The position numbers and the translations under genes are program-made. A DNA stretch of 64,000 bases from Bacteroidota bacterium (GTDB taxonomy: Bacteria; Bacteroidota; Bacteroidia; B-17B0; Aurantibacillaceae), in NCBI GenBank assembly GCA_013298715.1, contig JAAFIQ010000011.1, forward strand, positions 62,001 through 126,000, read 5' to 3'. This document shows positions 1 through 64,000 of the stretch, piece after piece. The notes under the pieces were generated by a model. That model was given only the letters and a program-made list of their open reading frames with translations, had not been told where the DNA came from and searched no databases. Positions within the stretch are counted from its first letter, which is position 1. Each line of letters begins with the position of its first letter.

Positions 1-1144
1 TTTTCCAAGTGCCATACTCACTTTGAATACCATCTATTTTTAATGCCTTTTTAATTTGGTTAATGTGTTGATGGCAAACATTCTCAAAGGCATAACCACT
101 CCAAGTATTAACGCTTGGTGTGTTAAATAAGCTAAGCCAAGTATTTCCCTTTTTTACTGGATTATTTGCTATTTGTTGCAAATAAAAAAGTGTATACAAA
201 TCCTGTAACTTGTATATTTTTTCGTTTTTAGTTTTATCTATAGGAATTATACTACTTATAAATCCAGAGTATTCAAGCTCTTCGATTATTGTTGTAAAGC
301 CACCACCACTTTTTAATTTACTTTTTTTAATTAAAACTTCTCTACTCAAACCTTGAGGATGTTTACTTAATAGTTCTATCAACACATGATGAGAGTCTGA
401 ATTATCGAATAACGAGCCTAATAATTCATTATACTCTAATTGCATTGGTGCGTTTTTTCTAAAGCATAATCTATCAATAGCCTGTGGTATACTTTCGCCT
501 TTGTCAATTAAATCAAGATAATAAGGAATTCCGCCCAAAGCCATATATAATTTTGTAATTTCATTTCTGCTTGAAATTATATTCTTTCTCCTCAAAAAAC
601 GTTCGGTTTCGGCTAAGGTAAAGGGTTCTAAAAAAATCCTATCAGTAACTCTATTATGCAAGCCGCCTTTATTTTTTAAAACTTTATTAATCATCCATGA
701 TGCAGAAGAACCGCAAATAATAAATAATAAATCGGTGCGCTGGCTAGCATAACTGTTCCAAAAATCTGTAAAGGCTGTTAAAAATTTTGACTTATTAGTT
801 GCCATCCAAGGGAATTCATCCAAAAAAATAACTTTCTTTTTTAATGACTTACTTTTATGTATAAATTGCTTTAAATTGTCAAATGCTTCAAACCAACTAT
901 TGGGTTCAATTTTAGGCCTTGCACCAAAGTTTTTCATTGCTTTATGAAATCGCTCCAACTGATCGGGCAAAGTGCCTTTATGCAATCCTGTGAATTGAAA
1001 AAATAATTTATTCTGAAAAGTTTTTCTAATCAAAAAAGTTTTACCCACGCGTCTTCTGCCAAGTATAGCAACTAATTCAGATTTATCTGTATGCAATTTT
1101 TTTAGTAATTGCTGTTGCTCTATTTTCCTACCAATTAAATCCAT
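1..1144 (-). CDS. AAA+ ATPase, DUF234/archaeal-type family (3' end beyond window)
   Basis: The reading frame is open to the left edge, so about 381 N-terminal residues are visible and the C-terminus is missing. I translated it from the ATG at 1144. The Walker A motif GRRRVGKT lies at about residues 29-36 and the Walker B stretch VIFLDEFPWM at about 105-114. A winged-helix-like middle follows, then a FENVCHQHINQIKKAL segment typical of the DUF234-type nuclease-like C-terminus. This family is abundant in Bacteroidota and archaea, often in many copies per genome, and its cellular role is poorly defined; some members are suspected to act on DNA or as toxin-like modules. Two palindromes sit immediately upstream, which suggests self-regulation. 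Family assignment is fairly secure; function is not. Confidence 0.85.
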   Translation of the reverse strand, partial: MDLIGRKIEQQQLLKKLHTDKSELVAILGRRRVGKTFLIRKTFQNKLFFQFTGLHKGTLPDQLERFHKAMKNFGARPKIEPNSWFEAFDNLKQFIHKSKSLKKKVIFLDEFPWMATNKSKFLTAFTDFWNSYASQRTDLLFIICGSSASWMINKVLKNKGGLHNRVTDRIFLEPFTLAETERFLRRKNIISSRNEITKLYMALGGIPYYLDLIDKGESIPQAIDRLCFRKNAPMQLEYNELLGSLFDNSDSHHVLIELLSKHPQGLSREVLIKKSKLKSGGGFTTIIEELEYSGFISSIIPIDKTKNEKIYKLQDLYTLFYLQQIANNPVKKGNTWLSLFNTPSVNTWSGYAFENVCHQHINQIKKALKIDGIQSEYGTWK

Positions 1145-1153
1145 ACTTATTTT

Positions 1154-1194
1154 GTTTCGCCAAAATTACAAAATTTTCACTAAAATGGCGATAC
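1154..1194 (-). promoter_or_regulatory. 41-bp palindrome over the ATPase promoter, copy 1
   Basis: The arms are GTTTCGCCA and TGGCGATAC, with one mismatch in the inverted repeat. On the minus strand it contains TAATTTTG (1161-1168), a match to the Bacteroidota -7 element TAnnTTTG, 16 bases upstream of the ATPase ATG. An operator overlapping the promoter is the simplest reading, which is inference. Confidence 0.6.
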
Positions 1195-1207
1195 AAAAAA
1201 TATTTTT

Positions 1208-1248
1208 GTTTCGCCAAAATTAACAAAATAGGCATAAAATGGCGAAAC
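1208..1248 (-). promoter_or_regulatory. 41-bp palindrome upstream of ATPase, copy 2
   Basis: The arms GTTTCGCCA and TGGCGAAAC form a perfect 9-bp inverted repeat. The unit has exactly the same length as copy 1 and begins 54 bases further out, about five helical turns. It also contains TAATTTTG on the minus strand (1215-1222). Confidence 0.6.
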
Positions 1249-1504
1249 TAAATTTTAATTATTAGTTTAAATTTTGGCTCAAAAGCTTTACAAATAAAGG
1301 AAAAATGTAAAAAATAATTAAAGTAGGAAGTGCTGAATTTCAAAAAATTTTATCCTAAAATATGAATGTTAGTTTTGTTTTATATTCACCATATTAGTGC
1401 AATTTATTAACTTTTTTTTCACAAACTCAAATCAATAATTGACAAAAAATTATTGAAATATCTGGTGAATAGTCTCCGTTACAAACATTTAATACCACGA
1501 GGAA

Positions 1505-2470
1505 TTATATTTCTAAATGAGTCGCGCATTCAAAATGTTGTTTAGGGCATTGTTTATGTCCGTGCAAGCCACAAGGACGGCAGGCTAAATTTTTATTTTC
1601 AATAATAGTTTTATTATCGCTTAAAGGTCCAAATCCAAAGTTAGGAGTGGTAGATAAAAAGAAGGCTGTAACTACAGCATTTACACTACTTGCCAAATGT
1701 AAGGGTGCGCTGTCGTTTACATAGTTCATTTGCGCATCTTTCATTAAGGCACACGATTGCAACAAGGATAATTTTCCTGCTAAATTAACTACTAAACTTC
1801 GTTTACTTAAACTTATTATTTCTTCACATAATTTAAAATCGCTGGGAGCACCTATTAGGTATATGGTTTTATTGGTGTCAATTTTAGAAATTAATTCAAC
1901 CCATTTTTTTACAGGTAATTGCTTTGTAAACCAAACCGATGCTGGCGCAATGCAAACATAACTTACGTTCTTATATTGCTCAACCAACGAGCTATCTGTT
2001 ATACTTGGGTATAATTTGGGTTTGTATAAAACGGGTTTACAAAAATCTTGCACCAAATCGTTATAGCGCTCTACTTCGTGTTTTCCATTACCAATAACAT
2101 GTTTGATATTATAATTAAATAAAAAAGAAAAAGGATTTTCTTTATATCCTGCAACATGTTTTGCACCGCTGAAAGAAGCTATTAATCCTGAACTTGCAAA
2201 ACGATGGCAATTAATTACGCAATCAAACTTTAATTTTCTAATCTTAAGAATCAGCTGAAACAAATTCTTAATTTTTGATTCTTGTTTATTCCAAACAAGT
2301 ACTTGGATTAAAAAAGGATGGTTGTTATAAATTGATTCGTTTCCTTTTCTAACCAAAATACTTATGCGTGCTTGAGGCCATTCATCATGCAGTTTTTCAA
2401 CCAAGCTCGAAGCTAAAATGGCATCACCAATAAAGGCTGTTTGAATAATTAGTATATTGTTATATGGCAC
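1505..2470 (-). CDS. Glycosyltransferase family 9 (heptosyltransferase-like)
   Basis: The 321-residue protein resembles ADP-heptose:LPS heptosyltransferases, which add sugars to the LPS core on the cytoplasmic face of the inner membrane. The N-terminus reads ILIIQTAFIGDAILASSLVE, matching the family's Rossmann start with GD and a conserved S/T. The second domain has CIAPASVWFTKQLPVKKW, LIGAPSDF and the donor-site region VNDSAPLHLASSV. A cysteine-rich tail (CRPCGLHGHKQC) is usual in this family. The start is GTG at 2470. It stands alone and is divergent from the methylase gene 81 bases away. The acceptor sugar cannot be told from sequence; heptose as donor is a family-level guess. Confidence 0.87.
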   Translation of the reverse strand: MPYNNILIIQTAFIGDAILASSLVEKLHDEWPQARISILVRKGNESIYNNHPFLIQVLVWNKQESKIKNLFQLILKIRKLKFDCVINCHRFASSGLIASFSGAKHVAGYKENPFSFLFNYNIKHVIGNGKHEVERYNDLVQDFCKPVLYKPKLYPSITDSSLVEQYKNVSYVCIAPASVWFTKQLPVKKWVELISKIDTNKTIYLIGAPSDFKLCEEIISLSKRSLVVNLAGKLSLLQSCALMKDAQMNYVNDSAPLHLASSVNAVVTAFFLSTTPNFGFGPLSDNKTIIENKNLACRPCGLHGHKQCPKQHFECATHLEI

Positions 2471-2551
2471 TTTTTAAAAAACAAATGTTAGCTAAAATTA
2501 AATAATAAAAATGATTTGGTTGAATTAATAATTAATATTGTAATGTAAATT

Positions 2552-3250
2552 TTGAATTTAGGAAAACTATATTTGATACCGGTACCTATTTGTGATGCAG
2601 AAGTAAACACAATGATACCAGAGCATAACTTAAAAATAGTAAAATCATTAACTTTTTTTGTTGGCGAAAATGCTAAAACAGCCCGTAAATGGCTAAAATG
2701 GATGAGTTACGATACAATACAAAATGCCAATATTCAAGAATTAAACCAACATACCATTAACCATAACTCTCTTATTGAACCATTGCTGCAAGGGCATAAC
2801 ATAGGTTTATTAAGCGATGCTGGATGCCCTGGTATTGCAGACCCTGGAGCAGCAATTTTAAAACTGGCTCATGAGAAAAACATTGAAGTAATTCCTTTAG
2901 TTGGACCAAGCTCAATAGTATTAAGCATTATGGCAAGTGGCTTTAATGGGCAAAATTTTGCTTTTATAGGTTACTTACCTATTGAACAACAACCAAAAAT
3001 TAAACGCATTAAAGAATTAGAATTGCTTTGCAAAAAACACAACCAAGCGCAATACTTTATTGAGACACCTTATAGAAATAATCAACTTTTGGAGGTGCTG
3101 TTAAAAAATTTACAGCCAGCAACGTATTTATTTTTAGGAGTAAATATTGGGGATTTAAAGCAACGACTAATATGTAAATCTATAAACGAATTTAAAAAGT
3201 TAAAACTCCCTGATTTAAATAAAATACCCGTGGTGTTTGGAATTTATTAA
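2552..3250 (+). CDS. RsmI-like SAM-dependent methyltransferase (tetrapyrrole methylase fold)
   Basis: The 232-residue protein has the tetrapyrrole-methylase fold: GLLSDAGCPGIADPGAAIL is the SAM-binding loop, and PLVGPSSIVLSIMASGF is the second conserved block. It ends near residue 232, whereas classic RsmI (16S rRNA C1402 2'-O-methyltransferase) is about 280. It matches a second RsmI-like paralogue that I recall from Bacteroidota, whose N-terminus is KLYLIPVPI instead of the LYLVPTPIGN of true RsmI. Its substrate is therefore uncertain. The start is TTG at 2552; the ATG just upstream runs straight into a stop. Confidence 0.82.
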   Translation: MNLGKLYLIPVPICDAEVNTMIPEHNLKIVKSLTFFVGENAKTARKWLKWMSYDTIQNANIQELNQHTINHNSLIEPLLQGHNIGLLSDAGCPGIADPGAAILKLAHEKNIEVIPLVGPSSIVLSIMASGFNGQNFAFIGYLPIEQQPKIKRIKELELLCKKHNQAQYFIETPYRNNQLLEVLLKNLQPATYLFLGVNIGDLKQRLICKSINEFKKLKLPDLNKIPVVFGIY

Positions 3251-3264
3251 GCAATAGCAACAAA

Positions 3265-3858
3265 CTAGCTTATACTCGGCGGTGTTTGATTAGTTGTTGT
3301 GCTATCGATATTAGCTGCTACATCTTGTGCTCTTCGTTTTTTATAAATACTCACAGCAAGCATTAAAACACCAGCAAAGCCAAATAAACCTAAGATACCC
3401 CACACTAATCCAGAACTTGATTTTACAACTACCAAAAACACAATTGCAACTAAAAATAAAGTAGCTAATTCGTTAAACAACCTGAGTTTAAACGATGAAC
3501 GTTTAAAAACACCTTGGGTTTGTTGTTTGTAAATACGCTGACACTCTATATGATACAAAGCCAAAAACACAACAGCTATTAACTTAAGCCACATCCAAGG
3601 CTGCGCTAAATAATAAGAAATGTTTACAAATAATAACCATAAACCAAATATAAAAGTACCTACCATTGCCGGCCAACCAATAATGTACCATAATTTTTTT
3701 TGCATTAATAATAATTGTTGTGTTAAAATAGGTTTCGCTACCTCGTCTTTACTCTGTGCCTCGGTAGTATAAATAAATAACCTAACCATATAAAATAAAG
3801 CTGAAAACCAGCAAACAACAAAAATAATATGAAGTGCTTTTACGTAAGAAATTGCCAT
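3265..3858 (-). CDS. hemJ: HemJ-like protoporphyrinogen IX oxidase (CopD/UPF0093 family)
   Basis: This 197-residue integral membrane protein has the HemJ signature at the start (VKALHIIFVVCWFSALFYMVRL) and a second conserved histidine in LYHIECQRI. About five hydrophobic helices are visible. HemJ oxidises protoporphyrinogen IX to protoporphyrin IX in haem synthesis at the inner membrane. The last 25 or so residues are a polar, low-complexity tail beyond the usual domain. The gene lies 17 bases after the upstream hydrolase gene, so RecQ, hydrolase and HemJ probably share a transcript. The annotation CopD family protein would describe the same fold. Confidence 0.8.
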   Translation of the reverse strand: MAISYVKALHIIFVVCWFSALFYMVRLFIYTTEAQSKDEVAKPILTQQLLLMQKKLWYIIGWPAMVGTFIFGLWLLFVNISYYLAQPWMWLKLIAVVFLALYHIECQRIYKQQTQGVFKRSSFKLRLFNELATLFLVAIVFLVVVKSSSGLVWGILGLFGFAGVLMLAVSIYKKRRAQDVAANIDSTTTNQTPPSIS

Positions 3859-3875
3859 TTTAATTTTTTTTAAAG

Positions 3876-4490
3876 TTACTTATTTGAACGTATCAATTCA
3901 AATTTTTTATGTTTAATGCTCGTATTATAAATATCTTCTGGCGCCAAGTGTTTTGAGCTAACTTGTGTACTTAATTCAAAATTAATTACGGTAAAACATT
4001 TTTGAACCATAGCACTACAGAACAACGAATTTTCTTGAGCCAATTTATTCTCTGTTAATCGTGATTTTTCAGAAATTAAATTGTACAAAACACCAAAAAT
4101 TTCTCTAATGGAGTAATGTGTTCTTTTTGCAACTAGGTTAAGCGCTTCTGCTATTACAGCATTTGATTGGTTTTCGGATAAATTAAAATTAAGAATTGCA
4201 ACATTCGGAAAATCTTTTTCACTCGCATACTTATCAATTCTATTTTCTTGCACACCTAAATTAATTTGTTTTTTATGAAATTCTAAATCCGACTCTGCTA
4301 CCCAAATATGTCCGTCTTCTCTTTTTCCAGTAACAATAAACGCATGCGACCAGTAACTTTCGCTTTTTGAAGGAGTGATTTTCTTTTGAAATTTACGAAT
4401 GGATTTATCAATCAATGCACTACCTCCAACCAAGCCAATACAAGCCTTACAAGCATATTTATTAAAAAAATTCAAATTGCTATCTACCAT
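3876..4490 (-). CDS. Permuted NlpC/P60-like cysteine hydrolase (YiiX/YebB type)
   Basis: In the circularly permuted NlpC/P60 papain fold, the catalytic His precedes the Cys. Here SYWSHAFIV gives the His at about residue 69, and SLFCSAMVQKCF gives the nucleophilic Cys at about residue 158. AESDLEFH and LAPEDIY are further conserved-looking points. No signal peptide or membrane helix is evident, so it is probably cytoplasmic. Members of this superfamily are amidases or lipid-modifying hydrolases; the substrate here is unknown. It sits directly between recQ and hemJ (1 and 17 bases apart), which suggests co-transcription and not a shared pathway. Confidence 0.65.
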   Translation of the reverse strand: MVDSNLNFFNKYACKACIGLVGGSALIDKSIRKFQKKITPSKSESYWSHAFIVTGKREDGHIWVAESDLEFHKKQINLGVQENRIDKYASEKDFPNVAILNFNLSENQSNAVIAEALNLVAKRTHYSIREIFGVLYNLISEKSRLTENKLAQENSLFCSAMVQKCFTVINFELSTQVSSKHLAPEDIYNTSIKHKKFELIRSNK

Positions 4491-4491
4491 T

Positions 4492-6396
4492 TTATTTGCG
4501 TTTATAAATTAATCCTTCACTTTCTTTTATAATCCCATCATCCATCAAATCGTTATAAGCAGTCACAAAGGTGGTTAGATTGTATTGCTGAAATTTCTCC
4601 TTCAATTGAACAATTGTTATTGGATTTTTTTTAATCATTGTTACAATTTTGCTTTTAATTGTAGAGTAATCTTTAGGTCTATTGGCAATACATACATCAC
4701 AATAACCACAATCTGTATAATCAATTTCATTAAAATAAATTAGCAACTGAATGTTTCTGCACACTTTATTGTTATCGACGTAATTAATAACAGCGTTCAT
4801 TCTTTCTAAATAACGTTCTTTTAATGTGTGGTAGTTTTTTGGATTTATCTCAATATGTTTGTTATTAATTCTGTTTTCTAAAAAAATAATTTTCGGTAAA
4901 TTAGTTTGTGGGATGTATGAAAGCACACCTTGTTTTGTTAATAAATTTAAGTACTCTATTACTTTGCTAGCAGGCAATTTTACTTTGTAGGCTAAATCTT
5001 TTTCATTTATAAAAACATAATTTTCAAAAATACCACCATAATTACGTAACACCGTTTTTATGAGCGGCTCATATTTAGAAAATTTAATTTGAAAATTGTA
5101 CAAATCCTCTTTACCCATTACCATCATTAGTTTACTTTGCTCAAATCCTGCATCTAAATACGAAAGGTAATTTTCTTTTTCCAAAAATTTAATGCTATTG
5201 TAAACCAACACAGGTCTCAAATTATAACTTGCACACACTTTATCTAAATCAAACTCAAAACTTAAACCTTGCCCGCTGTTTGCTGCAATTTGGTAATAAT
5301 TACAAATGGCATTATAAGCTAATTTTATGTATTCAATCTCAGGAAACATGGTTTTAAAATTATCTTGCAAGCGCTCTATATCACCATTCGTAAAGAACAA
5401 ACTTGCATAAGCTGTTTTACCATCTCTACCTCCTCTGCCAGCTTCTTGAAAGTATGCTTCTAAACTATCTGGTAAATCCATGTGCGCTACAAATCGCACA
5501 TCGGGCTTATCAATTCCCATACCAAAAGCATTTGTTGCACAAATAACCTGAGTTTTATTATCAATCCAATTTTGTTGAATGGTTTGTCTATCGCTAAAAG
5601 TTAAACCTGCATGATAACTCGATGCCGATATTTTATTCTTAGTAAGTTGAAGCGCCAATTCTTGTGTTCGTTTTCTATTTCTAACATATACAACACCTGA
5701 ACCACCTATGTTTTTAATAATTTTAAGCAATCTTGAAAATTTGTCTTCCTCATATTGCACCACGTATCTTAAATTTTTTCGATAAAACGATTGTCTGAAA
5801 ACATTAGGGTTTTTAAATTCTAGTTTTTGTTGAATATCCGAAACAACAAATTTAGTTGCACTAGCAGTTAAGGCCACCATTGCCACTTGATTAAAATAAT
5901 CTTTTACCTCTGCAATTTTTAAATAACTTGGTCTAAAATCATAACCCCATTGCGAAATACAATGCGCCTCATCAATTGCAATTAAAGTGATTGGCAAGTA
6001 GGATAAACTCTTTCTAAATGCCTCGTTTTGCAAGCGCTCTGGCGATACATATAAAAACTGTACATGCCCCAAAGCAGCATTATTTAAAGCAATTTCAATT
6101 TCTTTAAAACTCATAGAAGCACTGATTGCAACAGCCGAAATTCCTTTTCGTTTAAGATTAGAAACCTGATCATTCATTAAAGCAATTAAGGGCGATACAA
6201 CCAAACAGGTTCCTCCTAAAACCAGCCCAGGCACTTGAAAGCATAAGGATTTACCACCACCTGTTGGTAACAAAGCAAGTGTATCTTTTTTTTGTAATAC
6301 AGAGGTTATTATCTCTTCTTGTAAAGGTCTAAAGCTTTCAAAGTTCCAGTATTTTTTTAGAACGCTATAAATTTCTTTATGTATATTTATATTCAA
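4492..6396 (-). CDS. recQ: RecQ family ATP-dependent DNA helicase
   Basis: The superfamily 2 helicase motifs are all visible: FRPLQEEII (motif 0), LLPTGGGKSLCF (Walker A), AIDEAHCISQWGYDFRPSY (motif II and aromatic loop), ALTASA (motif III), and QEAGRGGRDG (motif VI). The RecQ-Ct zinc site is CRN...CGYCDVC. No HRDC domain is seen; a short winged-helix-like tail ends the protein. It unwinds DNA in recombination and repair. The longest frame begins at a TTG at 6432, overlapping the divergent gene. I prefer the TTG at 6394-6396, which gives a start just before NIHKEIYSVLKKYW, where family members usually begin. First gene of a probable recQ-hydrolase-hemJ unit. Confidence 0.9.
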   Translation of the reverse strand: MNINIHKEIYSVLKKYWNFESFRPLQEEIITSVLQKKDTLALLPTGGGKSLCFQVPGLVLGGTCLVVSPLIALMNDQVSNLKRKGISAVAISASMSFKEIEIALNNAALGHVQFLYVSPERLQNEAFRKSLSYLPITLIAIDEAHCISQWGYDFRPSYLKIAEVKDYFNQVAMVALTASATKFVVSDIQQKLEFKNPNVFRQSFYRKNLRYVVQYEEDKFSRLLKIIKNIGGSGVVYVRNRKRTQELALQLTKNKISASSYHAGLTFSDRQTIQQNWIDNKTQVICATNAFGMGIDKPDVRFVAHMDLPDSLEAYFQEAGRGGRDGKTAYASLFFTNGDIERLQDNFKTMFPEIEYIKLAYNAICNYYQIAANSGQGLSFEFDLDKVCASYNLRPVLVYNSIKFLEKENYLSYLDAGFEQSKLMMVMGKEDLYNFQIKFSKYEPLIKTVLRNYGGIFENYVFINEKDLAYKVKLPASKVIEYLNLLTKQGVLSYIPQTNLPKIIFLENRINNKHIEINPKNYHTLKERYLERMNAVINYVDNNKVCRNIQLLIYFNEIDYTDCGYCDVCIANRPKDYSTIKSKIVTMIKKNPITIVQLKEKFQQYNLTTFVTAYNDLMDDGIIKESEGLIYKRK

Positions 6397-6423
6397 ATTA
6401 AAGCCTAAATTTAATCTTTTTAC

Positions 6424-8313
6424 TTGTTGCAAAACTACCTATATCAGTTAAAAATCACTTTTAAAAGATTGTTGATTGCATACTTAGCCTATACGCTGAG
6501 CCGACTAATTTTTTTAATAGCAAATCTTGATTATTTTGATGGCATTAGTTTTTTAAATTGGATTGTTGTTTATATTCATGGGTTGCGCTTTGATAGCTTT
6601 AGCATTGTGGTTGGAAGCAGTATTTTTATTTTATTATCGATTCTCCCGCTAAATTATTTTTATAAAAATTGGTACCAACGTATTTTAAAATCTTTCTTCA
6701 TTTTAGGCAACTGCCTTTTTTTACTCTTTAATTTTATTGATGTTGGTTATTATAAATTCATTAAAAAACGCTCAACTGCTGATTTATTTAATCAGATAGG
6801 TGGACAAACAGATATGCAAAAACTGCTACCACAATACTTAGAAGATTTTTGGTGGATTCTACTTCTTTACATTTTGATTTTGATTCTCATTTTTAAACTC
6901 TATAAAAAAATTAGTTTAGAAACACGTACCTATAAATTTGTTCTCACTAAAAATAGTTTACTTATTCTTTTATGTTTTACATTAAGTGCTGGTATTGGCG
7001 TATTTGCTGTGCGTGGTGGTTGGCAAAGATCGCCCATTAGCTTTATTGATGTAGGTCTGGCAGATGTTTCTAAAGCTAATGAAGTAATTTTAAATACGCC
7101 GTTTACTATTATTAAATCGTTTGAAATGCAAGAATTAAAACGATTGAATTATTTTAATGAAAAAGAATTGCTTGCAACGTATAACCCAAATAAACACTAC
7201 AAAAATTTACAATTCACAAAAAAAAATGTAGTAGTAATTTTATTAGAGAGTTTTGCAAAAGAATATACTTCACTCGGAAAAACGGGTAAAAGCTATACAC
7301 CTTTTTTAGATAGCTTAATGCAACACGGCTTGGTATTTAATAATGCTTTTTCTAACGGGACAAAATCAATTGAAGGCATACCAGCAGTATTATCAAGCCT
7401 TCCTAGCCTAATGTCAGATCCTGTAATAAATTCACCTTATGCAATCTACCAGCAAACAAGTTTTGCTAATATACTTGCGGCGGAGGGTTACGAAACTGCC
7501 TTTATGCATGGTGGAATTAACGGAACAATGAACTTTAATGTGTGGGCAAAGCAAGCAGGTTATAAAAATTATTTTGGAAAAAACGAATATAACAACGATA
7601 GCGATTTTGATGGCTTTTGGGGAATTTGGGATGAACCCTACTTGCAATACTCCATTAAAAAGATGGATGCTATGCAACAACCATTTCACACGGCAATTTT
7701 TACATTAAGCAGTCATCACCCATTTAATGTTCCCCTAAAGTATAAAAATAAATTTAAAAAAGGAGAGTACGAAAACGCCGAATGTATTGGCTATGCCGAT
7801 TATGCATTAAAACAATTTTTTGAAAGTGCAAAAAAATCTCACTGGTTTGAAAATACTTTATTTGTGCTTACTGCCGATCATGCTTCATTATCAGGTCATA
7901 ATTTCTACAAAAATCAAATTGGGAATTTTACAATACCGATTTTTTTTTATGAAGCAAATAACTCCCTTAAAGGTGTTTATGGTAAAATATTCAGTCAGAT
8001 TGATATTTTACCAACAGCATTGGAGTACTTGGGCTACAACAAATCTTTTTTCTCATTTGGAAATAGCGCTTTATCTAGCAAAACCAATTACTGTACTTAT
8101 TATTTTAGCGATACTTACTATAATTTAAGCGACAGCTTAGCTATTGTTTGGCAACCAAATAGTAAACCTAATGTAATAAATTATTATAGAGATAGTGCGC
8201 TTAATATGCGCATACCGCTAAATTCTGAGGCTGAAAATTCACAGTTTAAGTATTTAAAGGCAATGGCTCAAACTTATAATAATACCTTAATTGGTGGCGG
8301 AGCTCAAAAGTAA
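6424..8313 (+). CDS. LTA synthase family phosphoglycerol transferase / sulfatase-fold enzyme
   Basis: The 629-residue protein has about five N-terminal membrane helices (residues 10-195), then an extracytoplasmic alkaline-phosphatase/sulfatase domain. Metal and catalytic signatures are VVVILLESFAKEY (metal-binding Glu), SNGTKSIEGIPAVLSSLP (likely catalytic Thr), LSSHHPFNVP, and LTADHASLSGHN (Asp-His pair). In Gram-positives LtaS polymerises glycerol phosphate; in Bacteroidota such proteins probably transfer phospho-head-groups onto envelope glycans or lipids, but the substrate is not known. The start is TTG at 6424; no ATG is available before the first helix. The gene is divergent from recQ with almost no space between start codons. 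Confidence 0.85.
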   Translation: MLQNYLYQLKITFKRLLIAYLAYTLSRLIFLIANLDYFDGISFLNWIVVYIHGLRFDSFSIVVGSSIFILLSILPLNYFYKNWYQRILKSFFILGNCLFLLFNFIDVGYYKFIKKRSTADLFNQIGGQTDMQKLLPQYLEDFWWILLLYILILILIFKLYKKISLETRTYKFVLTKNSLLILLCFTLSAGIGVFAVRGGWQRSPISFIDVGLADVSKANEVILNTPFTIIKSFEMQELKRLNYFNEKELLATYNPNKHYKNLQFTKKNVVVILLESFAKEYTSLGKTGKSYTPFLDSLMQHGLVFNNAFSNGTKSIEGIPAVLSSLPSLMSDPVINSPYAIYQQTSFANILAAEGYETAFMHGGINGTMNFNVWAKQAGYKNYFGKNEYNNDSDFDGFWGIWDEPYLQYSIKKMDAMQQPFHTAIFTLSSHHPFNVPLKYKNKFKKGEYENAECIGYADYALKQFFESAKKSHWFENTLFVLTADHASLSGHNFYKNQIGNFTIPIFFYEANNSLKGVYGKIFSQIDILPTALEYLGYNKSFFSFGNSALSSKTNYCTYYFSDTYYNLSDSLAIVWQPNSKPNVINYYRDSALNMRIPLNSEAENSQFKYLKAMAQTYNNTLIGGGAQK

Positions 8314-8469
8314 CTTGATTAAGAAAATAGAGTAAAAAAGAAACTAATTAGCTCAATAAACCATTATTCAAAAAAATTTAATACATAAAATTCATCAAAT
8401 AAAATTTAGATTAATTATTTGTTATATTCAAAATATAATCGTTACTTGGGCTTATAAATAGTAAACTTT

Positions 8470-9537
8470 ATGGTATCCACATTCGATATTAAAATCAATA
8501 AAATCGCTAAATCAAGAGTTAGTGAGTATGATGTAAATAATGTGCCTTTTGGCAAGTGCTTTAGCGATCACATGTTTGTAGCAGAATACGCTGATGGGAA
8601 ATGGCAAAAAGCATATATTGAGCCTTATGCAGATGTACCCATGAGCTACGCTACCAGTGCGTTGCATTATGGTCAAGCAATTTTTGAAGGAATGAAAGCT
8701 TATAAAAATGCTAATAATGAGGTATCTTTATTTAGACCTTTAGAAAATTTCAACCGATTAAATAAAAGCGCATTGCGTATGGCCATGCCCGAAGTTCCTG
8801 AGGAAATTTTTATAGGAGGTTTAATTGAACTTCTTAAATTGGATGAAGCATGGGTACCAACAAGCGATACAGGAAGTTTATACATTCGTCCGTTTATTAT
8901 TGCTACTGATGAAGCTATAGGGGTAAAATCAAGCGATACTTACAAATTTATTATTATTACTTGCCCAGCTGGTAAATACTACAGCGAGCCAATTCGTGTA
9001 CTTGTTGAAACAAATTATTTTAGGGCGGTGCATGGCGGTGTTGGTTTTGTTAAAGCAGCTGGTAACTATGGCAGAAGTTTGTATCCAACAAAATTGGCGC
9101 AACAAAAAGGCTACCAACAAGTAATTTGGACAGATAGTAAAACCCACCAATACGTTGAAGAGAGCGGTACTATGAACTTAATGTTTGTTATTGGCGATAC
9201 ACTTTTAACTCCAGAATTAAGTGATACAATTTTATCTGGGATTACACGAAAATCAGTTTTAGCCCTAGCTCACGAATGGGGAATGAAAGTTGAAGAAAGA
9301 AAAATTAGTATACGAGAAGTTATTACTGCACATGGCAATGGCACCTTACAAGAAGCCTTTGGAGTTGGAACCGCAGCAACTATTGCACAAATAATTACAA
9401 TTGGTTACGAAGGAAAAGATTACGATTTGCCTGCGGTAGAAACTCGCAAGTTCTCGAATAGAGTGGATGAAACGCTTAGAAATATTAGAAAAGGAAAAGG
9501 TCCAGATACTCAGAATTGGATGTTGAAGGTAAGTTAA
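8470..9537 (+). CDS. ilvE: Branched-chain amino acid aminotransferase
   Basis: This 355-residue PLP fold-type IV enzyme transfers amino groups between glutamate and the keto acids of Leu, Ile and Val. HYGQAIFEGMKAYK near residue 70 and YIRPFIIATDEAIGV near residue 140 are family blocks. The PLP lysine lies in GFVKAAGNYGRSL at about residue 195, and YVEESGTMNLMFVIG is the cofactor-phosphate region. Length matches the large (about 355 aa) IlvE subgroup. It appears monocistronic, with a strong intrinsic terminator just after its stop at 9548-9572 and a 156-base upstream spacer. Confidence 0.95.
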   Translation: MVSTFDIKINKIAKSRVSEYDVNNVPFGKCFSDHMFVAEYADGKWQKAYIEPYADVPMSYATSALHYGQAIFEGMKAYKNANNEVSLFRPLENFNRLNKSALRMAMPEVPEEIFIGGLIELLKLDEAWVPTSDTGSLYIRPFIIATDEAIGVKSSDTYKFIIITCPAGKYYSEPIRVLVETNYFRAVHGGVGFVKAAGNYGRSLYPTKLAQQKGYQQVIWTDSKTHQYVEESGTMNLMFVIGDTLLTPELSDTILSGITRKSVLALAHEWGMKVEERKISIREVITAHGNGTLQEAFGVGTAATIAQIITIGYEGKDYDLPAVETRKFSNRVDETLRNIRKGKGPDTQNWMLKVS

Positions 9538-9547
9538 CCAAAATTTT

Positions 9548-9572
9548 AAAGCTGATTAAGTCAGCTTTTTTT
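9548..9572 (+). terminator. Intrinsic terminator of ilvE
   Basis: An 8-bp stem AAAGCTGA/TCAGCTTT with a TTAAG loop is followed by a run of T. The next gene's ATG starts directly after the T-tract. Confidence 0.85.
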
Positions 9573-11483
9573 ATGTATAAAATTTTAAAAGAACATAGTT
9601 GGTTCATTATAATCTTTCTAAGTGTAGCCATTTTACGCTTATTACCTTTATTTAATTACCAACTCACGTTAGACGAACTGAGCGGCCTTGCCAGAACGCG
9701 TTTTGATACCTTTGGAGATTTAATTGAATTGGGTGTTAAAACTACTGACACACATCCTGCACTGGTACAACTAATTATTTTTGCCACTGTAAAGTTATTC
9801 GGTTACCACACTTGGATTGTAAAACTCCCCTTTATTCTATTTAGCTTATTTGGACTTTTGTATTTTTACAAATTTGGTTGCAAATTTTTCAATAAACAAA
9901 CAGGCATTGTGGCTGCAATAATAGCGGGCTTTTCGCTACTATTTGTTTTTTATGCACCAATAGCACGTATGTATTCAAGTGGTGTTTTTTTTAGTATTGC
10001 CCTACTCTATTATTTTACAAGTATATTTTTTAAGTATGAAAATTCAATAAAAAATTATTTTTTATTTGGTTTGTTCTGTCTGTTATGCGCACTTAATCAG
10101 CATTTAAATATGTTGTTTGCTTTTACTGTTGCTTTTTTCGGTTTATTTCATCTTAACAAAACAAATGCAAAAAATTATTTAATTACCTGTGGCATAATTG
10201 TTTTAGCGTATTTGCCACATCTGCCAGTAACCTTAGCACAATTTAAGGTTGGTGGAATTGGCCTAAACACTGATGGTTGGGTTGAAAAACCAGAGTGGTA
10301 TCAAGTATTTATATTTATAAAAATTTTACTTGGCACTGGCAAAAGTTATTTTGTTGTATTGGCCTTAATTGCCGTTTGTTGTTTCTTGAATAAAAAAATA
10401 AAACCAAGCGGTTTGCAAATTTTCCTCCTTGTACTTTTTGTATTTAATTACTTAATTATTTTTTCTTACTCAAACCTGCGTTCTTCAGTTTATCAATTTT
10501 ATGTAATGCAATTTAGCGGTGTGGCTTTTGTTATTGTAATTTCATCCTATTTAAACACAAAAAATAATTATTTATTTGGTGCAATAACAGTTCTATTGGC
10601 TTCAACTTTAATTTTTAAAACCTATTTAAAAAAGAATTATTACCAACAATGCGTAAAAACTGTTTTCGAAAATCAATTTGAAGTATTTGCTAAATACCAA
10701 AATTTAAAAGGAAAAGAAAATATTTCATCAGTTTTTTTTGATTGCGATGATTTTATGAAAACGTGGTTCTCACAAAAATACAATTGTTCTAAGCCACCTG
10801 TAATTAGCGGAGATTCAAGCATAAGTTCAACCAAAGCATTTGCTAATTATTTAGCAAACAATAAAACAAATTACATTGTAGTTGCATCTAGCTTTCCTCT
10901 CAATCAAGCTTTAGTGAAAGAGTATTACCCCTATCTAATAGAAAGTTATCAAACACAAGCCATTAACATTAAAGTATATTCTAAACTAAAATCTGATAGT
11001 GTAAGCGTTAACGATGATCAAATTTTATATTACTCCAATTTTTATAACAAACAACAATTCAACTATCCTTCGAACGCCAGCCTTCCAATACCCCTAGATT
11101 CACTTAATGAATTTCCGTTTGGTATTCATTCAAATTTAAATGCTTGCACCAGTAAAGAAGGACAATATGTTTTATTAAAATCAAAACTTAAATTATCAAA
11201 ACCACAAACGTTTAATTTGGCTGCTTGCCTTATGAATAAAAGTATTGACGATAAAGAATCGTACGCATACACCGATGAGAATATGAATTCATTTGTAGTA
11301 AATAAGGATAGCACAGTTACCTTATACGCTGGCGCCTATTGCGGAACAAAATATAAAAACTATAAAGATAAAGCTAAATTTAGCGCCTACTTGTGGAACA
11401 GAGATAAAAAACCTGCTACATTATTAAACTTTGAAATTAAAACTCTTGATTTTTGGACAAAAAAATGGAATTACTGGGAATAA
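9573..11483 (+). CDS. Membrane glycosyltransferase, ArnT/PMT-like (GT-C fold)
   Basis: The protein (636 residues from this start) has an N-terminal half with about ten hydrophobic helices and a soluble C-terminal part from about residue 370. The first loop carries LDELSGLARTRFD and the TDTHPALVQLIIF segment, resembling the acidic donor/acceptor loop of GT-C enzymes such as ArnT and dolichyl-phosphate-mannose glycosyltransferases. ARMYSSGVFFSIALLYYFT is a second family block. These enzymes use polyprenyl-phosphate sugars at the periplasmic face. A longer frame from 9516 would overlap ilvE and cross its terminator, so I chose the ATG at 9573. The acceptor is unknown. Confidence 0.8.
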   Translation: MYKILKEHSWFIIIFLSVAILRLLPLFNYQLTLDELSGLARTRFDTFGDLIELGVKTTDTHPALVQLIIFATVKLFGYHTWIVKLPFILFSLFGLLYFYKFGCKFFNKQTGIVAAIIAGFSLLFVFYAPIARMYSSGVFFSIALLYYFTSIFFKYENSIKNYFLFGLFCLLCALNQHLNMLFAFTVAFFGLFHLNKTNAKNYLITCGIIVLAYLPHLPVTLAQFKVGGIGLNTDGWVEKPEWYQVFIFIKILLGTGKSYFVVLALIAVCCFLNKKIKPSGLQIFLLVLFVFNYLIIFSYSNLRSSVYQFYVMQFSGVAFVIVISSYLNTKNNYLFGAITVLLASTLIFKTYLKKNYYQQCVKTVFENQFEVFAKYQNLKGKENISSVFFDCDDFMKTWFSQKYNCSKPPVISGDSSISSTKAFANYLANNKTNYIVVASSFPLNQALVKEYYPYLIESYQTQAINIKVYSKLKSDSVSVNDDQILYYSNFYNKQQFNYPSNASLPIPLDSLNEFPFGIHSNLNACTSKEGQYVLLKSKLKLSKPQTFNLAACLMNKSIDDKESYAYTDENMNSFVVNKDSTVTLYAGAYCGTKYKNYKDKAKFSAYLWNRDKKPATLLNFEIKTLDFWTKKWNYWE

Positions 11484-11612
11484 TTTATTACCTATAACTT
11501 TCCTAAGTTTTAATCTTATACTTAAAAATTAGTTTAAAACTATTAATACTTTCTTTCTCACATTTTTTGTATTTGATTGTAACTTCAACAACTATAAAAT
11601 TTGTTCTACTAA

Positions 11613-14495
11613 ATGAAATCTGTAAACATTGTTGATGATGAAAACATTGAGGTAATTGGTGCACGTTCGCATAACCTTAAGGATATAAGCCTTACTATTC
11701 CTCGAAATAAATTGGTTGTGCTTACTGGCCTGAGTGGCAGTGGCAAATCAAGCCTAGCCTTTGATACTATATATGCTGAAGGACAACGTCGCTATATTGA
11801 AAGTTTTAGTAGTTACGCTCGCCAATTTTTAGGAAGCCTAGAACGACCAGATGTAGATAAAATTTCTGGTTTAAGCCCTGTAATTTCTATTGAACAAAAA
11901 ACAGTAAACAAAAATCCACGCTCTACAGTAGGTACCATTACTGAAATTTATGATTTTATGCGTTTACTATTTGCGCGTGCTGGTGAGGCGTACAGCTATA
12001 ATACTGGCGAAAAAATGGTACGTTATAGCGACGATCAAATTGTAGATTTAATTTTAGAAAAGTATAATTCGAAAAAAATAAATTTATTAGCGCCAGTTGT
12101 AAAAGGACGTAAAGGCCACTACAGAGAGCTGTTTGAAGACATTCGCAAAAAAGGTTTTAATAAAGTAAGAGTTGATGGTGTTGTTGTAGATATTACACCT
12201 AAAATGCAAGTAGATAGGTACAAAGTACACGATATTGAAATGGTGATTGATAGAATTGAAGTACTGAAAGATTCTAAATCACGTATCAACCAAAGCCTGC
12301 AAGTTGCTATGAAACATGGTAAAGGCACCATAATGGTTTTAGAGCAAGGAGATGAAACGCAAACAAAACAAAAAACAAAAACGCAAGCATTTGGTTTTGG
12401 AAAAGTACAATTCTATAGCCGTTTACTCATGTGCCCTACAACAGGCATTAGTTATGACGAACCTGCGCCAAATTTGTTTTCGTTCAATTCACCCTATGGT
12501 GCATGTCCGCAATGCAACGGACTTGGGGTAGTATCAGAAGTTGCCATAGATAAAATTGTACCAAATACAAAATTATCCATTGCAAAAGGCGCTATTTCTG
12601 CAATTGGCACTAGCAAAGGCACTTGGATTTTTAAACAACTAGAAGCAATTGGCAAAGCTTTAGATTTTACGTTAGATACCCCATTTGAAGACATTAGTGA
12701 TGAAGCTGTAAATGTTATTCTATACGGTAGCGAAGAGTTATACAAAATCACCACCGAATCAGGAAGTTACAACACATCGTTCGAAGGCATTGCAACTTTT
12801 ATAACTAAACAAGCCGAAGAAGACCCTAGCCCCGGCGTTCAGCGTTGGGCGCAAGGATTCACCAACAAAAAAAACTGTACAACGTGCAATGGAACACGTT
12901 TAAAAAAAGAAGCCTTGTATTTTAAAATTGCCGAAAAAAACATTTCAGAATTGGCTGAAATGGACATTTCTATTTTACAGACATGGTTTAATAACGTTGA
13001 AAAAAAATTAGACAAAAAACAAAGCATTATTGCAAAAGAAGTTGTAAAAGAAATAAAAAGCCGCATACAATTTTTAATGGAAGTTGGTTTAGATTATGTA
13101 ACACTTAACCGCTCAAGCAAAACATTAAGCGGTGGCGAGGCACAGCGGATAAGGCTTGCCACGCAAATTGGTTCGCAACTCGTTGGCGTGCTTTACATTT
13201 TAGATGAGCCAAGCATTGGTTTACATCAACGTGATAATGTGCGCTTAATAACTGCATTAAAAAATTTGCGCGATGTTGGCAACAGCGTTTTGGTAGTCGA
13301 GCATGATAAAGACATGATTTTAGAAAGCGATTATGTGATTGATATTGGTCCTGGAGCTGGTGCACATGGCGGAAGAATTGTTGCCGCAGCTACTCCAAAG
13401 CAAATGCTAAAATTTGATACACTTACATCAAATTACATCACTGGTAAATTAAATATTGAAGTTCCAAAAACAAGAAGAAAAGGAAACGGCAAAAAAATTA
13501 CTTTAAAAAATTGCACAGGACATAATTTAAAAAACGTAAGTATAGATTTTCCACTTGGTAAATTTATTTGTGTTACTGGTGTTAGTGGTAGTGGCAAAAG
13601 CAGCTTAATTAACGAAACACTTTATCCAATATTATCCGCACATTTTTATAACAGCGAAAAAAAACCGTTAGCATACAAAACAATAACTGGTTTAGAAAAT
13701 ATTGATAAAGTAATTGATATCGATCAAAGTCCAATTGGCAGAACACCACGAAGCAATCCTGCAACTTACACTAATGTGTTTAGCGACATTAGAAATTTAT
13801 TTGCAGAAATACCAGAAGCAAAAATTCGTGGCTATAAACCAGGCAGGTTTTCTTTTAATGTAAAAGGCGGCAGATGCGAAACCTGTGGCGGTGCAGGTTT
13901 AAAAACAATTGAAATGAATTTTTTACCAGATGTTTATGTGAATTGTGATACATGTAACGGAAAACGTTATAACAGGGAAACTTTAGAAATTCGCTTTAAA
14001 GGAAAATCGATTAGTGATATACTAAACATGACAATTGACCAAGCTTGCGAGTTTTTTGAAAACAACCCAACAATTTACAGGCAAACAAAAACTTTACAGG
14101 ATGTGGGGTTAGGCTACATAACCCTTGGGCAACAAGCCACAACTTTAAGTGGTGGCGAAGCACAACGGGTAAAACTTGCAACTGAATTAAGCAAGCGAGA
14201 TACTGGCAATACATTTTATATTTTAGATGAACCAACCACCGGACTGCATTTTGAAGACATACGTGTATTGCTTGGCGTGCTTAACAAATTGGTAGATAGC
14301 GGAAATACAGTATTAGTTATTGAACACAATTTAGACATTATAAAAGTTGCTGATTATATAATAGACCTAGGTCTTGAGGGAGGTAAAGGTGGCGGAGAAA
14401 TTTTGTTTACAGGCACACCTGAAGAATTAGCCAAAAGTAAAAAAAGTTACACTGCTCCATTTTTAAAGAAAGAGCTTCATAATAAGAAAGTTTAG
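11613..14495 (+). CDS. uvrA: Excinuclease ABC subunit A
   Basis: The 960-residue damage-recognition ATPase of nucleotide excision repair has two ABC modules. The first Walker A is [20 protein letters not shown] and the first signature is [18 protein letters not shown]. The second Walker A is [17 protein letters not shown] and its signature is [17 protein letters not shown]. Zinc-finger cysteines are visible as CPQCNGLG and CETCGGAG...CDTCNGKRY. Length is normal for the family. It loads UvrB onto damaged DNA. It is convergent with kdsA, 6 bases apart, and no terminator hairpin is obvious in the gap. Confidence 0.97.
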
Positions 14496-14501
14496 CTAAA
14501 A

Positions 14502-15332
14502 CTAGCGGTACTTAACTTCTAAATTGTGTATTTCAATTAAAGGTTTTAAAAATTCTTCTAAATCGTTAACACAAAGTTGAGAAGCCGCGTCGCATAAAGC
14601 TTTTTCAGGTTCTGGATGCGTTTCAATAAAAACGCCATCTACGCCACTTGCAACGCCTGCCCTACTCAATACTGGTAAAAATTCACGCATCCCCCCTTTA
14701 GCATCGCTACTTGGTATACCATACTTGCGTACGCAATGTGTAATATCAAACACAACAGGGTAGCCCAAATTATTCATGTGAAAAAAACTACGCGGATCAA
14801 CAATCAAATCATTGTACCCAAAAGTATATCCACGCTCTGTTAAAATTACTTTATCGTTCCCACTATCAATACACTTTTGTAGTGGGTGCTTCATATTATC
14901 TGGTGCTAAAAATTGACCATGTTTAATATTTACAACTGCACCTGTTTTAGCCGCAGCAACTAGTAACGAACTTTGCATACACAAGTATGCTGGTATTTGC
15001 AATACATCACACACCTCTGCTGCCGGGGCCGCTTGCTCGTGTGAGTGTATATCGGTTAAAACTGGAAAACCAAACTGTTCTTTTATCTTTGCTAACAAGG
15101 CAACACCTTTTGCAAGCCCCGGTCCATCGTAGTATTTTAAACTACTGCGATTATCTTTCGTAAACGATGATTTGTAAATAATCTTAATATTTAATTTTTC
15201 TTGCACCTCACGCAGCTTTTCTGCGGTTTTCATCATTATACTCTCCTCCTCAATTACACAAGGCCCGCTTATTAAAAATAATTCGTTTGCGCCGCATGGT
15301 ATATTCCCAACATTTACAATTTTTTTTGTCAT
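14502..15332 (-). CDS. kdsA: 3-deoxy-8-phosphooctulonate synthase (KDO-8-P synthase)
   Basis: This 276-residue cytosolic enzyme condenses phosphoenolpyruvate with arabinose 5-phosphate to give KDO-8-phosphate for the LPS inner core. FLISGPCVIEEE, YKSSFTKDNRSS, ILTERGYTFGYNDLIVDPRS and VFDITHCVRKYG are KdsA/DAHP-family blocks. GVDGVFIETHPEPEKALCDA near the C-terminus is typical. The gene appears monocistronic. It is the clearest sign in the window of a Gram-negative LPS-type envelope, alongside the GT9 gene. Confidence 0.95.
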   Translation of the reverse strand: MTKKIVNVGNIPCGANELFLISGPCVIEEESIMMKTAEKLREVQEKLNIKIIYKSSFTKDNRSSLKYYDGPGLAKGVALLAKIKEQFGFPVLTDIHSHEQAAPAAEVCDVLQIPAYLCMQSSLLVAAAKTGAVVNIKHGQFLAPDNMKHPLQKCIDSGNDKVILTERGYTFGYNDLIVDPRSFFHMNNLGYPVVFDITHCVRKYGIPSSDAKGGMREFLPVLSRAGVASGVDGVFIETHPEPEKALCDAASQLCVNDLEEFLKPLIEIHNLEVKYR

Positions 15333-15442
15333 CGTGTTTCTTTAAAAAATTTATACTGTAAATGTAATAAAACTATTACGATTTGATAACCTTACTTTAA
15401 TTCAACTTTAAAGTTAAAAACTGAATTTTGTAAAATTAGTTT

Positions 15443-16345
15443 ATGATGAAATTAAAAAACGCTTACATTGTTCCTTTTCTTATTACAATTCTACTCTATG
15501 GCTGTAACAAGCAGGCAGATGATAACTCTATAAATATTTCTGGCTCTGATACAGAATTATCAATGGTAGAGTCTTTGGCAGAAAATTTTAATAAACGAGA
15601 TTCTAGTTCGCACTTTAAGGTGAAAGGTGGTGGCAGTCAGCAAGGTATTACCGATTTAATAGAGAATAAAAGTGTGATTGCAAATTCATCACGCATTATT
15701 TTAGACTCAGAAATTGAGAAAGCAAAAAAAAATGGTGTAGAGGTTTTACAAATAATGTTTGCAACAGATGCGTTAGTTATAATTACAAACTCTAAATTAG
15801 GTGTCGATAGTTTAACATTAAAACAAGTTGAGTATATTTTCGCAGAGAAAATTATTAATTGGAAGGAGGTTGGAGGTCCTGATTTACCAATAAACATTTA
15901 TACGCGCGATTCTTTATCTGGCACACATTGGTTTTTAAAACATAAATTTAACATTGGGAAGATAAAATCTTCCAAAACATTAAACAATACTGGTGAAATT
16001 ATTAAAGCTATTAGAAACGATATAGGTGGAATTAGCTACTCTGGCTTGCAAGGTGTTATTGAAAAAGATGGTAAACCGAACGGCAGTATTTGGAGTATGC
16101 CAATTAGTATTGATGAGCACCACAAGGCCATTACTCCGCTTAATATCACTTCCGTAATGAAAGGGGAATATCCACTTAAAAGACCTCTTTATCAATTTAT
16201 AAATAAAAGCAAATTGCCACTTGTTAAAAATTTTATTTTGTATGAGTTAAGTGGCGATGGACAAAGAGAAATAGGAAATCATGGATTCTATCCAATAAAT
16301 GACTACCAAAAGCAAATTAATTTACTTAATGGTTTTGAATTCTAA
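15443..16345 (+). CDS. PstS-like phosphate-binding lipoprotein
   Basis: The 300-residue protein has a lipoprotein signal (ILLYGCNKQ, Cys at about residue 21). A PBP-like domain follows, with SGSDTELSMVESLAENF, GGGSQQGITDL and YTRDSLSGTHWFLKH, which correspond to phosphate-contact loops of PstS family proteins. It should sit in the periplasm, attached to the membrane. The usual pstCAB genes are absent; the next gene, 88 bases on and in the same direction, is a PiT permease. It may serve phosphate sensing, or feed an ABC transporter encoded elsewhere. The assignment to the PstS-like family is good; specificity is inferred. Confidence 0.82.
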   Translation: MMKLKNAYIVPFLITILLYGCNKQADDNSINISGSDTELSMVESLAENFNKRDSSSHFKVKGGGSQQGITDLIENKSVIANSSRIILDSEIEKAKKNGVEVLQIMFATDALVIITNSKLGVDSLTLKQVEYIFAEKIINWKEVGGPDLPINIYTRDSLSGTHWFLKHKFNIGKIKSSKTLNNTGEIIKAIRNDIGGISYSGLQGVIEKDGKPNGSIWSMPISIDEHHKAITPLNITSVMKGEYPLKRPLYQFINKSKLPLVKNFILYELSGDGQREIGNHGFYPINDYQKQINLLNGFEF

Positions 16346-16432
16346 TACTTTGAAATCTGCTTCACCTCTTAACCTTAACTTAACAATCTATTTTACTTAA
16401 TTAATTACTTTTACCACTTTTATTATTACTTT

Positions 16433-17833
16433 ATGTTAGGATTATCTACTGGACTATTTGCGCTCTTAATTATTTGCATTGTATTGGCAGTTGCGTTTGA
16501 ATTTATCAATGGGTTTCACGACACTGCAAATGCAGTAGCCACAGTTATCTACACCAACAGTTTAAAACCAACTGTAGCTGTAGTTCTAAGTGGTTTTTTT
16601 AATTTTTTAGGTGTGTTTTTGGGAGGAATTGGTGTTACAATGGGTATAGTAAACCTTTTACCTACGGAGGTTTTAATCGATGATAACATTGCGCATAGTG
16701 TGAGTATGATTCTTGCAATTTTATTAACTTCGATACTTTGGAATTTTGGTACCTGGTTTGTTGGTTTACCAGCTTCTTCTTCACACACGTTAATTGGGTC
16801 AATATTAGGAATTGGTATTGCCTTAGGTGTTATTGGGCATAAAAGCTCTGTAAACTGGGGCAAAGCACAAGAAATTGGAGCAGCGCTTTTAATATCGCCT
16901 CTGTTTGGATTTGCTGCTGCTATTTTTATGATGTTTTTATTTAAGCGATTAATTAAGAACGATTATATATACAAAGAACCGATTCCTGGAAAAACACCTC
17001 CAACGTGGATTAGAGCCTTACTCACATTTTGTTGTTGCTCTGTTAGTGCCGCCCATGGTAGCAACGATGGCCAAAAGGGCATTGGCTTAATGATGTTGAT
17101 TTTAATCGTATTTCTGCCAAAAGATTATGTTATAAATCCAAACGCAAAGTTTAACGATATTTCGAAGTCGCAAACAGAAATTGTACGTTTAATGAGTTTA
17201 GTTGATACAACACGTTTAGCTCAAAAACCAGATATGTTGTGGTATACCGATGTAAACAAATCATTAGCCAATCTGGAAACAGAATTTACAAAAATGATTT
17301 CTTTCGATTCTGTTTCAACAAAAACTAAAGTTGAATTAAGAAAATCAGTTGTAGTTATCTCCAAAAACATAGATAAACTTATCTCTTCAGATAACTTAAC
17401 TTTATCAACTAATGAAATAGCAGCTTTAAAATCGAATGTTACAACATTAAAAAGTACAATCGATTTTGCGCCTGATTGGGTGAAGGTAATTATTTCGATA
17501 GCGCTTGGTTTAGGCACTATGATTGGTTGGAAACGTATTGTAGAAACAGTTGGTTCGAAAATTGGAAAACAAAACATGAGTTATGCTCAAGGTGCCGCCG
17601 CACAAATTGTAGGCTCAAGTACAATTGCTTTAACAACATTTTTTAAATTACCAGTATCAACCACACACGTGTTGTCATCAGCAATTGCTGGAACCATGGT
17701 AGCGAAAAAGGGCCTAAAAAATCTTCAGAAAAAAACAATACGTAATATTGTTTTAGCCTGGGTACTCACACTTCCTGTAACCATTATTCTTTCTGGAGGC
17801 TTGTTTTTATTATTCAGAGCTATTTCTGGATAG
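16433..17833 (+). CDS. PiT family inorganic phosphate transporter
   Basis: The 466-residue inner-membrane symporter has the two inverted PiT signatures: FINGFHDTANAVATVIYT near residue 25 and AHGSNDGQKGIGLM near residue 208. LPASSSHTLIGSILGIGIAL and LPVSTTHVLSSAIAGTM are the paired downstream blocks. Between the halves, about residues 228-345 form a hydrophilic, partly coiled-coil insertion ending in FAPDWVKVIISIALGLGT. PiT proteins import phosphate with a proton, sodium or metal-phosphate complex. It is probably co-transcribed with the PstS-like gene. Confidence 0.92.
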   Translation: MLGLSTGLFALLIICIVLAVAFEFINGFHDTANAVATVIYTNSLKPTVAVVLSGFFNFLGVFLGGIGVTMGIVNLLPTEVLIDDNIAHSVSMILAILLTSILWNFGTWFVGLPASSSHTLIGSILGIGIALGVIGHKSSVNWGKAQEIGAALLISPLFGFAAAIFMMFLFKRLIKNDYIYKEPIPGKTPPTWIRALLTFCCCSVSAAHGSNDGQKGIGLMMLILIVFLPKDYVINPNAKFNDISKSQTEIVRLMSLVDTTRLAQKPDMLWYTDVNKSLANLETEFTKMISFDSVSTKTKVELRKSVVVISKNIDKLISSDNLTLSTNEIAALKSNVTTLKSTIDFAPDWVKVIISIALGLGTMIGWKRIVETVGSKIGKQNMSYAQGAAAQIVGSSTIALTTFFKLPVSTTHVLSSAIAGTMVAKKGLKNLQKKTIRNIVLAWVLTLPVTIILSGGLFLLFRAISG

Positions 17834-17904
17834 TGTTAATAAGATTACTTCGTAAGCTTGTTAATTGGAGTTAAGAAAACAAAAATCTCCATTTATCATT
17901 ACTT

Positions 17905-19242
17905 CTAGTCCCTATCAAATTCTAGTCTCATGCCTTTTGCAATTTCGTTAATGTTGCCATTATCAAAAACTAAATTGCCATTTACAAACGTTTTTACAAT
18001 ACTACTTTTAAAAGTATGACCCTCAAACGGACTCCAGCCACATTTGTAAAGCAAATTAGACTTTTCAACCAAACTTGTTTTCTTTAAATCAACCATCACT
18101 AAATCGGCAAAATAGCCTTCACGAATAAATCCTCTATTTTTAATTTGAAACAAATCAGACACATTATGGCTCATTTTTAAGGCTATTTGCTCTAAAGTAA
18201 TTTTTCCTTGATGATAAAAATCTAACATAGCAAGCAAGCTGTGTTGAACCAATGGCCCACCGCTTGGCGCTTTTAAATAAGTTTGTTCTTTTTCATCAAT
18301 TGTATGTGGCGCATGATCAGTGGCAATAACATCGATAGTTCCATTTAGCACTGCTTCAAATAGTTTATCTCTATCATAAGCAGTTTTTACCGATGGATTC
18401 CATTTAATATAATTACCCTTAGTTTTATAATCTTCATCGCAAAACCACAAATGATGGATACAGGCCTCGGCAGTAATTCGTTTCTGTTTTAACGGAATTT
18501 TATTAGTAAACAATGCCAATTCTTTTGCTGTAGAAATATGAAGTATATGTAATTTTGTATTGAATTTTTTTGCTAACTCTACGGCATACGAGGAAGATTT
18601 ATAACACCCTTCTTCGTTGCGAATTATTGGATGAAAGTAAGCAGGAATATCTTCGCCGTATTCTTCAATTATTCGAGTTTGATTTTCTTTTATAAACGGG
18701 TCATGCTCACAATGTGTTGCAACAAGGGTGTTAGCGTTGGCAAACACATTTTCTAAAGCTTTTGTATCATCTACCAACATATCGCCGGTACTTGAGCCCA
18801 TAAAAATTTTCACACCACAAACCGTTTTGTAATCAATGCTTAAAATCTCATCAATGTTTGTGTTGGTTGTTCCCATAAAAAAGGAGTAATTGGCCAAACT
18901 ACATTCACTTGCTCGTTTATACTTCTCTTCCAAACGTTGTTTAGTGGTACTTGTAGGATTGGTATTTGGCATCTCCATAAACGAAGTGACACCACCAGCA
19001 ACAGCTGCTTTTGCTTCAGTATAAATTTCTCCTTTATGCGTTAATCCTGGTTCTCTAAAATGTACCTGGTCATCAATTGCACCAGGCAATAAATGCAAGC
19101 CTTCCGCGTTAATTTCTATTGCGTTATTTGTGTTATCAATCGTTCTTTCAATTTGTTGAATAATTCCGTTTTCAATTAAAACATCTCCAACAAAAATTTC
19201 GTTTTCGTTAACTACGTGCGCTTGTTTAATTAAGTAATTCAT
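17905..19242 (-). CDS. pyrC: Dihydroorotase (amidohydrolase family)
   Basis: The 445-residue protein matches class I dihydroorotases, which cyclise carbamoyl aspartate in pyrimidine synthesis. Metal-site blocks are DDQVHFREPG (57-66), CGVKIFMGSSTGD with the carbamylated Lys, THCEHD, LHILHIS and IDVIATDHAPHT. The first His of the canonical DxHxH motif is Gln59 here (codon at 19066-19068), a substitution I believe is common in Bacteroidota. Its start overlaps the end of bioA by 17 bases, so the two are translationally coupled. Allantoinase is the nearest alternative family. Confidence 0.88.
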   Translation of the reverse strand: MNYLIKQAHVVNENEIFVGDVLIENGIIQQIERTIDNTNNAIEINAEGLHLLPGAIDDQVHFREPGLTHKGEIYTEAKAAVAGGVTSFMEMPNTNPTSTTKQRLEEKYKRASECSLANYSFFMGTTNTNIDEILSIDYKTVCGVKIFMGSSTGDMLVDDTKALENVFANANTLVATHCEHDPFIKENQTRIIEEYGEDIPAYFHPIIRNEEGCYKSSSYAVELAKKFNTKLHILHISTAKELALFTNKIPLKQKRITAEACIHHLWFCDEDYKTKGNYIKWNPSVKTAYDRDKLFEAVLNGTIDVIATDHAPHTIDEKEQTYLKAPSGGPLVQHSLLAMLDFYHQGKITLEQIALKMSHNVSDLFQIKNRGFIREGYFADLVMVDLKKTSLVEKSNLLYKCGWSPFEGHTFKSSIVKTFVNGNLVFDNGNINEIAKGMRLEFDRD

Positions 19243-20509
19243 CTAAATAATTTTTAATGGTTAAATAAATTTTATTGAGTTCAGTTTTTGTGATAATGTA
19301 AGGAGGAATAATATAAAAGACGTTTCCGAGCGGACGTAAAATAATTCCGTGTTTTAAAAAATAATCACTTAGCCCCAAAAGGCCTTCATTCAGGTAATTC
19401 AATACTTTACTCGACTTTATTTCAAAAGCAATAATTGTACCTAGTTTCCTCACTTCTTTTAATGCTTTGTGGTGTTTTATTTGTTCGGCAAATTCAGTGT
19501 GCATTGCAGAAATCATTTCAATTTGTAATTCACAATCCTTTTGTAACAGTAAATCTAAACTAGCGTTAGCCGCAGCGCATGCTGTAGCATTTGCAGTATA
19601 GCTGTGTCCATGAAAAAAAGTATGTGTTTTATCGTTGCTTAAATACGCATTATAAATTCTTTCATTACAAGTTGTAGCACCTAATGGCATAAAGCCGCCA
19701 GTAATACCTTTGCTTAAACAAATGATATCAGGTTTATTTTTTAAATAATCACTCGCAAATAATTTGCCTGTTCTTCCAAAACCTGTCATTACTTCATCGG
19801 CAATGGTAACCACGTTAAATTGATTGCAAAGAGAAATTAGTTCGTCAAGCAACTCGGCCTCATACATTAGCATGCCAGCTGCACCTTGCACTATTGGTTC
19901 AAAAATAAAGCCCGCAATATTATGGTTGCTAAACCAAGCGGCTAATACATTTTTAATTTCAAGAATGTTTTGTCTGGTTGGTAAAGGAATGTGTGCTACT
20001 TCAAATAATAAATTTTCAAATGCATTGTTAAATACATTTCGCGCTCCAATACTCATGCTGCCAAACGTATCGCCATGGTAAGCATTTTCAAAAGCAATAA
20101 AAATTGTTTTAGGTAAATTTTGATTACTCCAGTATTGAACTGTCATTTTAATAGCTACTTCAACCGCTGTGCTTCCATTATCGCTATAAAAAATTTTTTT
20201 TTGATTTTCAGGTAAAATTGCAAGCAATCGATTTGCAAATGTCACAGCTTGAGGGTGCGTAAAATCAGAAAAAATACAATGTTCTAGTTGAATTAATTGT
20301 TCGCTTACTTTGTTAGCTATGTAAGGATTACAATGCCCGTGTAAATTTACCCACCAGCTGCTTATGGCATCAATATAACGTTCACCATCTTCATCAATTA
20401 AATGTACGCCTTCACCTTTAACAATATTGCGAACTCCTCTTTTGGCAACTTGATGTGTAAAAGGATGCCAAACATTTTTGTTATCGAGTTCAAGAATTAA
20501 GCTGTTCAT
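19226..20509 (-). CDS. bioA: Adenosylmethionine-8-amino-7-oxononanoate aminotransferase
   Basis: This 427-residue fold-type I PLP aminotransferase uses S-adenosylmethionine as amino donor to make 7,8-diaminopelargonate in biotin synthesis. Diagnostic blocks are NVWHPFTHQ at the start, DAISSWWVNLHGHCNPYI (the tryptophan pair that sets BioA apart from other class III enzymes), SDNGSTAVEVAIKM, FIFEPIVQGAAGML, TIADEVMTGFGRTGKLFA, and the PLP lysine in LSKGITGGFMPLG. No other biotin gene is in the window. It is the first gene of a pair with dihydroorotase, an odd pathway pairing. Confidence 0.94.
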   Translation of the reverse strand: MNSLILELDNKNVWHPFTHQVAKRGVRNIVKGEGVHLIDEDGERYIDAISSWWVNLHGHCNPYIANKVSEQLIQLEHCIFSDFTHPQAVTFANRLLAILPENQKKIFYSDNGSTAVEVAIKMTVQYWSNQNLPKTIFIAFENAYHGDTFGSMSIGARNVFNNAFENLLFEVAHIPLPTRQNILEIKNVLAAWFSNHNIAGFIFEPIVQGAAGMLMYEAELLDELISLCNQFNVVTIADEVMTGFGRTGKLFASDYLKNKPDIICLSKGITGGFMPLGATTCNERIYNAYLSNDKTHTFFHGHSYTANATACAAANASLDLLLQKDCELQIEMISAMHTEFAEQIKHHKALKEVRKLGTIIAFEIKSSKVLNYLNEGLLGLSDYFLKHGIILRPLGNVFYIIPPYIITKTELNKIYLTIKNYLDELLN

Positions 20510-20590
20510 TACAATCTTTAAAATTAAACAATTGAATAGAATTTTTATATTTTTTATTCCATCAAAAAACTTTAAGTTTACGCTTGCCTA

Positions 20591-21670
20591 ATGCGCTTTA
20601 TACTCAATATATTAGTTTTACTTTTTCTAGTATCATCAACTATTTTTAGTCAAACGAGCGAAATAAAAAAAAATAATTTAACTCTTAGTGGGTATTTTGA
20701 TTTGTATTATTGCTTTGATTTTAACGAGCCATTAGCAGGAGCTAGAGAAAACTTTTTATACAATCATAACAAACATAATGAGGTAAACGTAAATTTAGTT
20801 TATTTAAAATCTAACTATTCACTCTCAAAATTCAGAGCAAATTTAGCACTCATGCATGGTACTTATGCTATGGCTAATTTAGCCGCTGAGCCTGCAATCA
20901 TTAAAAATCTATTTGAAGCAAATTTCGGCTTTAAAATTGGTAAGAGAACTTGGCTGGATGCTGGCATTTTTCCATCACATATAGGCTTTGAAAGTGCTGT
21001 TGGTAAAGATTGTTGGAATTTAACGCGAAGTATTTTGGCGGAGAACTCACCTTATTACGAATCAGGAATAAAAGTAACTAACACTTCAGAATCAGAAAAA
21101 ACCACCTTCTCTGTTTTATTATTAAATGGTTGGCAAAAAATTGTTCGCCCTAAAAACAGCACTATACCTAGCTTAGGAACACAATTCATTTACAAATTCA
21201 ATAATAATTTTAGCGTCAACCATAGCTCGTTCATCGGAAATGATACGCCAGATAGCGCATTTCTATTCAGATTTTTTAATAACTTTTATGGTACTTACAC
21301 AAAAAATAAATTCGGTTTAATTGTTGGGTTTGATTTAGGGCTTCAGCAAAATCAAATAAACAAAAGCAATTTAAATGTTTGGTACTCACCTGTGGCAATT
21401 GTGAAATATAATTTAAACTCAAATCTAACGTTGGCTGGTCGTGCAGAACATTACAATGATAAAAATCAGATTATTATAAAAACTAATTTCAACGATCCTT
21501 TTGATGCATTTGGCGTTTCATTAAATTTAGATTACTTAATTAAACCAAATATTTTATTTAGAATCGAAGGAAGAACACTTTATTCAAACAGACTTATTTA
21601 CAATTACAAAAACACAGATAAAACAAATGTTTTACCATTTGTAACAACAAGTATATGTGCTAATTTTTAA
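20591..21670 (+). CDS. Outer-membrane beta-barrel porin-like protein
   Basis: The 359-residue protein starts with a signal peptide (LNILVLLFLVSSTIFSQ). Alternating hydrophobic strands and a C-terminal aromatic residue (ending ICANF) follow, as in outer-membrane barrels. LTLSGYFDLYYCFDFNEP and LDAGIFPSHIGFESA resemble the Bacteroidota BBP2/porin family that often begins with a GYFDxYY motif. Substrate is unknown. It heads a close run of plus-strand genes, 8 bases before the threonine aldolase, but this probably reflects shared transcription and not function. TACGCTTG four bases before the ATG is one mismatch from the -7 element. Confidence 0.7.
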   Translation: MRFILNILVLLFLVSSTIFSQTSEIKKNNLTLSGYFDLYYCFDFNEPLAGARENFLYNHNKHNEVNVNLVYLKSNYSLSKFRANLALMHGTYAMANLAAEPAIIKNLFEANFGFKIGKRTWLDAGIFPSHIGFESAVGKDCWNLTRSILAENSPYYESGIKVTNTSESEKTTFSVLLLNGWQKIVRPKNSTIPSLGTQFIYKFNNNFSVNHSSFIGNDTPDSAFLFRFFNNFYGTYTKNKFGLIVGFDLGLQQNQINKSNLNVWYSPVAIVKYNLNSNLTLAGRAEHYNDKNQIIIKTNFNDPFDAFGVSLNLDYLIKPNILFRIEGRTLYSNRLIYNYKNTDKTNVLPFVTTSICANF

Positions 21671-21678
21671 TTTTTAAA

Positions 21679-22698
21679 ATGATAGATTTAAGAAGCGATA
21701 CCGTAACCAAACCCAGTAAAGAAATGCTAGAAGCCATGATGAGCGCGCAGGTTGGTGATGATGTTTTTGGTGAAGATGCTACAATTATTGAATTGCAAGA
21801 TTATGCAGCTAATTTATTTGGAAAAGAAGCTGCCCTTTTTTGCCCAAGTGGCACAATGACTAACCAAATTGCAATTAAAGCACATACGCAGCCAGGCGAT
21901 GAATTATTGTGCGATGTAAATTCACACATTTATAATTACGAAGGCGGCGGAATTGCTTTTAATAGCGGTGTTCAAGCTAAATTAATTCAAGGGAATGAAG
22001 GTAAATTAACGGCTCAACAAATTGAAAATAATATTAATGGCGACTATGATTGGCTAACAAAAACAAGTTTAGTATCGCTTGAAAATACTGTAAACAGGGC
22101 TGGTGGAACTTATTACACGTGTTCAGAAATTGAACCTATTACCAAGTTATGTAAAGAGAAAAAATTAAAATTGCATTTGGACGGCGCACGAATTTTTAAT
22201 GCACTTGAGGAAACAAAAGAAAACCCAAAAAGTGTTGGTGAATTATTTGATAGCGTTTCAATTTGTTTAAGTAAAGGACTTGGCGCACCAGTAGGCTCTT
22301 TACTTTTAGGCGATAAAGAATATATAAAAAAATCGAAACGCATACGTAAGGCTTTTGGCGGTGGGATGCGACAAGCCGGGTTTATTGCTGCGGCTGGCTT
22401 GTACGCATTAAAAAATAATATTACACGATTAAAAGAAGACCACGTTAAAGCAAAGGAATTAGAAAAGGTACTGAAAAATTTACCTTACATAGAAAGTGTT
22501 TTACCAGTTTATACCAACATCATAATTTTTAATTTAAAAGAAGGTAAATTTACAGGCGAAACATTTGAGAAAACCTTGGCACAAAACAATTTTAAAATTG
22601 CAGCTTTTGGCAAACAAACCATCCGTATGGTAACGCATTTAGATTACGATGATACACAACACCAGCAAGCAATTGATATTTTAAAAAAATTAGCATAA
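21679..22698 (+). CDS. ltaE: Threonine aldolase (GntG-family PLP-dependent aldolase)
   Basis: The 339-residue fold-type I PLP enzyme cleaves threonine or allo-threonine to glycine and acetaldehyde. The N-terminus MIDLRSDTVTKPSKEML is diagnostic, FCPSGTMTNQIAIKAH lies at the cofactor site, LHLDGARIFNA holds the PLP-pairing Asp, and CLSKGLGAPVGSLLLG holds the Schiff-base Lys. Length matches the family. It lies 16 bases before aroC. The stereochemical preference cannot be read from sequence. Confidence 0.93.
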   Translation: MIDLRSDTVTKPSKEMLEAMMSAQVGDDVFGEDATIIELQDYAANLFGKEAALFCPSGTMTNQIAIKAHTQPGDELLCDVNSHIYNYEGGGIAFNSGVQAKLIQGNEGKLTAQQIENNINGDYDWLTKTSLVSLENTVNRAGGTYYTCSEIEPITKLCKEKKLKLHLDGARIFNALEETKENPKSVGELFDSVSICLSKGLGAPVGSLLLGDKEYIKKSKRIRKAFGGGMRQAGFIAAAGLYALKNNITRLKEDHVKAKELEKVLKNLPYIESVLPVYTNIIIFNLKEGKFTGETFEKTLAQNNFKIAAFGKQTIRMVTHLDYDDTQHQQAIDILKKLA

Positions 22699-22714
22699 TA
22701 AAATATACAAATAA

Positions 22715-23797
22715 ATGGCCTTTAATAGTTTTGGAAATATTTTTAAGTTAACTAGTTTTGGTGAAAGTCATGGAACCTCTATTGGCGGTATTATTGAAGG
22801 CTGCCCTGCGGGCTTAGAAATTGATTTTATTTTTGTACAAGAAGAGTTAAATAAACGTAAACCCGGGCAATCGCGCATAGTAACCCAAAGAAAGGAAGAG
22901 GACGAAGTAGAATTTTTATCTGGCATTTTTGAGGGAAAAACTACAGGTTTACCTATTGGATTTATAATTAAAAACACAAATGCAAAATCCAAGGATTACG
23001 CGCATTTAAAAGATGCTTACCGACCAAGTCATGCAGACTTCACGTATCAAGAAAAATATGGGCATAGAGATTACAGGGGTGGAGGAAGAAGCAGCGCGCG
23101 CGAAACAGCTTGCCGTGTAGTTGCTGGAGCAATTGCCAAATTATTTTTAAGGCATTATAAAGTTAAAATCAATGCGTTTGTTAAACAAATAGCTACAATT
23201 AAATTAGAAAAAAACTTTTCTGAATTAAATTTAGAAGATACTTTTTTAAACATTGTTCGTTGCCCGGATATGGTAATTGCAGAGCAAATGATAAACCTTA
23301 TTGAATCCATAAAAAAACAAGGAGATACTGTTGGAGGTATTATACAATGTGTAATACAAAACTGCCCAGTTGGTTTAGGCGAACCTGTGTTTGACAAATT
23401 AAATGCCGTACTTGCCCATGCAATGCTCAGTATTAACGCAGTAAAAGGTTTTGAAATTGGCGCAGGATTTGAGGCCGTTACTAAAAAAGGTTCAGAGCTA
23501 AACGATGAATTTATAAAAAATTCAAATGGTAACACTTCAACCAAAACTAATAATAGTGGAGGAATACAAGGTGGCATCAGCAACGGCATGCCAATTTATT
23601 TTAATGTAGCTTTTAAACCTGTTGCAACTATTATGCAAACGCAAAACACGTTAAATAAATTAGGCGAGGAAATAACACTAGAGGCAAAAGGCAGGCACGA
23701 CCCTTGCGTATTGCCACGCGCTGTAACAATTGTAGAGGCTATGGCCGCAATGGTAATAGCAGATTTTTTATTAATAAGTAAAGTAAATAAATTATAA
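22715..23797 (+). CDS. aroC: Chorismate synthase
   Basis: This 360-residue FMN-dependent enzyme converts EPSP to chorismate, the last step of the shikimate pathway. [20 protein letters not shown] (the first signature), [20 protein letters not shown] (the second, with the flavin and phosphate-binding Arg residues) and [17 protein letters not shown] (the C-terminal block) are all present. Length is standard. It is inside the run from the porin gene to yggS and is followed after 4 bases by the YggS gene. No other aro genes are in view. Confidence 0.97.
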
Positions 23798-23801
23798 ATG
23801 C

Positions 23802-24461
23802 ATGAGCATTAAAGAAAATTTACAAAACATTAAATCCAAGCTTCCTAATCATGTATGTTTAGTAGCGGTTTCTAAAACGAAACCAATTGAAGCTCTAGAA
23901 GAAGCCTACCATGCAGGTCAACGTGTTTTTGGAGAAAATTATGTTCAGGAATTAGTTGATAAAGTTCAACACTTGCCTAAGGATATAGAGTGGCATTTTA
24001 TAGGGCATTTACAATCCAACAAAGTAAAGTACATTGCGCCATTCGTAACGTTAATACATGGTGTTGATAGTTTTTCGTTATTAAAAGAAATAAACAAACA
24101 AGCGCTAAAACAAAATAAAATTATTGATTGTCTTTTGCAACTTTATATTGCCAAAGAAGAAACTAAATTTGGGTTAACCTTTGAAGAAGTAGAACAGTTG
24201 TTAGTTTCAGAAGATTACGGAAACATGAAAAACGTTAGTATAAAAGGTTTTATGGCAATGGCGAGCAATACAGATAATGAGACTCAAATTGAAAAGGAAT
24301 TCTTATCGGTACTCAATTTTTCAAAAAAAATGATTCCGTATATTCCTAACCCTGTTTTAAGTTATGGTATGAGTGGCGATTACACTTTAGCAATCAAATG
24401 TGGTAGTAACATGATTCGTGTTGGTAGTAGTATTTTTGGGGTACGTAATTATACGAAGTAA
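23802..24461 (+). CDS. YggS family PLP-binding protein
   Basis: The 219-residue single-domain alanine-racemase-fold protein binds PLP through the Lys in LVAVSKTKPIEAL. FGENYVQELVDK, WHFIGHLQSNKVKYI, and a C-terminal SYGMSGDYTLAIKCGSNMIR with GSSIFG are the family blocks. YggS/PLPBP proteins keep PLP homeostasis and do not have a settled catalytic activity. Given two PLP enzymes nearby, the link is suggestive but probably only positional. It begins 4 bases after aroC. Confidence 0.93.
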   Translation: MSIKENLQNIKSKLPNHVCLVAVSKTKPIEALEEAYHAGQRVFGENYVQELVDKVQHLPKDIEWHFIGHLQSNKVKYIAPFVTLIHGVDSFSLLKEINKQALKQNKIIDCLLQLYIAKEETKFGLTFEEVEQLLVSEDYGNMKNVSIKGFMAMASNTDNETQIEKEFLSVLNFSKKMIPYIPNPVLSYGMSGDYTLAIKCGSNMIRVGSSIFGVRNYTK

Positions 24462-24533
24462 TGATTCAATTTTATGCTATGTTTTGTCTTGTTTTCTTTA
24501 TGAATACACATTTTTATTTTGTAAGCAATTAAA

Positions 24534-25463
24534 ATGATAGCTCCAGAAATAATAGCCTTATTAACTACTCTTTGTTGGAGTATTGGTATTTTTCCGTTTA
24601 CAATTGCTGCGCAAAAGCTTGGCACCACTGCCCTTAACCAATATCGTTTATTGTTAGCTTGGATTTTTATTTCCCTTATTTTAATTTGTTGGAACCATTT
24701 AAATTTTATTCAATTATTTACTGAACCTCGCCAATATCATTATTTATTTCTTGGTTTATCTGGCATAATCGGCTTTACCATTGGCGATTACTGTAGCTTC
24801 ACTTCGTTTAAAATTCTTGGACCTAAATTAGGTAGTCTTTACACGTGCTTTGCCCCCGGCGCTGCATTAGTGTTAGGTTATTTTGTGCTTGATGAAGAAA
24901 TTACTGCCTTTGGTATTCTTGGCATTTTAATTACCGTTGCAGGAATAATTTGGTTGACACTTTCAAAAACTGATACGGCGCAAAGTGCTGCAATTGGTTT
25001 TACTCGAAATCCAAAAGGAATTGCCTTGGGCATTGCGGGTGCATGCTGCCAAGGAACAGGTTTAGTGCTCTCGAAATACGGCATGAATAGTTATGAAGAA
25101 AAACTACCAACCATGCACGCCGTTTGGATTCGCCTACTCTTTGCATTCAGCGCAGCTTTTGCTTTCTCAATTATTACAAATTCACTTAAAAAGAATTCTA
25201 TTCCTGTTTTTAAAAATAAAGAAAACGGCTTGCCGTATATGTTTTTAGGGACAGTACTAGGTCCTGTCTGTGGCGTAACGCTTTCTTTAGTAGCCATACA
25301 ATCTCTAAACGTTTCTGTAGCACAAACAATTTTTGCATTACTACCAATATTTGTTTTACCAATCTCTTATTTTGTATATAAAGAAAAAATTAATAAACAA
25401 TCTGTAGCTGCATGTTTACTAGCAATTGCAGGTGTAATTGTATTAGTATGGAGCAAAAATTAA
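24534..25463 (+). CDS. DMT superfamily transporter with EamA repeats
   Basis: The 309-residue protein has about ten hydrophobic helices in two EamA halves: residues 5-142, ending ILGILITVAGIIWLTLS, and 155-307, ending LLAIAGVIVLVWSKN. The family exports or imports small metabolites and drugs across the inner membrane; the substrate is not predictable. It is 72 bases after yggS, so it may have its own promoter. Its 3' end overlaps the next coding region by 16 bases. Confidence 0.88.
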   Translation: MIAPEIIALLTTLCWSIGIFPFTIAAQKLGTTALNQYRLLLAWIFISLILICWNHLNFIQLFTEPRQYHYLFLGLSGIIGFTIGDYCSFTSFKILGPKLGSLYTCFAPGAALVLGYFVLDEEITAFGILGILITVAGIIWLTLSKTDTAQSAAIGFTRNPKGIALGIAGACCQGTGLVLSKYGMNSYEEKLPTMHAVWIRLLFAFSAAFAFSIITNSLKKNSIPVFKNKENGLPYMFLGTVLGPVCGVTLSLVAIQSLNVSVAQTIFALLPIFVLPISYFVYKEKINKQSVAACLLAIAGVIVLVWSKN

Positions 25464-25966
25464 TTGAATTACTTCAAGGCGCAAACTACTGCAAAAAAGC
25501 TAAACACACTGTTGCGCTTGTAGAAGAGCATCCTGAACTAATGAAACCTTTGATCGGCTATTTTTTTAGTAATGATGTAAGGCTTTGTCAAAGTGCGAGT
25601 TGGCCAATTGGAATTTTAGGCGTAAAACATCCAAAACTGATAAGGCCTTATCTCAAAAAACTTGTAACCGAACTGAATACACCAAAAAATCTTCCAACTT
25701 TAAACAGAAATATTTTAAGAATTTTTCAGGACGTTGAAATTCCTACTAATTTAAAATCTACTTTACTAGATAAATGTTTCATCATTATAAATCAACCAAA
25801 GCAACCCGTTGCAGTTATTGCTTTTGCAATTACCGTAGCTTCCTATATTTGCAAAGATTATCCTGAATTACAAAGCGAGTTAAAAATAAATCTAAACGAT
25901 TTGATGGATAAGCCTCAATCTCCAGCGGTAATGTATAGGCTAAAAGCTGCTTTAAATAAGATTTAA
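25448..25966 (+). CDS. HEAT-like repeat protein of unknown function
   Basis: I chose the ATG at 25448, giving a 172-residue protein beginning MEQKLIELLQ; a longer frame from 25412 lies wholly within the transporter gene. The sequence is almost all alpha-helical, with repeats resembling HEAT units (for example HPELMKPLIGYFFSNDVRL and HPKLIRPYLKKLVTEL, both of the HPxLxxP pattern). It has no signal peptide or membrane helix. Such proteins are scaffolds. The overlap with the transporter suggests translational coupling. Confidence 0.7.
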   Translation: MEQKLIELLQGANYCKKAKHTVALVEEHPELMKPLIGYFFSNDVRLCQSASWPIGILGVKHPKLIRPYLKKLVTELNTPKNLPTLNRNILRIFQDVEIPTNLKSTLLDKCFIIINQPKQPVAVIAFAITVASYICKDYPELQSELKINLNDLMDKPQSPAVMYRLKAALNKI

Positions 25967-26049
25967 AATTCTAAAAAAATTTGACAACCAAAAAAAATAT
26001 TTATAAAATTAAATTATTTCCAATTTTGCTTTATCCACGAACTTTATTC

Positions 26050-28146
26050 TTAGTTTATTGCTGGCAATAAACCATACTCTTTGCCATATTCTAACATTTG
26101 GTTCACAAAATTAGTTGGGTATTCTACTTTTACGTCGATAATTTTTCCACCTTCCATAACAGGTACTAACTTAGGTTGAATAAAGCCTTGGTAAGGTGCC
26201 ATGTTTAAATTTTTATAGCGTGCTAATATTTCTTCGTGCATCTGTTTATCAACTTTTACACCATAATTTTCAATTAAATTTTTTCCTGCTTTGTAATCTC
26301 CTTCAGATTTTATACGTTGAATTTCACGTAAAAGATCGCCAAAACAAACTCGTAATTTAGTATAATCATTTATTACAAAATACGTTTTACCGTTCTCAAC
26401 TTTTTTCTCAATTACATTTTCTTTTTTACCCTTTTCGTAAACCCAAGCTGCAACCATTTGGCGATTACGCATGTGCGCCTCTTCGATTTGTTTACCTGGT
26501 TTTATGCGCGATAACTGAACAATTAAACCTTTGGTAATGTACTCGTCATAAGCGGCTTTGCCATAATCTAAACTTGGCATTACGCCTAAATCAACCAATT
26601 TTTGATCGTATAAATAATACAAAGCAACTAAGTCTGCCCTACCCTCTTCTAAAGCGCTCGCATAATTTTTTAGTGTTTCGTGCGGTTGACCAATACCTTT
26701 ATTAATTTGTCCGCTTGCGTGACCTATTACTTCGTGCATATCTGTATGTAATTTATCTGCTAAACCAGCACATGTAAGCACACGTTTCCTGATTTCATCA
26801 TTGTAGTAAAATTCATTCACTACGCTTTCTCCAGCTGCTTGCTCGTATGCTTCTACAATGTTTCCGAGGTTAACTGATTTACTACCGGCTTTTTCGCGAA
26901 TCCACTCGTTATTAGGTAAATTAATTCCTATTGGTGTGCTTGGCGAAGCATCGCCGCTTTCAATTACAGCATTAATTACTTTTGCAGAAATACCGGTTAC
27001 TTCTTTTTTCTTATGATCATTCATAATAGAAGAGTTATCCTCAAACCATTGGGCGTTAGCGCCAATTGTAGCAATACGTTTGCTTGCTTCAAAATCTTTT
27101 ACAGAAACAACCGATTCATAAGAACCTTTTTTTCCTAACGGATCTTGATATACTTCAATAAAACCATTTACCACATCAATTGCGCTTTCGGTGTCTTTTA
27201 CCCAAGCAACACAATAATCATCAAAATCTTTTAATGAACCCGTTTTGTAAAATTTAATTAATTTTTCAAGTGCAGTTTTTTGTTTAGCATTTTCGGTAAA
27301 CGGCAAGGCTTGCTCTAAATTATAAACAATTTTTTCTATAGCTTGTGTGTACATGCCTCCTACTTTAAATACTTTTTCAACCAACTTGCCATTTTCTTTA
27401 ACCAGCTTACTATTTAAGCCGTACATAGGTTGCATACTATCGCCTTTAACAACCATTGCCGAATAAAAATCAGTAACTTCTTTTTGTGTAACGCCTTCGT
27501 AAAAATTAACCGCACTGCCTTTTACCATATCAATTTTTGAATCGAGGTTCACTTTTTTAGACGCGACATTTGCATCGAAAATTAAAGGTGTAATAAATTT
27601 TATAAAATCGGCTTTGCTTTGGCCTTGAGCTAAAGGTAATTGCGCATCTTGTAATTTATTAATTTCACTTGCAAAAAAATCTTCGGTACACTCAGGTACA
27701 AATTTATCTTGATTGTAATGGTGATGTATACCATTGCTAAACCAAACACGTTTTGCATAAACCAAAAATTTATTATACTCTTCGTTATCTACTGTGTTAA
27801 GGTTATTGCTAACAATGGCTTCTAGCGTTTTGCGTATGGTTAAATTGTATTTGTAGTTTTGATCATAAATCATATCGCGCCCACTTAAAGCCGCTTGGTA
27901 AAAGTAATACAACAACGTTTTATTTTGCAAACTTAATTTATCAAAATCTTGAATGTGGTAGCGTAACACACGCAAATCAGCAAAACTTTCTGATACATAT
28001 TCGAATTTTTCTTCAAGTTTTTTAGTTGTATCAACTTGAAGTGTGTCTGATTTTTTATCGGGAGTTAATTCTGCAAATTCATTCGTATTAGATTTACACG
28101 CTGCAAGCGCTAAAAAGATTCCAGAAATTTTAATTAGTTTGTTCAT
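26050..28146 (-). CDS. Dipeptidyl peptidase III family zinc peptidase (M49), lipoprotein
   Basis: The 698-residue protein has a lipoprotein signal (ISGIFLALAACKSN, Cys about residue 18), so it is membrane-anchored in the envelope. The M49 zinc motif HEVIGH is within LHTDMHEVIGHASGQINKG at about residue 475, followed by the EEGRAD motif about 40 residues later, the normal spacing for the third zinc ligand. M49 peptidases remove dipeptides from the N-terminus of short peptides. It stands alone, convergent with the upstream HEAT gene and divergent from the TroA-like gene 66 bases away. Confidence 0.9.
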   Translation of the reverse strand: MNKLIKISGIFLALAACKSNTNEFAELTPDKKSDTLQVDTTKKLEEKFEYVSESFADLRVLRYHIQDFDKLSLQNKTLLYYFYQAALSGRDMIYDQNYKYNLTIRKTLEAIVSNNLNTVDNEEYNKFLVYAKRVWFSNGIHHHYNQDKFVPECTEDFFASEINKLQDAQLPLAQGQSKADFIKFITPLIFDANVASKKVNLDSKIDMVKGSAVNFYEGVTQKEVTDFYSAMVVKGDSMQPMYGLNSKLVKENGKLVEKVFKVGGMYTQAIEKIVYNLEQALPFTENAKQKTALEKLIKFYKTGSLKDFDDYCVAWVKDTESAIDVVNGFIEVYQDPLGKKGSYESVVSVKDFEASKRIATIGANAQWFEDNSSIMNDHKKKEVTGISAKVINAVIESGDASPSTPIGINLPNNEWIREKAGSKSVNLGNIVEAYEQAAGESVVNEFYYNDEIRKRVLTCAGLADKLHTDMHEVIGHASGQINKGIGQPHETLKNYASALEEGRADLVALYYLYDQKLVDLGVMPSLDYGKAAYDEYITKGLIVQLSRIKPGKQIEEAHMRNRQMVAAWVYEKGKKENVIEKKVENGKTYFVINDYTKLRVCFGDLLREIQRIKSEGDYKAGKNLIENYGVKVDKQMHEEILARYKNLNMAPYQGFIQPKLVPVMEGGKIIDVKVEYPTNFVNQMLEYGKEYGLLPAIN

Positions 28147-28212
28147 ATACTTATCTAAATTAGAAGCCTTAAATTTACACGAAATTTACAATCTTAACTA
28201 TTCTTTTTATCA

Positions 28213-28995
28213 TTGAAAATTACCGACCAAATAGGAAATAAATTAATCTTTACGCAAGCTCCAAAACGCATTGTGTGCTTGGTTCCGTCTATTTCTGAAT
28301 TTCTTTTTGATATTGGACTGAAAGAAAATATTGTTGGTGTTACAAAATTCTGCATTCATCCAAAACTATTAGTAAAAGATGTTGTAAAAGTTGGAGGAAC
28401 TAAAAAAACAAACCTCCAAAAAATTAAATTACTTGAACCTGATTTAATAATAGCAAATAAAGAAGAAAACACGCAAAGCGAAATTTTAGAACTACAAAAA
28501 TTATTTAATGTTTATGTTAGTGATATAATTAGTATGGAGGATTGTTATAGAATGCTATTGGATATTGGAGAATTGACGAATAAAAAGGAAGAATCTCTTG
28601 CTATTGTTAAAACCTTAAAGAAGGATTTTAATGAGTTAGTTAATAGCGGTGGTGGAAAAAGAGTGGCTTATTTTATCTGGAAAAATCCATTTATGCTTGC
28701 AGGTAACGAATCCTTTATAAATACAATTTTGAATCAATTAGGATTTGTAAATAGTTTGCAACAGCTATCAAGATATCCTGAGGTTAATGAAGAAACTTTG
28801 AAGGAATTAAATCCTGATTTTTGTTTTTTGAGTAGCGAACCATATCCATTTAAACAAAAAGATATAAATGAATTAAAAGAGCTACTACCAAAAAGCAAAA
28901 TTATATTAGTAGATGGCGAATTGTTTAGCTGGTATGGCAGTCGTTTATTGCAATTGAAAACGTATTGCAAGGAATTGCAATTTTTAATATTATGA
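28213..28995 (+). CDS. TroA/BtuF-like helical-backbone binding protein without signal peptide
   Basis: The 260-residue protein matches class III periplasmic binding proteins for cobalamin or siderophores: RIVCLVPSISEFLFDIGL, VGVTKFCIHP, VKVGGTKKTNLQKI, LEPDLIIANKEEN and a C-terminal FSWYGSRLLQL. It has no signal peptide or lipobox; the frame starts at a TTG with MKITDQIGNKL. Homologues in Bacteroidota that I recall share this, so they may be cytoplasmic. No ABC transporter genes are adjacent. The ligand is unknown. Confidence 0.75.
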   Translation: MKITDQIGNKLIFTQAPKRIVCLVPSISEFLFDIGLKENIVGVTKFCIHPKLLVKDVVKVGGTKKTNLQKIKLLEPDLIIANKEENTQSEILELQKLFNVYVSDIISMEDCYRMLLDIGELTNKKEESLAIVKTLKKDFNELVNSGGGKRVAYFIWKNPFMLAGNESFINTILNQLGFVNSLQQLSRYPEVNEETLKELNPDFCFLSSEPYPFKQKDINELKELLPKSKIILVDGELFSWYGSRLLQLKTYCKELQFLIL

Positions 28996-29019
28996 AATCT
29001 GTTTACAACATCCTTAAAA

Positions 29020-30063
29020 TTATTTTTTTAATGCATTCCAGCCTTGTGCTTTTATTGGATGCACTGTACCGTCTTTTGCAATCATATTTAAGCCTTTAGA
29101 TTTATTGGTGATATGACCAATTATTGAAATTGCGTTTTTATTTTTTATTTTTTCGTAATCGCTCATATCAACAGTGAAAAGTAATTCGTAATCCTCACCG
29201 CCATTTAAAGCGCACAAACTCGGGTCTAAGTTAAATTCACGTGCGGTATCATACGTTTCTTGATCTATTGGAATTTTTTCTTCGTACAAATCCACCCCAA
29301 CATCCGAAAGTGTTGTTAAATGTAGTATTTCAGAAGATAGTCCGTCACTAACATCAATCATGGATGTAGGCTGTATCTTTAATTCTTTAAATAGGTCTAT
29401 GATGTCTTTCCTTGCTTCTGGCTTTAGTTGGCGCTCAAGTATATAATCTTTTCCGCTTAAATCAGGTTGTATATTTGGATTTTCTTTAAACACGGCTTTT
29501 TCTCTTTCTAAAATTTGTAAACCCATATATGCACCGCCCAAATCGCCACTAACGCATAATAAATTGGTTTCTTTAGCACCATTTCTATAAACAATTTCAT
29601 CTGCCTTAGCTTTGCCAATTGCAGTAATAGAAATTACTAAGCCACTTACATTACTTGTGGTATCGCCACCTACAAGATCTACCTCCATTTTATTACAAGC
29701 AAGTAACATGCCTGCATAAAGTTCTTCAATTGCCTCTAAACTAAATCGGCTACTAATTGCAAAACTCACCAAAACTTGTGTGGGTGTGGCATTCATTGCA
29801 TACACATCGCTTAGGTTTACCATAATGCTTTTATAACCCAAGTGTTTTAAGGGTACATAGGTTAAATCAAAATGAACGCCCTCAACTAACATGTCGGTAG
29901 TTACAACGGTTTGCTCATCTTTAAAACTTAATACTGCGGCATCATCGCCAACACCTTTAATAGTTGATGGATGATTTAATTTTATGTGTTGGGTTAAATG
30001 TTTTATTAATCCAAATTCTCCTAGTTCTGAGAGCTCGGTTCTTGCAGTGTTATCAAAATCCAT
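29020..30063 (-). CDS. thiL: Thiamine-monophosphate kinase
   Basis: The 347-residue ATP-dependent kinase makes thiamine diphosphate from thiamine monophosphate. It has the AIR-synthase-like fold: GVGDDAAVL near residue 42, TTDMLVEGVHFDLTYV (metal-binding Asp), LGYKSIMVNLSDVYAM, VGGDTTSNVSG, IDVSDGLSSEI and NGGEDYELLFT. Length fits the family. It follows the secreted nuclease-like gene by 3 bases on the same strand and so is probably expressed from that transcript. Confidence 0.95.
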   Translation of the reverse strand: MDFDNTARTELSELGEFGLIKHLTQHIKLNHPSTIKGVGDDAAVLSFKDEQTVVTTDMLVEGVHFDLTYVPLKHLGYKSIMVNLSDVYAMNATPTQVLVSFAISSRFSLEAIEELYAGMLLACNKMEVDLVGGDTTSNVSGLVISITAIGKAKADEIVYRNGAKETNLLCVSGDLGGAYMGLQILEREKAVFKENPNIQPDLSGKDYILERQLKPEARKDIIDLFKELKIQPTSMIDVSDGLSSEILHLTTLSDVGVDLYEEKIPIDQETYDTAREFNLDPSLCALNGGEDYELLFTVDMSDYEKIKNKNAISIIGHITNKSKGLNMIAKDGTVHPIKAQGWNALKK

Positions 30064-30066
30064 TTT

Positions 30067-31329
30067 TTATTTTATTGGCAAAACTATGTTTGTGTGATAG
30101 TTATCGGTTGAGAAATGTGCAAAATATATACCGGTTTTAAGTTGAACATCATTTAACTCATAAATGTTATTTCCCACAACCGACTCTATTTTTTTATTTA
30201 GTATTACTCTTCCACTTATATCTGTAATCACAAAATCAATTAAATTGGCTTCGTTACTTTCTAAATTAATTTGTTGCGTTGATGAGAAAAAATTGTAAAA
30301 AGCAGTAAAGGGTTTGTAATCTTTGTGGGTTTTGATATTTACCAATGAAGTTGAAACCAAAATTTTAGCAATAACAGGTAAATGATCGCTCATATTAAAT
30401 AAAGCTTGATTAACTGCGGCTGGAACCGATGTATTGGCTCCCCCTTCAACTAGAGCCAAATTAAAATGTTGTCCATCATTACCAAATGATTTGTAAGTGT
30501 TAGATAAAATTTTTGCTCTGTTAGATCCGTTAATTACTGGTGCGTTACCTAATATAAAATCAAATCTATCATCTAAACCACCTGTACTCCCAAAGCAACA
30601 ACCGCTATTAGCCGAAGAGCGTGTAGATTGTGTGTGTATATTAATAAAGAAGGCATTATTATTCCAGGTGCCAACTTGATTAATTGGATCAATAAAATTG
30701 CGCGAACAAGTCGAAGTTAATTTTCCCCAAGCAGGTTCAATACTTTCTTTTAAATTCAAATCACCACACAACAATATATTTTGATTAGCAGGGATGTTGG
30801 TAATGGCGGCACAAAAGGCAGAGGCTTCATTAAATCGTTGGGTTTCATCTGTTGGATTGGTGCTAGTGCTATTGCCTGCTTTAAAATGAGCCATGTGCAG
30901 CCAAAGGTAAGCTGTATCGGTAGCATTTAATTTTTTAAAGATGCGGTATTGTGCAATATCACGTAAGTTTGTTCCTATTGAGGTTTGAGATTTTAAACCA
31001 ACCTTACTTGTTCTATAAAACAGCATATTAATGGTATTAGTGCCATTATTAATATTTACCACATTAGCACGGGCGTAGGTGCCATTGCCAATTTTATTAA
31101 ATGCGCTATCAAGGAGTAACTGTGCAGCTGCAACATCTTCAATCTCGCATGCTACAACCACATCTGGTTTAACCTGTGCTAAAATTTTACGCAAATCTAC
31201 ATAGCGTGTTTGATTGGTAAATGTACTGTAATTTAGCATATTGTAATTCATTAACAAAATGGTATCCTGCTGAGAAGTTACAATAATGGGGCTAAGAAGA
31301 ATAAGTAAAATTAAAAGTTTTTTAAGCAT
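30067..31329 (-). CDS. Secreted endonuclease/exonuclease/phosphatase-family protein with T9SS sorting domain
   Basis: The 420-residue protein has a signal peptide (LLILLILLSPIIVTSQ). An EEP-fold domain follows: LLMNYNMLNYST, VVACEIEDVAAAQLLL, LWLHMAHFKAGNS, NILLCGDLNLKES, and MSDHLPVIAKI with the catalytic Asp-His. The last 80 residues, with DISGRVILNKK and LKTGIYFAHFSTD, are a T9SS type A sorting domain, so it is exported to the cell surface or medium. It could be a nuclease or a phosphodiesterase. TACCTTTG lies 4 bases before its ATG, so the mRNA may be leaderless. Confidence 0.85.
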   Translation of the reverse strand: MLKKLLILLILLSPIIVTSQQDTILLMNYNMLNYSTFTNQTRYVDLRKILAQVKPDVVVACEIEDVAAAQLLLDSAFNKIGNGTYARANVVNINNGTNTINMLFYRTSKVGLKSQTSIGTNLRDIAQYRIFKKLNATDTAYLWLHMAHFKAGNSTSTNPTDETQRFNEASAFCAAITNIPANQNILLCGDLNLKESIEPAWGKLTSTCSRNFIDPINQVGTWNNNAFFINIHTQSTRSSANSGCCFGSTGGLDDRFDFILGNAPVINGSNRAKILSNTYKSFGNDGQHFNLALVEGGANTSVPAAVNQALFNMSDHLPVIAKILVSTSLVNIKTHKDYKPFTAFYNFFSSTQQINLESNEANLIDFVITDISGRVILNKKIESVVGNNIYELNDVQLKTGIYFAHFSTDNYHTNIVLPIK

Positions 31330-31333
31330 GTAA

Positions 31334-31341
31334 CAAAGGTA
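31334..31341 (-). promoter_or_regulatory. -7 promoter element TACCTTTG
   Basis: This is an exact match to TAnnTTTG, four bases before the ATG of the secreted nuclease-like gene. No -33 match is visible at standard spacing. Confidence 0.55.
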
Positions 31342-31353
31342 AGAAATTATAAA

Positions 31354-32364
31354 CTAAAAAGTATTCACCCCTTGAACGGTTGTATACTTCATTGTATATT
31401 TTATACCTGGATTTATGTATTTGTAGGCGCTGTGGCTCATTAAGGCCGCCTCATGAAAACCACAAAGAATTAATTTTAATTTGTTTTTGTAGGTGTTAAT
31501 ATCTCCAATAGCATAAACGCCTTCAATATTTGTACTGTAATCATCCGTGTTTACTTCAATGGCATTTTTATCAAGGTTTAAGCCCCAAGACTCTATTGGC
31601 CCTAGTTTTGGACTTAAACCAAACAATGGGATTAAATGATTTGTTTCGATAATTTCCTTTTCATTTGTTTTGGTGTTGATTACTTCAACGCTTTCAAGGT
31701 GTTCATTACCAACTATAGAAGCTAATGCAGAATTTAATAATAATTTAATCTTTCCTTCATTTGCTAACATCATTACCTTATTTACACTATCAGGTGCCCC
31801 TCTAAAACTTTCGCTGCGGTGCACTAAAGTAAGTTCGCTGCAAACATCGGCTAAAAAAATTGTCCAATCAAGCGCACTATCACCGCCACCAGCAATAACC
31901 ATTTTTTGATTACGGTATTTTTCAGGATCTAAAATCATGTAATTGATTCCCTTTCCGTTTTCAAATTTATCTAAACCAGATACTTCTGGCTTTCTAGGTT
32001 CAAAACAACCTAAGCCACCAGCAATAACAACAACTTTTGCTTTTATTTTTGTCCCCATATTGGTAACCAACTCAAAATCGCGCTCGCCATTTTTCTTTAA
32101 TTCTTCAACGCGTTCGCCTAAAGTATAGCTTGGTTTAAAAGGTTCGGCTTGTTTATTCAAATTATCAATTAATTCTTGGGCCAAAATGCTTGGGTAACCT
32201 GGTATGTCATAAATAGGTTTTTTTGGATAAATTTCTGATAATTGTCCGCCAATCTGTGGCAGGTAATCCACTAAATGGCAACGCATTTTTAACAATCCTG
32301 CTTCAAAAATTGCAAACAATGCAACCGGGCCTGCGCCAACAATAACTATATCTGTTTCAATCAT
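31354..32364 (-). CDS. Thioredoxin-reductase-like ferredoxin--NADP(+) reductase
   Basis: The 336-residue flavoprotein begins with the FAD site DIVIVGAGPVALFAIFEAGL and has the NADP site MVIAGGGDSALDWTIFLAD at about residues 155-173. The C-terminal FAD block is GVYAIGDINTY, followed by LCGFHEAALMSHSAY. The thioredoxin-reductase CxxC redox pair is absent, which marks the TrxR-type FNR group. It transfers electrons between NADPH and ferredoxin or flavodoxin in the cytosol. It is upstream of the nuclease-thiL pair by 24 bases, but that pair appears to have its own promoter. Confidence 0.9.
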   Translation of the reverse strand: MIETDIVIVGAGPVALFAIFEAGLLKMRCHLVDYLPQIGGQLSEIYPKKPIYDIPGYPSILAQELIDNLNKQAEPFKPSYTLGERVEELKKNGERDFELVTNMGTKIKAKVVVIAGGLGCFEPRKPEVSGLDKFENGKGINYMILDPEKYRNQKMVIAGGGDSALDWTIFLADVCSELTLVHRSESFRGAPDSVNKVMMLANEGKIKLLLNSALASIVGNEHLESVEVINTKTNEKEIIETNHLIPLFGLSPKLGPIESWGLNLDKNAIEVNTDDYSTNIEGVYAIGDINTYKNKLKLILCGFHEAALMSHSAYKYINPGIKYTMKYTTVQGVNTF

Positions 32365-32378
32365 TTTTATAAGTTGTG

Positions 32379-32386
32379 CAAAAGTA
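32379..32386 (-). promoter_or_regulatory. -7 promoter element TACTTTTG
   Basis: This exact TAnnTTTG match lies 14 bases before the reductase ATG. No matching -33 element is seen. Confidence 0.5.
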
Positions 32387-32479
32387 AATTTATTTTTGCG
32401 GTTGATAGTTTAAAAAATGCAAACAATTGTATTTATTTTTTGTTTATTTTTACATATTAACTTTTAAATAAAATAAGAA

Positions 32480-34375
32480 ATGAAAAAAAATCTACTAACA
32501 ATTTTGGGCGCCGCAGGTATTTTAACTGTTGGCGCACAAAGTGCAAATTGGCAATTATTGCAAAATACCACTTACACCTTTGCGAGCGGTTCGTGTAAAT
32601 ATTTAGATGTTGTAAGTTCAAATGTGGTTTGGGGAGCCGGTTATAGTGGCGCTGCGGTAAGTCAAAACCACTGCGATTATACAAAAACAACAAACGGAGG
32701 AACTTCATTTTCAGGTGGTCAAATTTATGCAGATACAAACACCTATGTATTAGCCAATATGGAAGGAATTGACGCAAACACCGCTTGGGTAAGCGCTTAT
32801 ATGAAAAGTAGTCAAGCGATGGGAGCTATTCACAGAACAACAAATGGCGGAACAACTTGGCAAAACATGACTGCACCAGGAATGTACACTAACTCAGCTT
32901 CTTTTTGTAACATTGTTTCGTTCGTTACAAACTCGGTTGGTATTACTATGGGTGACGCTCACTCAGGAATTGCGAATGAGTATGAAATATGGAGAACAAC
33001 TGATGGTGGAACAACTTGGGCACTAGTACCAGGAGCGAATATTCCAAATCCAACATCAGGAGAATATGGACTGGTTAATGTATACGAAAAACAAGGAACA
33101 AGTAATTTTTGGTTTGGAACCAATAAAGGCCGTGTATTTCGCTCAACAGATGCAGGAGCTACTTGGAGTGTAAGTATATTACCTTCAACTCCTTCTGCGA
33201 GTATTAATGTTAGCGATATTGCTTTTTCGAGTGCAACTAGAGGTGTTTGTTTAGCTACAAATACAAGCTCAAATCCAGCTGTTTTTGAACAGTTTGTTAC
33301 AAATGATGGAGGAGTTACTTGGACAAAAATAAATAATATTAGTCCTTTATTAGGTAGAAATGATATAGCTGGTATCCCAGGAACAGGTGTTTTTGTGAGT
33401 GCTGCAAACACTACTTCGGTAGCTAATTCAGGAGGTTTATCTTATTCATCAGATGGTGGCATTACTTGGACTTCATTTGGAAATGCAGGAACTCCTTTTT
33501 TAACAATTGACTTTGCTGACGCCAATTCTGGTTGGGCAGGTACATTTCAATCTGGTCCAGCAACCGGTGGGATATTCAAGTATCAAGGCTCTACAGCTGT
33601 TTTTGCGCTTCCTGCTACTAGTGTATGTTTAGGAACCCCAAATACAACTTTAACACCAACAAACTTATCTATAGGTACTCCTACGGGATATGCTTGGACT
33701 GCTAGCTCTCCAGGAGTTTCTTTCTCTTCAGCAACGGCTTCAGTTCCAGTAATTACATTTACCACAACTGGTACCTATACAATCAGTTTAATGGCAGCAG
33801 ACGCATTTACTACTACGATGTCTTCTCAAGTTATCAATATCATTCCTTGTGTGGCTCCTACAGCTACCTTTAATTTACTTGCTGTACAAGCATGTTCTAA
33901 TATCGTAATTACCACTAATAACACGTCTTCTGGAGCACCAAACCCTACTTACCAATGGAGTGTAACCCCAGCTGCAGGTGTTACCGTTACCCCAAGCTTC
34001 ACTGTTACCAATCCTGTTTTTCAATTCCCTGCGGGTAATTATACGGTTACATTAAGAGCTACAAATTTAAATGGTTCTGTAACAACTACTCAAACTTTTA
34101 CTAGTCTAAATTGTGTTGGTATTAATGAAACAAGCTTAAATAACAAATCGATTGAGGTTACTCCAAACCCATCAAATGGCGTATTTAAAGTAAATTTACC
34201 AACTTCAAATAACTATAACGTAGTAGTTACAGATATTTTAGGAAGCATTGTAAATACATATAAAATTAACGCTTCTACTCTTTCTATTGATTTAACAAAT
34301 AAAGCAAAAGGTGTATATTTCGTAACTATTTCAAATGGCGCCGAAAGAGCGACCAAAAAAATTATTCTAGAGTAA
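32480..34375 (+). CDS. T9SS-secreted protein with Asp-box/YCF48-like repeats and PKD-type domains
   Basis: The 631-residue protein has a signal peptide ending near VGAQS. Residues 30-370 contain repeated Asp-box-like units of the form S/T-x-D-G-G-x-T-W (RTTNGGTTWQ, RTTDGGTTWA, RSTDAGATWS, TNDGGVTWT, SSDGGITWT), as in sialidase and YCF48-like propellers. Two PKD-like segments follow (about 375-540; PTGYAWTASSPGVSFSS and PTYQWSVTPAAGVTV). The final 85 residues (EVTPNPSNGVFKVNL, AKGVYFVTISNG) are a T9SS type A sorting domain. It is a surface or secreted protein of unknown activity, probably monocistronic with a strong terminator after it. Confidence 0.85.
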   Translation: MKKNLLTILGAAGILTVGAQSANWQLLQNTTYTFASGSCKYLDVVSSNVVWGAGYSGAAVSQNHCDYTKTTNGGTSFSGGQIYADTNTYVLANMEGIDANTAWVSAYMKSSQAMGAIHRTTNGGTTWQNMTAPGMYTNSASFCNIVSFVTNSVGITMGDAHSGIANEYEIWRTTDGGTTWALVPGANIPNPTSGEYGLVNVYEKQGTSNFWFGTNKGRVFRSTDAGATWSVSILPSTPSASINVSDIAFSSATRGVCLATNTSSNPAVFEQFVTNDGGVTWTKINNISPLLGRNDIAGIPGTGVFVSAANTTSVANSGGLSYSSDGGITWTSFGNAGTPFLTIDFADANSGWAGTFQSGPATGGIFKYQGSTAVFALPATSVCLGTPNTTLTPTNLSIGTPTGYAWTASSPGVSFSSATASVPVITFTTTGTYTISLMAADAFTTTMSSQVINIIPCVAPTATFNLLAVQACSNIVITTNNTSSGAPNPTYQWSVTPAAGVTVTPSFTVTNPVFQFPAGNYTVTLRATNLNGSVTTTQTFTSLNCVGINETSLNNKSIEVTPNPSNGVFKVNLPTSNNYNVVVTDILGSIVNTYKINASTLSIDLTNKAKGVYFVTISNGAERATKKIILE

Positions 34376-34396
34376 TTTAATTGCGCATTAAATTTA

Positions 34397-34430
34397 AAAG
34401 CCGTTTCAGTAAATTTGAAACGGCTTTTTT
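34397..34430 (+). terminator. Intrinsic terminator of the T9SS cargo gene
   Basis: The stem AAAGCCGTTTCA/TGAAACGGCTTT with a short loop is followed by a run of T. It overlaps the 5' end of the longest reading frame of the next gene. Confidence 0.85.
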
Positions 34431-34465
34431 ATTGTTCTTCAAAATATTCTTACGTTATTTGCAAA

Positions 34466-36670
34466 CTGAAAAAATTAATTGCTATACTCTTTTTATTCTT
34501 TGCGCAGGTTTCTAAAGGTCAAACAAGTCCACCTTCTATTTCTGCAAAAAAAATTTCTGAAAAAATTAAACTGGATGGATTTTTAACAGAACAGTGTTGG
34601 AACGAAGCAGAAAAAATTGGAAACTTCTGGCAAAATTTTCCTTACGATACCTCATTTGCCCAAACCAAAACCGAAGTTATGGTTTGTTATAGTGCTGAAG
34701 CGCTTTACATAGCGGCAATTTGTTACGATAGCCTACCCGGCAAAAACATTGTTCAAACTTTAAAACGCGATTTTTCTTACCCCGCAAGCGATGCCTTTGT
34801 TGTGAGTATTGATCCTTTTAGCGATTTGCAGAATGGTTTTAGTTTTGGGGTTAATCCGTATGGGGTACAACGCGAAGGTCTTATCGCATTTGGCGGAGGG
34901 CAAGGTGTAACAACCAACTGGGACAACAAATGGTTTAGTTCAGTTTCTAAAACAGATAAGGGCTGGATTATTGAAATGGAAATTCCATTTAAAACACTGA
35001 GATTTAAAGAAAATCTAAAACAATGGCGTATTAATTTTGCTCGGAACGATTTAAAAAGAAATGAAAATAGCACTTGGATTAAAGTACCAAGACAATATAA
35101 CATTTCAACATTAGCATTTACCGGTTATTTAAACTTTGATGAAGCGCCTAAAAAAACGGGAGGAAACGTTTCAATTATTCCTTATGCTATTGGCAGATAC
35201 AACAAGGATTTTGTTACCAATTCAAAAGCCGTTATAGAGCCAAACGCAGGTGCAGATGGCAAAATTGTATTAGGTAATTCAATGAATTTAGATGTTACCA
35301 TAAATCCAGATTTTAGCCAAGTTGAAGTGGATAGGCAGATTACGAATCTAACCCGCTTTAGTTTATTTTTTCCGGAGCAAAGGCAATTTTTTATAGAGAA
35401 CAGCGATTTGTTTGAACGTTTTGGATTTAGACAGATACGTCCGTTTTTTTCTCGCAGAATTGGACTGAGTAATGGAAATATTATTCCAATAATTGGCGGC
35501 TTTAGATTGAGTGGTAAACCCAATAAAAACTGGCGTGTAGGGTTAATGAATATTCAAACTGCCGAAAAAAATATTAATTATACGAGGTATTTTTCTCAAA
35601 ATTATTTAGTTGCAGCCGCACAACGAAATGTTTTTAAACGATCAAACATAGCTGCAATATTTGTTAACCGTCAACAATTCGACACAACAGGATTTATGAA
35701 TTTAAACTTTAACCGTGTTGCTGGATTGGATTTTAACCTAGCAAGCTCAGATAACCGCTGGGCAGGAAAAGCTTTTTTTCATCACTCCTTCTCAAACTCA
35801 TTTAACAACAACGCCTATGCGCATGCGAGTTGGCTAAATTATACAGATAGAAATTTAACAGTAGAATGGAATCATGAATACGTAGATAAAAATTATAATG
35901 CTGAAACAGGATTTACGCCACGCATATTTCAAGCAGATAACTTAAATAGAATAAATAAAATTTCGTATTGGCGTTTTGAGCCATTTGCTAAATACTATGT
36001 GTACCCAAAAAAATCAACCATTAATAAAATGGGGCCAAGTTTGTATTTCGACCATTACCGAAATCAAAAACTAGAAGGAACCGATTGGCTTGCTAATGGT
36101 GGCTATGACATCTACTTTTCAAACAGTGCTTACATAAATTTAGATTACAATAATTTCTACACAAAATTGTTATTTCCTACAGATGTAACATTTACACGAA
36201 GATTAGAAGTATTGCAACCTGACAATTACTATTATCAAAATTATTCAGCAAAATTTGGAAGCAACTTAAGAAAATTATTTTCTTATGCAGTAGCCGCTAA
36301 CTACGGTAGTTATTATACCGGGTTTAAATTCTCTTCTCTAATAGAATTTAATTACAGATTACAACCTTACGCCATATTTTCTATTGCCTATACACGCGAT
36401 CAAATTAAAATGCCATATTTAGAAAAAGAAGTTACCTTGGATTTAATTAGTCCGCGAATAGATTTTACATTTTCTAAAAGTTTATTTTTAACTACTTTCC
36501 TACAATACAATAGCCAAGCAAAAAATGTGAATCTCAACGCAAGACTGCAATGGCGATTTAAACCAATGAGTGATTTATTTTTAGTTTACAGCGACAATTA
36601 CAACAACGAACAATTTTTTGTGAAAGATAGAGCAATAGTTTTAAAATTTATTTATTGGATTAGCGCATAA
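34466..36670 (+). CDS. DUF5916 protein with N-terminal CBM9-like domain
   Basis: I place the start at a CTG at 34466, giving MKKLIAILFLFFAQVSKGQ, a clean signal peptide; the longest frame begins at 34415 inside the preceding terminator and lacks one. About residues 25-210 form a carbohydrate-binding-like sandwich (IKLDGFLTEQCWNEAEKIG, TEVMVCYSAEALYIAA). The rest is the DUF5916 region, strand-rich and ending IVLKFIYWISA, like an outer-membrane barrel (FFPEQRQFFIENSDLFERFG is the family block). It is probably an outer-membrane protein of unknown substrate. The stop is 3 bases before fmt. Confidence 0.82.
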   Translation: MKKLIAILFLFFAQVSKGQTSPPSISAKKISEKIKLDGFLTEQCWNEAEKIGNFWQNFPYDTSFAQTKTEVMVCYSAEALYIAAICYDSLPGKNIVQTLKRDFSYPASDAFVVSIDPFSDLQNGFSFGVNPYGVQREGLIAFGGGQGVTTNWDNKWFSSVSKTDKGWIIEMEIPFKTLRFKENLKQWRINFARNDLKRNENSTWIKVPRQYNISTLAFTGYLNFDEAPKKTGGNVSIIPYAIGRYNKDFVTNSKAVIEPNAGADGKIVLGNSMNLDVTINPDFSQVEVDRQITNLTRFSLFFPEQRQFFIENSDLFERFGFRQIRPFFSRRIGLSNGNIIPIIGGFRLSGKPNKNWRVGLMNIQTAEKNINYTRYFSQNYLVAAAQRNVFKRSNIAAIFVNRQQFDTTGFMNLNFNRVAGLDFNLASSDNRWAGKAFFHHSFSNSFNNNAYAHASWLNYTDRNLTVEWNHEYVDKNYNAETGFTPRIFQADNLNRINKISYWRFEPFAKYYVYPKKSTINKMGPSLYFDHYRNQKLEGTDWLANGGYDIYFSNSAYINLDYNNFYTKLLFPTDVTFTRRLEVLQPDNYYYQNYSAKFGSNLRKLFSYAVAANYGSYYTGFKFSSLIEFNYRLQPYAIFSIAYTRDQIKMPYLEKEVTLDLISPRIDFTFSKSLFLTTFLQYNSQAKNVNLNARLQWRFKPMSDLFLVYSDNYNNEQFFVKDRAIVLKFIYWISA

Positions 36671-36673
36671 CTT

Positions 36674-37630
36674 ATGAGAATAGTTTTTATGGGAACCCCA
36701 GAATTTGCTGTTGCAACATTAGAGGCATTACTCAAAAATAATTTTAATGTTGTAGGTGTTGTAACAGTTGCAGATAAGCCAGCTGGGCGTGGACAACAAG
36801 TACAACAAAGCGCAGTAAAAGTTTGCGCTTTAAAACACAATTTAAAACTATTGCAGCCAGTAAGTTTAAAAGATGAAGCTTTTATTAATGAACTAAGAGA
36901 ACTAAATGCAGATTTACAAATTGTAGTTGCGTTTAGAATGTTGCCTGAAATAGTTTGGAACATGCCTAAACATGGAACTTACAACCTGCACGCATCTTTA
37001 TTGCCAAAATACCGAGGTGCTGCGCCAATTAATTGGGCAATAATTAATGGAGAAAAAGTAAGTGGTGTTACAACATTTAAACTTGTACATGAAATTGATG
37101 CAGGCAATATATTATTTCAGGAAGAAGTGAAAATAAGTGATACAGCAACCGCCGGAGAATTGCACGACGGATTGAAAGAAGTTGGAAGTAAATTAATGAT
37201 TAAAACCGTTGATACAATTATTGAAAGCGAAAAAAATAAAACCGAATTACATTTTACCAATCAAGTTGAAGATAAAATTACACATGCACCAAAATTATTT
37301 AAAGAAACGTGTAAAATAAATTTTAATAAATCGTGTAAGGAGGTGAATAATCTTATACGTGGCTTAAGTCCATACCCAGCGGCATATACGGTGCTGGTGA
37401 TAGACGGAAGAAAAATAAACTTAAAAATTTTTGAAGCAGAGTATAAAATCGAATTACTAGAAAAAAAAATAGTTGGGAAAATTAGTACTGATAACAAAAC
37501 ATTTTTAAAAATACACTGTGCAGATGGCTATATTAGTTTGAAACACTTGCAATTAGAGGGAAAGAAGCGTATGGGCGTAGATGAGCTATTAAGAGGTTTT
37601 AAACTAAATGACGCAGCGTTTTGTGATTGA
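36674..37630 (+). CDS. fmt: Methionyl-tRNA formyltransferase
   Basis: The 318-residue enzyme formylates initiator Met-tRNA with 10-formyl-tetrahydrofolate. MRIVFMGTPEFAVATLEAL opens the formyltransferase fold. VVGVVTVADKPAGRGQQVQ is the tRNA-contact loop, and NLHASLLPKYRGAAPINWAI carries the catalytic Asn-His, followed by a family Asp in HEIDAGNILFQ. The C-terminal domain (about 210-318) includes IRGLSPYPAAYTVL. The gene follows the DUF5916 gene by 3 bases and may share its transcript. Confidence 0.97.
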   Translation: MRIVFMGTPEFAVATLEALLKNNFNVVGVVTVADKPAGRGQQVQQSAVKVCALKHNLKLLQPVSLKDEAFINELRELNADLQIVVAFRMLPEIVWNMPKHGTYNLHASLLPKYRGAAPINWAIINGEKVSGVTTFKLVHEIDAGNILFQEEVKISDTATAGELHDGLKEVGSKLMIKTVDTIIESEKNKTELHFTNQVEDKITHAPKLFKETCKINFNKSCKEVNNLIRGLSPYPAAYTVLVIDGRKINLKIFEAEYKIELLEKKIVGKISTDNKTFLKIHCADGYISLKHLQLEGKKRMGVDELLRGFKLNDAAFCD

Positions 37631-37790
37631 TAGCAACTAGTTGAAGGGTTGGGCTACCTGCAACCCCCCTATTGTTAACAAAAAAACAGGTTTTAAACAA
37701 AAATAGAGCTGTTTTTAGGGCATTTCAAGGCACACTTATTAACAAAAGCCCAATTTATCAACAAAATTACTACTTTTTTCGTGTAAACAC

Positions 37791-37820
37791 TTGCTAAATA
37801 AGGATTACGTTATACATTTG
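37791..37820 (+). promoter_or_regulatory. Promoter of the HU gene
   Basis: TTG at 37791-37793, a 19-base spacer and TACATTTG at 37813-37820 match the Bacteroidota -33/-7 consensus in sequence and spacing. This predicts a 5' leader of about 38 bases before the ATG at 37862. Confidence 0.7.
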
Positions 37821-37861
37821 TTACCGAATTAATAAATGTTTAACCCTTAAAAACAAAAAAA

Positions 37862-38143
37862 ATGAACAAAGCAGAATTAATCGATGCAATTGCATCAGGT
37901 GCTAAGTTAACAAAAGCAGACGCTGGTCGTGCTTTAGACGCTACTATCGAATCAATCCACAAAGCTTTAAAAAAAGGCGATCGTATTGGTTTAGTAGGTT
38001 TTGGTTCTTTCTCAGTAGCTAAACGTGCTGCTAGAACAGGTCGTAACCCTCAAACTGGTAAAGAAATTAAAATTGCTGCTAAAAAAGTAGTTAAATTTAA
38101 AGCTGGTTCTGATTTAGCTGGTTCAGTTAACAAAGGAAAATAA
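37862..38143 (+). CDS. HU family DNA-binding protein
   Basis: The 93-residue histone-like protein matches [22 protein letters not shown], then [20 protein letters not shown], the DNA-binding arm with [12 protein letters not shown], and [15 protein letters not shown]. It bends and compacts DNA as a dimer. A good promoter precedes it and a strong terminator follows, so it is a single-gene unit. The regular GGT, GCT and GTT codons suggest high expression. Confidence 0.96.
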
Positions 38144-38166
38144 TTATTAGCAATAATAATTAAAAG

Positions 38167-38200
38167 AAACTGCTCAAACTACTTGAGCAGTTTTTTTTTT
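38167..38200 (+). terminator. Intrinsic terminator of the HU gene
   Basis: The 11-bp stem AAACTGCTCAA/TTGAGCAGTTT is followed by a ten-base T-tract. Confidence 0.9.
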
Positions 38201-38481
38201 GCAAAAAATTTGATAATTAAATTTTATTTATTTAACTTTGTTACACTCCCAAAGGGTTATTAATTTTTTAATCCTTAAAAATATACTAAACCAACCTTTA
38301 AGGTCTTTATTTCGTATTTATTTAAAAGTTCTTGTAAAAAAAAACAGACATGAAAGCAAAAGAAAAAAAAATTTTCAACAAGGTTGAATAATTTCTGAAA
38401 AAAGTTGAGCGAAAATTTTGTAAAAACTTAAATATCTCTTAACTTAGCGTAATTAAATTTTTAACTAAAACCAAACACACA
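38201..38481. other. Long upstream region of the T9SS cargo gene at 38482
   Basis: This AT-rich region holds TAACTTTG at 38233-38240, an exact -7 match that would give a leader of about 235 bases. A possible CCTTAAA/TTTAAGG hairpin lies at about 38272-38302. A 13-codon frame (MKAKEKKIFNKVE) runs from 38350 to 38391. TAACTTAG at about 38439 is a near-match that would give a shorter leader. I cannot tell which promoter is used, and the small frame may mean nothing. Confidence 0.4.
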
Positions 38482-40632
38482 ATGAAAAAACAACTACTCT
38501 TTGGTTCTGCATTACTAGCCGCTGTTGCAGTTAATGCACAAACCAACAAAGCTAGGCCTTTTATATCTACAAAAGACCCTAGTAAATTATCTGGAAATGC
38601 GGCACTTAGTCCAAGTTTAGACGGTCCAACTTTTGTAGATGAAAACTTTTACATAATTAAACCTGGACAAGAGGTTAGCACAATGGAAAAATCCAATTCT
38701 GTTTTAACCCCAACGGTTACCTGGAATCGAATCTCAGGTTCAATGAACATTTATGGTATGTTGGTTTCTGAATCAAAACCTTTACAGTATAACCCAAATA
38801 TTAACGCCGTATCCTTTATCCACAGAAAAAGTGCTACTTATGTATCCACTCCATTTAGCACCAGCGGAACAATTGTTGGGATGATTTCAACTAATTGGGG
38901 TGCTACTTGGGACAGTACAACATTATGGGCGAGTGATGACAATATTAAGCGAGCTCGCTATCCACAAGGCGCTTTGCGTAACTCTCTAGGCAATACAAAT
39001 CCTAATAATGCTTATTTTGTAGCTTCAGGACCTATTACTTCAGGTTCTGGTTGGATTGGTAACTGGTATGCTAGTAAATCTGTTACTGCAACCCCAAAAA
39101 ACCAAGCTATCGAAATGCAAGATTTTGCAACCGTGCCAACAAATACTGCAATTCCAAAGCACGAATTCTCTCGACTAGGATTTGCATCTACTAATGATGA
39201 AATTGTAAGATCAGTTGGTATGCTAAATACTGGAGATGGAAACACTTTTGCCTTACTAGGTAGAAGAGGGGCGACAGTTGTTAAAGGTACCTTTAATGCT
39301 GGTGTACCGGTTTGGACTGGTGATACAATAATTTGCGATGCCGCGATGAGAACAGACAATGCAAAAACAATGAATGGTACACCACGTATGGCTTGGAATA
39401 GTGCTGGTACGGTTGGTTATATGGTATTTATAGGTTTAAGAAATGGTGCAACCGGAACAAAAAGAGGATGGCAACCAATTGTATACAAAACCACTAATTC
39501 TGGATTAACTTGGAGTGTAATTAGTGGTATTGATTTTGATAGCCAAGCTTATGATGCTGTTAAAAAACCATTACCTGCAATTTGGTCATCTACAACTGCA
39601 AACACCGCTTCAATTATTCCTCAATTCAATGAAAGTGAAGGTATGGATGTAACAGTTGACAAAAACAATAAATTACATATTTTCACAACCTTAGTTGGAA
39701 GTGGTAGCCCTCATGTAGATTCTGTAACTGCTGGTTACACTTTTACCTTTACAAATTATCCAGCAGATAGATATGATTTTGCTCACCAACCTGGGCAAAG
39801 ACCTTATCTATACGATTTCGTTGGCGATGGCTCAGCTGCCTGGACTTATTCAATTGTTGATTCAATGTCAACAGAAGGTATGTCTGGAACTTCTGGCGAA
39901 AAGGGATATTTAGAAAACCCTTGGAATGAAGATGCTAATGCTAAAGTAACGATAGATGCACGTTTACAAATGAGTAGAACTCCAAGCGGTGATGGTATAG
40001 TTTATTCATGGACAGAATCTGATACGAATGCAACTAACTTTGGAAAAAAATACAATAATAAACCAGACTTAAAAGTAAGACATGGGTTTTTTAATACAGC
40101 AGGAACTTATACAATCTCTTCGTCAGAATGGAATATATCCGCTCCTCCAATTAACGGAACAAATGGTGCAGTTAATTCAAAGGCCTGGTTTCATTACCAA
40201 TCTCCAATTTGTTCTGCATTCACCACTACAGGAAACATTAATACTGTAAGAGTTCCTTTCACCATATCTAATAGTTCACCATTGGATCAATTAGGTTCAA
40301 ACAACCACTACTATGCAACAAATACAATCGATTTTATAGCTATACCAGTAGGAATTTCAGAGAACTCGAGCAAAACTACTATCTCTAGCTTATCAATTTT
40401 CCCTAACCCTGCAAGTAATAATGCTAACGTTAGCTTAAGTTTAATTCAAGATGCAAAAGTTACAATTTCAGTAGTTAATACATTAGGACAAGTAGTTTCA
40501 ACAAGCACTGAAAAAGCTAATGCAGGTAAAAGTAATTTTAATATTGGTTTAAACGGTATCGCTAAAGGTATTTACTTTGTTAATGTAAAAGCAGGTACAC
40601 AAACTGCAACAACTAAATTAATAGTTGAATAA
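38482..40632 (+). CDS. T9SS-secreted protein of unknown function
   Basis: The 716-residue protein begins with a signal peptide (QLLFGSALLAAVAVNAQ). The central 500 residues contain scattered propeller-like segments (STNWGATWDSTTLW, KTTNSGLTWSVISG) reminiscent of exo-sialidase or BNR repeats, but no catalytic motif I recognise. The C-terminus (SIFPNPASNNANVSL, VVNTLGQVVSTS, AKGIYFVNVKAG) is a T9SS type A sorting domain. It is thus exported to the surface or medium. It appears monocistronic, with its own terminator. Confidence 0.82.
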   Translation: MKKQLLFGSALLAAVAVNAQTNKARPFISTKDPSKLSGNAALSPSLDGPTFVDENFYIIKPGQEVSTMEKSNSVLTPTVTWNRISGSMNIYGMLVSESKPLQYNPNINAVSFIHRKSATYVSTPFSTSGTIVGMISTNWGATWDSTTLWASDDNIKRARYPQGALRNSLGNTNPNNAYFVASGPITSGSGWIGNWYASKSVTATPKNQAIEMQDFATVPTNTAIPKHEFSRLGFASTNDEIVRSVGMLNTGDGNTFALLGRRGATVVKGTFNAGVPVWTGDTIICDAAMRTDNAKTMNGTPRMAWNSAGTVGYMVFIGLRNGATGTKRGWQPIVYKTTNSGLTWSVISGIDFDSQAYDAVKKPLPAIWSSTTANTASIIPQFNESEGMDVTVDKNNKLHIFTTLVGSGSPHVDSVTAGYTFTFTNYPADRYDFAHQPGQRPYLYDFVGDGSAAWTYSIVDSMSTEGMSGTSGEKGYLENPWNEDANAKVTIDARLQMSRTPSGDGIVYSWTESDTNATNFGKKYNNKPDLKVRHGFFNTAGTYTISSSEWNISAPPINGTNGAVNSKAWFHYQSPICSAFTTTGNINTVRVPFTISNSSPLDQLGSNNHYYATNTIDFIAIPVGISENSSKTTISSLSIFPNPASNNANVSLSLIQDAKVTISVVNTLGQVVSTSTEKANAGKSNFNIGLNGIAKGIYFVNVKAGTQTATTKLIVE

Positions 40633-40653
40633 TACTAACAAAATCTAAATTTT

Positions 40654-40682
40654 AAAAGGCTAACCAAATGGTTAGCCTTTTT
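40654..40682 (+). terminator. Intrinsic terminator of the T9SS cargo gene
   Basis: The stem AAAAGGCTAACCA/TGGTTAGCCTTTT with a short loop is followed by a T-rich stretch. Confidence 0.85.
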
Positions 40683-40772
40683 AGTTTTTAGTAATCAGTA
40701 AATTGTACCTAAAGAAAGTTCAAAAAAGAATTATAAATCAGTTAAAACAAGCAATTGGTTTTGAGCTAGTGG

Positions 40773-41843
40773 CTACAACCCACCCTCTTTTAATCGTTCA
40801 GCATTTTCGGCAAACTGCAATTTATCAATCATTTCTTGAATGTCGCCATTTACAAAGTTTTCTAAATCGTACAAGGTTTCATTTATGCGGTGATCAGTTA
40901 TCCTGTTTTGTGGGTAATTATAAGTTCTAATTTTTGCACTTCTATCGCCTGTGGTAACCATAGTTTTACGGCGTTTTGTAACATCCTCTAAACGTTTTTG
41001 GTACTCAATGTCATAAATTTTACTTCGCAGCATTTGCATTGCTTTTTCACGATTTCCAAGTTGGTTACGCTCTGTTTGGCAAGTAACTACAAGGCCTGTA
41101 GGCTTGTGTGTTAAAATAACTTTACTCTCAACTTTATTTACATTTTGTCCTCCTGCTCCACCACTTCGTGCAGTTGCCATTTCTATATCGCTGTCTTTAA
41201 TCTCAACATCAAGTTCTTCGGCTTCGGGCAATACTACAACTGTTGCAGCACTAGTATGCACGCGCCCTTGCGTTTCTGTAGCTGGAACGCGCTGCACACG
41301 ATGTACACCACTCTCAAATTTTAATATGCCATAAGCACCAACGGCTGTTACGTTAAACACAATTTCTTTATAACCTCCCATTGTTCCTGGACTGCTATCT
41401 ACTACTTCAATCTTAAAGCCTTTGTTTTCGCAATAGCGGCTATACATTTCAAATAAATTTCCGGCAAATATACTCGCTTCATCACCCCCTGTGCCAGCAC
41501 GCAATTCCATTACACAGTTTTTTGAATCTTCAGGGTCTTTTGGAATAAGCATTAAACGAATCTCTTCCGTTAATTTTTCTTCAAGTAAGCGGTTTTCTTC
41601 TAATTCAGCCTTGGCCATATCTAAAAAATCTTTGTCTTTTTCAGTAGCCAACACTTGTTTTGCACCTTCAATATTACTAAGTGCCTTTTTGTATTCTTTA
41701 ATCACTTCAACAACCAACCCCAACTCTTTGTACTCAATATTTAGTTTTTTAAATTGCTTCATATCAGCAATTGTTGCAGGGTCAGATAATTTTAATTCTA
41801 CATCGCTGTAGCGACGTTCTATTTCTTCAAGTTTATCTAACAT
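40773..41843 (-). CDS. prfA: Peptide chain release factor 1
   Basis: The 356-residue translation termination factor recognises UAA and [41 protein letters not shown] and the catalytic GGQ loop [18 protein letters not shown] (Gln about residue 235) are present; [14 protein letters not shown] is the C-terminal block. RF1 is told from RF2 by this codon-recognition region and by the absence of an RF2 frameshift site. TAAATTTG lies 10 bases before the ATG. The gene is convergent with the T9SS cargo gene. Confidence 0.96.
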
Positions 41844-41853
41844 AATTTGAGCG

Positions 41854-41861
41854 CAAATTTA
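41854..41861 (-). promoter_or_regulatory. -7 promoter element TAAATTTG of prfA
   Basis: This exact TAnnTTTG match lies 10 bases upstream of the prfA ATG. The -33 region is not convincing. Confidence 0.5.
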
Positions 41862-41990
41862 AACAATAACCGCAAATTTCTGTTACTTTAAAGTGTAAGA
41901 AGTGAATATTCTATAAAAAGCCCTAAAAATCGAAAAACAAATTCTTAAGAAGTTATTAAGAAAAAACTTTTAAATTTGATATTATTTACT

Positions 41991-41998
41991 TAACTTTG
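41991..41998 (+). promoter_or_regulatory. -7 promoter element TAACTTTG of the TonB-receptor cluster
   Basis: The exact match ends five bases before the ATG at 42004, so the cluster's mRNA would begin at or next to the start codon. No -33 match is seen. Confidence 0.55.
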
Positions 41999-42003
41999 CG
42001 AAA

Positions 42004-42348
42004 ATGAAAGGTAAACTTTTTAAAATAAGCAGTGGTATTTTCTTAATACTTATGGCATTATGGGTGGCTACACCTAAGGTTTATATTCATAATTTATTAA
42101 ACCATAATCATCATCAAGTTGTAAACCCAATTTCGGAGGGTGTAGTTATAAACGAATCTGGAGCTAATGATGACGATTGTGATTTTGAAAAATATAACAC
42201 CCCTAGTTACTTTAACATTTTTAATTTCCTCACCTCATTTATTCCTTCAAAACCACAAAGTGATTTAATACGTATCGATTATAAAGAAAAGGTTTCAACA
42301 AAACCAACCGATTACTTTTCATTACGCGCACCTCCTGCTAAAGCTTAA
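42004..42348 (+). CDS. Small membrane-anchored protein with His-rich and Asp/Cys motifs
   Basis: The 114-residue protein has one N-terminal hydrophobic segment (ISSGIFLILMALWVATPK), then YIHNLLNHNHHQ and an acidic DDDCDFEKY motif, and ends YFSLRAPPAKA. I recall similar short proteins, with an H-x-LL-x-H-x-H stretch and an RAPP tail, upstream of TonB receptors in Bacteroidota. His, Asp and Cys are plausible metal ligands. Its position as first gene of the cluster suggests a periplasmic metal-binding or sensing role. That role is inference; the family has no function I know of. Confidence 0.65.
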   Translation: MKGKLFKISSGIFLILMALWVATPKVYIHNLLNHNHHQVVNPISEGVVINESGANDDDCDFEKYNTPSYFNIFNFLTSFIPSKPQSDLIRIDYKEKVSTKPTDYFSLRAPPAKA

Positions 42349-42446
42349 TTTCAAGGCTTTAATCTCTTTCAATTTTTAAATTTAAAAAAAGGTTTATTGC
42401 CTTGATGTTGTTTTACATTCCAACATTAATTTTTTTATTTATTTAA

Positions 42447-44801
42447 TTGAAATTCAATTTAAAAATAGTTATTCTAGTATTTATTAGCTGCTTAGCTAAA
42501 GCCCAAACTTGCAATTTAAGTTTTAGAGGTTGTATTGCAGATGCTGATAATGGCGAACATTTGAGCTTCGCCATTGTAAAATTAGTTGAATTAGATAAAA
42601 CCTTACAAACAAACACTGAAGGTGAATTTGAATTTCAAAAAGTATGTGCAGGCAACTATAAACTGCTTGTAAAACATTTTGGTTGCAGAGATACTGTTTA
42701 CAATGTAACCATAAAAAATAGCAAACGCATAACTTTTAAATTACCACATGCAGCGCATAACCTTAATGAGATTGATATTATGGACAAGCGCGTTGAAATT
42801 AAGAGCACACAAACAGAAAGCAAATTAAGTGCGGAAGAACTAGAAAAATTGAAAGGACAAACGTTAGGAGATGTGTTGAAAAATGTGAGTGGCGTTACCA
42901 CCTTAAACACAGGGGGTACAATTTCTAAACCTATGCTGCACGGTATGCAAGGTTACAGGTTACTACTATTAAACAACGGTATACGACAAGAAGGACAACA
43001 ATGGGGCAATGAACATGCGCCTGAAATAGACCCTTTTATTGCTAAACGCGTTTCAGTTATTAAAGGGGCAAACGCCATCCGTTATGGCAGCGATGCTATT
43101 GCTGGTGTAGTTCTGATACAACCTAACGAATTACCTGATACAGCGGGTATTAATGGCGAAATAAATTTAGTTGGATTAAGCAATGGAAGAACCGGTGCTG
43201 CGAATGCCATGCTAGAGGGAAGTTTTAGCAAAATAAAAGGCTTTGCGTGGCGCGTTCAAGGCTCGGTAAAGCAAAGCGGAAATATTAAAACACCAAATTA
43301 TTACATAACTAACACAGGCATTAAAGAATTTAACTACAGCTATGCGCTTGGCTATCACAGAAAAAAATGGGGTGTAGAAATGTATTATTCGCAATTTAAT
43401 ACTAGCATCGGGATATTTAGAGGCTCACACATTGGAAACTTAACTGACTTGCAAAACGCCTTAACCAGAGGAAAACCTTTTGATAGTGCCGCTGTATTTA
43501 GTTACACAATTGGCAGACCAAATCAAGAAGCTACTCACGAATTAATTAAAGGCTTAGCGCATTATCATTTTGCTAGCAAATGGCGATTAAAATTGCAATA
43601 TGCATGGCAATACAATGCGCGTAAAGAATTTGACTTAAGACGATTAACTAACGAAGAAAAAATTACTGGCATTATAAATCCAGATTTAGATTTATACATT
43701 ACTTCGCAAACAGTACAAAGTATTTTAGAACACGATAACATAAATAATTTTAGAGGTGAATTTGGAACAAGTTATATGTATCAAGAAAATGTTTATCAAG
43801 GCAGATTTTTTATACCAAACTACATAGCTAATAGCTATGGAATTTATGCTACCGAACGCTACGTAAAACCGCATTTTGAAGCAGAGTTGGGTGTAAGGTA
43901 TGATGTGAAAGATTTGCAGTCTTATTTTTATAATTCTGATAAAATTTGGACGAATGAGAAGAGAATTTTTAATAACCTTTCGTATAACCTAGGTTTAATT
44001 TTTAAACCAACACAAAAACTAAATCTTTTTGTAAATGGTGGTTCGGCTTGGAGAGCGCCTGCTCCAAACGAGTTGTACAGCAATGGAGTTCATCAAGGCT
44101 TAGCATCAATAGAGCGAGGAGATAATTTATTAAAAACAGAGATCTGTTACAACATTACAACTAGCCTAATTTATCAAACAACAAAACTTAAACTAGAAGC
44201 TACTGCTTACCACAATCAGTTTCAAAATTTTATATACTTAAATCCAACAAATACTTTAGAGTTGACTATTAGAGGTGCTTTCCCAGTATTTAACTATGAG
44301 CAAGCAAATGTGCGAATTAGTGGTATTGATTTAAAAGGTGATTACCAAATTAATAAACACTTAAGCATGCAAAGTAAGGTAATGTTTGTAAGAGGTTTTA
44401 ATAAACGTATTAATGATTATTTAATTTATATGCCGAGTGATAGGGCAGATTTAGGAATAACTTATAGTTTAAAAGAAACTACCACTATTAAAAAAACAAA
44501 ACTACAACTTATTACACAATACGTAAATAAACAATGGCGTGTTCCACAGAACACAGATTTTGCTCCACCTCCTAGCTCCTATTATTTAGTGAACGCGGAG
44601 TTGAGTACACAGGTAAATTTTAAAAAGCAACCTCTATGTTTCCATTTTAGTGTTGTAAATCTACTAAACACGGTGTATAGAGAATATCTGGACCGCTTCC
44701 GCTATTTTACCGATGCTGCTGGCGTATCCTATAATCTAAGAATTACTTTACCACTTAACTTATATCAACCAAAAAATAAAACAAAAGATACAACCAGTTA
44801 A
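42447..44801 (+). CDS. TonB-dependent receptor with CarboxypepD-like N-terminal domain
   Basis: The 784-residue outer-membrane transporter has a signal peptide (IVILVFISCLAKAQ), then a carboxypeptidase-regulatory-like domain (about 20-105; GCIADADNGEHLSFAIVKL). The plug follows, with TLGDVLKNVSGVTTL, LHGMQGYRLLLLNNGIRQEG, and VSVIKGANAIRYGSDAIAGV. The barrel ends near LDRFRYFTDAAGVSYNLRI. The QEGQQWGNEHAPEIDPF loop matches a receptor group resembling zinc/copper or haem receptors such as ZnuD. TonB energises import through it. The start is TTG at 42447. The substrate is not established. Confidence 0.88.
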   Translation: MKFNLKIVILVFISCLAKAQTCNLSFRGCIADADNGEHLSFAIVKLVELDKTLQTNTEGEFEFQKVCAGNYKLLVKHFGCRDTVYNVTIKNSKRITFKLPHAAHNLNEIDIMDKRVEIKSTQTESKLSAEELEKLKGQTLGDVLKNVSGVTTLNTGGTISKPMLHGMQGYRLLLLNNGIRQEGQQWGNEHAPEIDPFIAKRVSVIKGANAIRYGSDAIAGVVLIQPNELPDTAGINGEINLVGLSNGRTGAANAMLEGSFSKIKGFAWRVQGSVKQSGNIKTPNYYITNTGIKEFNYSYALGYHRKKWGVEMYYSQFNTSIGIFRGSHIGNLTDLQNALTRGKPFDSAAVFSYTIGRPNQEATHELIKGLAHYHFASKWRLKLQYAWQYNARKEFDLRRLTNEEKITGIINPDLDLYITSQTVQSILEHDNINNFRGEFGTSYMYQENVYQGRFFIPNYIANSYGIYATERYVKPHFEAELGVRYDVKDLQSYFYNSDKIWTNEKRIFNNLSYNLGLIFKPTQKLNLFVNGGSAWRAPAPNELYSNGVHQGLASIERGDNLLKTEICYNITTSLIYQTTKLKLEATAYHNQFQNFIYLNPTNTLELTIRGAFPVFNYEQANVRISGIDLKGDYQINKHLSMQSKVMFVRGFNKRINDYLIYMPSDRADLGITYSLKETTTIKKTKLQLITQYVNKQWRVPQNTDFAPPPSSYYLVNAELSTQVNFKKQPLCFHFSVVNLLNTVYREYLDRFRYFTDAAGVSYNLRITLPLNLYQPKNKTKDTTS

Positions 44802-44828
44802 ATAAGACATTAAATGAGAAATGAGCAT

Positions 44829-45395
44829 ATGAAAAAAATAAAACATACTACGGTAATATCCGCATTAGCAATCGTTACATCGTTATTATCTTGCAAAAAA
44901 GATAAAGATTTAAGTCCGTTGCCGGCACCTGTTAACAACCCACCTGAAGTTATTACTAGTTTGCATTTAACTTTTGTTGATTCTAGCAACATAAGCAGCG
45001 TACAAACATTTAAATTCCGAGATCCGGATGGTGATGGTGGAAATCCTCCTGTGCAAAGAGATACTATCAAAATTAGTGCAAATAAAACATACAGCGTAAG
45101 CGTTTCTTTTTTTGATGAAACAAAAAATCCGATTGCAAATATTACCAATGAAATTAATAACGAAAAAAACGACCATCAGCTCTTTTTTAATTTTTCTGGG
45201 GTAAATGTACAATCTTTTTATTTGGATAAAGATGGAAATAATTTACCAATTGGCTTGATGAACTTGTGGAGAGTAAAGGCAACTTCCAATGGCACCGTTA
45301 AAGTAGTATTAAAGCATCAGCCAGGAATAAAAAACAACTCGCAAAGCACCGGAGAAAGCGACGCCGATGTAGATTTTCAACTTAAAATTCAATAA
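44829..45395 (+). CDS. Lipoprotein of the 'type 1 periplasmic binding fold' family found beside TonB receptors
   Basis: I chose the ATG at 44829, giving MKKIKHTTVISALAIVTSLL and a lipobox ending LLSCKKD; the 44814 start adds five charged residues. The 188-residue protein has FKFRDPDGDGGNPP and LDKDGNNLPIGL, which look like Asp-rich metal-coordinating loops. NEKNDHQLFFNFSG and the GESDADVDFQLKI end are also family features. Bacteroidota homologues are commonly annotated type 1 periplasmic binding fold superfamily protein and recur next to TonB receptors. It probably sits at the outer membrane, helping the receptor. Ligand unknown. Confidence 0.7.
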   Translation: MKKIKHTTVISALAIVTSLLSCKKDKDLSPLPAPVNNPPEVITSLHLTFVDSSNISSVQTFKFRDPDGDGGNPPVQRDTIKISANKTYSVSVSFFDETKNPIANITNEINNEKNDHQLFFNFSGVNVQSFYLDKDGNNLPIGLMNLWRVKATSNGTVKVVLKHQPGIKNNSQSTGESDADVDFQLKIQ

Positions 45396-45398
45396 AAA

Positions 45399-45851
45399 AT
45401 GAAAACAATAAAATTAATTTTAGTGGCACTTATAGTTATAACATATAGTGCTTGTAATAAAACAAAATACAGAAGTAATAGAATAGATGATAACAAATGG
45501 CAAATTGTTACCTTAACCGTTGATGGCGTTAGCGATAATTACTTACCTACATTAAAATTTAATGATTCTGATATTTATAAAGAAGCTTCAAAAGGTTGGT
45601 GGTATTATGGGGAAGAAGGACACGGTGAAATAGCTTGGCAGTTTAGGGATAATGGTAAAATTTTTGAATTTAGTAACCAAGCAGACCATGCACATGGCGT
45701 AGAAGATGTTAAAGCGGCGGAGCAGGCAATAAACTATTCTGGCGTTTACAAAGTTATAAAATTAAGCAGAAATAATTTTGAAATAGAAAGTAACGAAACC
45801 TTTGGCAACAAAGGCAAGAAGGTAATTATTAAAATGAATAGAAAAAAATAA
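45399..45851 (+). CDS. Small lipoprotein, lipocalin-like, in TonB-receptor cluster
   Basis: The 150-residue protein has a lipoprotein signal (IKLILVALIVITYSACNKT, Cys about residue 19). The mature part is strand-rich: DNKWQIVTLTVDGVSDN resembles the opening of lipocalin-like domains, and FRDNGKIFEFSN and YKVIKLSRNNFEIES look like later strands. The EEGHGEIAW and QADHAHGVED segments hold histidines that could bind a metal. It begins 3 bases after the preceding lipoprotein gene. Function is unknown; the metal link is inferred from context and composition. Confidence 0.65.
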   Translation: MKTIKLILVALIVITYSACNKTKYRSNRIDDNKWQIVTLTVDGVSDNYLPTLKFNDSDIYKEASKGWWYYGEEGHGEIAWQFRDNGKIFEFSNQADHAHGVEDVKAAEQAINYSGVYKVIKLSRNNFEIESNETFGNKGKKVIIKMNRKK

Positions 45852-45880
45852 ATTAATATAAACCCAAAAAACCAATACAA

Positions 45881-46093
45881 ATGAAAAAACAAATCAAAAA
45901 CGTAGCCCTAGTAGTGGCTTTAGTAGCAAGTTTAAGCTCATGTAAAAAAACGTATGAATGTCATTGTGATAAAGTAGGCGGCGGTGATGAACACTTTGAC
46001 TTTAAAGAAAAAGAAAAATCGGATGCAGAAACTAAGTGCAAAGCTAAACAAACAGAAAACACAACTAAATACACCAAGTGTATGCTGGAGTAA
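45881..46093 (+). CDS. Very small Cys/His-containing lipoprotein, last gene of TonB-receptor cluster
   Basis: The 70-residue protein has the signal NVALVVALVASLSSCKK (Cys about residue 21), then YECHCDKVGGGDEHFDF and two further cysteines (TKCKAKQ and TKCMLE). The four post-lipobox cysteines could form disulfides or a metal site. The gene lies 29 bases downstream of the lipocalin-like gene, and a terminator follows it, so it closes the operon. I do not recognise the family. Confidence 0.6.
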   Translation: MKKQIKNVALVVALVASLSSCKKTYECHCDKVGGGDEHFDFKEKEKSDAETKCKAKQTENTTKYTKCMLE

Positions 46094-46119
46094 TTTTTGA
46101 AATCTTATGTTTTTAAAGG

Positions 46120-46154
46120 TGGCAAGCTCTATGTATTTGGTACTTGCCATTTTT
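46120..46154 (+). terminator. Probable terminator of the TonB-receptor cluster
   Basis: The 7-bp stem TGGCAAG/CTTGCCA has a 16-base loop and is followed by a T run. It lies 27 bases after the last gene. Confidence 0.6.
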
Positions 46155-46155
46155 A

Positions 46156-46179
46156 ATTAAAGTTGTTTCAACCCTAAAT
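46156..46179 (+). repeat. 24-bp direct repeat, left flank of MITE-like element
   Basis: This sequence, which includes AGTTGTTTCAACCCTAAAT, directly abuts the left end of the element. It recurs with one mismatch at the right end (46424-46447). Confidence 0.75.
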
Positions 46180-46422
46180 AGGGTTCACTCAAAATGTATA
46201 AAAATTAACTGAATCAAGGCAGCGAAGTGAAGATGTATATAAATACTTCGAACTGAGCTAACGACGAGTCAGTTAATTTTTATTAAGCCAAAAGGAATAA
46301 AGCTACTCTATTTTTTAGTGCAAGGATTTTCTCAAAATAGTTCAAAAAACTTTGCACATAAAAATGGATTTAACCCTTACATCTCTTATCAGTTGGCATA
46401 TTTGCGTTTTTGAGTGAACCCT
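46180..46422 (+). mobile_element. MITE-like element, copy 1 (243 bp)
   Basis: The ends are perfect 15-bp inverted repeats, AGGGTTCACTCAAAA and TTTTGAGTGAACCCT. An inner inverted pair, AAAATTAACTGA and TCAGTTAATTTT, suggests strong folding. It has no reading frame. Two further copies, at 61650 and 63928, share the ends and interior. It is probably moved in trans by an unidentified transposase. Confidence 0.8.
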
Positions 46423-46423
46423 A

Positions 46424-46447
46424 ATTAAGGTTGTTTCAACCCTAAAT
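46424..46447 (+). repeat. 24-bp direct repeat, right flank of MITE-like element
   Basis: It matches 46156-46179 with one mismatch. It could be a target duplication, or an older tandem repeat; 24 bp is long for a duplication. Confidence 0.7.
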
Positions 46448-46652
46448 AAGAGAGTTAGTTCCTCGATAAAATCGACTTCTAATTTCCAAATACGGTTCAA
46501 TTTACTCTGTCAAATATAAGAGTATTAACTTTTCAATGCTCAATAAACGGATCAATTAAACTTTCTAAATCAATATAAAAAAAAGAAAAAACCCCTGAAA
46601 CACCAATATTATCAATGGTTTTAAACAGATTATGATTGAAAACACCGTTGTA

Positions 46653-48731
46653 CTATATTTGCTGTGGACTCAAAACTAAATTCTCTAAACCCACGGTCAT
46701 CTTAAGTTTTCCAAAATTAACAATCACTTTTGTATTGTTTATTTCTTCAACTGTTCCAATTTCACTGCCATTAAGCACTTTTACTTTACTTCCTATTTTA
46801 ATCAAAGGCTTCAAGCGTTCTATTTTTTTTTCGGCAAAACTGTCTAATTTTTTTTGTTTTTTAAGTAATTCTTGCTTTTTTGTTTCAGCAGTTATCCCAT
46901 CTATAAAACGCTTTATTACCAATTTTTTATCTTGCTTCTCATTCCAATCATTCATTAATCTTAAATAACGTTCGCCAAAACTTGCCAGCTTAGCAAGCTC
47001 AATTTTTCGATCGCGTTCGTTATTCATTTTTTCTTGCCAAGTATTAAACAGAACATTGTATTTTTCTTTGGCCATGCGTTTCAAAAACTCTTCATTTTCT
47101 ACTTGATGTATTTTATCTTCTAATAATGTTTTTTGTTGCTGGACCTCTGCCAATAAACTGCCTAATTTCAGCTTATCCGTATCTACTTTAAGTTTAGCTT
47201 TCTCAATTAAATGTTTCGGGAATCCAACCTTTTCGGCTACTTCAAACGTATAACTACTTCCTGGTTCACCTACACTTAAAACGAATCGAGGTTCAAAATT
47301 CTCGCTATCAAACAACATGCAACCATTAAATGCACCTTCTAGTTTTTCGGCTAACAATTTTACATTTCCAAAATGCGATGTTATGATTCCTTTACATTTA
47401 CTTTCCGATAAACTCTCAAAAACAGCTTCTGCTATAGCACCTCCAAGTTCAGGATCTGTGCCACTTCCAAACTCATCCATCAACACCAAACAATTTTCAT
47501 TTGCTTGGGCAATAATTTTTTTCATGCTTTTTAGCTTCGAACTGTAGGTGCTTAATTCATTTTCTATACTTTGCTCATCGCCAATATCTACCAGTATCTC
47601 TTCAAAAAAGCAAAAACTACTACTTTCATTTACAGGAATTAAAAGACCGCTTTGAAGCATTAATTGCAATAAGCCAACAGTTTTAAGTACTACTGTTTTT
47701 CCGCCAGCATTTGGTCCACTTACCAATAACAAGCGCTCGCTGGTATTTAATTTTAAATTTAATGGTATAGTTTGTTTGTTTAATTTTTTGTTTTGCAAGA
47801 ACAGCAAAGGGTGATAGGCCTTTGTAATATTTAGTTCAGCATCATCATTTATTAAAGGGAGAGTACCCTTAATATCTATTGCAAATAATGCCTTAGCTTT
47901 TACAAAGTCAACGTAAATCAATACATTTAAACCCCTTTTAATTGATTTTGAAAAAGGCTGCAAATTATTGCACAACTCGCGCAGTAAACGATTCACTTCG
48001 CGCTGCTCGTCAAAAACCAATTCGTCTATTTCATTATTCAATTGTATAACTCCACTAGGCTCTATAAATAAGGTTTTACCACTCTCACTTTTGCTATGAA
48101 TTAATCCGCCAACTTCTGTTTTATAATCTACCAGAACTGCAATAGTTCTTCTTCCATTAAAAAAACCCTCGTCATTATCTCTAACAAAACCAAGCTTTTT
48201 GGCATCATTCAAAAAATTATAAAATTTCCTATCGCTCTCTCTCCGCTTTTCGGTTATAGCTTTTCTTACTTTTTGTAATTCAAGCGAAGCGCTACTTTTT
48301 ACATTTCCTTCAAAATCTATGATGCGATTTATTTCATTCACCAAAAAATCGTTCGCCTCTACTCCATCACTCAATGCATATAAGTTTGGATAAATTGCCA
48401 ATTTCCCTTTTAAATATTTTACCAAAGTATTTATTACTTCGGTTGTTTTACAAACTTTTAAAAGTTGCCCGCCACTTAATATTCCACCGTCTAAACTTAA
48501 AATAGTTAACTCTTTTTCAACATCAAAATGCTCTACGGATGGAAAAAATAAACTAGCCGCCAAAATCGTTTTTAACTCTTGTACTTGATTCAATTCATTT
48601 TCTACATCACTAAATTTTTGCTTAGGAGTAATAGTATCACACAGCTCTATTGCTTTATTACTAAGGCATTTAGCTTTAATAAAAGAAATTACTTTATTAA
48701 ATTGTAAGTGGTTGTAAATCGAAGTATCCAA
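46653..48731 (-). CDS. MutS2-like ATPase without Smr nuclease domain
   Basis: The 692-residue protein has the MutS2 core: a helical lever region (about 1-300), then Walker A GPNAGGKTVVLKTVGLLQLM at about 340, Walker B LVLMDEFGSGTDPELGG, and ITSHFGNVKLLAE. After a coiled-coil clamp (about 530-645) it ends with a KOW-like barrel (IGSKVKVLNGSEIGTVEEI). Classic MutS2 continues with an Smr endonuclease domain; here the protein stops first. MutS2 proteins act on recombination intermediates or stalled ribosomes. The start is TTG at 48731. Some Bacteroidota have this shorter form. Confidence 0.85.
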   Translation of the reverse strand: MDTSIYNHLQFNKVISFIKAKCLSNKAIELCDTITPKQKFSDVENELNQVQELKTILAASLFFPSVEHFDVEKELTILSLDGGILSGGQLLKVCKTTEVINTLVKYLKGKLAIYPNLYALSDGVEANDFLVNEINRIIDFEGNVKSSASLELQKVRKAITEKRRESDRKFYNFLNDAKKLGFVRDNDEGFFNGRRTIAVLVDYKTEVGGLIHSKSESGKTLFIEPSGVIQLNNEIDELVFDEQREVNRLLRELCNNLQPFSKSIKRGLNVLIYVDFVKAKALFAIDIKGTLPLINDDAELNITKAYHPLLFLQNKKLNKQTIPLNLKLNTSERLLLVSGPNAGGKTVVLKTVGLLQLMLQSGLLIPVNESSSFCFFEEILVDIGDEQSIENELSTYSSKLKSMKKIIAQANENCLVLMDEFGSGTDPELGGAIAEAVFESLSESKCKGIITSHFGNVKLLAEKLEGAFNGCMLFDSENFEPRFVLSVGEPGSSYTFEVAEKVGFPKHLIEKAKLKVDTDKLKLGSLLAEVQQQKTLLEDKIHQVENEEFLKRMAKEKYNVLFNTWQEKMNNERDRKIELAKLASFGERYLRLMNDWNEKQDKKLVIKRFIDGITAETKKQELLKKQKKLDSFAEKKIERLKPLIKIGSKVKVLNGSEIGTVEEINNTKVIVNFGKLKMTVGLENLVLSPQQI

Positions 48732-48865
48732 AATTTTAAGTATTTAAGGTCTTTTTATTAGTCATAATTATATACTTGGGATTGAATTATGCAAATTATT
48801 TGCAAAATTAATTGTTTTGTTGATTCCATTTTAAATTATATTTTTATAAGCGTATTTAAAAAATA

Positions 48866-50593
48866 ATGAAAACAGAATTAATCTCTAAATTAGAAGAACT
48901 GCTAACAAAAGAAGCAGGTGATGTTGCAAACGATGTGCATACTTTACAAAAAGAGTATAAGAAAATTTGGACAATTGAATTTGAAAAAGCCAAACAACAA
49001 TTTATAAACGACGGTGGTAAAGCAAAAGAATTTGAGTATGCCAAACAGCCCGAGGATACTAAGTTTGAGGAGCTACTCGATAAATTTACGCAACTAAAAA
49101 AAGAATGGGATATTAAAATTGCAGCCGACCAAGCAAAAAATTTAATCATACGCTTAGAAATAATTGCAAAAATTAAAGATTTGTGCCAAGTAAGTGAAAA
49201 CGTTGGTGCAGCTGTAAAAATGTTGCAAGATTTACAAACAAAATGGAAGGAAACTGGAGCGGTATCTACACATAAATACAAAGAGATACAAGCTGACTAC
49301 AGCAAAGCTGTTGAAGAGTTTTATTACAACTTGAAAATTTTTAGAGATTTACAAGAACACGATTTAAAGAAAAATTTTGAACTAAAAACTGAATTGATTT
49401 CAAAATTACAAAACTTGCAACAACAAGAAAATATTAAGGAGGCTGAGCGCTTAATTAAAGTTTATAGAAATGAGTGGGAAGAAATTGGACCTGTGCCAAA
49501 TGAAAAGTGGGAAGCCTTAAAAGCTGAATACCGAGCGGCTTTAGATGAAACCTACACAAAAATAAAACAACATTATAAAGGGATAGAAGACCAAAAAGAA
49601 AATAATTTACAAAGTAAATTGGGGCTAATAGAAAAAGCCAAAGAACTTGTGAATGCAGCTACATCAGCAGAAAACATTAAATGGAACGAAGCAACGGAAC
49701 AATTAATTGCTTTGCAAACAGAGTGGAAAAATACTGGAAGAACTACCGAAAAAGAAAATGAAAAAATTTGGGCAGAATTTAGAACAATTTGTGATGGTTT
49801 TTTTGAAAAGAAAAAAGAATTTTTTGCACAACTAAACGAAAAATTTGCTGCAAACAGAAAAATAAAATCTGAATTAATTAGTAAAGCAGAAGCCTTACAA
49901 ACCAATACAGATTGGCAAAAAACAACAGCTGACTTAATTAAATTACAAGAAACTTGGAAAAAATATCCAAGTAATGGCGATAAAGAAGAACCAAAATTAT
50001 TTACCAAATTTAGAAAAGCGTGTAATACTTTTTTTGATGCGAAAAAAGCTTATTACGAAAACTTAGACGCCAGTTACGAAGGCAATTTAATTCAAAAAGA
50101 AGAGTTACTTGCTAACTTAACTAATTTTGAATTAAGTGCAGATAGCAAAGATAATTTTGAAAAACTAAAAGCATTTGCAGCGAGTTTTAACGCAGCAGGA
50201 ATGGTACCTTTAAAAGATAAAAAACGGGTGAACGATGCGTTTTATGGCAAATTAGATGAATTATACGAAAAATTAAATTTAGATAAACAAGAAAAAGCAA
50301 ACTTGCAATACAAAACAAAATTAGAACGTTTTGTAGCGTCTGAAAATGCTTATGATTTATTAAGAAAAGAAGGCGATTACTTAAAAAAGATTACCGACGA
50401 AATTAATAACAACATACGTACTTACGAAAACAATTTAGGATTCTTTAAAAACAGTAAAGGCAGCAATGCATTTATGCAAGAAATAGAAGCAAAAATTGAT
50501 TCAGAAAAAAACAAATTAGCAGAATTAAATGCAAAAAGAAAATCAGTGTCGGAAGAGTTAGCAAAGCTAAGAGAAGCTATGCCTACAAAATAA
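48866..50593 (+). CDS. DUF349 repeat protein
   Basis: The 575-residue, very charged, helical protein has successive DUF349 units of about 70 residues, each with an LQ-x-x-WKxxG or EWxxxGPVP-like turn (LQTKWKETGAVSTHKYKEI, YRNEWEEIGPVPNEKWEAL, LQTEWKNTGRTTEKENEKI, LQETWKKYPSN). A coiled-coil tail (about 460-575) ends it. There is no signal peptide, so it is cytoplasmic. The family's role is unknown to me; it is widespread in Bacteroidota and probably an elongated scaffold. It appears monocistronic and is divergent from the MutS2-like gene. Confidence 0.85.
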   Translation: MKTELISKLEELLTKEAGDVANDVHTLQKEYKKIWTIEFEKAKQQFINDGGKAKEFEYAKQPEDTKFEELLDKFTQLKKEWDIKIAADQAKNLIIRLEIIAKIKDLCQVSENVGAAVKMLQDLQTKWKETGAVSTHKYKEIQADYSKAVEEFYYNLKIFRDLQEHDLKKNFELKTELISKLQNLQQQENIKEAERLIKVYRNEWEEIGPVPNEKWEALKAEYRAALDETYTKIKQHYKGIEDQKENNLQSKLGLIEKAKELVNAATSAENIKWNEATEQLIALQTEWKNTGRTTEKENEKIWAEFRTICDGFFEKKKEFFAQLNEKFAANRKIKSELISKAEALQTNTDWQKTTADLIKLQETWKKYPSNGDKEEPKLFTKFRKACNTFFDAKKAYYENLDASYEGNLIQKEELLANLTNFELSADSKDNFEKLKAFAASFNAAGMVPLKDKKRVNDAFYGKLDELYEKLNLDKQEKANLQYKTKLERFVASENAYDLLRKEGDYLKKITDEINNNIRTYENNLGFFKNSKGSNAFMQEIEAKIDSEKNKLAELNAKRKSVSEELAKLREAMPTK

Positions 50594-50679
50594 ATTTAAC
50601 TTGTTCTAGATTTGATTCTGGTAATGACTATAAAGTTTGTTAGATTAAAAATAAATATAAAGCTTTTTTTAGAAATCAG

Positions 50680-51117
50680 ATGACAAGAAATTTTTTAGTA
50701 GTAAAATGCATTTTTATTTAAATGTTTTATCCTTTCCTAAATTACGGTCAAGTTAATACAAAAATTAATAAAGTCAATGCTCAATTTTTATTGAACTCTG
50801 ATTTAGATAATGGTTGGTATATGAAATTGAACAAAAATAAAACCTATCAATATAAACACTGGAATGGTTTTTTAGATGATAGCTATGTACTTGACGAAGG
50901 AAAATATGCAATTGTCGGTGATAAAATTACTTTTTTTTCTTTAAAAGGTGACAGTTCGTTTCATAATAAAACAAATTATATCAAAGTCATTAATAAAGGA
51001 GACAGATTAACCCCAATTGGAAGAGTTTTTAAATTTGAAATCAAAAAATTATTCAAGAGACAAATTATTTATTATTCCTACGACCCAATTTTATTAGAGT
51101 ATCCACCAAAATTCTAA
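50680..51117 (+). pseudogene. Small secreted-type protein with in-frame stop in its signal peptide
   Basis: The intact frame runs from the ATG at 50722 for 131 residues, beginning MFYPFLNYGQVNTKIN. In the same frame 42 bases upstream lies an ATG giving MTRNFLVVKCIFI, then TAA at 50719-50721. Joined, the two form a normal signal peptide ending NYGQ, so the stop probably breaks the export signal. The mature part (LDNGWYMKLNKNKTYQYKHW, EGKYAIVGDKITFFSLKG) is strand-rich and of unknown function. Translation from 50722 could still make a shorter, poorly exported protein. Pseudogene status is inferred. Confidence 0.55.
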
Positions 51118-51230
51118 CGTTTTAAAAATTGGAGCTAACAACAATAAGAATATTTTTCACAAGTTAATTACCAAAAGTTAATCGTTATTCACTAAAAGAA
51201 GCTGCCTGCATAGAAAGTGTTAAAATCAGC

Positions 51231-51238
51231 TATATTTG
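51231..51238 (+). promoter_or_regulatory. -7 promoter element TATATTTG of the hutG gene
   Basis: This exact TAnnTTTG match lies 8 bases before the GTG I chose as start. It overlaps the longer frame from 51217 and so argues against that upstream start. Confidence 0.5.
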
Positions 51239-51246
51239 CAGTTATT

Positions 51247-52278
51247 GTGAAACATTACATCCAAGAAATAAATTTAGCTGATTTAGTAAGAAAACGTGGC
51301 GGTGAGGTTAAACTTGGTGAACAAATTATTCCTTTAAATTTCTCAAGTTTAGAATCAGATTTTTTAACCCATCCCGCACAATTTTTAATTATTGGAATAC
51401 CCGAAGATATTGGCGTTAGAGCCAACTACGGGCGTGGAGGTGCAAACACAGCATTTAAACCTGCTTTAGAAAGTTTTTTAAATCAACAAGCAAATGATTT
51501 TTTAAACGGTAACACCATTGCAGTTTTAGGTGAAATAAAAACAACTGATTTACAAAATCAATCTGAAAAATTAAATCCTAAAAACAAAACAGATTTAGAA
51601 GAATTAAGAAGACTAACCGCAGTTCTAGATGAGCGTGTTTGTGCTGTTGTTCAGCTTATTATTGCTAATAACAAAACACCAATAATAATAGGAGGAGGTC
51701 ATAATAATGCCTACGGCAATATTAAAGGAAGTAGCCTAGCTCTTGGCGCAAAAATAAATGTTGTTAACTGCGATCCGCATTTAGATTTTAGAGATACCAA
51801 TGAAGGAAGGCACAGCGGCAATGGCTTTAGCTACGCTTTTAACGAAAGTTATTTAGATAAGTATTCTGTTTTTGCAATGCACGAGCAATATAATAACCAA
51901 TACGCACTGAACCAATTTAAACACTATGCTGAACAACTTTATTTTTCTACTTACGAATCAATTTTTGTAAGAGAAAGTATTGATTTTAAAACGGCGCTCG
52001 CAAATAACATTGGCTTTGTAAAAAATAATTTTTGTGGTGTTGAACTAGATTTAGATGCAATTACTAATGTTCCAACAAGTGCTAAAACAAGCAGCGGCCT
52101 CTCGCCAATTCAAGCACGCCAATTCGTTTATAAATGCGCAAAAAACTTAAATGCCATTTATTTACACATTGCCGAAGGCGCACCAATTCTATCTCACATA
52201 AAAGCCGATAATAAAACCGGGAAATTAATTGCGTACCTTATGAGTGATTTTATTAAAGGCAAATTAAACGTTGAGTAA
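51247..52278 (+). CDS. hutG: Formimidoylglutamase (arginase/ureohydrolase family)
   Basis: From the GTG at 51247 the protein is 343 residues (MKHYIQEINLADL); a frame from 51217 crosses the probable promoter. Ureohydrolase metal motifs are visible: GGGHNNAYGN, NCDPHLDFRD and ELDLDAITNVP, which supply His and Asp ligands for two manganese ions. Formimidoylglutamase splits formimidoyl-glutamate to glutamate and formamide in histidine breakdown. No other hut gene is nearby, so agmatinase or arginase activity cannot be excluded. Its end overlaps the next start by 8 bases. Confidence 0.82.
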   Translation: MKHYIQEINLADLVRKRGGEVKLGEQIIPLNFSSLESDFLTHPAQFLIIGIPEDIGVRANYGRGGANTAFKPALESFLNQQANDFLNGNTIAVLGEIKTTDLQNQSEKLNPKNKTDLEELRRLTAVLDERVCAVVQLIIANNKTPIIIGGGHNNAYGNIKGSSLALGAKINVVNCDPHLDFRDTNEGRHSGNGFSYAFNESYLDKYSVFAMHEQYNNQYALNQFKHYAEQLYFSTYESIFVRESIDFKTALANNIGFVKNNFCGVELDLDAITNVPTSAKTSSGLSPIQARQFVYKCAKNLNAIYLHIAEGAPILSHIKADNKTGKLIAYLMSDFIKGKLNVE

Positions 52279-53728
52279 TAGTAGCAAATATTTTTTTAGA
52301 GCCTTAGGTCCAATGTTGGCTCTACTAATTTGGAATTTTGTTGAACTGGATACAAGTAACAAACAAGTTAGTTTAATGGCTGGCATTGCTGTTTGGATGT
52401 GTATTTGGTGGTTTAGCGAAGCTGTTAGTTTGGCCGTTACAGCATTAATTCCTGTGTTAATGTTACCTGTACTAGGAATTGCAGATTGCAAAAACGTATC
52501 GCAGCAATATACAGATAGCATTATTTTTTTATTTATTGGTGGCTTTATGCTTGCCTTTGCAATAGAAAAATGGCATTTACACAAACGCATCGCATTAAAA
52601 ATTTTATCAGTAGTTGGTACAAAACCTGGTACAATTTTATTTGGTACAATGCTTGGTACATTCCTCATAAGTAATTGGATAAGTAACACAGCCACAACCA
52701 TGATGTTATTTAGTGCCGTATTTGCGCTTATTCAAGAAACTAAAAAATATATTACTAAAAACGAATTAAAATTTGCATCGGCAATGTTGTTGGGTTTGGC
52801 GTTTGCTGCAACCATTGGCGGTATGGCAACACCAGTAGGTACACCACCAAACATGTATTTTTTTAAAGCCTATAAAGAAGCGTTTCCTTTAAACAATGAT
52901 TTAACATTTTTAAGCTGGAGTAAAATTGGCTATCCAATTTCTTTAACGCTCTTATTATGCACCTACACCGTTCTCTTTTTATATTTCTTAAAAAACAAAG
53001 TTGAAATAACCATTCACAAAAACTTTTTTAAAGAAGAATTTAAAAAACTTGGTAAAATGAGTTATGAAGAAAAATGGGTATTCGGGATTTTTGTTTCGTG
53101 TATAATTTTATGGTTTACTAGGAGCGATATTCTAATTGGTAGCTTTACATTTAAAGGATGGAATTCAATTTTTACAAACCCAAAATTTGTTGATGATGCT
53201 TTAGTGGCTTTGGTTGCAGCATTGTTACTCTTTTTAATTCCAAGTAAACAAAACAAAAACGAATCTCTGTTGGAATGGGAAGATGCAAAAAAATTGCGTT
53301 ACGATATTATATTAATGTTTGGTAGCGGTTTTGCTTTAGCTTATGGCTTTGAAGTATCTGGTTTAAGCCAATGGTTGGCAGGCAGTTTGGCTGTATTAAA
53401 AGGTGTTCCGCCAATTTTAATAATTGTAGGTATTTGTTGCGTTGTAACACTTATTAGCGAATTTGCATCAAATATTGCCAGTATACAATTGGCAATTCCT
53501 GTTATGATTGCTTTACAAAAAGAATTACAAGTGGCACCTTTATTCTTAATGATACCAGCTACTTTCGCTGCATCGCTAGGCTTCATGTTACCGGTAGCAA
53601 CCGCAGCTAACACAATTGTTTTCGGAACTAAACAAATAGAGATAAAAGACATGCTTAAAGTAGGTTTAGTTTTAGACGTTATTGGTATTGTAATTATTAC
53701 ATTGCTTTGTTACTTATTTTTAGCTTAA
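52271..53728 (+). CDS. SLC13 (DASS) family sodium-coupled anion transporter
   Basis: The 485-residue protein has about twelve hydrophobic helices. The SLC13 signatures are SNWISNTATTMMLFSAVF (SNT motif, first site) and LISEFASNIASIQLAIPVMI (second SN-containing site). GGMATPVGTPPNMYFFKAY and LPVATAANTIVFGTKQIEIK are also family blocks. The family imports dicarboxylates, citrate or sulfate with sodium; which one is not predictable. It starts with TTG at 52271, overlapping the hutG stop, so the two genes are translationally coupled. Confidence 0.9.
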   Translation: MSNSSKYFFRALGPMLALLIWNFVELDTSNKQVSLMAGIAVWMCIWWFSEAVSLAVTALIPVLMLPVLGIADCKNVSQQYTDSIIFLFIGGFMLAFAIEKWHLHKRIALKILSVVGTKPGTILFGTMLGTFLISNWISNTATTMMLFSAVFALIQETKKYITKNELKFASAMLLGLAFAATIGGMATPVGTPPNMYFFKAYKEAFPLNNDLTFLSWSKIGYPISLTLLLCTYTVLFLYFLKNKVEITIHKNFFKEEFKKLGKMSYEEKWVFGIFVSCIILWFTRSDILIGSFTFKGWNSIFTNPKFVDDALVALVAALLLFLIPSKQNKNESLLEWEDAKKLRYDIILMFGSGFALAYGFEVSGLSQWLAGSLAVLKGVPPILIIVGICCVVTLISEFASNIASIQLAIPVMIALQKELQVAPLFLMIPATFAASLGFMLPVATAANTIVFGTKQIEIKDMLKVGLVLDVIGIVIITLLCYLFLA

Positions 53729-54345
53729 GACTAAACATCATACGAATACATTTATTTTCTTCAAAAAAATCAGATAGTTATAACAATCTCAAAAGGTTAT
53801 CCTATTTTCTTTACTTCAAAAGCTATATGCTAAATCTTACAGAAAAAAATTGCTAGACTGTAAAAAGAAAGATTTCAAAAAAAGCTAAACCTTGTTTGGA
53901 CGGTATAAGTCGATTTTATCGACGAGCTAGCTGTCTTAATACGGATAATCCCGATTTAGCAACTGTTAATACCAAATATACATAATATATAGCCCAATCT
54001 CGTGCGAAAATTTCCAATTCTACTTCGTGGAAATACTCGACGTAGCTTTGGCTATGCCTGCGTTTTCCGCCTCATATAATTGAAAATTTTCTTGCAGATT
54101 TTTGGACTATATATTATGTACATTTGGTATAAGATTTCTCACAAAGAATTTTTCTGGAAATCCTTACTGTGGCTTAATTGCAGAAAGTTTTTTTTTGAAC
54201 AGTCTGTTTAATGTTAAAAAAAAAAAGCCAACCAAACACCTAATTCATAAACAGCACTCTTACTCCTAACTGAATATTAAAAACGTGGTGTAATTTATAG
54301 TTTGCGGTAGGGTACTTTTTAATATTATTTTCTATCTTTAACTTA
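53729..54345. other. Non-coding region with second MITE-like element
   Basis: The 617-base gap holds AT-rich sequence, a palindromic 16-bp stretch at 53908-53923 shared with 46463-46478, the 160-bp element, and about 215 bases of upstream sequence for the next gene. No gene is evident. Confidence 0.65.
53970..54129 (+). mobile_element. MITE-like palindromic element, second family (160 bp)
   Basis: The 23-bp ends TACCAAATATACATAATATATAG (in two 11-12 base halves) and its inverted copy at 54107-54129 differ at one position. Inner segments GCGAAAATTTCC and GAAAATTTTCTTGC are also roughly inverted, so most of the element could fold on itself. It has no reading frame. There is only one copy in the window, so its mobility is inferred from structure. 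Confidence 0.65.
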
Positions 54346-55686
54346 ATGAAATTCAAATCTACTTTTCATTTAATTGTTTTAATGCTTTGCATTTTTAATT
54401 CTAATTTCTTATTATCTCAACGATTAGTTACCCTAACCCGTAAACTTGAAGTTCGATGCCCTACCATAGCATTTAACACAAATGTTTGTAGTTTCAATTA
54501 CCTTGTTCCGGCTGATAGGAGAGGGAAACAAAGCATTGTGAGTTATAGTTATTCTCTTAAACCCAATCAAGTAATTAAAACAGCAACAAACGAATTTTAT
54601 CTTAGTTGGAAAAATATAGGCGTAGCAGACTTAAACAAAAATGATTTGGCAGCAACTATTAAAATTAAAATTTTTATGTACGATTTAAATACGGCTAAGA
54701 AAAATCCAATAATTGATAAAGAAGATTTAGATACTTTAAATTATTTAAAGGAAGAAGAAAATTTGAGAATTTCTGCAAAAAATATACAAGAAGCAGCAAA
54801 AACACTAAAGGGAAATGATAGGGAAGAAATAGCTAAAAACATTTTTAATTATGTGGATGAACATTTAGACTACAAAATATTTTTTGACCAAGATAGAGGC
54901 GCTAAAAAAGCATTAAAATCGGGGCTTGGAGATTGCACCGAGTACTCCGAATTAATGGTAACCTTGTGCCGTGCAAAAAAAATACCAGCAAGAATCGTTA
55001 TGGGACTGGTTATATATACCGCAGATACCTTGGAGCGCCATAACTGGGTCGAAGTTTTTTTCCCGCAATATGGCTGGGTAGCTTTTGATCCTACTTGGGC
55101 CGATGGTCCCAACGCTAATACCACTTTTTACAAAATGTTAAATAACTATATTCAACTAAGTTATAGAAGGTTTTTTAGTGAACTTACAGTAAAGTGTAAT
55201 GTTGATGGAATTCCTTTAACGTATAAGTACATCGACACATATAAAGACGAGTTGGGCAATATTAAAGCAAATAAAACTACAAAGTTGGGTAATGAAATGT
55301 ACACTGCTTATTCAAACCTCGAAAACGAAAAGGCACTGAAACTAATTGATTCTTTAATAAAATCAGACCCTGAAAACGCTCTAACTTGGAGCCTTAAAGG
55401 TGTTGTATTGGCACGTCTTAATAATTTTGAAAAAGGTTTAGAAGCTTTAATAACCGCAGAAAAGTTTATAAGTAGTAAGGTTGAAGAATACTCAATAATG
55501 TTTGCCTACAGTAATTTTTATGCATTGAAAAACGATAGTGAAAAGAGCTTAGAAAGTTTAAAAATTGCAGTTGAGTTAGGCTTTAAAAAATATGACAAAA
55601 TTGAATCCGACTCTGATTTTACAAAATTAAAAGACTATAAACCACTATGGGATTATTTAAAAACATTAAACGAAAACCCTAAATGA
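54346..55686 (+). CDS. Secreted transglutaminase-like protein with C-terminal TPR-like repeats
   Basis: The 446-residue protein has a signal peptide (LIVLMLCIFNSNFLLSQ). An N-terminal strand-rich domain (20-150) precedes a transglutaminase-like papain fold (about 150-270), whose triad is visible: Cys in GLGDCTEYSELMVTLC, His in ERHNWVEVFF, and Asp in WVAFDPTWADG. Residues 315-440 look like TPR pairs (ALTWSLKGVVLARLNNFEKG). It is probably periplasmic or surface-located; the reaction could be peptide cleavage or crosslinking. The next gene overlaps its stop by 4 bases. Confidence 0.8.
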   Translation: MKFKSTFHLIVLMLCIFNSNFLLSQRLVTLTRKLEVRCPTIAFNTNVCSFNYLVPADRRGKQSIVSYSYSLKPNQVIKTATNEFYLSWKNIGVADLNKNDLAATIKIKIFMYDLNTAKKNPIIDKEDLDTLNYLKEEENLRISAKNIQEAAKTLKGNDREEIAKNIFNYVDEHLDYKIFFDQDRGAKKALKSGLGDCTEYSELMVTLCRAKKIPARIVMGLVIYTADTLERHNWVEVFFPQYGWVAFDPTWADGPNANTTFYKMLNNYIQLSYRRFFSELTVKCNVDGIPLTYKYIDTYKDELGNIKANKTTKLGNEMYTAYSNLENEKALKLIDSLIKSDPENALTWSLKGVVLARLNNFEKGLEALITAEKFISSKVEEYSIMFAYSNFYALKNDSEKSLESLKIAVELGFKKYDKIESDSDFTKLKDYKPLWDYLKTLNENPK

Positions 55687-55979
55687 AAACTACTTTTTTT
55701 ATTATAGGTTTCATTTTGTTTACACTTGTTTCATATGCTCAGAAAAATCAGTTTAAGCCTTTTTCGATTAATTTTTCGCTATTTCAATCTAATATACAAC
55801 ATACGTTTCTTAATTCAGCTTTTAGTGATAGCTTTACTGCTATGCTACCAATGTTTTACAAACCTCAAAAATTACTCATGTTTTGCCAATTAGAAGCTAA
55901 CCTTCACAAACGACTTCATGTTTGGATGGTTTTTAGAATTGGAAATGATGAAAATTACAAGAAACTTAATAAGAAGTAA
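55683..55979 (+). CDS. Small secreted protein of unknown function
   Basis: The 98-residue protein starts with a signal peptide (TTFFIIGFILFTLVSYAQ) and has no motif I recognise. Its ATG overlaps the stop of the transglutaminase-like gene (ATGA-type overlap), which implies translational coupling and a shared job, perhaps as a partner or substrate. LANLHKRLHVWMVFRIGN-like hydrophobic sequence near the end hints at a compact fold. Two cysteines or more would be needed for a disulfide; only one is evident. Confidence 0.55.
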   Translation: MKTTFFIIGFILFTLVSYAQKNQFKPFSINFSLFQSNIQHTFLNSAFSDSFTAMLPMFYKPQKLLMFCQLEANLHKRLHVWMVFRIGNDENYKKLNKK

Positions 55980-56138
55980 TTATGATAAGGATGATTAACT
56001 AGTTGTAATTTGAACCACCATATATATTTCTCAAAAAAAATTCAAAAACTACCCTAAAAAAGGTATTTAATCCTTAAATTAGTACCGCAAAAATTAAATT
56101 AACTAAATCTTAAATAACAACTCTTAAATCTAAAATTT

Positions 56139-58406
56139 ATGGCTTTCGACATTGAAATGATTAAAAAAGTTTACGCCAACATGCCTGCACGTATTGAGGC
56201 AGCGCGTAAAACTTTAGGTAAACCGTTAACATTAGCAGAAAAAATTCTTTATTCTCACTTAGATGCATCTTTTCAAGTAAAAGATTATGCACGTGGAAAA
56301 GATTATGTTGATTTTAATCCAGATAGAGTAGCCATGCAAGATGCCACGGCTCAAATGGCCTTGCTACAATTTATGCAAGCGGGTCGCCCTAAAGTGGCTG
56401 TGCCTTCCTCAGTTCATTGTGATCACTTAATTCAAGCTAAATCGGGTGCGAAAGCCGATTTACAAAGAGCAAATACCGAGAGCGAAGAAGTATTTAATTT
56501 TTTAGCATCTGTGTCAAATAAATACGGCATTGGTTTTTGGAAGCCGGGTGCTGGTATCATCCACCAAATTGTATTAGAGAATTATGCTTTCCCTGGCGGA
56601 ATGATGATTGGTACCGATTCACACACTGTTAACGCTGGTGGTTTGGGTATGATTGCCATTGGTGTTGGTGGTGCTGATGCCTGTGATGTAATGGCGGGTT
56701 TACCTTGGGAACTAAAAATGCCAAAATTAATTGGTGTAAAATTAACTGGTAAATTAAATGGCTGGACAAGCGCAAAAGACGTAATACTAAAGGTTGCAGG
56801 CATTTTAACCGTTAAAGGTGGTACAGATAAAATTATTGAATACTTTGGCGAAGGCGCTATTTCATTAAGCTGTACAGGTAAAGGAACAATTTGTAATATG
56901 GGTGCAGAAGTTGGTGCAACTACTTCAACATTTGGATATGATGATTCAATGAGCCGTTATTTAAAAGCCACTGGCCGTGCTGATGTTGCTGCTTTAGCAG
57001 ATGGCATTAAAGAACATTTAACAGGCGATGCTGAAGTTTACGCTAATCCATCAAAATATTTTGACGAAGTAATTGAAATTAATTTATCGGAATTAGAGCC
57101 GCACGTAAACGGACCTTTTACACCAGATTTAGCAACACCAATTTCTAAATTAAAAGAAGCTGCAATTGCAAACGGTTGGCCTTTAAAAATTGAAGCAGGT
57201 TTAATTGGAAGTTGTACTAACTCTAGTTACGAAGATATTTCGCGTGCTGTTAGTTTAGCGAAACAAGTATCTTCAAAAAATTTAAAATCGAAAGCTGAGT
57301 TTATGATTAACCCAGGTTCTGAACAAATACGTTATACAATTGAGCGCGATGGATTTTTAAAAGTATTTGACGAAGTTGGAGCAACTGTATTTACCAATGC
57401 TTGCGGACCTTGTATTGGTATGTGGGATAGGGTTGGTGCAGAAAAACAAGAGAAAAACACTATCGTTCATTCATTCAACCGTAACTTTGCTAAGCGTGCC
57501 GATGGTAATCCTAATACTTACGCATTTGTTACAAGTCCGGAATTAGTAACAGCATTGGCTATTGCCGGTGATTTAAGTTTTAACCCGATTACAGATTACC
57601 TGACAAATGAGAAAGGTGAGAAAGTAAAATTAGATCCGCCGTTTGGTGATGAATTACCAACCAAAGGATTTGATGTGGAAGATGCCGGTTACCAGGCTCC
57701 GGCTGTTGATGGTAGTAAAGTTCAAGTATTAGTTGAACCAACTTCTAAACGCTTGCAATTATTAGATCCTTTTGCAGCATGGAATGGTGTAGATTTTAAA
57801 GGATTAAAATTATTAATTAAAGCCAAAGGAAAATGTACAACTGATCATATCTCTATGGCTGGTCCTTGGTTAAAATTCCGTGGACATTTAGATAATATTT
57901 CTGATAACATGTTAATTGGTGCAGTAAATGCGTTTAACGATAAAACAGATTCGGTAAAAAATCAATTAACAGGTGCTTACGAAGGTGTGCCTAAAGTACA
58001 ACGCCAATACAAAGCACAAAATATTGGTAGTATTGTGGTAGGTGACGAAAACTACGGAGAAGGTTCATCACGTGAGCATGCAGCTATGGAGCCTCGTCAT
58101 TTAGGTGTGAAAGCGGTATTAGTAAAATCATTTGCTCGTATTCACGAAACCAACTTAAAGAAGCAAGGGATGTTAGGCTTAACATTTGCTAACGCTGCTG
58201 ATTACAATAAAATTAAAGAAGACGATAGTATTGATGTGTTAGGCTTAACAAGTTTTGCACCTGGTGTACAATTAACAGTTGCTTTAACACATGCAGATGG
58301 TAGCAAAGAAGAATTTAAAGTTAACCATAGCTATAACGCTCAACAAATTGAGTGGTTTAAAGCAGGTGGTGCGCTGAATATTATTAGAGCGAATGTGAAG
58401 GCGTAA
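56139..58406 (+). CDS. Aconitate hydratase
   Basis: The 755-residue TCA-cycle enzyme interconverts citrate and isocitrate. The 4Fe-4S cysteines lie in [14 protein letters not shown] and [48 protein letters not shown] and [20 protein letters not shown] are active-site blocks. It matches the mitochondrial-type aconitase found in Bacteroidota, more than the longer AcnA/IRP type or AcnB. It stands alone, with a terminator about 90 bases after the stop. Regular codon choice suggests good expression. Confidence 0.95.
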
Positions 58407-58494
58407 ACTTTTTTCTGAAGCATGAGGCTCTCGAAGTCGAGGTACTCGAAATTTGAAGGCTGAAGAGTTACTCGAAACCACCGTCAAATAAATT

Positions 58495-58525
58495 AAATCC
58501 CTCTGTAGAATGCAGGGGGATTTTG
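58495..58525 (+). terminator. Intrinsic terminator of the aconitase gene
   Basis: The stem AAATCCCTCTG/CAGGGGGATTT, with a G:T pair and a 7-base loop, is followed by T-rich sequence. Confidence 0.75.
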
Positions 58526-58612
58526 CTTTATACCAATTATATTTATTAATCTTGAAATTCACCCAACCTTTAATTATTATTAATCGTAATACTATTAATA
58601 ATAACTATTAAT

Positions 58613-60196
58613 ATGAAAATTAAACTTATTCTTTTGTTGACTATTTACTTTCAAATTTCTTTTGCACAAAGTTATTTTACAAATAAATATGTCACTGCTG
58701 AAAGTAATTGTTGGAATACTAAGGTAGGTAATATTATTACAGACTCTAATAAGGACGTTTTAGTTACAACTAGTAGTCTTTATCATAGAAGTGGGAACTT
58801 TTTAACAAATAATGCTATATTAGTTTTAAAACTTGATCAAAATGGCGATACTCTTTTTTCAAAGAGTTTATTTCGAAATGATAATTTAAAATATTATGGC
58901 ATTTCAATTTCTAAATCAAACATTAATGAGTATTTACTTACTTATTCTCATAACATTGGGGATTCGACTTTTGGGGTAATTAAACTAGCAAATAATGGAA
59001 GTGTTATTTTTTCTAAAGAGTTTTATGTTTTAAATACCTATGGTTTTCCAAATGGTATGGTAAATAGATTTAGTGGTTTTAACGGAATTTGTTTATCTGA
59101 CAATAATTATCTTGGTTGTGGGGCAAATTCTATTGGAAATAACAAGCCTTGTTTAGTGAAATTAGATCAAAATGGCAATAAAGTTTTTGGACTAACTTTT
59201 TTTTATCAAAATGGTGCTACTAATGCCGTTTTCAATAAAGTTTTAGAGTGTAAAAATGGTGATTATCTATGTCTAGGTTATGGAAAAGTGGGAGCTTTTT
59301 TTGGCATTATAATTGTAAAATTGAATAAATACGGTCAAATAAAATGGCAAAAAAGTTATAAATCTGTCATTGATATTTTTCCCACAGCCGCTTTAGAAGA
59401 TAAATACGGGAATATTTTATTAACTGGATATAAATTTGATGCAAATACACAAGGACTAATAATTAAAACTGATTCTTTAGGTAACGTTTTAAAATCAGTT
59501 TTTTCAGTTAATTCCGAAATGAACATACCTTGGGCTATTAAATCTGACAATCAACAAAATTATTATATAAATGGCACGCGTCTGTATAATGATTCTAATA
59601 GTGTAGTAATTTCCGACCACTTTGTTTTAAAATTAGATTCTAATTTGAACAAAATAAAAACATTAAAAGTAGATAAAGATTGGGATGGCGTAGATTTAAC
59701 TATAGAAAATAATATGTTGTACACATTTGGTAGAGACAAAAATGGAAAAATTTTAATAGCTAATTCAAATCTTGATTTAAACTTTTGTGAAAAAAAGGAA
59801 ATAGAATATACTTTTGCAAATGCAACTTTTAGCACTTCAAATTTGAACTTTACTACTGTTAACGATATTCTTGTAAAAAACATATCGTTTATGGAGACAA
59901 ATTCTATACCTTATGAAACATTATGTAAGTCAACCGTTAATATTCAAAAATCAAATAAAGAAAATGATGACATCAATATCTATCCAATCCCTACTGAAGA
60001 TGAACTAAATATTACATCAACGGTTGAAATTAATAAGGTATCATTAACGGATATTTGTGGTTTAGAGGTGAAGTTTGAAATAGCATTAAAACAAAATCAA
60101 CTTAAACTTAATTTAGGTAGTCTTAAAAAGGGTATCTATTTAATTCATATCTACACAAAAGATGGAATTATTATGAAAAAAGTTATTAAATCGTAG
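58613..60196 (+). CDS. T9SS-secreted beta-propeller-like protein
   Basis: The 527-residue protein has a signal peptide (LILLLTIYFQISFAQ). Its central 400 residues contain repeated blade-like units (LVLKLDQNGDTLFSK, GVIKLANNGSVIFSK, CLVKLDQNGNKVFG, IIVKLNKYGQIKWQKSYKS, LIIKTDSLGNVLKS), the pattern L-x-N/D-x-x-G of Bacteroidota propeller cargo proteins. The C-terminal 85 residues (NIYPIPTEDELNITS, LKKGIYLIHIYTKDG) are a T9SS type A sorting domain. It is exported to the surface or medium. No catalytic residues are evident. Confidence 0.85.
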   Translation: MKIKLILLLTIYFQISFAQSYFTNKYVTAESNCWNTKVGNIITDSNKDVLVTTSSLYHRSGNFLTNNAILVLKLDQNGDTLFSKSLFRNDNLKYYGISISKSNINEYLLTYSHNIGDSTFGVIKLANNGSVIFSKEFYVLNTYGFPNGMVNRFSGFNGICLSDNNYLGCGANSIGNNKPCLVKLDQNGNKVFGLTFFYQNGATNAVFNKVLECKNGDYLCLGYGKVGAFFGIIIVKLNKYGQIKWQKSYKSVIDIFPTAALEDKYGNILLTGYKFDANTQGLIIKTDSLGNVLKSVFSVNSEMNIPWAIKSDNQQNYYINGTRLYNDSNSVVISDHFVLKLDSNLNKIKTLKVDKDWDGVDLTIENNMLYTFGRDKNGKILIANSNLDLNFCEKKEIEYTFANATFSTSNLNFTTVNDILVKNISFMETNSIPYETLCKSTVNIQKSNKENDDINIYPIPTEDELNITSTVEINKVSLTDICGLEVKFEIALKQNQLKLNLGSLKKGIYLIHIYTKDGIIMKKVIKS

Positions 60197-60370
60197 TTAG
60201 GTTAATTGTTATAAACTTAATGAATTAACTTCTCATTCTTTAAAGTTTAATGAAAAGTAAATAATCAGTTTCAATAAATCTGTTGTTAGAAGAGGGATTT
60301 TTATTTTACTACAATTTGAGGCAATATACTACTACAAAATGTATTACTTTTACTTTATCTATTTTAAAAC

Positions 60371-61191
60371 ATGAGTGACATAAAATTATTTGAAAGTAAA
60401 AAAGTACGAAGCCATTGGGATAGTGAAAAAGAACAATGGTATTTTTCAGTTGTTGATATTATTGAAGCATTAACAGATTCTATTAATCCAACAGATTATT
60501 TAAAAAAGTTAAGGAAGAGAGATTCAGAACTTGGTTTCTACATAGGGACAAATTGTCCCCAGATAGAAATGCTGATTAACGGAAAAAAACGTAAAACGTT
60601 GGCGGGAAACTCACAGCATATTTTTAGAATAATTCAATCCGTCCCATCTCCAAAAGCAGAGCCATTTAAGCAATGGTTGGCTAAAGTTGGTTATGAACGC
60701 ATGCAAGAGATTAACGACCCAAGCCAGAGCATAGAGAGAGCTAGAGAAAACTGGCAAAAATTAGGCAGAAGCGAAAAATGGATACAGCAGCGAATGACGG
60801 GTCAGGAGACGAGGAACAAATTAACGGATTATTGGAGCGAAAGTGGGGTTAAAGAAGGAGATGAATTTGCCATGCTTACAAATATCATTCATCAAGAATG
60901 GACTGGATTAAGTGTAAATAAACATAAAGATTTAAAGGGTTTAAAAACACAAAACCTAAGAGATCACATGAGTGAAGCAGAGTTAATTTTTACTGCCTTA
61001 GCAGATTTAAGCACACGTCAAATTGCTGAAACGGAGGAAGGAAAGGTTTGAAAGAAAATGCTATTGCAAGTAAAAAAGGCGGTAAAATAGCAAAAGATGC
61101 AAGATTAAGATTAGAAGAACAAACTGGCAAAAAAGTAGTAACAGGTGATAATTTTTTACTTCCCACAAAAACAAATAAAAAGTTAAAGTGA
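60371..61191 (+). pseudogene. DinD-like Bro-N domain protein with a frameshift near its C-terminus
   Basis: The first frame, 226 residues, runs to a TGA at 61049 after AETEEGKV. It has an N-terminal Bro-N domain (SHWDSEKEQWYFSVVDIIEA, then TDYLKKLRKRD) and a DinD-like middle (LTNIIHQEWTGLSVNKHKDL, LSTRQIAETEE). In the -1 frame from 61045 the sequence continues GLKENAIASKKGGKIAKDAR and ends near KKVVTGDNFLLP at the TGA 61189-61191, which is the usual C-terminus of the family. One missing base in AAAGG at 61042-61046 explains it. No canonical slippery site is present. Such proteins are DNA-damage- or phage-associated. Confidence 0.75.
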
Positions 61192-61288
61192 TAAATTGGG
61201 CTGTGAAAATTTTGCAGAAGTCTAAATTAAAATTTGGAACAAGTTATAACTATAAATTATTTTTTTAATTTATTCAATAAAGAATATA

Positions 61289-61651
61289 ATGACTATTAAA
61301 ATTCATCAAATAGATAGCTCAAAAATTGCAGAATTAATCTCAGAAGAAATACTTATAAGTAATGTTGAAGATGGTACTAACCTGCTTGGCGATTTATACT
61401 ATCAAGATTTTGATAAAGTAATTATTTATGAGAAAAACATTACACCAAATTTTTTTGACCTAAAAACAGGAATTGCTGGTGAAATTCTTCAAAAATTTTC
61501 TAACTATCGCGTTAAGCTTGTAATTGTTGGTGATTTTTCGAAATATACCAGCAATAGTTTGAACAGCTTTTTTATTGAGAGTAACAAACGTAAACACGTT
61601 AATTTTGTATCAACACTTTCTGAGGCTATAAATGCTTCAACTATTAAATAG
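61289..61651 (+). CDS. DUF4180 domain protein
   Basis: The 120-residue protein matches DUF4180 in length and layout: ISNVEDGTNLLGDLYYQDF, then KVIIYEKNITPNFFDLKTG and KLVIVGDFSKYTSNSLNSFF. It has a compact alpha/beta fold and no signal peptide. Function is unknown; members occur singly and in accessory DNA. Its TAG stop (61649-61651) overlaps the first two bases of the MITE-like element copy 2, so the element inserted at the very end of the gene or supplied the stop. Confidence 0.8.
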   Translation: MTIKIHQIDSSKIAELISEEILISNVEDGTNLLGDLYYQDFDKVIIYEKNITPNFFDLKTGIAGEILQKFSNYRVKLVIVGDFSKYTSNSLNSFFIESNKRKHVNFVSTLSEAINASTIK

Positions 61652-61928
61652 ATTCACTCATAATGTATCAAAATTAACTGAATCGACCTGCCTAAGGTGG
61701 GCACGGGCAGCGAATTAAAGATGTATACAAATACTTCGAACTGACCTGCCTGCGGCAAGCAGGGCTAACGACGAGTCAGTTAATTTTTATCAAGCCAAAA
61801 GAAATAAAAAACTCTATTTTTTAGTGCAAGGATTTTCTCAAAAAATTTCAAAAAGCTTTACATATAAAAAGGGATTTAACCCTCAAATCTCTTGTTAATT
61901 GGCATATTTGCGTTTTTGAGGGAACCCT
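61650..61928 (+). mobile_element. MITE-like element, copy 2 (279 bp)
   Basis: It shares the ends (AGATTCACTCATAAT and TTTTGAGGGAACCCT, each slightly diverged) and the interior with copy 1. It is 36 bases longer because two GC-rich palindromic insertions are present, within about 61684-61710 and at 61744-61763. It fills most of the 329-base gap between the DUF4180 and sensor genes. Confidence 0.8.
61744..61763. repeat. GC-rich nested palindrome inside MITE-like copy 2
   Basis: ACCTGCCTGCGGCAAGCAGG can form a hairpin and is absent from copy 1 at the same place. A related CTGCC...GGGCAG palindrome lies about 60 bases upstream in this copy and in copy 3. Confidence 0.6.
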
Positions 61929-61980
61929 AAATAGGGTTTACCAAGTGAAACAAAGAGTGATTTTAATTTACAACTAAAGT

Positions 61981-63675
61981 TTAATATACCAATGATTTAT
62001 CTTTACTTCTTGATAAAACGTTTGCCAGCAAATCGGCTAATCTTTCAACCAACTCAACACTATAACTATCAATAGCTTTTAATGAAGCTATTTCAATTAC
62101 ACCTTGTACTTCTTTATCGTGAATTAGAGGAATAATTAAAACACAAGTCGGAAGTGATACACCTAAACCAGAACTTACTTTAAAAAAAGTGTCGGGTACG
62201 CTTGTTATATATTGTTTCTCCTTTTGTCGCCATACCTCACCAATCAAGCCTTCACCAATTTCTATTGTGTTATTTAATTCTAATAACTGATCTAAGCCAT
62301 AAGTAGCAGTAAGTTCTAAAAAATCGGGTTTCGGGTAAGCATTGCCAGATTTTTTTAAATACAGTTGCGCCTGTGAAGCATTAATATACCTAACTACTTT
62401 ATTCAAAATCTTTTTAGAAAGATCTTTTGTATTAAGTTCTTCTTGTTGAAGAATTATATTCAAACTATTGATTCCAACATTCAACCAATTTCGTTTTTCT
62501 TTTTCATAGTTAGATTTTTTCAGCAAAACGTGCATGCCTTGAAGCGCATCAGATAAAACATCGTTTGAAAATTCTTTAGGATAAACAACATCATACTCCC
62601 CTTTCCCTATTCTTGTGGCAAAGTACGATGCAGCTTTGATTCTTTCCATTAAATTATTAAAAGCAAGAGAGGTTTGAGCTAACTCGTCGTTTGTTTTCAC
62701 GATAATCTTTTCAGGAAATTGCCCTTCAGACAAACTCTTTATTCTAATTGCTAAACGCTTTATTGCATCCGTAAGCATGAGTGAGAATACAAATGCAATT
62801 ATTAAAGCAATTACAAACTGTACAATAAATACAACTGCCAAAGTAAAATACGTTTTTTTAATAGTTTGCTCAACACGCACTCTCACAACATCCGAGAGTC
62901 TGTTTAAAATTGGTTCAGTAGAATTAAATGTTTGCGATAAATCTTTTCGTAACCCATGGTTGTTATTAGTACCAATTTTAAGCTCGTTGTTTACCATTGC
63001 GTAAAAAGCAAGTTTATAATTACTAAGATGTTCGTTTAAAATTTGAGATTCAGCAGGTAAAAATGAAGCTTCAAATTGGGCTAATGTTTGATTAAATTTT
63101 GTAACATAAGTAGTATCCTTACGCAAGAAAAAATCTTTTTCGTGTCTCCTAAGCGTTAACATTAAAATTGGATCGAAGTGAAGACCACTTTTTTCAATTG
63201 CGTGTATACTGTTTCTGAGTTTACCTTCATCTCCCCAATTTTTTAAACCTCTTTTTTTTATAGCAACTACAAAGTTGTTAAACATAACATTGTAATTTCC
63301 TAGTTGCTTCACAACATATTGTAAGGAATCTTGGTAGTTTACATCTCTAATCAAAGTTTCGTGTTCTATAAGTGCAATTCTGTAGCATTCATCTTTTAAA
63401 AGAGAATTAAACAGACGAACATTTTTGCTATAATTTAATTTGTGAAATTCTTCAGAAATAATATCCTGTGTTGCAAAATCGCGCTCAACTTTTTGCAAGG
63501 CTAACAGTTGTTTGCTTATTTCTATAGTTTTAATATTAAGATGATTGTAACGTTTTATTAAGTCCATCGAGTAAATCATCACAAGAACTAAACAAGAAGA
63601 TAAAAAAATCAGTAAACCAAATTGAAGCAGTAACTTAACTTTTATGGATTTAATTTTACGGAACACTAAAAGCAT
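61981..63675 (-). CDS. Membrane sensor with HAMP and GAF domains, no output domain
   Basis: The 564-residue protein has a first membrane helix (LLQFGLLIFLSSCLVLVMIY), an extracytoplasmic helical sensor region (about 40-275), a second helix (FTLAVVFIVQFVIALIIAFV), a HAMP segment (about 310-365; LSEGQFPEKIIVKTNDELAQ), a linker, and a GAF domain (about 395-555). The protein ends there. No histidine kinase, cyclase or methyl-accepting domain is present, so it would need a partner. TAACTTTG four bases before the ATG predicts a leaderless mRNA. It is flanked by two MITE-like copies. Confidence 0.8.
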   Translation of the reverse strand: MLLVFRKIKSIKVKLLLQFGLLIFLSSCLVLVMIYSMDLIKRYNHLNIKTIEISKQLLALQKVERDFATQDIISEEFHKLNYSKNVRLFNSLLKDECYRIALIEHETLIRDVNYQDSLQYVVKQLGNYNVMFNNFVVAIKKRGLKNWGDEGKLRNSIHAIEKSGLHFDPILMLTLRRHEKDFFLRKDTTYVTKFNQTLAQFEASFLPAESQILNEHLSNYKLAFYAMVNNELKIGTNNNHGLRKDLSQTFNSTEPILNRLSDVVRVRVEQTIKKTYFTLAVVFIVQFVIALIIAFVFSLMLTDAIKRLAIRIKSLSEGQFPEKIIVKTNDELAQTSLAFNNLMERIKAASYFATRIGKGEYDVVYPKEFSNDVLSDALQGMHVLLKKSNYEKEKRNWLNVGINSLNIILQQEELNTKDLSKKILNKVVRYINASQAQLYLKKSGNAYPKPDFLELTATYGLDQLLELNNTIEIGEGLIGEVWRQKEKQYITSVPDTFFKVSSGLGVSLPTCVLIIPLIHDKEVQGVIEIASLKAIDSYSVELVERLADLLANVLSRSKDKSLVY

Positions 63676-63679
63676 TTAA

Positions 63680-63687
63680 CAAAGTTA
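63680..63687 (-). promoter_or_regulatory. -7 promoter element TAACTTTG of the sensor gene
   Basis: The exact match is separated from the ATG at 63675 by only four bases. A CAAA at 63705-63708 (TTTG on the minus strand) could be the -33 element, but its spacing is 17, shorter than the usual 19-21. Confidence 0.6.
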
Positions 63688-63927
63688 AGGACTAATGTCC
63701 AAAACAAAGGAAAGGAAAATAAGTAATTTGTGTTTTAAACTAAGATTTAATATTGAAGCTAAGAAAACTTTACAGATGCTCGCAAAACGTTATTAATTAC
63801 AAATATTTTAACCGCTATTTTAACATGATGACAATCTAAAATTTACCTCTATTCCTGTATTAGAACTTAATTTAGCAGAAGAGCTGAGGAGGTGGTAACT
63901 CAAAGAATATGCTGGCAAGCATTAAGT

Positions 63928-64000
63928 AGGGTTCACTCAAAATGTATAAAAATTAACTGAATCGACCTGCCTACGGCGGGCACGGGCAGCGAAGTGAAGA
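63928..64000 (+). mobile_element. MITE-like element, copy 3 (cut by window edge)
   Basis: AGGGTTCACTCAAAA, identical to the copy 1 left end, is followed by 58 bases matching copies 1 and 2, including the first GC-rich insertion seen in copy 2. The rest lies beyond the window. The orientation is the same as copies 1 and 2. Confidence 0.75.

Follow-up and report, generated by a model that had tools for sequence, protein, structure and literature searches.

The window, the 64,000-nucleotide stretch of Bacteroidota DNA that was analysed, contains five open reading frames, A to E, all on the forward strand between 42004 and 46093, where an earlier sequence-only reading had placed a one-strand envelope cluster (Table 1). 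The intergenic gaps measure 98 bp (A–B), 12 bp (B–C), 3 bp (C–D) and 29 bp (D–E), and the TTG start codon of B lies immediately 3′ of an in-frame stop. The terminator proposed after the last gene proved strong, with a folding energy of −19.4 kcal/mol where shuffles averaged −6.8 (z −6.1; equalled by 0 of 200 shuffles). The leaderless promoter suggested before A was borne out in part: TAACTTTG, just 5′ of the A start, fits a −7 consensus, but TTTG-N16-24-TAnnTTTG had no match upstream of A, so that a partner TTTG at 16–24 bp is missing. All five genes of the supposed five-gene system are real, but only A, B and C form its conserved core, with D and E as rare accessory members.

Table 1. Genes and flanking elements of the cluster, in window coordinates.
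Feature	Positions	Strand	Description
TAACTTTG	41991-41998	+	weak candidate for the −7 element of a leaderless or very short-leader promoter
A	42004-42348	+	small protein; single N-terminal hydrophobic stretch, HNLLNHNHH cluster, RAPP tail
B	42447-44801	+	ZnuD-like TonB-dependent receptor with CarboxypepD-like N-terminal domain (Pfam, PDB profile search)
C	44814-45395	+	beta-sandwich lipoprotein, no Pfam family; C-K-K-D-K-D at lipobox
D	45399-45851	+	lipocalin-fold lipoprotein with loop His; accessory
E	45881-46093	+	tiny lipoprotein with four conserved Cys; accessory
Intrinsic terminator after E	46113-46156	+	folding energy against shuffles

The small proteins of the cluster

Protein A had been read as His-rich, and four His do lie between residues 29 and 37, but this enrichment is local. 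In an alignment of 41 A-type proteins (A6), whose rows were chosen in part by the R[GA]PP tail, H34, R108, P110 and P111 occur in every row, C59 in 40 and H29 in 37. A is grouped with small membrane proteins that share conserved His and Cys residues and have an R[G/A]PP tail. DUF2946 (PF11162) proteins have an RGPP tail similar to that of A-type proteins, but just 1 of the 41 matched that family, and weakly (E 0.0086); window A matched no Pfam family and was rejected as a DUF2946 protein at the Pfam gathering score. DUF2946 small proteins appear in the portion of the Caulobacter zur data available to us (PMC4176598).

Lipobox-like cysteines are present in C, D and E. C, previously called a DxDGDG-type lipoprotein, indeed carries DPDGDGG, and its residues E45, H121, D140, H168, K173 and D183 are found in 61 of 61 C-type proteins; its gene neighbours that of B in 42 of the 47 genomes of the family and in 35 of the 39 loci sampled across the phylum. 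Window C had no Pfam match at E 1, and the 61 C-type proteins gave stray matches only. Foldseek found nothing at E 0.001 or better for the predicted model of C (pLDDT 90.3), and the fold search yielded common beta-sandwiches only (the top VIA Z was 8.8, with an rmsd of 3.2 over 106 residues). The predicted model of D (pLDDT 85.2; eight-row alignment A4) has a lipocalin fold, in keeping with its first description as a lipocalin-like lipoprotein, and matched 5epq (VIA Z 11.2, 102 residues at an rmsd of 2.4) and 4qrl (Z 10.8, 99 residues at an rmsd of 2.8). Profiles of C and D found no convincing relative in the PDB. E is, as had been noted, a tiny four-cysteine lipoprotein, with four Cys besides that of the lipobox (six-row alignment A5). 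Of the motifs thought suited to metals, the four Cys of E suggest disulfides rather than a metal site.

Receptor B and the ZnuD ligands

The CarboxypepD-like, plug and barrel domains expected of a CarboxypepD-type TonB receptor were all found in B by Pfam. A profile built from 21 receptors matched ZnuD best in the PDB (4rdr, E 4.6e-36), followed by 'TonB-linked outer membrane receptor' 9gbc (3.8e-21) and, more weakly, by PhuR (5.5e-19), ShuA (3.3e-14) and OprC (5.1e-13). The zinc ligands of ZnuD are Asp99, His100, His499 and Glu340 (PMC4557270; the literature cited here is represented by the parts available to us). E189-H190 and H549 of window B align with D99-H100 and H499, covering three of the four ligands; the counterpart of Asp99, E189, is D in some relatives. 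Because E340 lies outside the profile alignment, E394 was matched to it by position only, and this invariant residue may be the counterpart of the fourth ligand. E/D189, H190, E394 and H549 were present in 39 of 39 phylum-wide receptors and in 116 of 117 others, with one gap. Conservation of E/D189-H190 in the 80-locus set stems partly from selection, as the patterns used to pick it included [ED]HAP; loci L046–L085 and L209–L248 were picked without that pattern. E428 and H429 were rejected as ligands, being invariant in the 21 receptors but variable phylum-wide. A SusC/SusD glycan pair was also discarded, with the SusC signature TIGR04057 at 18.4 bits against a cut-off of 46.2 and, at E 1, no SusD family match for A, C, D or E. 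No relative of B turned up in viral contigs.

Neighbours and a palindrome among relatives

Gene neighbourhoods were sampled in 80 named loci, 48 dereplicated loci, 39–40 phylum-wide loci, 40 family loci and 47 family genomes; loci can overlap (L097 and L067 are one contig), and those in which gene calls did not recognise B (2 of 80, 1 of 40 and 1 of 40) were scored as misses. A ZigA-type GTPase is encoded near B in 5 of the 48 dereplicated loci, and such GTPases score 555–572 bits against NCBIfam ZigA (cut-off 600; no other model above 190). In L046, the nearest relative, the gene, for a ZigA-type zinc metallochaperone, stands directly 3′ of all five cluster genes; its product scored 556.5 bits against NF038288, three times the next model and below 600, and is therefore termed ZigA-type, not ZigA. 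Zur-like genes occur at 17 of 80 loci (13 of these in Dyadobacter), 4 of 48 dereplicated and 2 of 39 phylum-wide loci, and their products match PerR models equally well or better. MerC genes lie near the receptors of some relatives. The extended operons of L067 and L046 contain NicO- or HupE-type genes, a possible hint of nickel or cobalt, and L067 has a weak HMA match. COG0523 proteins and TonB receptors are usual members of Zur regulons (PMC6103462, in part).

Seven copies of the palindrome TGCAACN3GTTGCA occur in the Dyadobacter koreensis genome, six at genes of the kinds described above and the seventh just before ZigA. Of the 46 exact copies in the 80 loci, all but two fall at receptor, zur, merC or RGPP genes (44 of 46), and shuffles have 0. 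Four whole genomes have 13 copies, 10 of which mark genes for B, C, RGPP proteins, Zur or ZigA. The palindrome connects receptor or zur genes to ZigA-type genes in three genomes (G478, G414 and G010). G478 and G010 have both a Zur-like repressor and the palindrome, and a second copy in G010 lies 5′ of an ABC ATPase gene; G414, the genome of L237, has three, at its RGPP-B-C operon and a ZigA-type gene. The exact palindrome is absent from 51 of 80 named, 37 of 40 phylum-wide and 39 of 40 family loci; L046, which has a ZigA gene, and L142, which has a Zur-like gene, have no exact copy, and L230 and L234 have none within one mismatch. By eye, the inverted repeats in single promoters of L046–L083 had no motif in common. 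Within the window's own family, TGTTAAAA is over-represented upstream of relatives, in 7 of 36 as compared with 1.7% of 465 background regions, and a five-paralogue control, being drawn from incomplete loci, is weak; the motif was unseen upstream of A and was set aside as a shared family operator, with no claim made for it.

The sequence-only reading had asked for Zur sites upstream; the palindrome, a candidate for such a site, marks these genes in some other genomes, but the window genome has no copy of it. The one Fur-family gene of this genome is not Zur-like, and neither the repressor nor the operator of a Zur regulon was seen there. Searches of this genome returned one ZIP-family gene, no match for ZnuA and none for a ZigA-type protein, an empty answer that alone shows nothing; three cobW matches passed the Pfam cut-off and were rejected as ZigA, at 22–27 bits against 192–196 for ZigA-type proteins.

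A candidate zinc-acquisition operon

The ZnuD match, the ZigA-type, Zur-like and MerC genes and the palindrome all indicate zinc, narrowing the earlier guess of metal acquisition, and we predict that the cluster is very likely a TonB-dependent zinc-acquisition operon with ZnuD-like action. C, and in some lineages also D, would capture zinc at or close to the outer membrane, a role we infer from the lipobox, the export-signal-like start of C and the invariant His and Asp. B would take the ion into a buried site formed by E189 and H190 of the plug-apical loop, H549 of loop 6 and probably E394, and would pass it inward with TonB energy, as such receptors do. A would sit in a membrane, its His/Cys portion on the periplasmic side, and may receive or buffer the ion, and an inner-membrane importer, perhaps the ZIP-family protein, would complete uptake. 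Some relatives apparently place these genes under a Zur-like protein at TGCAACN3GTTGCA, with ZigA alongside; the window genome would have kept the transport genes without Zur-like gene, ZigA or palindrome.

An overlapping version, in which B takes a zincophore or zinc–protein complex docked by C or D rather than free zinc, appears unlikely. Although zinc-regulon TonB receptors commonly import metallophores (PMC6103462, in part), the Bacteroides lipoprotein XusB passes siderophores to XusA (PMC13142918, in part) and the lipocalin fold of D is common for small ligands, the carboxylate–His set of B resembles the bare-ion site of ZnuD, and no gene for metallophore synthesis was seen among the neighbours that recur, in what was a general survey, not a targeted search.

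That B is a haem or haemoglobin receptor, with C and D as haem-binding partners, we consider improbable. Its best NCBIfam models are TIGR01785 (haem/haemoglobin receptors; 156.5 bits, cut-off 316.85) and TIGR01786 (151.4 bits), ahead of ZnuD (NF038289; 113.9 bits, cut-off 950), all far under cut-off, whereas the PDB profile favours ZnuD far over PhuR and ShuA. A two-His clamp is common to ZnuD and haem receptors, and ZnuD itself was formerly labelled a haem receptor (PMC4557270, in part), but the additional conserved carboxylates of B fit a metal ion. BfpR, a TIGR01785 receptor whose gene follows asd and a small gene, allows cells to grow at 1% haemoglobin (PMC9331221, in part). L230 and L234 (asd - RGPP gene - B - C) and L237 (likewise, with one gene between) are similar in layout; against haem, however, stand the ZigA-type, Zur-like and MerC neighbours and the palindromes in the L237 genome, which L230 and L234 lack.

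Copper, nickel or cobalt as the substrate is very improbable: the NicO-/HupE-type genes, the HMA match and OprC among the PDB matches would fit, but the recurring GTPase is of the ZigA type, not CobW, HypB or UreG, the copper receptor model TIGR01778 gave 64.6 bits (cut-off 472.45), and the palindrome ties receptor or zur genes to ZigA-type genes in the three genomes named above.

Extending zinc uptake beyond the window, we tentatively propose that Bacteroidota lineages may use a zinc system of their own, comprising a ZnuD-like receptor, a zinc-binding C and an R[G/A]PP-tailed His/Cys protein A, partly under Zur-like control at TGCAACN3GTTGCA; R[G/A]PP might be a docking signal for metal hand-on by A, and some haem-labelled receptors, BfpR perhaps, might be zinc receptors. 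The relatives point to a candidate zinc regulon whose partner proteins are undescribed in the family databases searched. It offers a candidate operator, a receptor whose zinc ligands can be predicted, and two groups of partner proteins that belong to no Pfam or NCBIfam family. It also calls into question the haem labels that family models assign to receptors of this kind, for which ZnuD is a precedent (PMC4557270, in part).

Comparison with known systems

Among the literature matches listed, none was recognised as describing a zinc receptor of this kind from Bacteroidota, and a word search of the available text of a Zur-regulon review found no word with the stem Bacteroid (PMC6103462). ZnuD of Neisseria meningitidis (4rdr; PMC4557270, in part) is the best solved match of B, with its plug-loop Asp-His and loop 6 His aligned; unlike ZnuD, B has a CarboxypepD-like domain, the partners C, D and E and the small protein A, and scores 113.9 against 950 bits. 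ZnuD also carries His-rich clusters in its loop 3. BfpR of Flavobacterium psychrophilum, reported as a haem/haemoglobin receptor, is akin to B by layout only (PMC9331221, in part). In Riemerella anatipestifer (Flavobacteriales), several TonB receptors altered in a zntR mutant have been suggested to act in zinc homeostasis; they are not singly assigned, 'lipoprotein' has 0 occurrences in the available text, and they are likened to B by description only (PMC11960050). XusAB of Bacteroides pairs a TonB transporter with a dedicated lipoprotein for a metal source, as B and C would, but its substrate is a xenosiderophore (iron) and the likeness is again one of description only (PMC13142918, in part). 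In the Zur regulon of Caulobacter crescentus, TonB receptors (ZnuK/ZnuL), COG0523 and an ABC-2 type transporter are zinc-repressed together; its operators read GTTAT...ATAAC rather than TGCAACN3GTTGCA, and the available part of the study notes no C-like lipoprotein, but the G010 palindrome before an ABC ATPase gene recalls that arrangement (PMC4176598).

The receptor and its gene cluster

We conclude with considerable confidence that the cluster serves ZnuD-like zinc uptake. Receptor B, which comprises CarboxypepD-like, plug and barrel domains, found ZnuD as its top match when it alone was searched against the PDB (E 6.3e-17), and a profile of 21 receptors matched ZnuD at 4.6e-36, followed by 9gbc, a TonB-linked outer membrane receptor (3.8e-21), PhuR (5.5e-19), ShuA (3.3e-14) and OprC (5.1e-13). 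Of 392 genomes sampled from the same phylum as the window, Bacteroidota by the names of relatives, 100 encode a B-family receptor (E 1e-60 or better), the window genome being among them. At least 585 stretches with a gene for a relative came out of a scan of genome contigs; the best 80 form the set of named loci.

The one-strand, five-gene arrangement closed by a terminator that the sequence-only reading had described was recovered as five ORFs, with gaps of 98, 12, 3 and 29 bp (A–B, B–C, C–D and D–E) and a strong terminator (z −6.1) after the last. The leaderless promoter proposed before A stood only in part: a TAACTTTG box is present 5' of A, but its proper upstream partner is missing. Both flanking genes, which we take to be release-factor-like upstream and MutS2-like downstream, lie on the opposite strand, so A–E form a stand-alone unit. 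Also in the window are a gene for a secreted protein, presumably type IX secretion cargo given its sorting-domain-like end, and a dispersed, MITE-like repeat of some 250 bp whose ends are inverted; it matches the window genome at 43 places, one being its own opposite arm, and its arms are 81% complementary.

Coordinates of the cluster and of features in the window and in relatives
Feature	Location	Strand	Remark
Five ORFs, A to E	window 42004-46093	+	ORF calls in window
Secreted protein	window 38482-40632		C-terminal end sorting-domain-like
Dispersed repeat, MITE-like	window 46160-46455		
Dispersed repeat, further copy	window 61645-61938		
Dispersed repeat, further copy	window 63923-64000		
Repeat arms	window 46153-46194 and 46408-46449		
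B and C match far apart	G004:C1:299044; L048		genome G004, two contigs
ABC ATPase gene	L252:785-1483		right behind palindrome in genome G010
His-rich putative lipoprotein	L165:10965-12167		beside palindrome
His-rich putative lipoprotein	L262:1067-1480		beside palindrome

Proteins encoded beside the receptor

When positions of B and C matches were compared, lipoprotein C adjoined B in 42 of the 47 family genomes having B. Of the five exceptions, three (G067, G082 and G066) run out at a contig end or close to it, and another (G037) has B and C on separate contigs; only in G004, where C is far away, is the pair clearly broken within the family. B could be identified in 39 of the 40 phylum-wide loci, with C nearby in 35 (ahead of B in two of these), and C is present in 41 of 48 dereplicated loci. 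Residues E45, H121, D140, H168, K173 and D183 are identical in all 61 C proteins, D70 is kept in 60, and D72 and D138 in 57. Pfam held no fitting family for the window C and gave only stray matches for the 61 proteins. The predicted model of C is a beta sandwich (pLDDT 90.3), one end of which, by strand order, H121, D138/D140, H168 and D183 would share, forming a possible metal site. From the lipobox cysteine onward C reads C-K-K-D-K-D, close to the Capnocytophaga surface export signal C-X-K-(D/E)2-X given in PMC5080379, a likeness suggesting that C is probably surface-exposed.

Protein A belongs to a divergent set of small proteins that share a single hydrophobic stretch at the N terminus and in which H34 (41/41), C59 (40/41) and H29 (37/41) accompany an R[G/A]PP tail; alignment rows were partly selected by that tail, and its invariance is thus not independent evidence. 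In 71 of 117 loci, the 900 bp upstream of B hold a gene for an A-type or R[G/A]PP protein, and the tail occurs in 15 of 707 other small ORFs from these loci. Lipocalin D accompanies B in 5 of 48 dereplicated loci, and E, whose four cysteines suggest two disulfides, was found in 4 of the 40 family-set loci.

Zinc-related neighbours and a candidate operator

The neighbourhood survey that the sequence-only reading had recommended turned up ZigA-type, Zur-like and MerC-type genes near B in some relatives. The closest relative that has the complete five-gene set is L046 (B 68% identical); beyond the cluster, on the same strand, it encodes a 413-aa GTPase and DUF6702, HupE-type, second COG0523 and NicO-type proteins. 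This GTPase scores 556.5 bits with the NCBIfam model of the zinc metallochaperone ZigA (cut-off 600), three times the next model, and four further loci (L067, L130, L142 and L163) score 555–572 bits. A Zur-like gene of the Fur family is found close to B in 17 of the 80 named loci (the best 80 of at least 585), 4 of 48 after dereplication and 2 of 39 phylum-wide; MerC-type genes are found in 3 of 48 dereplicated loci, two confirmed by Pfam. The closest solved relative of the Zur-like protein of locus L103 is the probable zinc uptake regulator FurB (E 1.6e-6), followed by PerR (2.5e-5) and E. coli Zur (3.4e-5); two Zur-like proteins score slightly higher to PerR than to Zur models in NCBIfam, so the label rests on context more than on sequence.

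A palindrome, TGCAACN3GTTGCA, first seen in promoters of Dyadobacter relatives, is a candidate Zur operator in part of Bacteroidota. It has 46 copies in the 1.24 Mb of the named loci (the best 80 of at least 585) and none in five mononucleotide-shuffled sets of them. All but two copies stand between −70 and +320 bp relative to a gene start; the gene is B in 23 cases, Zur-like in 16, MerC in 2 and, in 3, a small gene with an R[G/A]PP-tailed product (RGPP gene). The two others are at a flavoprotein-like gene and a His-rich lipoprotein gene. These 44 copies are spread over 29 of the best 80 of at least 585 loci; the other 51 have no exact copy. The exact palindrome occurs in 3 of 40 phylum-wide loci (L215, L221 and L237), with a one-mismatch copy in 6, and among 40 family-set loci in L067 only, L055 having a distant one-mismatch copy; it is absent at the L046 cluster. 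Of the His-rich putative lipoproteins beside palindromes, that of L165 may resemble the periplasmic zinc chaperone AztD, and that of L262 has no Pfam or NCBIfam family.

Genome-wide counts were 7 in G478 (Dyadobacter koreensis, reached from L103), 3 in G414 (genome of L237), 2 in G010, 1 in G021 and 0 in the window genome; a reversed control pattern was absent from all five. In G478 one site marks B, and another lies between zur and a divergent 148-aa gene, whose counterpart in the related L102 is MerC. A second C that stands by itself (profile E 1.1e-68) has a site, as does an RGPP gene ahead of a second receptor bearing an EH motif (profile E 2.6e-52). Two sites are at a ZigA-type gene (556 bits), and the last falls between the genes for a His-rich putative lipoprotein and a 184-aa protein without a family, the latter immediately before the ZigA-type gene. 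The ZigA-type gene of G414 (563 bits) has two sites and its RGPP–B–C operon one; in G010 one site is at zur, facing an RGPP/ZigA-type operon. The ABC ATPase behind the other G010 site is possibly part of a zinc-regulated transporter. The G021 site, inside a gene that we take to be purE-like, looks like chance. Thus 10 of 13 sites are at B, C, RGPP, zur or ZigA-type genes, the other three being just before ZigA, at the ABC ATPase gene and within a coding region.

In the window genome, the check for Zur sites that had been suggested came out negative: no palindrome was found genome-wide, and the single Fur-family gene at the threshold used is by alignment not of the Zur-like type. Searches there for ZnuA (positive in 11 of 14 control genomes) and for a ZigA-type protein gave no match, which together suggests transport genes kept without the circuit seen elsewhere; a ZIP-family gene is present. 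Our confidence in ZnuD-like uptake is kept because that reading is not based on the operator alone. Given the number of loci without the palindrome, we propose only tentatively, at somewhat less than even odds, a zinc system of Bacteroidota's own, combining a ZnuD-like receptor, a zinc-binding C and an R[G/A]PP-tailed A, in part of the phylum under a Zur-like repressor reading TGCAACN3GTTGCA.

Haem, zinc and the comparison with ZnuD

The best NCBIfam models for B, every one below cut-off, are haem/haemoglobin subfamilies and ZnuD. Among the matches listed in our literature search, which had most subscription papers outside its scope, we recognised no paper describing this system; a part in zinc homeostasis is suggested for several TonB receptors of R. 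anatipestifer in PMC11960050. Of the published results, the one that chiefly speaks against zinc uptake concerns BfpR of F. psychrophilum, whose gene sits behind asd and a small gene and which PMC9331221 assigns to haemoglobin use. Loci L230 and L234 have the order asd–RGPP–B–C, and L237 the same with one extra gene between, asd being confirmed by NCBIfam for L234 only. Because the asd/small-gene layout is common to both, BfpR possibly belongs, going by layout only, to B's family, and it is there that the zinc reading makes its sharpest prediction.

For zinc speak the ligand positions. ZnuD binds the metal through Asp99, His100, Glu340 and His499 (PMC4557270). Once relatives are included in the alignment, all 39 phylum-wide receptors carry E or D at position 189, H at 190, E at 394 and H at 549, as do 116 of 117 others, the remaining one having a gap. 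E394 could be the counterpart of Glu340, which falls outside the alignment. With ZnuD chain residues 113, 114 and 513 equated by position counting with D99, H100 and H499, B shares these three aligned zinc-ligand positions with ZnuD, as E189, H190 and H549.
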